From positions 1 to 32,905 of the forward strand of contig VEOY01000087.1 in the NCBI GenBank assembly GCA_012026685.1: a stretch of 32,905 nucleotides of DNA. Reading direction: 5' to 3'. This DNA comes from Nitrospirota bacterium (GTDB lineage: Bacteria; Nitrospirota; Thermodesulfovibrionia; Thermodesulfovibrionales; UBA6898). Positions within the stretch are counted from its first letter, which is position 1, and each line of letters opens with the position of its first letter. Below the pieces are notes generated by a model, which was given only the letters and a program-made list of their open reading frames with translations, had not been told where the DNA came from and searched no databases. Below are positions 1 to 32,905 of the stretch, in pieces. Position numbers and translations under genes: made by a program.

Positions 1-944
1 CCATAAAACCCGCCAAATCCACCGCCATGATACCCGCGGCCGCCTGCGGAAAAAAGCGATGGCAGGAGAAGTCCCGCGATAAGGCCGACAACTCCGATGA
101 TCACAGCAGCGGTCAGTCCGAGCGGCGAGAGGATCATATGGACCATGGCCGGCAGCCCGACAGCACCGACCCCGGCAGAAAGGAAACGCGAGATGCTACC
201 CAGCATGAGCAGGGCTATGCCGCCGAATATGAGGAAGGTTATGAACCGCGACGACATATCCCTGTTCCGCGAATGGGCTTTTTCTTCCCCGGTATTCGGC
301 GTGAACTCGCCGCGTACTGCGTCGATCAGGGCATGAACTCCGCTGACAAACCCTCCGTCAAAATCGCCCCTCTTGAAGCGGGGCTTGACCACGAGGTCAA
401 GGATCCTGCCTGCCATGAGATCGGTCAGCTTGCCTTCAAGTCCGCGGCCGACCTCGATGCGCGTTTTTCGCTCCTGTTGTGCCGCGAGAAAGATAATGCC
501 GTTGTCTTTCCCTTTCTGTCCTATCTTCCAGGCGTCGGCAACCTTCATGCTGTACTCTTCGAGCGCTTCTCCCTGGAGGGAAGGGATGGTAAGGATCACG
601 ATCTGCGTCGAATCCGACTGCTCAAATGCGCGCAGTTCATTCTCGAGTACTGCCTTGGTCTGCGGGGAGATCATGCCCGCATGGTCATTGACATGGCCGG
701 TCAGTCCCGGGACGTCAAGGGCACAGGAATTTCCCTGCAGGAAGAAACACAACAACAAGATGATAAATGCATGCCCGACAAGGCTGCCGCGAGCGATATG
801 GAGTTTTTCCGGGTACTGCTGCCTGGCGAAATGAAGCGTCAGGCAGCCGGTACTGTCCGAGTCCAAAAGGGACGAGTTTACCGGCTGCCGCGGAACGAGC
901 TTAGCGCGGTCGAAAAGACTCCCGGCAAAGCGGGAGGCATCCAT
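1..944 (-). CDS. TPM-domain (YgcG-like) membrane protein, C-terminus cut by window edge
   Basis: Reading the minus strand from the ATG at 944, the frame stays open to the window edge (314 codons). A hydrophobic segment near residues 60-75 precedes the start of a TPM domain with the motifs ALDVPGLTGHVND, NGIIFLAA and IEVGRGLEGKLTD. Two further hydrophobic segments follow (around residues 230-250 and 270-295), and the visible end is a glycine-rich tail (GGRGYHGGGFGGF), as is typical of YgcG/TPM proteins. The family is an extracytoplasmic domain of poorly defined function, often paired with LemA, and lemA ends 13 bases upstream. Odd point: about 55 residues precede the signal-like segment, whereas relatives normally start right at the signal peptide. 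No other ATG is available in frame, so the start is uncertain. No clear ribosome site is visible. Family call is confident; function is unknown. Confidence 0.85.
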   Translation of the reverse strand, partial: MDASRFAGSLFDRAKLVPRQPVNSSLLDSDSTGCLTLHFARQQYPEKLHIARGSLVGHAFIILLLCFFLQGNSCALDVPGLTGHVNDHAGMISPQTKAVLENELRAFEQSDSTQIVILTIPSLQGEALEEYSMKVADAWKIGQKGKDNGIIFLAAQQERKTRIEVGRGLEGKLTDLMAGRILDLVVKPRFKRGDFDGGFVSGVHALIDAVRGEFTPNTGEEKAHSRNRDMSSRFITFLIFGGIALLMLGSISRFLSAGVGAVGLPAMVHMILSPLGLTAAVIIGVVGLIAGLLLPSLFSAGGRGYHGGGFGGFY

Positions 945-957
945 GCCGGACAGGCGG

Positions 958-1548
958 CTACTTGCTGAAATCAACTTTCGGCGCTTTTTCCGCACCTGCT
1001 TCCGCCTTAAACGGTTCCTTCAGCTTCAGGTGCAGGAGTACAGAGTTCGTGATGCTGTTCGGGAATATCCTGATGGATGTGTTGAAGGTCTCGACCGTCT
1101 TGTTATAGCGGGAGCGGGCAACGTTGATCCTGTTCTCTGTGCCTTCGAGCTGGTGCTGAAGATCCAGGAAGTTCTGATTGGCCTTGAGATCGGGATATTG
1201 TTCGACCACCACCATGAGCCGGGAGAGGGCACTGCTCATGGCCCCCTGCGCCTCCTGGAACTGGGTGAACGCCTTCGGATCGTCGAGCAGGGCCCTGGAC
1301 ATCTGGATGCTGCCAACCTTTGCCCTTGCCTCGGTCACTGCCTGCAAGGTCTCTTTCTCGTGCTTTGCATATCCCTTAACGACCTCGACCAGGTTCGGTA
1401 TGAGGTCGTTTCTGCGCTGATAGGCTGATTCGACGTCGCCCCATGCAGCCTTGACAGCCTCCTCGTTCGCCTGCATGGTATTGTACCCGCAGCCGTACAA
1501 GCCGGAAAGCATAGCTGCAAGCAGAAGTACGAATAGTGTCTTTTTCAT
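958..1548 (-). CDS. lemA: LemA family lipoprotein
   Basis: The 196-residue product has an N-terminal lipoprotein signal ([20 protein letters not shown]), with the lipobox LYGC placing the lipidated cysteine at about residue 20. The LemA helical domain follows, with the family motifs [19 protein letters not shown] and [18 protein letters not shown]. Length is normal for LemA. It lies directly upstream of the TPM-domain gene on the same strand, the usual LemA-TPM pairing, so the two products probably act together at the membrane. The biochemical role of LemA is not established. The ATG follows a GGAG-type ribosome site just upstream (plus-strand tctcctccga at 1551-1560). Confidence 0.93.
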
Positions 1549-1569
1549 GATCTCCTCCGATAGAATAAT

Positions 1570-2601
1570 TTATGAGCGTTGTGCTGCAAGCTCTTCGAGC
1601 ACTTTTAACTTCGATATCTCTCCGAGGGCGATGAGCATGTCCCCTTCCCTGATGGCGCTCCGGAACGTCGGATTGAACATCATATCACCGTTTGGTTTCC
1701 TGATCGCAACAATGATGATGCCGAGTTCTCTCCCTATGCCCGATTCATCAAGCGTCTTTCCGACGAGCTGCGATTTTTCACCAATGCTTACCTCTTCCAT
1801 CTGAAGGTCTATGTTGCCGCTCTTCGTGGCAAATTCGATGAAATCGACAACGGCAGGTTTGAGGACCGTGTGTGCGATCCTGAGACCGCCGATCTGGTAC
1901 GGCGAGACCACCTTGTCCGCCCCGGCACGAAGCAGTTTCTGCTCGGACCCCTCTTCCCCCGCCCTGGCAACGATGGTAAGTTTCGGGTTCAGGACCCTGG
2001 CGCTGAGGACGACAAAAAGATTCTCTGCATCCGTGGGAAGAACCGATATCAATCCTTTCGCCCGCTCTATGCCGACCTCTTTGAGCACTTCATCCTTTGT
2101 CGCATCTCCCGGATAGACAAGGAGGTCATCGTCTCTCGTAAGAACATCCTCCAGTTTTTCGATCACCACGAAGGGGATATCTTTTTCATGCAGTTCCCTG
2201 CAGATGATCTTTCCCATCCTGCCATAGCCGCACACGATGTAATGATTGCTTAGTTCCCTGATCTTCTTTTCCAATCTTCGCCTCCCGTATACTTCCTGCA
2301 GTTCACCTTCAAGGATGATCTTGGCGCCTGTGCTGAGCGCATAGGCCACCGAACCAACGCCGCCGATGATGAGGAACATGGTAAAAATCCTGCCGATGAA
2401 TGAAAGATCGTGGATCTCCTTGAATCCCACACTGGCGAGGGTGATGACCGTCATGTACAGAGCGTCGATGAAGTCCCACCGTTCGATCGTCATATACCCC
2501 ACCGTGCCGAAGGATACAACGAGAAGGACAAGGCCGACGGCAAATATGAATTTTCGTCTTAATTCGGCATACTTGCTGTGTATCTCCTTAAAAAAATGCA
2601 T
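1570..2601 (-). CDS. Two-TM potassium channel with RCK (TrkA-N/TrkA-C) domains
   Basis: 343 residues. Two membrane helices (about residues 18-40 and 70-92) flank a pore loop near residues 50-65. The cytoplasmic part is an RCK/TrkA-N Rossmann domain (about 115-235) beginning HYIVCGYGRMGKIICREL, with a dinucleotide-binding GxGxxG-type loop, followed by a TrkA-C domain (about 255-340). This is the MthK-like architecture of ligand-gated K+ channels. The selectivity filter reads TLASVGFKE rather than the classical TVGYG, so ion selectivity could differ; SVGF/TVGF variants do occur in bacterial RCK channels. It lies 9 bases downstream of the AI-2E-family gene on the same strand, suggesting a shared transcript. 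Confidence is high for the family and moderate for K+ specificity. Confidence 0.9.
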   Translation of the reverse strand: MHFFKEIHSKYAELRRKFIFAVGLVLLVVSFGTVGYMTIERWDFIDALYMTVITLASVGFKEIHDLSFIGRIFTMFLIIGGVGSVAYALSTGAKIILEGELQEVYGRRRLEKKIRELSNHYIVCGYGRMGKIICRELHEKDIPFVVIEKLEDVLTRDDDLLVYPGDATKDEVLKEVGIERAKGLISVLPTDAENLFVVLSARVLNPKLTIVARAGEEGSEQKLLRAGADKVVSPYQIGGLRIAHTVLKPAVVDFIEFATKSGNIDLQMEEVSIGEKSQLVGKTLDESGIGRELGIIIVAIRKPNGDMMFNPTFRSAIREGDMLIALGEISKLKVLEELAAQRS

Positions 2602-2610
2602 GGCTCTATA

Positions 2611-3714
2611 TTAAACGATTATCTTCTGAATATGTGCTGAAGGGGCGGTCCGTGAGCGCAAGCGCTGCCGGTGATCGAGAAGGATCTGCGCGATCTTCTG
2701 GAGTATGGTCACCGCCGGAACGGCCAGGATCATCCCCAGGATGCCGAAGAGCTTCTGTCCGGCGATTATGCTTATGATCAGCAGCATGGGGTGGAGCCTC
2801 ACGCTCCTGCCTATGGTCATCGGTTGAATGAAAAAATCGTCGGCGAGCTTGACCACGATATAGAGCCCCAGCACATGTACAACCGCACCCGCACTTTTGA
2901 ACTGAACGAAGGCGATCAATGCGGCTGCGGTGCAGGAAATGACAGGGCCAACGTAGGGTATGACATTGGCAGCTCCGGTGATGACCCCCAGGGTAAAGGG
3001 ATAGCTGATCCCCATCATCCAGAGTCCCGCCGATGCTATGCAGCCGACCGAGAAACAGTCTATGGCGAGCCCGCGAAGGTACTTGCCGGCCAGGACATTT
3101 ATCTCCTCAAGAGTGGCGACCGCTGTTTCGACATATGCTGCCGGCAGCCGCCGCATCACTGCTTTCAGCATATCAGGCCAGTCCTTGAGTATAAAGAAGG
3201 TAAAGAACGGAATGAGGATGAGGGCGAAGGCAAGAGATGCCGCCTGGCTGAACAGTTCGGGCAGATTCAACACCCTGCTGAGCAGATGGCCGGGGCGCGC
3301 AATGCCTTCAAGGACCTTATCGACAAGTTCTTCGGCAAACGGATACCCTTTCAGATCGCTGAAGGCATCTTCAGCCTGCCGGGAGATGTCGGGCAGGCGT
3401 GTCGTGAGATTCTCGGATTCGTGCTTCAGATAGGGAAGAAACAGAACGTCAGCGCCTATCAATAAGAGGAAGGCTGCGGCATAGAGGACCGCAACTGCCA
3501 CATTTCTTCTGATGCCGAAGTATTGGATCCTCTTGATGAGCGATGAGAAGAGATAGGCGATTATTCCCGATATCAGAAGAATGGCAAAAAGACCTGCGGT
3601 ATACCAGGCAAGGACAACCAGTACGCCGACCGCGATCAGCCCAATGACCCAGCGGGGAGTCTGGTGGTGGATCTTTTTGATCTCCCGCAGGAACTCTTCT
3701 TCAGGATATCTCAT
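2611..3714 (-). CDS. AI-2E family (PF01594) integral membrane transporter
   Basis: About 367 residues with 7-8 predicted membrane segments, starting with a cytoplasmic stretch and a helix pair (WVIGLIAVGVLVVLAWYTAG, then LFAILLISGIIAYLFSSLI). The C-terminal half carries the family signature region (GVITGAANVIPYVGP and a late PMTIGRSVRLHPMLLI-type stretch). The family includes TqsA/YdiK-like permeases and Na+/H+ or lipid-linked exporters; the substrate cannot be told from sequence. The frame can be extended to a GTG at 3723; I prefer the ATG at 3714. Either start overlaps the end of the cyclic-nucleotide-binding gene, implying translational coupling. Confidence 0.88.
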   Translation of the reverse strand: MRYPEEEFLREIKKIHHQTPRWVIGLIAVGVLVVLAWYTAGLFAILLISGIIAYLFSSLIKRIQYFGIRRNVAVAVLYAAAFLLLIGADVLFLPYLKHESENLTTRLPDISRQAEDAFSDLKGYPFAEELVDKVLEGIARPGHLLSRVLNLPELFSQAASLAFALILIPFFTFFILKDWPDMLKAVMRRLPAAYVETAVATLEEINVLAGKYLRGLAIDCFSVGCIASAGLWMMGISYPFTLGVITGAANVIPYVGPVISCTAAALIAFVQFKSAGAVVHVLGLYIVVKLADDFFIQPMTIGRSVRLHPMLLIISIIAGQKLFGILGMILAVPAVTILQKIAQILLDHRQRLRSRTAPSAHIQKIIV

Positions 3715-4195
3715 CTCGGTCACTCATGTGCACTGCATGGTTCTTTCTGATATAGGCGGAAAGAAGCTCAACAATATTCAGCAAGAGATGGGCCGACATC
3801 GTATTGCTGCTCCTAATGAGATCGTCGAAATAAGACTTGTACATGATCAGCAGGTTCGTTTTTTCCAATGCGATTGCCGACGCGAAGCGGGGCATCTGAT
3901 CGATGATGGCGAGTTCGCCGAAAAAGGAGCCCATGGAAAGGGTCGCAAGGACCTTGTCCTCACTGCCGCATTTCTTTACGATCGAGACAGAGCCGTCAAG
4001 AATGATATAAAGGGCCTTTCCCGGTTCACCTTCAGTGAAGATGACATCCCCCTGCTGATATTCTTTTTCAACAAGATCGACAAGGAGTTTCATGAGAAAG
4101 TTGCGGCGAAGTCCCTTAAAGAGGTTCACCCGCTGAAGGATCGAAAGCCTGTGGTCTTTTTCCCGGTCAAATGCCCAAAGGAAGAGTTTCTTCAT
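3701..4195 (-). CDS. Cyclic nucleotide-binding (Crp/cNMP) domain protein without DNA-binding domain
   Basis: 164 residues. A cNMP-binding beta-roll spans about residues 20-140, with QGDVIFTEGEPGKALYIILDG and the phosphate-binding-cassette-like GSFFGELAIIDQMPRFAS. No helix-turn-helix follows, so this is a stand-alone sensor rather than a Crp-type regulator. In the PBC the usual R-(T/S)-A is replaced by PRFASA, compatible with nucleotide binding. It is the first gene of a minus-strand run (permease, K+ channel, LemA, TPM), so it may gate the permease or the channel; that is inference. Start: a GTG at 4198 immediately precedes the ATG at 4195, both behind a G-rich ribosome site. Confidence 0.85.
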   Translation of the reverse strand: MKKLFLWAFDREKDHRLSILQRVNLFKGLRRNFLMKLLVDLVEKEYQQGDVIFTEGEPGKALYIILDGSVSIVKKCGSEDKVLATLSMGSFFGELAIIDQMPRFASAIALEKTNLLIMYKSYFDDLIRSSNTMSAHLLLNIVELLSAYIRKNHAVHMSDRDEIS

Positions 4196-4213
4196 CACAC
4201 CCCCGCTACAGGG

Positions 4214-4243
4214 ATTTTACCTTCTCGGTCCGGTCAATGACAA
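4214..4243 (-). promoter_or_regulatory. Candidate sigma70 promoter for the minus-strand operon
   Basis: On the minus strand, TTGTCA (plus 4238-4243) and TAAAAT (plus 4214-4219) are separated by 18 bases. It sits just upstream of the cNMP-domain gene and would give a very short leader. Pattern-based only. Confidence 0.35.
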
Positions 4244-4303
4244 TAGCTAACTTTCGTATTTTCCTTGAAAACTCGCGATGAATCTGTTATTCAATTAGCA
4301 TAT

Positions 4304-5608
4304 ATGGGGGAGAGCGAAAAGAGAGTCACGCCTGATGACCGCCTGACCGGACTCGAAAAACGGGTCAATGACCTGCAGATGCTTATCGATGTATCGGCGA
4401 TCATATCTTCCACGCTCGATCTGAACGAACTGACGGCACTCGTCATGGAAAAGGCAAAACACGTCATGCGCGCCGATGCCTGCTCTATCCTTCTGTTCAA
4501 CCATAAGACCGGAAGGCTCGAGTTCGACGTGGCGATGGGCAGCGATGCCCGTGACGGAGAGATACTGAAACGGCATGTGACGCTCGGGCTGGGTGAGGGC
4601 ATAGCGGGGTGGGTTGCCGAGAACTGCGAACCGGTGCTTGTGGAGCATGCTGCGAGAGATGATCGTTTCTTCTCGCGTGCGGACGACCTCACCGGATTTA
4701 CCACAAAGAGCCTCATTGCAGTACCTTTGCTCGGCAGGGGAGGGCTGCTTGGCGTGGCTGAGATCCTGAACCCCAGGGAGCGGGATAGTTTTTCCGGCCA
4801 TGACCTCGAGTTATTCCAGGCGCTCTGCAGGCAGGTCGCGGTGGCCATGGAAAATGCCCTGTATCATAAGGATGCGCTTGAGCGGCAGCGTCTCAGACAG
4901 GAGCTTGAACTTGCTGCGACCATCCAGCGGAGTTTTCTGCCAGACACCCCGGTTAAGGTATTTGGTCAGATACGGCTTTCAGGGTTCACCCTGCCGGCCC
5001 GGCACGTCGGCGGAGACCTGTACGATTTTGTGGAGCCATTGCCCGGCATGGCCGGGATATTCATTGGGGATGTATCGGGAAAGGGGGTCTCCGCTGCGCT
5101 TTTCATGGCAAAGGTAATGAGTGATTTCAGATATCAGGCGCATGGCACCGCGGACCCCGGTCTTGTGCTCCGGCGTCTCAACCAGCAGCTTTCCGATACG
5201 CCGCGGGGAATGTTCCTGACCGCGATCTATGCAATCGCTGACCAAAGGTCCGGCGCAGTCGCTCTTGCCGTTGCAGGCCATCCTCCTTTTCTTCATATCA
5301 CGCCGGCGGGAGTTACGGTCGTGAACCCTGATGCGGGACCTCCTGCGGGGATCATGGATACCGACTTCCCGGTGACGGATCTCATACTTTCACCGGGGGA
5401 CCGGCTTATCATGATGACGGACGGGGCTTTTGATGCCAAAGACGGCGGCGGAAAAAGGCTCTGTTTTGATGACATTGTTTCCTTTGCCGTTCGCAACGGA
5501 CGGGAGGACCGGCTAACGGATCTCATCGCAGGATTTGTGACCGATTTTACCGGCGCTGCGGACAGGGCAGACGACCTCACCATTGTCGAGATGAGGTATG
5601 GCATATGA
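4304..5608 (+). CDS. GAF-SpoIIE (RsbU-like) PP2C-type serine phosphatase
   Basis: 434 residues from the ATG at 4304. A short coiled coil is followed by a GAF domain (about residues 30-180, including LGEGIAGWVAE and SLIAVPLLGRGG), a helical linker (LRQELELAATIQRSFLP) and a SpoIIE/PP2C domain. Metal-binding residues are visible in GGDLYDF, IGDVSGKGVSAALFMA, MMTDGAFDA and DDLTIVEM. The family dephosphorylates a STAS anti-anti-sigma protein in response to a signal, here sensed by the GAF domain. It overlaps the next gene by 4 bases (ATGA), and the following genes are the matching kinase and STAS protein, so this is a partner-switching module. A TTG at 4265 is an alternative start; neither start has a convincing ribosome site. 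Confidence 0.92.
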   Translation: MGESEKRVTPDDRLTGLEKRVNDLQMLIDVSAIISSTLDLNELTALVMEKAKHVMRADACSILLFNHKTGRLEFDVAMGSDARDGEILKRHVTLGLGEGIAGWVAENCEPVLVEHAARDDRFFSRADDLTGFTTKSLIAVPLLGRGGLLGVAEILNPRERDSFSGHDLELFQALCRQVAVAMENALYHKDALERQRLRQELELAATIQRSFLPDTPVKVFGQIRLSGFTLPARHVGGDLYDFVEPLPGMAGIFIGDVSGKGVSAALFMAKVMSDFRYQAHGTADPGLVLRRLNQQLSDTPRGMFLTAIYAIADQRSGAVALAVAGHPPFLHITPAGVTVVNPDAGPPAGIMDTDFPVTDLILSPGDRLIMMTDGAFDAKDGGGKRLCFDDIVSFAVRNGREDRLTDLIAGFVTDFTGAADRADDLTIVEMRYGI

Positions 5609-6027
5609 TCGATGATTTGACCGTCCGGGTATTTTCCCACCCCCGGTATCTTAGCCTGATCCGCGATGTCACGTTCCGGTTCTGCGGCATCTGCGGTCTC
5701 GAGGAGGAACTGGCCGGAAACCTCAGGCTTGCCGTGGACGAAGCCTGCTCGAATGTCATCAAGCATGCTTACCATGGAGACACGTCCCAAAGGATTATTG
5801 TAAAATATTCCCTGTCAGGATAGGCCGTCCGTATTGCGATAGAGGATAACGGGGAAAAAGTGAGGCCGGAGCTGATGAGGGGGCGCGATCTTGACGATGT
5901 ACGGCCGGGCGGCCTCGGGCTTCATTTCATAAAAAGGGTGTTCGACGAGGTTGCCTATGATCCGAAGAGAAAAGCAGGGAACCGCCTTCTGCTGATCAAA
6001 CATACCGGGAGCATTTATGAAGATTGA
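5605..6027 (+). pseudogene. RsbW-like anti-sigma serine kinase, interrupted by in-frame TAG
   Basis: The complete frame would encode about 140 residues, normal for an RsbW/SpoIIAB-type GHKL ATPase. The first part holds the N box (LAVDEACSNVIKHAYHG). After KYSLSG there is a TAG at 5821-5823. The same frame then continues as AVRIAIEDNG (G1 box, D-N-G) and RPGGLGLHFIKRVFDE (G2 box), ending at TGA 6025-6027. No frameshift is involved; a single base differs from a sense codon (for instance GAG or CAG). Other genes in the window end in TAG (lemA, metV), so general recoding is unlikely. As written, the ATP site is split and the kinase should be inactive. The C-terminal part overlaps the STAS gene by 11 bases. 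Either a real nonsense mutation or a sequence error. Confidence 0.8.
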
Positions 6028-6346
6028 GGTGGGAGATTACAGGGGAAACATGGTCGTCTCGCTGACGGGCGAGATCGATATGCATTCATCGCCGGTCCTG
6101 AGGGAGAAACTTCTTGTCCTCATCAAGGACAGGCCGCAGAAGCTCATCGTTAATTTCAGGGACGTCTCCTATATCGACAGTTCCGGGATCGCCACATTTG
6201 TGGAAGGACTGAAGCATATGAAGACATATAACGGCAGGCTGCAGTTTTCGGAGATACCGCGGGATATCCTGGAGATATTCTCGTTCTCCAAGCTTGACAA
6301 GGTGTTCGAGATATATGCCAGCTTGGATGATGCTGTTGACCGCTGA
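6017..6346 (+). CDS. STAS-domain protein (RsbV-like anti-anti-sigma factor, possibly MlaB-like)
   Basis: 109 residues forming a single STAS domain. The conserved serine phosphorylation loop is visible as VSYIDSSGIATFVEG at about residues 50-65, the classical D-S-S-G of RsbV/SpoIIAA, so it can be a substrate of an RsbW-type kinase and of the upstream SpoIIE phosphatase. It begins inside the end of the RsbW-like frame and is followed 25 bases later by mlaE. In E. coli the Mla ABC transporter contains a STAS subunit, MlaB, and no other STAS gene is seen here, so this protein might serve the transporter instead of, or as well as, the sigma switch. Domain call is firm; partner choice is open. Confidence 0.9.
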   Translation: MKIEVGDYRGNMVVSLTGEIDMHSSPVLREKLLVLIKDRPQKLIVNFRDVSYIDSSGIATFVEGLKHMKTYNGRLQFSEIPRDILEIFSFSKLDKVFEIYASLDDAVDR

Positions 6347-6371
6347 ACGCATGCCATTGCCGGTCGCCTAG

Positions 6372-7136
6372 ATGGCCTTCACCCTGCGGAAAGACATCGC
6401 CGACGCTTCCCGCATCATTAACAATACCTTTTACTGGACATTCATCTCCCCCTTCAGGGGTAAACCCGTGCGCGTCAGGGCGACGGTCTCCGAAATGGTC
6501 AAGGCAGGATATAACTCCGTGCCGATCGTCGCGGTCATTTCCTTTTTTGTCGGTATCATCCTGGCACTGCAGGCAGCCTATCAGCTTAAGCGGGTTGGAG
6601 CGCTGATCTATGTGGCCAATCTTGTCGGCGTATCCCTGACGCGGGAGCTGAGCCCCATTCTCACGGCGATCATCGTTTCCGGCAGGAGCGGATCTGCCTT
6701 TGCTGCCGAGATCGGTTCCATGAAGGCTGCCGAGGAGGTCGATGCCCTCGTTACCATGGGCATCAACCCGATACGGTTCCTGGTGAGCCCGAAGCTGATA
6801 GCCCTTATGGTCATGGTGCCGGCACTGACCATGCTGTCCGATGTTATCGGTATTTCCGGAGGGTTTCTCCTGTCTGTCTCCGTGCTGGACATACATCCGT
6901 ATAACTATTATCAGCAGAGCATCAATGCGCTCCTGGTCAAGGATGTTTTTACCGGGTTGATCAAGGCATGGGCATTCGGTATCGTTATAACCATTGTGGG
7001 CGCATATCAGGGGTTCAAGGTTGAGGGCGGCGCGGAGGAGGTCGGCAGGCGGACGACTTCGTCGGTCGTTGCTTCGATCTTTCTGGTGATCATCTTCGAT
7101 CTTTTCTTTACCATGCTTTTTTACTATTTCACCTGA
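6372..7136 (+). CDS. mlaE: MlaE family ABC transporter permease
   Basis: 254 residues of the MlaE/YrbE permease family. An N-terminal amphipathic stretch is followed by about five membrane segments, with the family's conserved centre (LTRELSPILTAIIVSGRSGSAFAAEIG, broken here as LTRELSPILTA and GRSGSAFAAEIGSMK) and an EEVDAL-TMGINPIRFLV coupling helix. It forms the inner-membrane channel of a phospholipid transporter with MlaF and MlaD. An in-frame TAG sits directly before the ATG at 6372, so this start is fixed despite a weak ribosome site. mlaF and mlaD follow closely on the same strand. Confidence 0.94.
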   Translation: MAFTLRKDIADASRIINNTFYWTFISPFRGKPVRVRATVSEMVKAGYNSVPIVAVISFFVGIILALQAAYQLKRVGALIYVANLVGVSLTRELSPILTAIIVSGRSGSAFAAEIGSMKAAEEVDALVTMGINPIRFLVSPKLIALMVMVPALTMLSDVIGISGGFLLSVSVLDIHPYNYYQQSINALLVKDVFTGLIKAWAFGIVITIVGAYQGFKVEGGAEEVGRRTTSSVVASIFLVIIFDLFFTMLFYYFT

Positions 7137-7152
7137 GGGCCGGGATTCAGGT

Positions 7153-7938
7153 ATGGAACACGCTATAGAGGTTTCAGGGCTCAGGACGCGGTACGGCGAC
7201 CGGGAGGTGCTGAAGGGTCTTACGTTCAGCATCCCGAAGGGGAAGACGACCGTTATCCTGGGCGGCAGCGGATGCGGAAAGAGCACGCTTCTGAAGCATT
7301 TGATCGGCCTGCTCAAACCGTCTGAAGGGAGCATCAGCATAAACGGCAGGGAGATCACCACGCTGACCGAGCCTGAGATGGATACCGTGAGGGGAAGGAT
7401 GGGCGTGCTGTTTCAGGGTGCAGCTTTGCTGAATTCCATGACCATAGCGGATAATGTGGCGCTGCCGATCAGGGAGCATACCAAAATAAACGAGTCGACC
7501 CTGCAGATCATGGTGCGCATGAAACTCGACCTTGTGGGACTTTCCGGGTTCGATCATTTTTTCCCGTCGCAGCTTTCGGGCGGGATGAAGAAACGGGCGG
7601 GCATTGCGCGGGCCCTTGCCCTCGATCCCGAGACACTTTTTTTTGATGAACCTTCTGCCGGTCTTGACCCGGTCACTGCTGCCGGTCTTGACGAACTGAT
7701 CTTTAAGCTGCGGGATGTTTTCAGGATGACGATCGTCGTTGTGACCCATGAGCTGCCGAGTGTTTTCACGATAGCCGATCATATTATCATGCTCGACAAG
7801 GGGGATATACTGTTTGCCGGCACGCTCGAAGGACTGAGGGCCTCTGACCATCCGAGGATCAGGATGTTCCTCGAGCGGAAGTCCGAGCAGGAAATCTATT
7901 CTCCGGATGATTACTTCAGGGTCATTGCAGGGGACTGA
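7153..7938 (+). CDS. mlaF: MlaF family ABC transporter ATP-binding protein
   Basis: 261 residues, a complete ABC ATPase: Walker A GGSGCGKSTLLKHL (about residues 36-50), Q-loop near LFQGAALLNSM, signature LSGGMKKRAGIARALAL, Walker B ETLFFDEPSAGLDP, and the H-loop in VVTHELPSVF. The LSGGMKKR signature is characteristic of the MlaF/Ttg2A group that energises lipid transport with MlaE. It sits 16 bases after mlaE and 15 bases before mlaD, in one operon. Confidence 0.95.
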   Translation: MEHAIEVSGLRTRYGDREVLKGLTFSIPKGKTTVILGGSGCGKSTLLKHLIGLLKPSEGSISINGREITTLTEPEMDTVRGRMGVLFQGAALLNSMTIADNVALPIREHTKINESTLQIMVRMKLDLVGLSGFDHFFPSQLSGGMKKRAGIARALALDPETLFFDEPSAGLDPVTAAGLDELIFKLRDVFRMTIVVVTHELPSVFTIADHIIMLDKGDILFAGTLEGLRASDHPRIRMFLERKSEQEIYSPDDYFRVIAGD

Positions 7939-7953
7939 CAACATAAGGGGGAG

Positions 7954-8832
7954 ATGATGCGGGATGAAATAAAGGCGGGGCTTATCATTGTAATATCCAT
8001 GGTTCTTCTCACCCTCGTGGTGATCCTCATCGGCGGCGGTCAGTTCCTCGAGAAATTCGACCACTACACGATCAGGGTGAAGAACGCTGCGGGACTTGAA
8101 CCGGGAGCCCAGGTAAAGCTCGGCGGGGTGAGAGTCGGCAGGGTGCTTGCTGTCAGGGAACCCGGGCGTGCGGGAGAATCGGTCGTTATCGAGATCGGCA
8201 TCAAACGCGGCAAACCGATCTACAAGGGGACCAAAGCCCTCATAACACAGGTAGGCTTTGTGGGTGACATCTATCTGCTTCTCACCGTGAACGATACGGT
8301 GGATGAGCGGATCAGGGTAGGTGATGTGATACCTTCCGGAGAGGTGGTGGACTTCGGCACCATCATGGCAAAGGTCGAAGGCCTTTCGCGGTCCCTCGAT
8401 ACGCTCATCAGGGACATGGACAAAGTGTTCAGTCCCGAAAATATCAGGCAGATGGAGTCCCTCCTCGGCAACACCAACAAGGCGATGGTCTCTGCCTCGT
8501 CCAATGTTGACAGGATCGCGACGAGCATCCGTACTACCACGGACAAGCTCTCGGCGGTGCTCGACGAACTTGAAGGTCTGGTCAGGAATAACAAGGCTGA
8601 GTTCAGCGAGGTCCTGAAGAAGGCGCGTGAGGACCTGGAGAAGGCGGAGGGCATGATCAGCAGCATAGAGAAGTCAGCGAAGACCGTTGACAAGGCCGTT
8701 GACCTGCAATCCGGGAACCTGGATGCGCTCCTGGCCACTATGACGCGGACGACCGACGAACTGCAGGAGCTCATCCATGAGTTGAAGAGAAAGCCGTGGA
8801 GCGTCATCTACAAGGAGGGAAAGGGTGATTAA
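7954..8832 (+). CDS. mlaD: MlaD family MCE-domain substrate-binding protein
   Basis: 292 residues. One N-terminal membrane anchor (about residues 9-28) is followed by an MCE domain (about 38-115) with GLEPGAQVKLGGVRVGRV and GFVGDIYLLL. A long helical C-terminus with heptad-like spacing (about 145-270) follows and probably forms the hexameric tunnel extension seen in MCE proteins. It is expected to sit in the inner membrane facing the periplasm and carry lipid to or from MlaE. Two adjacent ATGs (7954, 7957) follow a strong AAGGGGGAG ribosome site. The gene overlaps the lipoprotein gene by 8 bases. Confidence 0.93.
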   Translation: MMRDEIKAGLIIVISMVLLTLVVILIGGGQFLEKFDHYTIRVKNAAGLEPGAQVKLGGVRVGRVLAVREPGRAGESVVIEIGIKRGKPIYKGTKALITQVGFVGDIYLLLTVNDTVDERIRVGDVIPSGEVVDFGTIMAKVEGLSRSLDTLIRDMDKVFSPENIRQMESLLGNTNKAMVSASSNVDRIATSIRTTTDKLSAVLDELEGLVRNNKAEFSEVLKKAREDLEKAEGMISSIEKSAKTVDKAVDLQSGNLDALLATMTRTTDELQELIHELKRKPWSVIYKEGKGD

Positions 8833-9394
8833 CGTGCGTATGAGATCATGCATCATTCTCTGTTTGCTCTTTATGTCGTCATGTTCCATGCCGGAGACAA
8901 AGATCTACAGCCTGTATGTGCCGGCGGAAAGCGGTTCCGCCCAGTCCGGAAAGCAGGGCATGGTCACGCTCAGGGTGCAGTCCCCCCGTTATCTTGCGCA
9001 GCCATACATCGCCCATCGGCTCTCTCCCTATCAGCTCGAGATATCGGGCTATGCGAAATGGGAGTCGCCTCCTGCGGATATGGTAAGGGATATTTTCCAG
9101 GACGCGCTTGCGGCGCGTTTTCAGCAGGTAAGGGTGTCCCACGCAGCTGCAGCAGGTTCTGTTGCGCTGACTGTCAATCTCAAGCGCTTCGAGCGTGTTG
9201 ACGAATCATACGGTGAGCTCGAACTCGATGCAGAGATCTCAGCCGCGGATGGCAAAAATATCCGCCGCATGACAGTACGCCGGAAGGTGCAGCTGGAAAC
9301 AAAGGACTATGCGGGCCTTGCAAAAGCCCTCAGTTCAGCATTGTCCGAAGCGGTCCGGGAAGTAATCGCTGCGACGGGAAGCGGCGTGGAATAG
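8825..9394 (+). CDS. ABC-type transport auxiliary lipoprotein (PF03886-like)
   Basis: 189 residues from a GTG start. The lipoprotein signal ends LLFMSSC, so the lipidated cysteine lies near residue 20. The rest matches the PqiC/YmbA-type auxiliary lipoprotein pattern, with IYSLYVP near the mature N-terminus, a VQSPRYLAQPYIAHR strand and the W-x-x-P-P-A-D motif (KWESPPADMVRD). Such lipoproteins partner MCE-type transporters at the outer membrane. It overlaps mlaD by 8 bases and ends the transporter operon. No mlaC or mlaA is present in the window, so this lipoprotein probably provides the outer-membrane side. Confidence 0.85.
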   Translation: MINVRMRSCIILCLLFMSSCSMPETKIYSLYVPAESGSAQSGKQGMVTLRVQSPRYLAQPYIAHRLSPYQLEISGYAKWESPPADMVRDIFQDALAARFQQVRVSHAAAAGSVALTVNLKRFERVDESYGELELDAEISAADGKNIRRMTVRRKVQLETKDYAGLAKALSSALSEAVREVIAATGSGVE

Positions 9395-9395
9395 C

Positions 9396-10202
9396 TCATG
9401 AGGTATAGAGGCCGGGTCTCCTGTCCCTGAACAGGTCATTGTACTGGTTCAGCTTCTTGTCTCGTGCCAATGCGAGGTCCAGGTCCGAGGCAAGCAATAT
9501 TTCATCATCAGTCCCTGCACGCACCAGGATCTCTCCGCGGGGTGAGGTTATCTGGCTCTGGCCGATGAACGAGAGCTCAGGGCCCTCTTTTCGCTTCTCT
9601 CTTCCGATGCGGTTCGCCGTTACTGCATAGACCCTGTTCTCCAGGCACCTGACCGGCATGGACTGGGGGCAGTACGGCAGGACAAGGTTTGACGGATGCG
9701 CGATCACCTCTGCTCCCTTGAGTGCCAGGGTCCTCGCTGCCTCGGGGAAGAACCAGTCAAAGCAGATCATGATGCCTATCCTGCCGATCTTCGTATCCCA
9801 GACCCTGAACCCAGAATCTCCGGGCATGAAAAAAACGTTTTCTTCCAGGAAAAGATGGGTCTTGCGGTAACTCCCGATAAAACCTTCAGGGCCGGTCAGC
9901 ACCGCGGAATTGTAGAACATGTCACCTCCGCGCTCAGGCAGCCCGGCAACGATGTAAAGGTCCCGCTCCTGTGAGAGCGATACGAGGAATTCCGTGGTTT
10001 CACCGCGCGGAACAGGCTCTGCAAGTTCCGCAACCTCATCCTGCGAGATGAACTGATAGCCGGTGGCGAAGAACTCGGGCAGGACAAGCAGGCCGGGGGA
10101 TGCAGTCCTTGCCGCTGCCCTGACTTTTTCAAAGTTTTCCCGCTTCCTGCCGAATGCCGTATTGAACTGGAAAAAACCTGCGTGCATACCATAAGATAGC
10201 AT
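9396..10202 (-). CDS. Carbon-nitrogen (nitrilase-superfamily) hydrolase
   Basis: About 268 residues. All three members of the nitrilase catalytic triad are visible: Glu in LLVLPEFFATGY, Lys in SYRKTHLF, and Cys in IGIMICFDWFFPE. The fold is the alpha-beta-beta-alpha amidohydrolase type, cytoplasmic. The substrate (an amide such as an omega-amide, carbamoyl compound or nitrile) cannot be assigned. ATGs at 10202 and 10187 are both possible; the second (MHAGFFQFN) fits the family N-terminus better but neither has a clear ribosome site. It ends 1 base from the convergent lipoprotein gene and is divergent from folE. Confidence 0.9.
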   Translation of the reverse strand: MLSYGMHAGFFQFNTAFGRKRENFEKVRAAARTASPGLLVLPEFFATGYQFISQDEVAELAEPVPRGETTEFLVSLSQERDLYIVAGLPERGGDMFYNSAVLTGPEGFIGSYRKTHLFLEENVFFMPGDSGFRVWDTKIGRIGIMICFDWFFPEAARTLALKGAEVIAHPSNLVLPYCPQSMPVRCLENRVYAVTANRIGREKRKEGPELSFIGQSQITSPRGEILVRAGTDDEILLASDLDLALARDKKLNQYNDLFRDRRPGLYTS

Positions 10203-10231
10203 TGCCGGCCGAATGAGGACAAGCAGCAATC

Positions 10232-10256
10232 TATAAGTAAATAAAATATACTTATA
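10232..10256. repeat. AT-rich inverted repeat between divergent genes
   Basis: TATAAGTA (10232-10239) and TACTTATA (10249-10256) are perfect inverted arms separated by 9 bases. The site lies in the divergent region between the nitrilase-family gene and folE, just upstream of the folE -35 box, a position suited to an operator. No regulator is identified. Confidence 0.5.
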
Positions 10257-10266
10257 AACAAGTCTT

Positions 10267-10296
10267 TTGACTTCTTTTTTTGTGCCGTGCTAAAAT
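10267..10296 (+). promoter_or_regulatory. Candidate sigma70 promoter for folE
   Basis: TTGACT (10267-10272) and TAAAAT (10291-10296) are spaced by 18 bases and lie about 40 bases upstream of the folE GTG. Good match by inspection. Confidence 0.6.
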
Positions 10297-10333
10297 CAGG
10301 TGCCTTTTTTAGGGTAAATCAGGGAGATTTCGC

Positions 10334-10897
10334 GTGGATATCAAGAAGATCGAAAAAGGGGTCAGGCTCATAATCGAAGGTATCGGTGAAGACCCGGAGA
10401 GGCCCGGGATGAAAGGCACGCCCGGAAGGGTCGCCAGGATGTATCAGGACATATTTTCCGGCCTTGAGACCCCGACAGAAGAGATCCTGCAGCATATCGA
10501 GGGTGAAAGCCACGAAGAACTCGTCCTGTTGAAAGATATCCCCTTTTATTCCGTCTGTGAGCACCATCTTCTGCCGTTTATCGGCAAGGCCCATGTTGCC
10601 TATATTCCGGGCGCAGGCAAGATCGCAGGCATCGGCGAGCTTGCCAAGGCGCTCGAGATCTTTGCCAAGCGGCCTACCGTCCAGGAGCGTCTGACCGCCA
10701 AGCTTGCGGACATCATCATGGAAAAACTGAGACCAAAGGGAGCCATGGTGGTGATTGACGCGGAACATCTCTGTCTTTCTATGAGAGGTCTGAGAAAATC
10801 GGGTGCCCGTACCGTGACCTCGGCCGTACGGGGTATATTCAGGTCCAAGGAGTCGACGCGTCAGGAACTGTTGGGGCTGATCAGGAAGAACGACTAA
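10334..10897 (+). CDS. folE: GTP cyclohydrolase I
   Basis: 187 residues, a normal length for the enzyme that converts GTP to 7,8-dihydroneopterin triphosphate, the first step of tetrahydrofolate synthesis. Zinc-binding and catalytic motifs are visible: [11 protein letters not shown] (Cys and two His), a second zinc Cys in EHLCLSMRG, and the N-terminal substrate motif [18 protein letters not shown] start at 10334 with a GGGAG ribosome site. It is followed 62 bases later by folD, so both supply folate-linked C1 carriers used by the downstream methylene-THF reductase complex. Confidence 0.96.
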
Positions 10898-10906
10898 AAC
10901 CAGGTT

Positions 10907-10940
10907 GGTGACAGTGGCACAGATACGGAACACTGACACC
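10907..10940. repeat. Imperfect inverted repeat between folE and folD
   Basis: GGTGACAGTG (10907-10916) and CACTGACACC (10931-10940) pair with one mismatch across a 14-base loop. It could form a small hairpin in the folE-folD spacer; no poly-T follows, so it is not an obvious terminator. Confidence 0.4.
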
Positions 10941-10959
10941 ATGCAAGAGGAGGAATATC

Positions 10960-11864
10960 ATGTCAGCAAAGATCATCAGTGGTACTGAAGTCGCCGCACA
11001 GATTCGCGAGGAACTGAAGAAAGAGGTTGATGAACTGAAGGGGAAGGCCGGTGTGGTACCGGGTCTGGTTACCATTCTGGTAGGGCATAATCCTGCCTCG
11101 GTGAGCTATGTCACCGCGAAGCAGAAGACCGCTCATGAGCTCGGGTTCCATTCTATCCAGGATGATCAGCCCGATGATATCTCGGAGGAGAACCTTCTGA
11201 AACTCATTGACAAATACAATAAGGATCCGAAGATCCATGGCATCCTCGTTCAGCTCCGTTGCCGAAACATATAGACGAAAAGAAGGTCCTCAATGCCATC
11301 GATCCTGACAAGGACGTGGACGGGTTCCATCCGGTCAACGTCGGCCGGCTCATGATCGGTGGAAAAGAGGCAAAGTTCCTTCCCTGCACCCCTGCCGGGA
11401 TCCAGGAACTGATCGTACGTGCCGGGTTTGAGACATCCGGTGCCGAGGTGGTCGTTGTCGGCCGCTCGAACATCGTCGGCAAGCCGATCGCCAATATCAT
11501 GCTCCAGAAGGGCAGAGGCGCCAACTCAACGGTCACCATTGTTCATACCGGTACAAAGAACCTCGAAGAACACTGCAAGCGTGCGGATATCCTTATCGTT
11601 GCAGCAGGGGTGCCGGGCCTCGTGAAGCCAGAATGGATCAAGCCCGGGGCGTGCGTGATAGATGTTGGCGTCAACCGTGTCGGCGAAAAGAAGAGCGAAA
11701 AGACCGGTAAGATGGTGCCGATCCTGAAGGGAGACGTTGACTTTGACGCTGCCAAGGAGATTGCCGGTGCGATCACGCCGGTTCCCGGCGGAGTTGGCCC
11801 GATGACGATCACGATGCTCATGAAAAATACGGTAAAGTCCGCGAAACTGGCAGCCGGTCTGTAA
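10960..11864 (+). pseudogene. folD: Methylene-THF dehydrogenase/methenyl-THF cyclohydrolase, one-base frameshift
   Basis: FolD converts 5,10-methylene-THF to methenyl- and formyl-THF. The N-terminal part (10960 to about 11256) reads normally through YVTAKQKTAHELGF, with the catalytic Lys in YVTAKQK, up to IHGILVQL. The frame then ends as RCRNI-stop. The +2-shifted frame from 11259 continues the family sequence exactly ([25 protein letters not shown], seen as LPKHIDEKK and [11 protein letters not shown]), then the NAD(P) domain ([15 protein letters not shown]) and the C-terminal [15 protein letters not shown]. The usual junction is QLPLP; one C is missing from the run at 11254-11258. Combined length (about 301 codons) is normal. 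As written the protein is truncated; a sequencing or assembly error is at least as likely as a true mutation. The ribosome site AGAGGAGG is strong. Confidence 0.9.
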
Positions 11865-11934
11865 CGAAAAGGCTGATCCGGCTTTCAGACGTAACACATC
11901 ATGAAATAACGTTAATTGGAAATAATATAGTAAA

Positions 11935-11952
11935 ATGTTTATAATTAAACAT
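11935..11952. repeat. Inverted repeat upstream of the hdr-met operon
   Basis: ATGTTTA (11935-11941) and TAAACAT (11946-11952) are perfect 7-base arms around TAAT, in the 141-base AT-rich gap between folD and hdrC. The remainder of this gap holds AT-rich runs and a TTGACG that could be a -35 box, without a clear -10. A regulator-binding site is plausible; the regulator is unknown. Confidence 0.45.
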
Positions 11953-12005
11953 ACGCTTAAATAACCAATGAGTTGACGGTCAGTTGTCTGTTTCAAGAAT
12001 GCTGA

Positions 12006-12638
12006 ATGGAGGCAAAAGAACAAGTTATGTCAGCCAAAACATTACAATATGAGGCTACAAGTGCCAAATCCCTCCTCCAGGAGGTTGCTGAGAGGTCAGG
12101 GCAAAACCTGCTGGCCTGCTATCAGTGCCGCAGGTGCGCGGCGGGGTGTCCGGTGGGCGAAGAAACCGGTGTAACACCGGACAGGCTCATAAGGATGGTA
12201 CTCCTCGGCGACAAAGAAGAAGCGCTCAGTAACCTCCTGGTCTGGAAGTGCGTAGCATGCTATACCTGCGGGACGCGTTGTCCCAATAATATCCAGACCG
12301 CCCGCATCACGGAGACGCTCAAGCAGATGTCCAAGGCAGCCCATCTTGAGCCGCTTCGCCCCAGGATAGCTGACTTTCATAACGCGTTCATGCAGGCGAC
12401 GGAGCATATGGGCCGGTTCAATGAGATCGAGGGCATGAGGATCTACGAAACCAGGACCGCGGTCAAGGAAATGAAAAGCGGCAATTTCGGCGCGATCGTG
12501 GATGAAATAAAAAATCAGGCCAAACTCGGCATGACCATGATGAAGAAAAAGAGGATGCATTTAAAGGCTGACCAGGTAAAGAACAAGGCGGAGGTCAAGG
12601 CGCTTTACCGGAAGGCAAGACAGGGGAAGGGGGCATGA
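12006..12638 (+). CDS. hdrC: Heterodisulfide reductase-like subunit C (two 4Fe-4S)
   Basis: 210 residues. Two complete 4Fe-4S ligand sets are present: CYQCRRCAAGCPVG (about residues 38-51) and CVACYTCGTRCPNN (about 83-96), as in HdrC. The rest is helical and soluble, without membrane segments, so it belongs to the cytoplasmic HdrABC type. It passes electrons between HdrA and HdrB. An ATG at 12006 or 12027 may be used; a GGAGG lies just inside the longer version, which favours 12027. It overlaps hdrB by 4 bases (ATGA). First gene of the hdrC-hdrB-hdrA-mvhD-metV-metF operon. Confidence 0.93.
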   Translation: MEAKEQVMSAKTLQYEATSAKSLLQEVAERSGQNLLACYQCRRCAAGCPVGEETGVTPDRLIRMVLLGDKEEALSNLLVWKCVACYTCGTRCPNNIQTARITETLKQMSKAAHLEPLRPRIADFHNAFMQATEHMGRFNEIEGMRIYETRTAVKEMKSGNFGAIVDEIKNQAKLGMTMMKKKRMHLKADQVKNKAEVKALYRKARQGKGA

Positions 12639-13516
12639 CCATGGAACTGGCGTATTATCCCGGTTGTTCTCTCCACGCCTCTTCGCAACTCTATGATGTA
12701 CAGTGCAAGATGGTCTTCCGGAACCTTGGCATCGAACTGAAAGAGATCGAGGACTGGAACTGCTGCGGCGCAACAGCCGCGGCCAAGACGGACGATTTCC
12801 TCGCTATCGCACTTCCCGCGCGGAATCTCGGCATCGCTGACGCAACAGGACTTTCCGAGATGGTCATCCCCTGCTCATCCTGCTACAGCAGGACGCTCGT
12901 TTCGCAAAAGAGACTTTCCTGTGACCCCGGGCTCAAGGACGCGATCAACGAAGAGCTGGGCCATAAGGTTGAAGGGAAGATAAAAGTATCGAATATCCTT
13001 GAGGTCCTCATGCCGCGCGCAACGTCCGGGGAGATTGCGGGCAAGGCACATAAGAAACTGGAAGGGCTCAAACCGGCCTGCTATTACGGCTGCCTGCTAA
13101 CCCGCTTTCCCTGCGATGTTGATGTGACGGACGATGTGGAGAACCCGCAGGGTATGGAGACCATCTGCAAGTCCCTCGGGGCTGAGCCTGTCGACTGGAG
13201 TTACAAGACGGACTGTTGCGGCGCGTCAGCATCGGTCAATGACGCTGACCAGTCCCTGATCCTCATGTCCCGGATCATGAAGGACGCGGTAGCCCGCGGC
13301 GCAAACTGTTTCGTTTCCACCTGCCCGCTCTGCCAGTTCAATGTTGACGCTTACCAGGAGCAGGTTGCTCAGAAGTATGGTCTTGAAAAGAGGCTGCCGG
13401 TCTATTTCATTACGGAACTCATCGGCATTTCCATGGGGTTCGATCCCGTAGAAATGCAGGTCGACCGGCATTTGACTGATGCCATGGGGCTGTTAAAGGA
13501 GTTGAAACTGATATGA
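12635..13516 (+). CDS. hdrB: Heterodisulfide reductase-like subunit B (CCG domains)
   Basis: 293 residues with two CCG (cysteine-rich) domains. The first has YYPGCSLH, DWNCCGAT and PCSSCYS; the second has YYGCLLTR, KTDCCGASAS and TCPLCQFN. In methanogen HdrB these cysteines bind two non-cubane 4Fe-4S clusters that reduce a disulfide. In the bacterial MetFV-associated complexes the natural acceptor of this subunit is unsettled. Both cysteine sets look complete. The gene overlaps hdrC and hdrA by 4 bases each, so translation is coupled. Confidence 0.94.
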   Translation: MTMELAYYPGCSLHASSQLYDVQCKMVFRNLGIELKEIEDWNCCGATAAAKTDDFLAIALPARNLGIADATGLSEMVIPCSSCYSRTLVSQKRLSCDPGLKDAINEELGHKVEGKIKVSNILEVLMPRATSGEIAGKAHKKLEGLKPACYYGCLLTRFPCDVDVTDDVENPQGMETICKSLGAEPVDWSYKTDCCGASASVNDADQSLILMSRIMKDAVARGANCFVSTCPLCQFNVDAYQEQVAQKYGLEKRLPVYFITELIGISMGFDPVEMQVDRHLTDAMGLLKELKLI

Positions 13517-16500
13517 GCCTGTTATCGAATTCAACAAAACGCGGTTCAGTTCTTATTGTCGGCGGCGGCATCGGCGGCATGCAGGCGGCACTCGACCTTG
13601 CCGACAGCGGGTTCAAGGTGCACATGGTGCAGCGCGACCCTTCCATCGGCGGGACCATGGTCATGCTGGACAAGACCTTCCCGACCGGCGACTGCGCGAT
13701 GTGCATGATATCGCCGAAGATGGTAGAGGCCGGCCGGCATCTCAATATCGATGTCCATACGCTTGCAGAGGTCTCGTCGGTTGAGGGCGATGCCGGTGAT
13801 TTCAGGGTAAAGGTGAAGGTCGCACCCCGCTATGTCGATGCCGACAAATGCACAGGCTGCGGCGACTGTGAGGTCAAGTGCCCGAAGAAGGTATCGAGCG
13901 AGTTCGACCAGAATCTCGGACAGAGAAAGGCGGTCTATTCGCTCTTCCCGCAGGCGGTGCCGAACACGCGGGCGATCGATGCGAGCCAGTGTCTCTGCCT
14001 GAACGATCCGGACCGGAAGCGCTGTAGGCTGTGCGAAAAGGCCTGCAAGGCGGGGGCGATCAATTATGCGGACAAGGGGAAGGAGATAGAGCTCAATGTC
14101 GGCTCTATCATCCTGAGTCCCGGTCTTGACCGCTATGACGCACGGGCAAGGCAGGAACTCGGTCTGGGCCGCTGGCAGAACGTTGTCTCCTCCATACAAT
14201 TTGAACGCATCCTTTCCGCGTCAGGACCGTATAAAGGCGAGGTCAAGAGGCCCTCTGACGGAAGACACCCGAAAAAAGTGGCCTGGATCCAGTGTGTCGG
14301 CTCACGGGACAATCATAACGCAAACCCCTGGTGTTCATCGGTCTGCTGCATGTATGCCACGAAGCAGTCGATCATCGCCAAGGAGCATGACAAGAACATA
14401 GAGCCGACCGTCTTCTATATGGAGATGCGCGCGTTCGGCAAGGATTTCGACAAGTATGTTGAAAGGGCCAAAAAGGAATATGGTGTCAGATACCAGCGTG
14501 CCATGGTCTCGGCAGTGCGCGAGGAGCCCGGCACCGGCGACCTGGTGATGAAATATGCTGCTGAGGACGGTACGCTGGTCACCGAAAACTTTGATATGGT
14601 CGTCCTCTCGGTCGGCTTTCAGCCGCACTGCGACGCGGAGCAGTTTGCGAAGACCTTCGGCATAGAGACCAACGAGTACCTGTTTGCAAAGACGTCACCC
14701 TTCACGCCGGTCAAAACGTCCCGCGAGGGAGTTTTCGTCACCGGCATCTACCAGGGGCCGAAGGATATCCCGGAGACGGTAATACAGGGCAGTGCTGTTG
14801 CCGGGAGCGTTATGGCGCTTCTTGCCGAGGCCAGGGGGACTGAGACGGTCGAGAAGGAGCTCCCCCCGGAAAAGGACGTTACCGGCGAAGAAGCGAGGAT
14901 CGGTGTTTTTGTCTGCCACTGCGGAACGAACATCTCTTCGACCGTCAATATCGATGAGGTGGTCAACGCGGTGAAAGACCAGCCGGGCGTGGCCTATGTG
15001 ACCAATACGATCTATGCCTGTGCGCAGGACAATCAGGACATGATCAAACAGACGATCAAGGAACAGAACCTGAACCGGGTCGTCATCGCGTCCTGCACGC
15101 CGCGCACGCATGAAAAGCTTTTCCAGGAGACGATCCGCGAGGCGGGGCTGAACAAGTATCTCTTTGACCTTGCCGATATCCGCGAACAGTGCTCCTGGTG
15201 CCATAAGGGCCAGAATGAGGTGGCGACCAAGAAGGCCATCGGCATCGTGAAGATGTCCGTCGCAAAATCGCGACTTCAGGAACCGCTGCAGAGCGAAACG
15301 GTGGGCGTGACGCCTTCTTGTCTCGTCATCGGCGGCGGCATCGCGGGCATGACCTCGGCTCTGTCGCTTGCTGACCAGGGCTTCCCTGTGTATGTCATCG
15401 AAAAGGACAATGAGCTCGGCGGTCTGGTGAAGAACGTCCACCGGACGCTCGAAGGCCTCGATGTCCAGGAATTCCTGAAGGACAGGATCGAGGCAGTGAA
15501 GGAGCACCCGAAGATCACGGTACATACCGGGGTCGAGGTGAAGAAGACCGACGGGTTTGTCGGGAATTTCAAGACCTTGTTGACAGACGGCAGTACGGTA
15601 GATCATGGAGCTGTCATCCTCGCAACAGGCGGGGTCGAGTACGAGCCTACAGAATACCTTTACGGCCAGAGCCCGAATGTGGTCACCCAGCGCCAGCTTG
15701 AAAAGAGGATTGCCGAAGGCGAGATGCCAAAATCAGGTGAGCGGTATGTGATGATACAGTGCGTCGGCTCACGCGAAGAGCCGAACCAGTACTGCTCCCG
15801 CATCTGCTGTCAGGACGCCGTAAAAAATGCCATTGCGATCAAGGAGCGTAATCCCGGCGCAGAGGTAATGATCCTGTACCGGGATGTCCGGACCTATGGC
15901 TTGAGGGAAGACTATTACAAGAAAGCCCGTGATCTGGGAGTGATCTTTACCCGGTATGATGTCGACAGAAAACCCCGGGTTGAGCCCGCAGGCAGCAGGG
16001 TCAATGTCAGGACATGGGACTACATGCTGAACAAGGAGCTTTCCCTTGATGCTGACTGGCTTGTGCTTTCCACAGGTCTGAGACCCCATCCGTCTACCGA
16101 CCGGGTCGGTGAGATGTATAAGGTCACGAGAAACCCTGACGGGTATTTCCTTGAGGCCCATGTGAAGCTCCGCCCTGTTGACTTCCCGAGCGAAGGACTT
16201 TTCGTTGCCGGCCTGGGACACGCGCCCAAGAACATCGATGAGACCATCGCCCAGGCGCTTGCCGCCTCAGGGCGCGCAGGTGTTGTTCTTTCGCACGAGA
16301 AGCTTGCCGTGTCCGGCATTATCGCAAAACACAAACGGGAGCTCTGCATGTCATGCCTCAGCTGTTTCAGGGTGTGCCCCTTCGGGTCGCCCTACATAGC
16401 TGAGGATGGCAAGATCTCGCACAATGAGGTCAAGTGTATGGGGTGCGGCATCTGTGCGGGCATCTGCCCTGCAAAGGCGTTCCAGGTGAACAACTTCAGG

Positions 16501-16563
16501 GATGACCAGATCCTTGCCATGATCGATGCGGCTGCAGAGTCTGAGCCGGGAGTGGTGAATTAA
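13513..16563 (+). CDS. hdrA: HdrA-like flavin-dependent electron-bifurcating subunit, tandem double-length form
   Basis: 1016 residues, about twice a single HdrA module. The first module has an FAD/Rossmann motif (VGGGIGGMQAALDLAD, about residues 16-32), the HdrA motif FPTGDCAMCM, and Fe-S cysteines at about 113-126 (CTGCGDCEVKCPKK) and 160-180 (CRLCEKACKAG). The second module has its own FAD motif (GGGIAGMTSALSLAD, about 607-622). A C-terminal ferredoxin-like domain follows with two cluster sets (CMSCLSCFRVCPFG near 945, CMGCGICAGICPAKAF near 975). HdrA binds the bifurcating FAD and several 4Fe-4S clusters. Two FAD sites fit the long HdrA of bacterial MetFV-linked complexes. No in-frame TGA: the cysteine that is Sec in some methanogen HdrA is not replaced here. 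Confidence 0.94.
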   Translation: MSLLSNSTKRGSVLIVGGGIGGMQAALDLADSGFKVHMVQRDPSIGGTMVMLDKTFPTGDCAMCMISPKMVEAGRHLNIDVHTLAEVSSVEGDAGDFRVKVKVAPRYVDADKCTGCGDCEVKCPKKVSSEFDQNLGQRKAVYSLFPQAVPNTRAIDASQCLCLNDPDRKRCRLCEKACKAGAINYADKGKEIELNVGSIILSPGLDRYDARARQELGLGRWQNVVSSIQFERILSASGPYKGEVKRPSDGRHPKKVAWIQCVGSRDNHNANPWCSSVCCMYATKQSIIAKEHDKNIEPTVFYMEMRAFGKDFDKYVERAKKEYGVRYQRAMVSAVREEPGTGDLVMKYAAEDGTLVTENFDMVVLSVGFQPHCDAEQFAKTFGIETNEYLFAKTSPFTPVKTSREGVFVTGIYQGPKDIPETVIQGSAVAGSVMALLAEARGTETVEKELPPEKDVTGEEARIGVFVCHCGTNISSTVNIDEVVNAVKDQPGVAYVTNTIYACAQDNQDMIKQTIKEQNLNRVVIASCTPRTHEKLFQETIREAGLNKYLFDLADIREQCSWCHKGQNEVATKKAIGIVKMSVAKSRLQEPLQSETVGVTPSCLVIGGGIAGMTSALSLADQGFPVYVIEKDNELGGLVKNVHRTLEGLDVQEFLKDRIEAVKEHPKITVHTGVEVKKTDGFVGNFKTLLTDGSTVDHGAVILATGGVEYEPTEYLYGQSPNVVTQRQLEKRIAEGEMPKSGERYVMIQCVGSREEPNQYCSRICCQDAVKNAIAIKERNPGAEVMILYRDVRTYGLREDYYKKARDLGVIFTRYDVDRKPRVEPAGSRVNVRTWDYMLNKELSLDADWLVLSTGLRPHPSTDRVGEMYKVTRNPDGYFLEAHVKLRPVDFPSEGLFVAGLGHAPKNIDETIAQALAASGRAGVVLSHEKLAVSGIIAKHKRELCMSCLSCFRVCPFGSPYIAEDGKISHNEVKCMGCGICAGICPAKAFQVNNFRDDQILAMIDAAAESEPGVVN

Positions 16564-16585
16564 TTGAAGAGAGAGGAGACAATAG

Positions 16586-17098
16586 ATGGCTGACGTTGCA
16601 GAAGCAACAGAGCGGACGCCGGTTTCCACGATAGAGAAACCGCAGGACATACCTGCGGAATGGCAGCCGAACGTACTTGCGTTTGCGTGCCACTACTGCG
16701 CTTTCGCAGCGGCCGACCTCGCAGGCGTCATGAGGCTTTCCTATCCGCCGAACGTGAAGATCATCAGGCTTCCCTGTACGGGAAAGCTCGACCACATCCA
16801 TGTGCTGCGTGCGTTTGAGCGCGGCATCGACGGTGTGTTCGTCGCCGGTTGACTGGTCGGACAATGCCATTACCTGGAAGGTAATAAGTTCGCAGCGCGC
16901 AGGATCGAATATGCCAAGAAGCTCCTGGCAAAGGTGGGGATCGATCCCGCCAGGATAGAAATGTACAATCTGTCAGCAGCCATGGGGCCGAAATGGGCAG
17001 AGATCTGTACCAATTTTACGGAGAAGATACGGCAGATGGGACCATCGCCCATGTGGTACGCGACACATAAGGATAATAAAAGGAGTGATGACCAATGA
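16586..17098 (+). CDS. mvhD: MvhD-type 2Fe-2S electron-transfer subunit, probable selenoprotein (UGA at codon 89)
   Basis: Read through the TGA at 16850-16852, the frame gives 170 residues, the usual MvhD/FlpD length, ending at TGA 17096-17098 in an ATGA overlap with metV. Conserved cysteines of the family are visible before it (FACHYCAFAAADLAG and RLPCTGKLDH). The TGA falls in the motif DGVFVAG-U-LVGQCHYLEGN, where relatives have Cys (GC-x-x-x-x-CHY). Sequence after the TGA is clearly MvhD (CHYLEGN, GPKWAEICTNF), so this is one gene. MvhD links HdrA to an electron donor. Sec at this position is known for VhuD of Methanococcus-type methanogens. A SECIS-like hairpin follows the codon. It sits between hdrA and metV in the operon. 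Without Sec insertion, an 88-residue fragment would result. Confidence 0.9.
16850..16885 (+). promoter_or_regulatory. UGA Sec codon with SECIS-like hairpin
   Basis: After the UGA (16850-16852) comes a perfect 6-bp hairpin: ATTACC (16869-16874), loop TGGAA (16875-16879), GGTAAT (16880-16885). A weaker outer pairing TGC (16865-16867) with GCA (16892-16894) may extend it. The loop begins 22 bases after the UGA and has G in its second position, in line with general descriptions of bacterial SECIS elements (stem-loop shortly downstream, apical loop with early G). Structure judged by eye. Confidence 0.65.
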
Positions 17099-17808
17099 TA
17101 GTAGGCCAACAGAAGCCATTTGATGAGATCTGGAGCATGGTCAGGGACTTTAAGAAGGTCCTTGTGTACGGCTGCAACACCTGTGTGGCGATCTGCCATG
17201 CCGGCGGCGGCAAGGAGGCGGAGATCCTCGCGTCCATGCTCCGCATGAAGGCGGCCCAGGAGGGCGTCGATATGCAGGTGGATAGCGCTGCCATTGAACG
17301 CCATTGTGAGCCGGAGTTCTTCGAGCCGCTTGACGAGAAGGTAAGGACCTATGATCTCGTTCTCTCGCCAGCCTGCGGCGTCGGCGTGAACTTTCTTGCG
17401 GACCGGCTTGCCGGGGCCATCCCCGTTTACCCCGGGATAAACACCAGCTTCTACGGAGGAGTTCCTGAGGCGGGGTTCTTTGTCGAACTCTGCGGCGGAT
17501 GCGGCAACTGCATACTGCATCTGACCGGCGGTATCTGCCCGATCGTCCGCTGCTCCAAATCGCTCATGAACGGACCCTGTGGCGGCACGAACAACGGCAA
17601 GTGCGAGGTGAGCGACCAGACGGACTGCGCATGGTACCTTATTGTCGAGAGGATGAAAAAGCTCGGTACCCTCGAAAAGCTCCTTGAGGTCCAGCCTCCC
17701 CGTGACTGGTCGACCGGCACGCATGGAGGACCGCGCAGGGTATCGCTTGAGCATATCCGGGCGTATGAGGAAAAGGAAGAAAAGAACGCGGCAACGGAGG
17801 GGAAATAG
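17095..17808 (+). CDS. metV: MetV-type methylene-THF reductase zinc/Fe-S subunit
   Basis: 237 residues, overlapping mvhD by 4 bases and followed directly by metF. Cysteine motifs are abundant: YGCNTCVAICHAGG near the N-terminus, SPACGVG in the middle, and a dense C-terminal set, CGGCGNC, GGICPIVRCSK and NGPCGGTNNGKCEV. This is the MetV (MTHFR C-terminal-like) family, which binds Fe-S or zinc and activates MetF in acetogens. It is predicted to join MetF to MvhD and HdrABC. The presence of the entire set of partners in order makes the assignment strong. Confidence 0.93.
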   Translation: MIVGQQKPFDEIWSMVRDFKKVLVYGCNTCVAICHAGGGKEAEILASMLRMKAAQEGVDMQVDSAAIERHCEPEFFEPLDEKVRTYDLVLSPACGVGVNFLADRLAGAIPVYPGINTSFYGGVPEAGFFVELCGGCGNCILHLTGGICPIVRCSKSLMNGPCGGTNNGKCEVSDQTDCAWYLIVERMKKLGTLEKLLEVQPPRDWSTGTHGGPRRVSLEHIRAYEEKEEKNAATEGK

Positions 17809-18786
17809 ATGAAGAGCGGCAGCAACCTTGAGAAAGTCATAGCAAGCGGCAAAATGGCCGTCACCGCGGAGCTTGGACCGCCGATGAGCGCCGATCCCCA
17901 TGAGGTGGTCAAGAAAGCCGGCATCCTGAAGGGATTTTGCGATGCAGCGAACATCACGGACTGCCAGACCGCGGTCGTCCGCATATCGAGCATCGCGGCT
18001 GCGGTCATTGCGCTCCGTGAGGGGCTTGAGCCGGTCATGCAGATGACCTGCCGTGACCGCAACAGGATAGCGATGCAGGCTGATCTTCTTGGCGCAGCGG
18101 CCCTTGGTCTCAAGAATTGTCTGTGCATCGCAGGTGACCATCAGAAATTCAGTGCCGCAGGAAAGCTGAAGGGCCATCCCGGCGCAAAGAACGTCTATGA
18201 CGTAGACACCTGTCAGCTGGTCGGCATCATGAAGAAAATGAGGGACGAAGGGCTCCAGCAGGGTGGAGACAAGCTCGAAGTTGCACCGAAGTTCTTTATC
18301 GGCGCGTCCTGGACCCCTATGGGAGACCCGATGGATTTCCGGCCGTACAACCTGAAGAAGAAGGTGGATTCGGGTGCTGACTTTATCCAGACCCAGGGCA
18401 TCTATGACATGGATCTTTTCAGGTCGCAGATGGAAAAAGCGCGGAACCTTGGCCTTCATGAGCGGACAGCGATCCTCGCGGGTATCATCGTTCCGAAATC
18501 AGCGATGATGCTTAAATATATGGACTCATCCGTTGCGGGTGTCACCGTGCCGAAGCCGCTCATCGACCGGATGAACAAGGCGAAAGAGGCAGCCGGCGAT
18601 GACAAGAAGAAGATGCGCGAGCTCCAGGAGCAGGAAGGTATCAAAATCACGGTCGAGCTTATTCAGCAGGCGCTTGAGATCCCGGGCATCAAGGGCGTGC
18701 ATATCCAGGCGATCGAGTGGGAAACCGCCATGGAGCCCATTGTCAAGGCAGCGGGGCTTTACCCAAGGCCGACGTTTGACGCATAA
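17809..18786 (+). CDS. metF: Methylenetetrahydrofolate reductase catalytic subunit
   Basis: 325 residues. A TIM-barrel MTHFR with visible family motifs: VTAELGPPMSADP with the catalytic Glu near the start, QMTCRDRNR, NCLCIAGDH, GADFIQTQGIYD and ILAGIIVP. It reduces methylene-THF to methyl-THF, the methyl-branch step of the Wood-Ljungdahl pathway. The start follows metV without a gap, and a strong terminator closes the operon 38 bases after its stop. In Moorella the homologous MetF works only in complex with MetV, HdrABC and MvhD; the same is inferred here. Confidence 0.95.
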   Translation: MKSGSNLEKVIASGKMAVTAELGPPMSADPHEVVKKAGILKGFCDAANITDCQTAVVRISSIAAAVIALREGLEPVMQMTCRDRNRIAMQADLLGAAALGLKNCLCIAGDHQKFSAAGKLKGHPGAKNVYDVDTCQLVGIMKKMRDEGLQQGGDKLEVAPKFFIGASWTPMGDPMDFRPYNLKKKVDSGADFIQTQGIYDMDLFRSQMEKARNLGLHERTAILAGIIVPKSAMMLKYMDSSVAGVTVPKPLIDRMNKAKEAAGDDKKKMRELQEQEGIKITVELIQQALEIPGIKGVHIQAIEWETAMEPIVKAAGLYPRPTFDA

Positions 18787-18823
18787 GATATTCCGTGACT
18801 GACTGAATAAACGATCAGGCTGC

Positions 18824-18856
18824 AAAAAAGGCAGGGAAACAATCCCTGCCTTTTTT
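18824..18856 (+). terminator. Strong intrinsic terminator after metF (likely bidirectional)
   Basis: A 14-bp perfect stem AAAAAAGGCAGGGA (18824-18837) and TCCCTGCCTTTTTT (18843-18856) with a 5-base loop, with poly-T on the right arm and poly-A on the left. It separates the metF operon from the cytochrome/Tat region. Confidence 0.92.
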
Positions 18857-18870
18857 GTCTCAGGGAAAAT

Positions 18871-18897
18871 CTGATAATTTGAATTTGACGTTGACAG
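18871..18897 (+). promoter_or_regulatory. Conserved upstream element, copy 1
   Basis: This 27-base block is identical at 21 of 27 positions to 21872-21898, and both end 29-30 bases before the start codon of a related small exported gene. Its right end contains TTGACA, so it may be a -35 region plus an activator site. No good -10 is visible, suggesting an activator or a non-standard sigma factor. Confidence 0.5.
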
Positions 18898-18926
18898 AAG
18901 GATGGGAAACTGGCACACTCTTGCGC

Positions 18927-19211
18927 ATGAGAAAAATAGCCGTACTTCTTCTGATCGGTATAATCTCTGCACTATGTGCGCCCCTGAGTATTGCCGTGCT
19001 CCCCATCGATGATGAATTATGTCTCGCAGCGCTGGATGTCTGTACTGCATCCCATCCGGGAATATCCATTAACGCTCACGGCAGCCCCGCGATACAGGAA
19101 TGCCTGTGTGAACTTTCACCTCTTGCATGTATCGGATACATGGATGTATCACGTCATCTCCGTCCGCCATCAGTATTTGTCGTCAAAGAAGACCGTCCTC
19201 CCATAGCGTAA
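18927..19211 (+). CDS. Small exported cysteine-containing protein, copy 1 (unrecognised family)
   Basis: 94 residues from the ATG at 18927. An N-terminal signal segment (MRKIAVLLLIGIISALC) is followed by a short acidic region and the motif ALDVC, then SPAIQECLCELSPLAC-GY and a C-terminal KEDRPP. No known domain is recognised. About 40 percent of residues match the product at 21929-22210, with conserved DVC, SPAIQE, C-x-L-x-PLAC-x-GY and RPP. Both copies lie directly upstream of a split-Soret-type cytochrome. The frame extends to a TTG inside the terminator, but that start is implausible. Predicted periplasmic; function unknown, possibly an accessory to the cytochrome. Confidence 0.7.
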   Translation: MRKIAVLLLIGIISALCAPLSIAVLPIDDELCLAALDVCTASHPGISINAHGSPAIQECLCELSPLACIGYMDVSRHLRPPSVFVVKEDRPPIA

Positions 19212-19249
19212 CCGCTGATCCCGAAGTTCCCGAGCAATCTTTTTCAGAG

Positions 19250-19416
19250 ATACAGGTGATCCCTGTATAAGGAAGGCCTTTCTTCAGGCTTTTCTTCCCG
19301 TTAAACTCGGCTCCGCTTCGGAAATCACGGAATGATACCTCCTGAGCGGAGCCAACTTTTTTATTGTTGTTTGATGGTAGATCGCATTCGGTTCGCTGCA
19401 CGCTTCATGAGAAGCG
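19250..19416 (+). ncRNA. Structured leader candidate upstream of cytochrome, copy 1
   Basis: Three hairpins are shared with copy 2 at 22244-22420. Hairpin A: ATACAGG (19250-19256) with CCTGTAT (19262-19268). Hairpin C: GGCTCCGCT (19309-19317) with AGCGGAGCC (19345-19353), followed by T6 (19357-19362), terminator-like. Hairpin D: CGCTTC (19401-19406), loop ATGA, GAAGCG (19411-19416), just before the ribosome site. Between A and C there is a GGAAGGCCT to TTCTTCC pairing possibility. The layout suggests attenuation or a ligand- or protein-sensing leader; no known riboswitch class is recognised. Folding by eye. Confidence 0.5.
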
Positions 19417-19448
19417 GAACAAACTATCATATGGAGGAATTACTGCTT

Positions 19449-20261
19449 ATGGATGATACAAGGATTTTTGATGAGAAGATGTCCCGGAGGGGACTTATCA
19501 AGGGGGCTGCAGGAGTTGCGGGGATTGCTGCGCTGACTGCCGGAGGTCTTGGCTTCCTTTCAAAGGCGGACGCGGCAAAAGCGAGCCCCGCGGCACTTCC
19601 CTGGCCTTACAAGAAATGTACGGCTGAGGAGATCAAGCAGGCGGGAAATATCGCCCATGACAACTGGTTCAAGGGCTTCTGCAGTTATGCTGTCCTGAGC
19701 GGAGGCGTTGAGATCCTGAGGAAGAAGATAGGGGAACCGTATGCCTCTTTCCCTATGGAGTTGACCACGTTTGCGCACGGCGGAACGTCCGGCTGGGGCG
19801 GGACCTGCGGGACCCTGATAGGAGCGGGCGTTCTGTCAACGCTGTGCGCCGGTCCCAAGGTAGGCGAAGCTATCAATAACGAAGTGATCAATTTCTATGC
19901 AACAACATCGCTTCCGATTTTTGTTCCCGATCACCCGAAGGCCCAGATCAGGACACAGAGCGTCAGCAATTCCCCCCTCTGCCATCTCTCGGTCGGCAAG
20001 TGGATGCAAAAAGAAGGCGTCGGGTTCCTGAGCCCTCAGCAGATGGACCGGTGCGGCAGGCTTGCCGCAGATATGTGCATGAAGACTCTTGAACTCCTGA
20101 ATTTGTGGGCCGACGGAAAATTTGAAGCCAAAACAAAAGCTCCAGTTTTTGCCAATGAAATCCCGAGCCAGAATAACTGCACTGACTGCCATGGATCCAA
20201 CGTACCGAAGACCAGCGGTCCGTTCGGAACAGGGCTCGATCTTCTCAAGGCCGGGCACTAA
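19449..20261 (+). CDS. Tat-exported split-Soret-type cytochrome c, copy 1
   Basis: 270 residues from the ATG at 19449, 11 bases after GGAGG (19433-19437). A twin-arginine signal (MSRRGLIKGAAG) ends near KADA. The mature part has SYAVLSGGVEILRKKIGEP, a glycine-rich GGTSGWGGTCGTLIGAG and CHLSVGKW, then a single c-type heme site CTDCHGS near the C-terminus. This pattern matches the split-Soret cytochrome c family (redox protein with C-GC-type motifs), which in Desulfovibrio is a homodimer with two hemes lying together. Predicted periplasmic electron carrier. Tat export implies a cofactor or folding step before export, although c-type heme is normally attached after export. tatABC follows at once. 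Confidence 0.82.
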   Translation: MDDTRIFDEKMSRRGLIKGAAGVAGIAALTAGGLGFLSKADAAKASPAALPWPYKKCTAEEIKQAGNIAHDNWFKGFCSYAVLSGGVEILRKKIGEPYASFPMELTTFAHGGTSGWGGTCGTLIGAGVLSTLCAGPKVGEAINNEVINFYATTSLPIFVPDHPKAQIRTQSVSNSPLCHLSVGKWMQKEGVGFLSPQQMDRCGRLAADMCMKTLELLNLWADGKFEAKTKAPVFANEIPSQNNCTDCHGSNVPKTSGPFGTGLDLLKAGH

Positions 20262-20285
20262 GCGCATCTCATAAAAGCTTTCCAA

Positions 20286-20326
20286 CCGTGATCAGGGTGG
20301 GGGCATGGTCCCCGTCCTGATCACGG
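20286..20326 (+). repeat. Long perfect hairpin between cytochrome copy 1 and tatA
   Basis: CCGTGATCAGG (20286-20296) pairs perfectly with CCTGATCACGG (20316-20326), with an inner GGGG/CCCC stem (20300-20303, 20310-20313). There is no poly-T, so it may protect or process the transcript or act as a partial terminator that lowers tat expression relative to the cytochrome. Confidence 0.6.
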
Positions 20327-20354
20327 AACCATCACATTGCATAGGAGGTAGTGT

Positions 20355-20573
20355 ATGTTTGGTCTCGGTATGCCGGAATTGGTCGTCATTCTCGTTGTAG
20401 TTATGTTCCTGTTCGGAGGCAAACGGCTTCCTGAGCTTGCAAGCGGCATGGGAAAGGCGATAAGAAATTTTAAAAAGGCGTCGATAGAATCGGATGAAGT
20501 TGATGTCCCCACCAGGCAGCGTGTTACCGAAGGATCTTCCCGCGAAAAGGAAAAAAGCGGGGCAAATGCTTAG
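20355..20573 (+). CDS. tatA: Twin-arginine translocase subunit TatA
   Basis: 72 residues. One N-terminal membrane helix ([19 protein letters not shown]) is followed by the hinge [21 protein letters not shown] amphipathic helix and a charged tail, as in TatA/E. The F-G-x-(K/R)-x-LPE hinge motif is present. A strong AGGAGGT ribosome site precedes the ATG. First of three tat genes. Confidence 0.93.
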
Positions 20574-20632
20574 GAACCACAGAGGGCCGATTTGCACGTG
20601 GATGACGCCGTCAGTGCCAACAGGAGCCACCG

Positions 20633-20935
20633 GTGTTTGACATCGGTTTTCAGGAACTGGTCATTATTTTTATTGTCGGCCTGCTGGTCGTTGGCCCGGA
20701 GAAACTGCCGGAGCTCGGCAGGACAGCAGGCAAGTGGATGATCGAGATCCGCAAGGGCATCTCAGCGGTAAAAATGCAGGTGGACCGTGAATTCAAAGAG
20801 GTTGATGTGAGCGCTGATCGCCCTGCGGACCATGTGATCAGGGACATTGATCCTGAGGCGCTGACTCAGAAAGCTGAAACAGCTGAAGCCGTGCCGCCAA
20901 AGGACGATATTGCCCGGATGAAGGAGGTGGCATAA
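20633..20935 (+). CDS. tatB: Twin-arginine translocase subunit TatB (TatA/B family)
   Basis: 100 residues from a GTG at 20633 with an AGGAG site upstream. The N-terminal helix (MFDIGFQELVIIFIVGLLV) carries a Glu at position 8, as TatB does, and the VVGPEKLPELGRTAGKW hinge and amphipathic helix follow, with a longer charged C-terminus than TatA. This arrangement and the position before tatC support TatB as receptor subunit with TatC. It lies 1 base upstream of tatC. Confidence 0.88.
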   Translation: MFDIGFQELVIIFIVGLLVVGPEKLPELGRTAGKWMIEIRKGISAVKMQVDREFKEVDVSADRPADHVIRDIDPEALTQKAETAEAVPPKDDIARMKEVA

Positions 20936-20936
20936 T

Positions 20937-21716
20937 TTGGAACGGGTCGAAATGCCTTTGATGGTGCATCTTTCCGAACTGCGCAAGCGCATGTTGATCT
21001 CTGTTGCTTTTCTCGGGGCCGCATTTATCGTCCTGTTCAACATATCCGAGAGGATATTCGATCTCCTGGTATTCCCGCTGAACACGGAACTGAAGATCAT
21101 TTCTGCGAAACCGTTCCTGAAATTGATCGCAAAAAAACCGGTTTCGCTCGTTTTTCTCTCTCCGGCAGAAGGCTTCTGGATGCACCTGAAAATATCCATG
21201 GTCGCGGCTGCTGTTGTTTCACTGCCGGTGATATTTTTTCAGTTGTGGCGCTTTATTGGGCCGGGATTGGTTGATAAAGAGAAGAAGTATGTCATACCGT
21301 TCGTCGTCACGTCGACCTTTCTTTTTCTGATGGGTGCTGCGTTCTGTTTTATCATCATTCTTCCTTTTGCCCTGACTTTTTTGCTTGGATATAAGACAGA
21401 ACATATGACACCGGTGCTCGCGGTCGGCAGCTATACGGATTTCTGCCTGAAATTCATCCTTGCGTTCGGGGCCATTTTTGAACTTCCCCTGATCATACTC
21501 TTTCTTGCTCGGGCCGATATTGTGTCTCCTGCAGCGCTTGCCAGGCATCGCCGGTATGCGATACTCGGCGCCTTTATCGGCGGTGCCATTCTCACGCCGA
21601 CGCCGGACGCGTTCAACCAGATACTCATGTCCATCCCTATCATCGTGCTCTATGAAATTGGCATTGTCCTTGCCAGGTTCACGGCGCGCCGGGAAAGAAG
21701 TAAAGAACGTGCGTGA
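20937..21716 (+). CDS. tatC: Twin-arginine translocase subunit TatC
   Basis: 259 residues with six predicted membrane helices. TatC motifs are present: HLSELRKRM at the N-terminus, FLSPAEGFW in the first periplasmic loop, and FGAIFELPL with the conserved Glu in helix 4. A TTG start at 20937 is preceded by AAGGAGGT at good distance; an in-frame ATG at 20952 is less well placed. With tatA and tatB it forms a complete system for folded, cofactor-bearing proteins, and its gene neighbours on both sides encode Tat-signal cytochromes. Confidence 0.95.
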   Translation: MERVEMPLMVHLSELRKRMLISVAFLGAAFIVLFNISERIFDLLVFPLNTELKIISAKPFLKLIAKKPVSLVFLSPAEGFWMHLKISMVAAAVVSLPVIFFQLWRFIGPGLVDKEKKYVIPFVVTSTFLFLMGAAFCFIIILPFALTFLLGYKTEHMTPVLAVGSYTDFCLKFILAFGAIFELPLIILFLARADIVSPAALARHRRYAILGAFIGGAILTPTPDAFNQILMSIPIIVLYEIGIVLARFTARRERSKERA

Positions 21717-21871
21717 GAAAACCCGGCAGAATTTCCATGGCATTTCATTACAGACCGGCGGCCGTGAATCGCTCCCCGGTGATACGCCGCAGCGGTGTGA
21801 ATATGATGGTACCTGCCTGCCACATGTACCGGATGAGCAGAATATTTGCCGTTTCCCCGGCCAAAAGGTTC

Positions 21872-21898
21872 CTGGTAATCGGAGTTTGATATTGACAG
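21872..21898 (+). promoter_or_regulatory. Conserved upstream element, copy 2
   Basis: Matches 18871-18897 at 21 of 27 positions and ends 30 bases before the ATG of the second small exported gene. Contains TTGATATTGACAG, with TTGACA as a possible -35 and GAAAAT (21916-21921) as a mediocre -10 at 18-base spacing. Confidence 0.5.
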
Positions 21899-21928
21899 TG
21901 CCGAGGGAATGTTGAGAAAATGGATCGC

Positions 21929-22210
21929 ATGAAAAGGGTCTGCATAGCACTTTTGACAGTTCTCTGTTGTGGATTATGTTCACCTCTGATCGTCAGCGAT
22001 TCTCCGAATGACGAAGGATCGTTTCTCATAGCCGTTGATGTCTGTGATTCATCTGCGTTCCACGCGTCCCTGAATGCGGATAGTCCCGCCATACAGGAAT
22101 ATCCCTGTCATCTGTTTCCCCTGGCGTGTTCAGGATATGTCGAGGTTTCAGATCCTGCATATAGACCAGCCGTTGTGGTCTTCAAGCAAGAGCGTCCTCC
22201 TCAAGTCTAA
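21929..22210 (+). CDS. Small exported cysteine-containing protein, copy 2 (unrecognised family)
   Basis: 93 residues from the ATG at 21929 (an ATG at 21920 is 9 bases upstream in frame). A signal segment (MKRVCIALLTVLCCGLC) is followed by the shared motifs AVDVC, SPAIQEYPCHLFPLAC-GY and KQERPP. It is the paralogue of 18927-19211. Conserved cysteines of the mature part are those of DVC, the C in C-x-L-x-PLAC and the C of PLAC. It again lies directly before a structured leader and a split-Soret-type cytochrome, so the pairing is a repeated cassette. Predicted periplasmic; function not known. Confidence 0.7.
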   Translation: MKRVCIALLTVLCCGLCSPLIVSDSPNDEGSFLIAVDVCDSSAFHASLNADSPAIQEYPCHLFPLACSGYVEVSDPAYRPAVVVFKQERPPQV

Positions 22211-22243
22211 CCTTTCATCCCGAAGCTGAGAGATTTCTTCATG

Positions 22244-22420
22244 CACAGGCGTACGCATCCGTATGCCTGTGGGGCAGGTCCGCGTGACCAGCCTTCCCCC
22301 TATTGCTCGGCTCCGCTGCGGATGGTATCGCGAGATGATCTGAAGCGGAGCCATTTTTTTAGGACATTCATTGTTTTGGTTTCTGCAATTATCGGATTAC
22401 AACCGTTTCATGAGAAACGG
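22244..22420 (+). ncRNA. Structured leader candidate upstream of cytochrome, copy 2
   Basis: Hairpin A: CACAGGCGTACG (22244-22255), loop CATC, CGTATGCCTGTG (22260-22271), 12 bp with one wobble pair. Hairpin C: GGCTCCGCT (22309-22317) with AGCGGAGCC (22344-22352), then T7 (22354-22360). Hairpin D: CCGTTTC (22403-22409), loop ATGA, GAAACGG (22414-22420). Arms of C are identical to copy 1 while the sequence inside C differs. Hairpin D shows paired changes relative to copy 1 with the same loop. This points to selection for structure. Confidence 0.5.
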
Positions 22421-22448
22421 CATTTTTATGACTCAGGAGGAGGTAGTT

Positions 22449-23252
22449 ATGGGGTTTGAAAAGTTGTGCGGTAAGGAGCTGTCGAGGAGGGGTCTTATCA
22501 AGGGAGCAGCAGGCGCTGCGGGCATGGCTCTCCTGGCATCAGGAGGGTTCGGACTCATGTCAAAAGCGGAAGCAAAGGGGGGGCCGACTGAAAAATGGCC
22601 CTGGCCGTACGAAAAGCTCGACCCGGAAAAGACTGCCGAACTGGCATACAACGAATGGTACCGCGTATTTTGCGGCAATGCAGTCATAAGCAGCATCTTC
22701 GGTCAGCTCCGCGAGAAGGTGGGCGAACCGTACAAGTCATTTCCCATCGATGCCTTTGTCTTTCTCGAGGGTGGGATGGTTGGCTGGGGGACGGTTTGCG
22801 GTTCGAACGCAGGTGCAAATATCGTGAGCAATCTCATCATCGGTCCCAGGATAGCCGGTCCTGAATGTGAGAACGGTGCAGCTATCGGAGCTGATGCCCT
22901 CCAGTGGTATTCGGAGACTGCGCTGCCCTCATATACGCCGAAAGAGCCGAGAGTAAAGGCAGCGATCGTTCAGACGACCAGCAATTCGCCGCTGTGCCAC
23001 GTGTCGGTCGGCAAGTGGATGAAGGCTTCGGGATATGCCCTCGGCAGTCCTGAGAGGAAGGACCGGTGCGCGCGTGTTACCGCGAGCGTCGCTTATCATC
23101 TCGTCCAGGACCTGAACGCGTGGAAAGACGGTACATACAAGCAGAAGTCCACATGGAAACCTGCATCGAATGTAGGGATTACGTCACAGCAGAACTGCAC
23201 TGAATGTCATGGTTCCAATATCCCGGCACCGCCGGCAGCAAAGAAAATATAG
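22449..23252 (+). CDS. Tat-exported split-Soret-type cytochrome c, copy 2
   Basis: 267 residues from the ATG at 22449 behind an excellent GGAGGAGG site. Tat signal LSRRGLIKGAAGAAG ends near KAEA. The mature part parallels copy 1: WPWPYEKLD, NEWYRVFCGNAV, KVGEPYKSFP, MVGWGTVCGSNAGA, SNSPLCHVSVGKWMK and the single heme site CTECHGSN near the C-terminus. The two copies are paralogous along their whole length. Predicted periplasmic redox protein, probably a dimer. It follows small exported gene 2 and precedes an outer-membrane barrel gene, so this copy could belong to a surface-related electron or metal pathway (inference). Confidence 0.82.
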   Translation: MGFEKLCGKELSRRGLIKGAAGAAGMALLASGGFGLMSKAEAKGGPTEKWPWPYEKLDPEKTAELAYNEWYRVFCGNAVISSIFGQLREKVGEPYKSFPIDAFVFLEGGMVGWGTVCGSNAGANIVSNLIIGPRIAGPECENGAAIGADALQWYSETALPSYTPKEPRVKAAIVQTTSNSPLCHVSVGKWMKASGYALGSPERKDRCARVTASVAYHLVQDLNAWKDGTYKQKSTWKPASNVGITSQQNCTECHGSNIPAPPAAKKI

Positions 23253-23271
23253 CGCTGATCACCCTGATCAT

Positions 23272-23300
23272 CGATGGGCAGGGATCACTCCTGCCCATCG
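23272..23300 (+). terminator. Hairpin after cytochrome copy 2, terminator-like without T-run
   Basis: CGATGGGCAGG (23272-23282) pairs perfectly with CCTGCCCATCG (23290-23300) across a 7-base loop, 19 bases after the stop codon. No poly-T follows, so termination may be partial. Confidence 0.55.
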
Positions 23301-23365
23301 GATCTGCGAATAATCTCACGGGATTCCCGTGCAAGAAAAAATGATGAAAGGAAGAAAGGAATGAA

Positions 23366-24400
23366 ATGAGACGAACATGGGGGATAATGGTTATAAGCCT
23401 TCTGGTGCTTATTTTTCCGGTCAGCGGTTATGCGGCAGGTCTTTGCTGCCAGGTATCGAGCGGTTCCCAGGAGAGCCTTCTTGACACGGCTCTGCCGGAG
23501 GCGGGAAGATATTCCCTGCAATTTTCCTACAGCTTTACCATGATGGACGATCTGAAGGAAGGGAGGAGCCGCAGGAGCCTTCAGGAGGTCATGAATGAAG
23601 GGAAGTATATGAAGCTCCCTGTTGACATGCACATGATAAAATATACAGTTACCGGGTCATACGATATCAACAACAACGCCACGGTGCTGGTATCCATCCC
23701 CTATATCCGCAATACCATGGACATGAAGATGGGGATGGCGGGGATGGGCATGGGTATGGGGGTCACGTGGAGGGACCAGGAAATGACCCCGGTCCAGGGT
23801 TTGGGGGACGTTACCGTTATGGGACTGTACCACTTCTACCCGAGGGGCGGAAGCGTCAGGTCCGATATCCTGACGTTCGGTATTGGCGTAAAGACCCCGA
23901 CAGGGTCTGCAACCGAAAAGAGTTCCAGCGGCAAATTCATCCATGCCCACATGCAGCCGGGCACCGGTTCATGGGACCCGCTGTTTTCCGCAATGTATAC
24001 GAAGGACCTGTCACCTTTCCTCCTTCAGGCAGATCTCACCTATCAGCTGACCACGAGAAACCGCGACGGCTACGAATTTGGCGATTCATTCACCGCAACT
24101 GTCGCGGGCAGGTATGCACTGACATCCTATTTCAACCTTACGGCGGCCCTGACGTATCTTCATGTCAACAAGGCCAAGGACCGTGATGACAAGTATACCG
24201 ATCTGACAAGCCTCATGGACGATCCCGAGAACACCGGCGGCGAAAGCATCTGGATCTCTCCCGGGATAAAGGTGAGACCGTTGAAGAGCATTCCTGCCGC
24301 AATTGATCTGAAAGCCCAGTTCCCGGTCTGGGAACGCGTCAACGGCATCCAGCTGGTGTCGAGTTACCGGATACTCGCGGGAATCACCTTTAACTTCTGA
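23366..24400 (+). CDS. Outer-membrane beta-barrel protein (transporter-like, PF13557-type)
   Basis: 344 residues with a signal peptide ending near GYAAG (about residue 25). The rest alternates polar and hydrophobic residues in strands, and the final residues ITFNF end in Phe, the usual outer-membrane barrel signal. Motifs such as LGDVTVMGLYHFYP, FGIGVKTPTGS and WDPLFSAMYTKDL resemble the 'putative MetA-pathway / transporter' barrel family. A methionine-rich stretch around residues 113-130 (MDMKMGMAGMGMGMG) is unusual and could bind soft metals such as copper. Good AAAGGA ribosome site. Substrate unknown. Confidence 0.75.
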   Translation: MRRTWGIMVISLLVLIFPVSGYAAGLCCQVSSGSQESLLDTALPEAGRYSLQFSYSFTMMDDLKEGRSRRSLQEVMNEGKYMKLPVDMHMIKYTVTGSYDINNNATVLVSIPYIRNTMDMKMGMAGMGMGMGVTWRDQEMTPVQGLGDVTVMGLYHFYPRGGSVRSDILTFGIGVKTPTGSATEKSSSGKFIHAHMQPGTGSWDPLFSAMYTKDLSPFLLQADLTYQLTTRNRDGYEFGDSFTATVAGRYALTSYFNLTAALTYLHVNKAKDRDDKYTDLTSLMDDPENTGGESIWISPGIKVRPLKSIPAAIDLKAQFPVWERVNGIQLVSSYRILAGITFNF

Positions 24401-24425
24401 TGCGGGATGAAGCATACTATAAAAA

Positions 24426-24926
24426 GTGAGTATAAATACTAACTCTCTGTCACAGGCATGCTTTTCAAAGCGTCTTCCGGCGCATGATCCCGGATCGTGC
24501 GCCGGTTTTCTGCTCCTCATATTTTTCCTTTGTATTTCCGCGTGTGCCCGCCAGCCGGTCTATCCCGGACCTCTTCGGTCAGGGTCTGATGTATATGTGG
24601 ACATCAGCGGTCTTCAGGAACGCGTGCCGCAGTTCTATACCTACCGCCATAATGACAGGAATATCAATTTTTTCGTGATAAAGATCGACGGGAAGATCGT
24701 ATCTTTCCTTGACGCGTGCAGAAAATGCCATCCCAAGAAGCGCGGGTTCAGGTTTGATCAGGACTCCTTTATCTGCAGGGCATGCGACGAACGTTATCCG
24801 ATATCCGAGATAGAAAAAGGTTTCGGAAGCTGTTATCCCATTCACCTGCAGGGAAGGACAGAGGGCGGGAAATATTATATCTCCGTTCCGGTGCTTGAAA
24901 AGGCCGCGATGAAATATTTCGGCTGA
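24426..24926 (+). CDS. DUF2318-like cysteine-rich lipoprotein
   Basis: 166 residues from a GTG at 24426; the start is uncertain because a hydrophobic segment (FLLLIFFLCISAC) begins only near residue 28. LCISAC looks like a lipobox, giving a lipidated Cys near residue 40. The mature part has VSFLDACRKCHPKKRGFRF and FICRACDERYPISEIEKG, two CxxC pairs in the pattern of DUF2318, a family linked to iron/copper uptake systems and predicted to bind metal or Fe-S. It is 25 bases after the barrel gene, so the two may be cotranscribed. Confidence 0.72.
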   Translation: MSINTNSLSQACFSKRLPAHDPGSCAGFLLLIFFLCISACARQPVYPGPLRSGSDVYVDISGLQERVPQFYTYRHNDRNINFFVIKIDGKIVSFLDACRKCHPKKRGFRFDQDSFICRACDERYPISEIEKGFGSCYPIHLQGRTEGGKYYISVPVLEKAAMKYFG

Positions 24927-25009
24927 GACGACAGGGCATCCTCTTCATTATCCTGAGCAGACATCTGTTTTCGCGGCAGTACACATGAGAATACCGTCGC
25001 CGTATCGGT

Positions 25010-25636
25010 TTATGGCTGGTAGGCGGACTTGTCCCCGATGTCGTAATGGAGCGGCATAAAGGCCTTTCTGAACATGAAGAATGCATGCAGAAGAGCGATG
25101 AAGGCGAGACCATACGCAGCCTGTCTCTTATCGATCAGCCCCATGCCATAGACGAAAAGATATGCAGGCATGATCAGGGCAAGCAGATAGCCTTCCGGAA
25201 GCCTGAAACAGAAAGCTTCTTTGGCCGAGATAAAGCCCAGGCAGCACGACATCGGTATGAGCAGCAGTGCGCCGACAGGCAGTGCGCTGAACAGCGCGGA
25301 TGCAGGATTCCCCCTGCCCATGAGGAACAGGAGTATCAGGCAGACGACCGCGCCATAATATATCCTTTTGAGCACCCGGTGGAATTTGCCGATATACAGG
25401 TGAATGAAAAAAACGCTCAGCCCCGTGCTGAAATAAAGTGAAAGGATCAGGACATTTGCGGCCAGTCCGGACAGGGCCGACCCGACACCGGGCACGTCCG
25501 ATGCCCTTATGGTCAGGACTGCCAGGACCGCTCCCGCTGCCAGGAAGATGGTCGAGAGAACGATCCCGGTACGGTACAGGAGCACCGTGATCCTGTCCTC
25601 TTTGGTTAGCGGCTGAAAAACGGCTGTGTCACCCAT
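25010..25636 (-). CDS. Predicted integral membrane protein (DUF2301-like)
   Basis: 208 residues, mostly hydrophobic, with about six to seven membrane segments (first near residues 23-45) and no signal peptide. A motif [20 protein letters not shown] resembles DUF2301, an uncharacterised integral membrane family. It is divergent from panB, whose gene begins 118 bases away. No function can be assigned. Family match is from memory of the motif and needs a profile search (PF10063). Confidence 0.6.
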
Positions 25637-25754
25637 GGATAAGTATACAAACTATCCGGATGAAGAGCAACGTCACCGGGCCCCGGACAGGTCTTGTAAG
25701 CATGCGAACGGAAGGGCTATTATAGTTCACTCTGGTTCGGCAAAGGAGCACGCC

Positions 25755-26555
25755 ATGGCAAAGATAACGATTCAGGACATTCTGAAGAAGAAGGCGGAGG
25801 GAAGGAAGATCGCCATGCTCACGGCATACGACTATCCGTCCGCGCAGATAGCCGACGAAGCGGGCATCGATGCGATCCTGGTAGGCGATTCACTCGGTGT
25901 TGTCGTGCAGGGACTGGAAAACACCCTTCCGGTCACCATGGACGAGATGATCTACCATACGAAGATGGTGGCGCGCGCCGTAAAGAACGCCATGATCATC
26001 GGTGACATGCCGTTCATGTCCTATCAGGCAAGCATGGAAGACGCAGTGAGGAACGCCGGCAGATTCCTGAAGGAAGGCGGCGCCACAGCGATCAAGATAG
26101 AAGGCGGCGCGGAAGTCGCGGACAAGATCAGGGCAATGATAAGGTCTGACATCCCGGTTATGGCCCATATCGGGCTGACCCCCCAGTCGATCCACAGGAT
26201 GGGGGGCTATAAGGTGCAGGGCAAGACGAGATCAGCAGCACGGAGACTGATCGAAGAAGCAAAGGTTGCTGAGGATGCCGGTGCTTTTTCCCTGGTGTTG
26301 GAAGGCATTCCGATGGCCCTTGCACGGGAGATAACAAAAACCCTTTCCATTCCGACCATCGGCATCGGCGCGGGGCCGCATTGTGACGGTCAGGTGCTCG
26401 TCTTCCACGATCTGCTGGGGCTTTTTGACCGGTTCGTGCCGAAGTTTGTCAAACGCTACGCTCACATGAAGCAGGATGCGGTCCGGGCTGTGGAAAAATA
26501 CCGGGAAGAGGTGGAAAAGGGGATATTCCCCGCCGAGGAGCAGAGCTTCAAATAA
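25755..26555 (+). CDS. panB: 3-methyl-2-oxobutanoate hydroxymethyltransferase
   Basis: 266 residues from the ATG at 25755, chosen because AAAGGAG lies 6 bases upstream; the open frame runs back to 25626 but overlaps the divergent gene. Motifs of PanB are clear: [60 protein letters not shown] and [15 protein letters not shown]. It transfers a hydroxymethyl group from methylene-THF to alpha-ketoisovalerate, the first committed step to pantothenate and CoA, so it also uses the folate C1 pool of this region. No panC or panD follows. Confidence 0.96.
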
Positions 26556-26557
26556 TC

Positions 26558-26586
26558 TTGTATTGACCACGACATATTGGTATAAT
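26558..26586 (+). promoter_or_regulatory. Candidate sigma70 promoter for the sensor kinase operon
   Basis: TTGTAT (26558-26563) and TATAAT (26581-26586) with 17-base spacing, just after panB. Perfect -10, moderate -35. It would give a leader of about 35 bases. Confidence 0.6.
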
Positions 26587-26627
26587 GCCGTGAAATCCTG
26601 GGGGAGGGGATAAGGTGTTAACCGTTT

Positions 26628-28127
26628 ATGATCGCAAAGAGCCTTGACAGAAAGATACTTATCGCTCTTTCCCTCAGTGTAGCGCTCATCACTGCTGTTA
26701 TTATCTTCTTTACGAACCACCGCCTCTCCAAACAGATCCTTGAAGAGTTCACCTATGACAGCAAGGTGACCATGTCGGTCATTGCCGCCGGCCTCGAGCA
26801 GACCATGGCGAGTGGAAAGAGCAGCGATATAGAGAACCAGTTGCTTAATATCAAAGCAGAGAACAGGGACTTCGAGCTTTTCATCTGTGATGTGCGCCAG
26901 AGGATCGTCTTCTCAACGGATGCAAAGAGCCTGCAGCAGCAGCTTGACCACGAGATAGGCAACAAGGCATTGCTGAGATCGCTTGCTGCGGACATAACAA
27001 AAGGGAAAACGTCGGATGCTGTTTTTGAGGAGATGCGCGGCGGGAAACCGTTTCTCATGCACTCGCATCTTGTGCTGAATCAGCCGAAGTGCCACCGGTG
27101 CCACGACCCGGGGCAAAAGGTGATCGGAGCTGTTGTGCTCAGAAAGCCGATGGACCAGAATTATGCGGCGATATCCGAGATCACCAGGAGCAACATCCTT
27201 ATCAGCGGCATCGGCGTTATCGCGGTCATTCTGATCTCTCACCTTCTGATAACCCATCTTGTCAGCCGGCCGGTGCGGGAGCTATCCCGCAGCATCGAGA
27301 GCCTGCCCGGCAGGATGTCAGACGGCACGTTTGCCGCTTACGGAGAGATCGAGCGTGAGGATGAGATCGGCGCTCTCCAGAAGGCGTTCCACGATATGGG
27401 GATCGAGCTTTACGAAAAGAACCATGCGCTTCAGAAAAGCTATGCGGATATTGCAAACGCGAACAGGGAACTCGAGTCCTTTGCCTATTCCGTATCACAT
27501 GATCTGCGGGCCCCTCTGCGCAACATAGACGGGTTCTCGAAGATCCTCATGGACGAATACGCGGAGACGCTTCCTGAGCGGGCGAAGCATTACCTGAACA
27601 GGGTAAGGAACGGAACGCGCAGGATGTCCACACTAATCGATGACATACTTGCGTTCTCGAAGATCGGCAGGGCTGACCTGAACTTCCGAAAGATATCCGC
27701 GCGGGAGATCGTAAAAAGTGTCCTTGAGCAATATGCCATGGAGATCGAAACCAGGGGCGTCGAGGTCGTGCTGAACGATCTCCCGGAGATCAATTGTGAC
27801 ACGGTGCTCATGCAGAGCCTGTTTTCCAATCTTATTTCGAATGCATTAAAATACAGCAGGAATACGGCGCATCCGAGGATAGAGATCGGCTATAACAAGG
27901 TCAGGAACGCTATTTTCATCAGGGACAACGGGGTAGGGTTCGACATGCAGTACCATGACAAGATATTTCAGATCTTTCAGCGTCTGCACCTGCCGGAAGA
28001 ATATGAGGGCACCGGCATCGGACTTGCCATTGTAAAGCGGATAGCCGCGCGCCACCACGGAAAGGTCTGGGCTGAGTCGGACCCCGGCAAGGGCTCTACG
28101 TTCCTGATCGATGTGCCAACGTTTTAG
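26628..28127 (+). CDS. Membrane sensor histidine kinase with periplasmic c-type heme motif
   Basis: 499 residues. A membrane helix (about 10-29) and a second one (about 187-210) enclose a periplasmic sensor of about 155 residues that contains a c-type heme site, CHRCH (residues 155-159). A HAMP domain (about 211-265) and a short coiled coil follow, then a phytochrome-type HisKA domain with the phospho-accepting His near residue 291 (SYSVSHDLRAPLRN), and a HATPase with N box (NLISNALKY), G1 (DNGVGF) and G2 (GTGIGLAIVKR). It is likely to sense redox state or a gas through heme. The two downstream genes are response regulators, so this is a signalling operon. No defined ribosome site. Confidence 0.9.
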   Translation: MIAKSLDRKILIALSLSVALITAVIIFFTNHRLSKQILEEFTYDSKVTMSVIAAGLEQTMASGKSSDIENQLLNIKAENRDFELFICDVRQRIVFSTDAKSLQQQLDHEIGNKALLRSLAADITKGKTSDAVFEEMRGGKPFLMHSHLVLNQPKCHRCHDPGQKVIGAVVLRKPMDQNYAAISEITRSNILISGIGVIAVILISHLLITHLVSRPVRELSRSIESLPGRMSDGTFAAYGEIEREDEIGALQKAFHDMGIELYEKNHALQKSYADIANANRELESFAYSVSHDLRAPLRNIDGFSKILMDEYAETLPERAKHYLNRVRNGTRRMSTLIDDILAFSKIGRADLNFRKISAREIVKSVLEQYAMEIETRGVEVVLNDLPEINCDTVLMQSLFSNLISNALKYSRNTAHPRIEIGYNKVRNAIFIRDNGVGFDMQYHDKIFQIFQRLHLPEEYEGTGIGLAIVKRIAARHHGKVWAESDPGKGSTFLIDVPTF

Positions 28128-28136
28128 GAGGATATC

Positions 28137-28577
28137 ATGTTTAATAAGACCATCAATATCTTGCTTGTAGAAGACAATCCCGATGATGTGGAGCTCACGC
28201 TCCTTGCCCTTGAAAAGAACAATATCGCCAATCCGGTAACGGTTGTGCGAGACGGCCAGGAGGCGCTTGACTACCTCTTCCGAAGGGGAAAGTTTGCCGA
28301 ATACGACCATCCGTTGCCGAATCTCATACTCCTCGACCTTAAACTCCCGAAGGTGGACGGGATCGAGGTGCTCCAGAAGATCAAGGCTGACAGGAAGCTG
28401 AAGCTTATCCCTGTGGTCGTGCTCACATCGTCAAAGGAAGAAAGCGATGTGCTCAAGAGTTATGATATCGGCGTGAACAGCTACATACGGAAACCGGTCG
28501 ATTTTGACCAGTTTGTGGACACCGTGAAGCAGATCGGGTTTTACTGGCTGCTGGTCAATGAGCAGGCGCCGCGCTGA
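28137..28577 (+). CDS. Single-domain response regulator (Rcp1-like)
   Basis: 146 residues, only a REC domain. The acidic pair is in [16 protein letters not shown], the phospho-acceptor Asp in [13 protein letters not shown], the Thr/Ser in VVLTSSKEE and the conserved Lys in SYIRKPVDF. The N-P-D-D-V form is typical of Rcp1-like regulators that act with phytochrome-type kinases, matching the upstream enzyme. It has no output domain and so must pass phosphate on, perhaps to the adjacent hybrid protein. Nine bases after the kinase, and overlapping the next gene by one base. Confidence 0.93.
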
Positions 28578-30178
28578 TGGAAGATAAGAACTCTCCGGAT
28601 CGACGCCTCAGGGTATTTCTACTGGAAGACAACCCTGACGATGTCGAACTTGAGATCTACGAGATCCGCCGGGCCTACCCGACGGCTGAATATGATGTCG
28701 CGCGGAACAGGAAGGAGTTTTCCGAGAAACTGCCCTCATTTTCACCCAATATTATCCTTGCCGATTATGCCCTGCCGGACATTACCGGCATCGAAGCTAT
28801 CAGTATCGCAAAGGACATGGGCATCGATGCCCCTGTCATCCTCCTCACCGGCGAAGGCAATGAGACCATAGCGGTCGACAGCCTCAGGCGCGGTGCGATC
28901 GATTATATCCTCAAGAAGAACATTGCCGGGCTTTCTGCCCGCCTGAACCGGGCCCTGGAGATCTGGGAGGACCGCAGGGCCAAAAAGAGGGCGGAGGCAG
29001 AGGAGACGAGGCTCCAGCAGCTGCTTTTCGAGAACCGGAAGATGGAGGCCATCGGGAGGCTTGCGGGGGGCATTTCCCATGATTTCAACAATATTCTTAC
29101 CGGGGTGATGGGTTATGCCGAGATATGTCTTTCTGACGATCCGCAGGACCCCGACACCCGGCGCCGGCTGGAATCCATTATTTCCCTCTCCCAACGGGGT
29201 GCGGACCTGGTCAAGCAATTGCTTGTCTTCAGCAAACAGATGGCCATGAACCTCACTGCTGTCGATCTGAATGATTTCATTACCGACACCGTGCATTTCA
29301 TTAAGCGGATCGTCGAGGAGACCGTCGAGATACGACTTGATCTTTATAACGGCGCTCTGCCTGTCATGTGCGACCCCAATCAGCTCACGCAGGCACTGAT
29401 GAACCTTATGCTGAATGCACGGGATGCCATGTCAGGCAGGGGTGTCATAATGATCAGGACCAGCAAGACTCGTTCGACCGAGGCCGGTTTCTCCGAAGGT
29501 CAGGCGGGTCCGCAGCAACAGTGGTGCGCCTGCATCTCGGTTTCCGATACCGGCTCAGGGATAGATAAAGACAACATACAGCGGATCTTCGACCCTTTTT
29601 TCACTACCAAAGAAATCGGCAAAGGCACCGGTCTCGGCCTGACGATCGTCTATTCCATAGTGAGAGCGCATAACGGGACCCTGATTGTGTCGAGCAGCAA
29701 AGGTGAAGGTACGACGTTCAGGATCTATCTGCCTCTTTCCGGGGAGAAACCGGAGCCGGACGAAGCCCCATTCTACGAGAAGATCCCTGCAAGAGAAAGC
29801 GGAAAGATAAGCGGGTCGGAGACAATTCTCATCGTCGAGGACGAAGATGTGCTGAGGGAGATGATCGCGTCTTTCATGCGGTCACTCGGGTACACGGTCG
29901 TTACGGCTCATAACGGTGATGAGGCCATGTCCCTTTACCGTTCGGACCCAGCGAAATTTCATGCCGTTCTCTCGGACATGCTCATGCCGAACAAGGGGGG
30001 GATAGAACTTTTTCAGGAGATCAGGGATATCAACCCGGATGCGCGGTTCATATTAGTGACCGGATACAGCCTCTCGGAGGTCGATGAAGCGGTCCTTGGC
30101 CAGATGACGGCAATTCTTAAGAAACCGTATACACCCAAACAGGTGGTCAAACTTCTGCGGGACATCTTCGACGCCTAA
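28577..30178 (+). CDS. REC-histidine kinase-REC hybrid protein
   Basis: 533 residues, soluble. An N-terminal REC domain (about 10-130) has [13 protein letters not shown] and the Asp in [10 protein letters not shown] helical linker leads to a HisKA domain with [14 protein letters not shown] (about residue 160), a HATPase with N box [19 protein letters not shown] and [13 protein letters not shown], and a C-terminal REC domain (about 415-530) with [10 protein letters not shown], the Asp in [13 protein letters not shown] and the Lys in ILKKPYTP. It may accept phosphate from the Rcp1-like protein and has no DNA-binding output. Its stop overlaps the convergent CorC-family gene by 4 bases. Confidence 0.93.
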
Positions 30179-31500
30179 GACCCGGACGCGGAGACCTCTT
30201 CTTCAGGGGGAGGCGCCGGCATCTGTTCCGCCTTTATCTTAATGATGCGCCTGCCCTTCATATTGACGATGGTGAAATTCGTTGAATCTGTGCTGAAGCT
30301 GTCTCCGACGGTGGGGATCCGCTGCAGATTCGAGATAAGGAACCCGCCGATCGTGTCATACTCATTTGACTCCGGGATATCGAAACCGTAGTCCTCGTTA
30401 AGATCACGAATAGCGAGAGACGCTTCGATCAGCAGCGCTCCGTCCTTGAGCTCCTGCACGGGGGTTTCCGTATCATACTCATCCTGGATCTCTCCGACGA
30501 TCTCCTCGATGAGGTCCTCGATGGTAACCAGTCCCGATACAGCCCCGTACTCGTCCACAACCATTGCCATGTGCTGGCGCTTTCTCTGCATCTCCTTCAT
30601 GAGCGCGCTGATCTTCATGGTCTCGGGGACGAATAGGGCGGTGTGCAGGATCCTGGCAAGGGAAATGGGCCTTCCATTTGCCATCTCATTGAACACGTCC
30701 TTGTTGAAAAGGACGCCCTTGATGTCTGAAATATCCTTTTCATAGACCGGATAGCGGGAAAAGTTCTCGGTCGAGATCTTCCTGATGATGTTTTCGGGGG
30801 ATTCATTGATGCTGAACGCCACCATCTTCGCAGCCGGCACCATCACGCCTTTCACCGAAATGTCGGTAAAATTGAAGACACTGTGGATCAGTTCATGTTC
30901 CGTGGTTTCAAATATTCCCCGGTCGGTCCCTTCCTCGATCAGGAGTTTTATTTCCTCCTCCGTAATGAATGACCGCTGGGAAAAAGCCTTGCCCCCGAAC
31001 GGCTTCAGGAAAATGTTGCTGCTTGCCGTGAGGATATTCACAAAGAACGACGATATCCGTGATATGAACGCTATGGGCCGGGCCACAACAAGGCCGACTT
31101 TTTCGGGGTTTCTCAGCGCGATCGATTTTGGCACAAGTTCACCAAGGATCAGGGTGAGGTACGATATGACGATCACGACTATGCCGATGGAGATAGCGCC
31201 GGCGGCATGCGAGATAAAGGGGACGGGGATGCCCGCAATGAACGGTTCGATGGTGGTAACCGACGCCGCGCCTCCTATCGCCGATGCCAGGGCACCGGCA
31301 ACCGTGACCCCGACCTGGACCGTGGCAAGGAACCGGTCAGGCTCGGACTGGAGCTTCAGCAGTTTCTTCGCGTTTTGATTCCCTTTATCTGCCTGTCTTT
31401 TTATGTAGGATTTCCGCGAGGTTACAACAGCAATTTCCGAGGCAGCAAAGAAACCGTTCAGGAGCAGAAAAATGAAGATGAATAATAGTTCGGGTACCAT
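30175..31500 (-). CDS. CorC/HlyC-family membrane protein (DUF21-CBS-CorC)
   Basis: 441 residues. A DUF21/CNNM membrane domain (about 1-190, starting LLFIFIFLLLNGFFAASE) is followed by two CBS domains (about 205-325, including MVVDEYGAVSGLVTIEDLIEEIVGEI) and a CorC_HlyC FAD-like C-terminal domain (about 345-425). The family (YfjD/PaeA, CorB, TerC-neighbours) transports Mg2+ or polyamines or exports cations; the hemolysin name is historical. ATG at 31500 with no strong ribosome site visible. The gene is divergent from thyX. Confidence 0.9.
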   Translation of the reverse strand: MVPELLFIFIFLLLNGFFAASEIAVVTSRKSYIKRQADKGNQNAKKLLKLQSEPDRFLATVQVGVTVAGALASAIGGAASVTTIEPFIAGIPVPFISHAAGAISIGIVVIVISYLTLILGELVPKSIALRNPEKVGLVVARPIAFISRISSFFVNILTASSNIFLKPFGGKAFSQRSFITEEEIKLLIEEGTDRGIFETTEHELIHSVFNFTDISVKGVMVPAAKMVAFSINESPENIIRKISTENFSRYPVYEKDISDIKGVLFNKDVFNEMANGRPISLARILHTALFVPETMKISALMKEMQRKRQHMAMVVDEYGAVSGLVTIEDLIEEIVGEIQDEYDTETPVQELKDGALLIEASLAIRDLNEDYGFDIPESNEYDTIGGFLISNLQRIPTVGDSFSTDSTNFTIVNMKGRRIIKIKAEQMPAPPPEEEVSASGS

Positions 31501-31598
31501 TCGTTAGCTGAGACTATTATACCCTATTGGGGCGCAAAACAGCGAAAAACAGTACATACCCGTAGCTCATGCCCATATTATACCGCATCATCCCCAAA

Positions 31599-31627
31599 TT
31601 GACTAAACACGGGAAGATATCTAATAT
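31599..31627 (+). promoter_or_regulatory. Sigma70 promoter for thyX
   Basis: TTGACT (31599-31604) and TAATAT (31622-31627) with 17-base spacing, followed by AAGGAG and a GTG start at 31656. The promoter lies inside the longest open frame, which excludes the upstream ATG at 31569. Confidence 0.7.
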
Positions 31628-31655
31628 AGGAATACTACCCTGCAAGGAGAAGATC

Positions 31656-32384
31656 GTGGAGACAAAACTGAATGTGGTCCTGCTTGCCCATACGCCGAAC
31701 CCCGAGGCGACCATCGCCATGGCTGCCAAGCTCTGCTACAGCCCTTCGGATATAGGCTCACTGAAGAACAAGATCGCCGCCAGGGACCAGAAAGGATTTG
31801 TGGAAAAGCTCATGAAGATGGGCCATATGAGCCCCATAGAGCATGCTTCGTTCACGTTCGCGGTCGAAGGGATCTCCCGGGCGTGTTCCCACCAGTTGGT
31901 ACGGCATCGTCTTGCAAGCTATTCCCAGCAGTCCCAGCGGTATGTCAGCGAAGAAGGCGGGTTCGATTATGTCATCCCCGAAACGATCAAGGGGAATGCG
32001 GAGCTCGAAAAATATTTCATCGATTTCATGGAAAAGGCCCAGAAGGCATATAACCATATCGTTGGGAAGCTGAACAAGAAGGGTATAACGGGAGAGGCCG
32101 CCAACCAGGACGCACGCTTTGTCCTCCCCAACGCGGCCGAGACCAAGATCATGATAACCATGAATGCGCGGGAGCTTCTGCACTTTTTCCGGCAGCGGTG
32201 CTGCAACAGGGCCCAGTGGGAGATCCGAGCCATGGCCATAGAGATGCTGAAACGGGTAAAGGACATCTCTCCGACCGTGTTTGCCGGGAGCGGGCCCGGT
32301 TGTGTTTCGGGGCCATGCCCTGAGGGTGAATATTCATGCGGCAAGGCTGTTGAGGTGAGGGAAAAGTTCAAGAAATTCCGATAG
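31656..32384 (+). CDS. thyX: Flavin-dependent thymidylate synthase
   Basis: 242 residues from the GTG at 31656, chosen because AAGGAG (31644-31649) lies just upstream and a promoter is at 31599-31627. The ThyX signature RHRLASYSQQSQRY is present (RHRxxSxxxxSxR), with HMSPIEHASFTFAVEG before it and FRQRCCNRAQWEIRAMA after. A C-terminal cysteine cluster (GPGCVSGPCPEGEYSCGK) is seen, a feature of some anaerobic ThyX proteins. It makes dTMP from dUMP with methylene-THF and FAD and returns THF rather than DHF, which fits an anaerobe with heavy use of folate. Confidence 0.96.
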   Translation: METKLNVVLLAHTPNPEATIAMAAKLCYSPSDIGSLKNKIAARDQKGFVEKLMKMGHMSPIEHASFTFAVEGISRACSHQLVRHRLASYSQQSQRYVSEEGGFDYVIPETIKGNAELEKYFIDFMEKAQKAYNHIVGKLNKKGITGEAANQDARFVLPNAAETKIMITMNARELLHFFRQRCCNRAQWEIRAMAIEMLKRVKDISPTVFAGSGPGCVSGPCPEGEYSCGKAVEVREKFKKFR

Positions 32385-32495
32385 CGATCACAGCCGCTGT
32401 TCGCGTGCTGACGAGAACCTTCGACCGTCCTAAATGCATTCCGTAACTATGGCCGCGGCTGAAGAAACAGTAAGAAAACGTATAAGGAGCTTGAT

Positions 32496-32905
32496 ATGGC
32501 ATATGTAATAGCACTGGCAGGGAAGGGTGGAACAGGAAAGACGAGCATCGCCGGTCTTACGGTAAGGTACATTGTTGAGAAGAAGAAAAAACCGGTGCTT
32601 GCGGTCGATGCCGACAGCAATGCCTGTCTGAACGAGGCGCTCGGCGTGCCGGTGCATGCGACCATCGGACATCTGCGTGAGGAATCTCTTGAGGCTATCA
32701 GGAGCGGCGGCGAGCGGCCCGGCGGCATGGCCATGGAGCAGCTTTTCGACTACCAGGTGCAGCAGTCGGTCATTGAGGCAAAGGGCTTTGATCTCATGGT
32801 CATGGGCAGGCCGGAAGGCCCGGGTTGTTACTGCGCTGCAAATAATATCATCAGGAAATACACGGACAAGCTGTCCGAGACATATCCGTATGTTGTCATC
32901 GACAA
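32496..32905 (+). CDS. cooC: CooC-type CODH nickel-insertion ATPase, C-terminus cut by window edge
   Basis: The first 136 residues are seen. Deviant Walker A ALAGKGGTGKTSIAGL starts at residue 6, followed by VLAVDADSNACLNEALG and the CooC-typical MGRPEGPGCYCAANNI, whose C-x-C is the metal-binding motif. CooC is a SIMIBI ATPase that delivers nickel to carbon monoxide dehydrogenase. AAGGAG precedes the ATG. It suggests CODH/ACS genes just outside the window, completing the pathway served by the metF complex. Confidence 0.93.
   Translation, partial: MAYVIALAGKGGTGKTSIAGLTVRYIVEKKKKPVLAVDADSNACLNEALGVPVHATIGHLREESLEAIRSGGERPGGMAMEQLFDYQVQQSVIEAKGFDLMVMGRPEGPGCYCAANNIIRKYTDKLSETYPYVVID

What the first reader, a model, noticed from the sequence alone, without database searches (positions are those of the whole stretch)
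16586..17098. MvhD with in-frame TGA: probable selenocysteine in the MetFV-HdrABC-MvhD complex
The frame runs uninterrupted before and after TGA 16850-16852 and reads MvhD on both sides (DGVFVAG before, CHYLEGN after). The TGA sits where the family has a redox Cys, an established Sec position in VhuD of methanogens. A perfect 6-bp hairpin with a 5-base loop starts 17 bases after the TGA. The frame ends in an ATGA overlap with metV, so selection on the post-TGA region is plain. A Sec-containing electron entry subunit would tune its redox behaviour in bacterial methylene-THF reduction.
Basis: partly seen in the sequence, partly recalled or inferred. Interest (0 to 1): 0.85.

Follow-up and report, generated by a model that had tools for sequence, protein, structure and literature searches.

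The report
Selenocysteine in a methylene-THF reductase partner
A stop codon inside an electron-transfer gene (mvhD) next to a one-carbon enzyme is almost certainly read as the rare amino acid selenocysteine; the same codon and its RNA hairpin are conserved in about a hundred related bacteria, so the prediction holds, but the protein belongs to a known selenoprotein family.

Summary
Window 16586-17098 (+) is one MvhD/FlpD frame (PF02662, E 3e-48) interrupted only by TGA at 16850-16852, residue 89. All 80 closest relatives found in other genomes (Nitrospirota and delta-type sulfate reducers) have TGA at this codon, and 75 have metV directly downstream. More distant paralogues have Cys there. The hairpin after the TGA meets the published bacterial SECIS model. 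Its 6-bp stem is intact in 100 of 104 distinct sequences with TGA at this codon and in 0 of 42 with Cys. One stem pair flips A-T to T-A in step between Nitrospirota and sulfate reducers. Silent codon choice is frozen only over the hairpin. The genome carries selA, selB, tRNA-Sec and a selD that is itself a selenoprotein gene.

It is not a new kind of thing. Selenocysteine in FrhD/MvhD/VhuD has been known since 2006, and MetFV-HdrABC-MvhD since 2014. What adds something: selenocysteine is uniform in this metV-linked clade; MvhD uses two alternative selenocysteine sites; and in related Nitrospirota the cassette before metVF is replaced by a GltD-MvhD fusion with Cys. Most likely role: Sec89 is a selenolate ligand of the MvhD [2Fe-2S] cluster in electron transfer between HdrABC and MetVF (inferred).

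The parts
16586..17098 (+). mvhD selenoprotein gene, 170 aa with Sec at residue 89
   Evidence: PF02662 E 3e-48 across the TGA; phmmer to solved MvhD/VhuD chains E 1e-41 to 1e-29
16850..16852 (+). in-frame TGA, Sec89
   Evidence: TGA in 80/80 close relatives and in 25/25 further Nitrospirota loci, the two sets probably overlapping in part; Cys in more distant homologues
16869..16885 (+). bSECIS-type hairpin: stem 16869-16874 with 16880-16885, loop TGGAA 16875-16879
   Evidence: stem intact in 100/104 U89 and 0/42 C89 sequences; A-T to T-A covariation; meets the consensus in PMC13188914
12006..12638 (+). hdrC
   Evidence: 4Fe-4S dicluster domains; best NCBIfam hits are HdrC models, below cut-off
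12635..13516 (+). hdrB
   Evidence: CCG domains; HdrB and SdhE-type models, below cut-off
13513..16563 (+). hdrA, 1016 aa, tandem HdrA modules, no in-frame stop
   Evidence: Pyr_redox_2 in 3 stretches and Fer4; HdrA2 model 968 bits, below its cut-off
17095..17808 (+). metV, overlaps mvhD by ATGA
   Evidence: PF12225 E 4e-35
17809..18786 (+). metF
   Evidence: PF02219 MTHFR E 2e-33
10334..10897 (+). folE upstream of the cluster
   Evidence: NCBIfam GTP cyclohydrolase I above cut-off
10960..11864 (+). folD, broken by a frameshift near 11255
   Evidence: two overlapping ORFs; FolD model

Best explanation
The gene encodes an MvhD-type [2Fe-2S] protein with selenocysteine at residue 89. SelB bound to the hairpin 22 nt downstream delivers Sec-tRNA at the UGA (standard bacterial mechanism, inferred from the machinery genes and the hairpin). 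The protein belongs to an HdrCBA-MvhD-MetVF methylene-THF reductase complex of the Moorella/Sporomusa type. Sec89 most likely replaces one of four Cys ligands of the MvhD [2Fe-2S] cluster, which relays electrons between HdrA and MetVF or an outside partner. Shown here: frame, codon conservation, covarying hairpin, Cys in homologues, Sec machinery, operon linkage. Inferred: incorporation of Sec, cluster ligation, direction and partners of electron flow. The confidence given is for selenocysteine at this codon; for the ligand role it is about 0.5.
For: TGA in 80/80 close relatives with the frame conserved on both sides. Hairpin stem 100/104 with U89 versus 0/42 with C89, with a flipped pair. Silent-site conservation limited to the hairpin. 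selA, selB, tRNA-Sec and a Sec-type selD in the genome. SelA in all 25 other Sec-mvhD Nitrospirota checked; the two of 43 genomes without SelA have no Sec-mvhD. metV directly downstream in 75/80 loci. Non-standard residue at the same column of PDB 9sfi_K. Ligand role: divergent MvhD domains before metV in other Nitrospirota keep Cys at 64, 89 and 94 in 12/12 and at 35 in 11/12, but none has Cys at 38; the QmoB-like paralogue keeps the same four and has Asp at 38.
Against: No protein or selenium data. A single-sequence fold is no better than shuffled sequence. One U89 paralogue of 104 (L133) lacks the hairpin. Ligand assignment rests on Cys retention in divergent domains, not on a structure, and the alignment at position 38 is gapped in most of those domains.
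Confidence: 0.95

Rival explanations
1. TGA is a sequencing error or the gene is a decaying pseudogene, and residue 89 is really Cys.
For: The assembly has an apparent one-base deletion in folD nearby, so single-base errors are possible.
Against: The same codon is TGA in 80 loci of other genomes and the downstream half is strongly conserved at protein level.
Confidence: 0.01
2. UGA is a real stop: the cell makes an 88-residue fragment, and the rest is translated separately or not at all.
For: Standard gene callers would end the protein here (ORF 16586-16852); some termination at Sec codons is expected.
Against: Both halves match one 123-residue Pfam domain end to end. Two of the five conserved Cys positions of the family (89 and 94) lie at or beyond the TGA. 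The hairpin tracks the TGA.
Confidence: 0.02
3. UGA is reassigned genome-wide (for example to Trp or Gly) rather than recoded as Sec.
For: None found.
Against: TGA ends mvhD itself in the ATGA overlap, a tRNA-Sec with anticodon TCA is present, and the position is Cys in homologues, not Trp or Gly.
Confidence: 0.01

Closest known systems
Selenoprotein FrhD/MvhD/VhuD (PF02662; PMC1794560, PMC13188914)
   Same: Same protein family; Sec at a conserved Cys; listed in sulfate reducers, Moorella, Syntrophomonas and methanogens.
   Different: The review gives the motif as CxxU (residue 38 here); this clade has Sec only at residue 89 (UxxxxC) and is tied to metVF rather than to a hydrogenase. PDB 9sfi_K carries non-standard residues at both positions.
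MetFV-HdrABC-MvhD methylene-THF reductase of Moorella thermoacetica and Sporomusa ovata (PMC5861303, PMC9430772)
   Same: Same gene set and order hdrCBA-mvhD-metV-metF; HdrA with a duplicated flavin module, as described for S. ovata.
   Different: No GltD/NAD(P)H module was seen in this HdrA, unlike Moorella. The S. ovata paper does not mention selenium. Organism is Nitrospirota.
Sec-containing MvhD of Desulfobacterium autotrophicum HRM2 (PMC2702500)
   Same: Four MvhD selenoproteins were reported in 2009; a D. autotrophicum-labelled MAG in this set (L083) has the metV-linked Sec form.
   Different: The passages read do not name a metV-linked one.

Membership tests
Bacterial selenoprotein gene | in-frame UGA with Cys at that position in homologues | tested here: met
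   TGA in 80/80 close relatives; Cys in C89 paralogues
Bacterial selenoprotein gene | bSECIS: 3-9 nt loop, 4-16 bp stem, G in first two loop positions, 16-37 nt from UGA, MFE at most -7.5 | tested here: met
   5-nt loop UGGAA, 6 bp, G at position 2, 22 nt, -8.9 kcal/mol (criteria). bSECISearch itself was not run
Bacterial selenoprotein gene | selA, selB, selC, selD in the genome | tested here: met
Bacterial selenoprotein gene | Sec present in the protein | not testable with these tools
   needs mass spectrometry or 75Se labelling
MvhD/FlpD family (PF02662) | full-length domain match and five conserved Cys/Sec positions | tested here: met
   163 bits against cut-off 22; residues 35, 38, 64, 89, 94
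F420-non-reducing hydrogenase subunit VhuD (NF045873) | NCBIfam cut-off 215 bits | tested here: not met
   140.8 bits: a relative, not a VhuD
MetFV-HdrABC-MvhD methylene-THF reductase | contiguous hdrCBA-mvhD-metV-metF | tested here: met
   window 12006-18786
MetFV-HdrABC-MvhD methylene-THF reductase | physical complex and methylene-THF reductase activity | not testable with these tools
   biochemistry needed
MetFV-HdrABC-MvhD methylene-THF reductase | Glu/Lys residues of a bifurcating HdrA flavin | not tested
   not aligned here

The most novel reading that the evidence does not exclude
In this clade Sec is a fixed selenolate ligand of a [2Fe-2S] cluster at the HdrABC-MetVF junction. MvhD is the adaptor that contacts MetV, since an MvhD domain directly precedes metV both here and in the GltD-MvhD fusion that replaces the cassette in related Nitrospirota.
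Probability: 0.45. Interest if true: 0.6.

Novelty: new member of a known kind. Interest (0 to 1): 0.4.

Why it matters
Standard gene callers truncate this subunit, so models of carbon fixation or acetate oxidation in Nitrospirota and sulfate reducers can miss that this methylene-THF reductase complex depends on selenium. Because Sec is uniform in the metV-linked clade while sister paralogues use Cys or the other Sec site, the family is a natural comparison for what selenium does at an iron-sulfur cluster.

Tried and rejected
Rfam gave no match to the hairpin region. A single-sequence fold was not significant, so comparative evidence was used instead. A first attempt to centre a Desulfobacterota search failed and was replaced by searching the genomes behind loci. 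I could not fetch Moorella or Sporomusa MvhD, so whether their metV-linked copies carry Sec is not known from this work. Structure prediction was not run because it returns no coordinates for checking cluster ligands. Sequencing error, true stop and code reassignment were considered and rejected.

Full report
Observation. The frame from 16586 to 17098 (+) is open except for TGA at 16850-16852, and its stop overlaps the metV start as ATGA. Read through, the 170-residue product matches the FlpD/MvhD family from end to end (PF02662, E 3e-48). It also matches solved MvhD and VhuD chains (E 1e-41 to 1e-29). Upstream and downstream genes are hdrC, hdrB, hdrA, metV and metF, with folE and folD before them.

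Is the TGA real and selected? A tblastn-confirmed search of GTDB contigs returned 80 relatives, mostly Nitrospirota and delta-type sulfate reducers. All 80 have TGA at this codon. The search patterns did not cover residue 89, so the result is not built in, though only the best 80 of 113 were kept. In 396 Nitrospirota genomes, the strong matches (260 bits and above) all carry a TGA, and the next ones (149 bits and below) are more distant homologues, most without a stop inside. Of the strong loci, 25 besides the window were read, and TGA is at residue 89 in all of them; some of these are probably the same records as among the 80. metV starts within 200 bp downstream in 75 of the 80 loci and within about 2 kb in four more; the remaining one is at a contig end.

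Hairpin. The sequence after TGA forms ATTACC-TGGAA-GGTAAT. It meets the four bSECIS criteria given in PMC13188914: 5-nt loop, 6-bp stem, G at loop position 2 in the pattern N-G-G-N-N, 22 nt from UGA, and -8.9 kcal/mol. Single-sequence energy is not unusual (z -0.22), so I relied on comparison. Silent-codon entropy averages 0.13 over codons 95-100 and 0.88 over the rest of the gene outside codons 89-100. At the fourth stem pair, the 29 sequences with Tyr TAC all have Gly GGT and the 52 with Phe TTC all have Gly GGA, so the pair is kept in all 81. Over metV-linked sequences and paralogues together, the stem is complete in 100 of 104 distinct U89 sequences and in none of 42 C89 sequences. Fisher's p of 2e-32 treats sequences as independent, which they are not; but the same hairpin occurs in U89 paralogues on separate branches.

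Machinery. The genome has tRNA-Sec with anticodon TCA, SelB, SelA and SelD, whose own gene contains a TGA in the UxxK motif. SelA is present in all 25 other Sec-mvhD Nitrospirota checked. Of the 43 genomes in that search two lack SelA, and neither has a Sec-mvhD.

Two Sec sites. Among the MvhD loci read from 20 genomes plus selected Nitrospirota, TGA falls at residue 38 (19), at residue 89 (43, of which 20 are metV-linked), at both (2), or at neither. The metV-linked clade is one group with 99/100 support and uniformly U89; its nearest groups are Cys-only and U38. The review lists CxxU, the residue-38 site, for this family. PDB chain 9sfi_K has non-standard residues at both.

Alternative cassette. 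I looked at 12 Nitrospirota genomes that have a close MetV but no Sec-mvhD. In all 12, a divergent MvhD domain lies near metV. In the one read in full, L224, it is the C-terminus of a 704-residue GltD-like NAD(P)H/flavin protein, with folE and folD upstream as in the window. In 11 of the 12 the open frame holding the domain is about 690-735 residues (L231 is shorter, 416). Residue 89 is Cys in all 12. Cys is kept at 64 and 94 in all 12 and at 35 in 11, never at 38. This suggests that 35, 64, 89 and 94 are the cluster ligands and that 38 is not.

Function. MvhD of methanogens carries one [2Fe-2S] cluster and passes electrons to HdrA (PMC6019823). In Sporomusa ovata MvhD binds HdrA, HdrB and MetF and is mostly in the membrane fraction (PMC9430772). 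The likely role here is electron relay between HdrABC and MetVF or an outside partner. Direction depends on whether the host runs the pathway reductively or oxidatively, which was not determined.

Known or new. Sec in this family was described in 2006 (PMC1794560) and reported for four MvhD proteins of D. autotrophicum in 2009 (PMC2702500). The MetFV-HdrABC-MvhD enzyme dates from 2014 (PMC5861303). I found no paper in the searched library that describes Sec in a metV-linked MvhD of Nitrospirota, but the library omits most subscription papers. I file it as a new member of a known kind.

Noticed in passing
window 10960-11864: folD is split by an apparent one-base deletion (CTCC where CTCCC would keep the frame) near 11255; relative L224 has an intact 303-aa FolD. 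Could be an assembly error.
   Followed up: partly
L223-L234: In 12 of 12 inspected Nitrospirota with MetV but no Sec-mvhD, a divergent Cys-type MvhD domain lies before metVF; in L224 it is the C-terminus of a single 704-aa GltD-MvhD fusion that takes the place of hdrCBA-mvhD.
   Followed up: partly
L149-L218: MvhD paralogues use two alternative Sec sites, residue 38 (CxxU) or residue 89 (UxxxxC), and two (L209, L212) have both.
   Followed up: partly
L133 (G294): An MvhD paralogue with TGA at residue 89 but without the conserved hairpin; possibly a different SECIS form.
   Followed up: no
window 19332-20261 and 22371-23252: Two related C_GCAxxG_C_C redox proteins with twin-arginine-like N-termini flank tatA- and tatC-like genes (20633-21716).
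   Followed up: no
L096 (G000 C88): The genome's selD is itself a selenoprotein gene, with TGA in the UxxK motif.
   Followed up: yes
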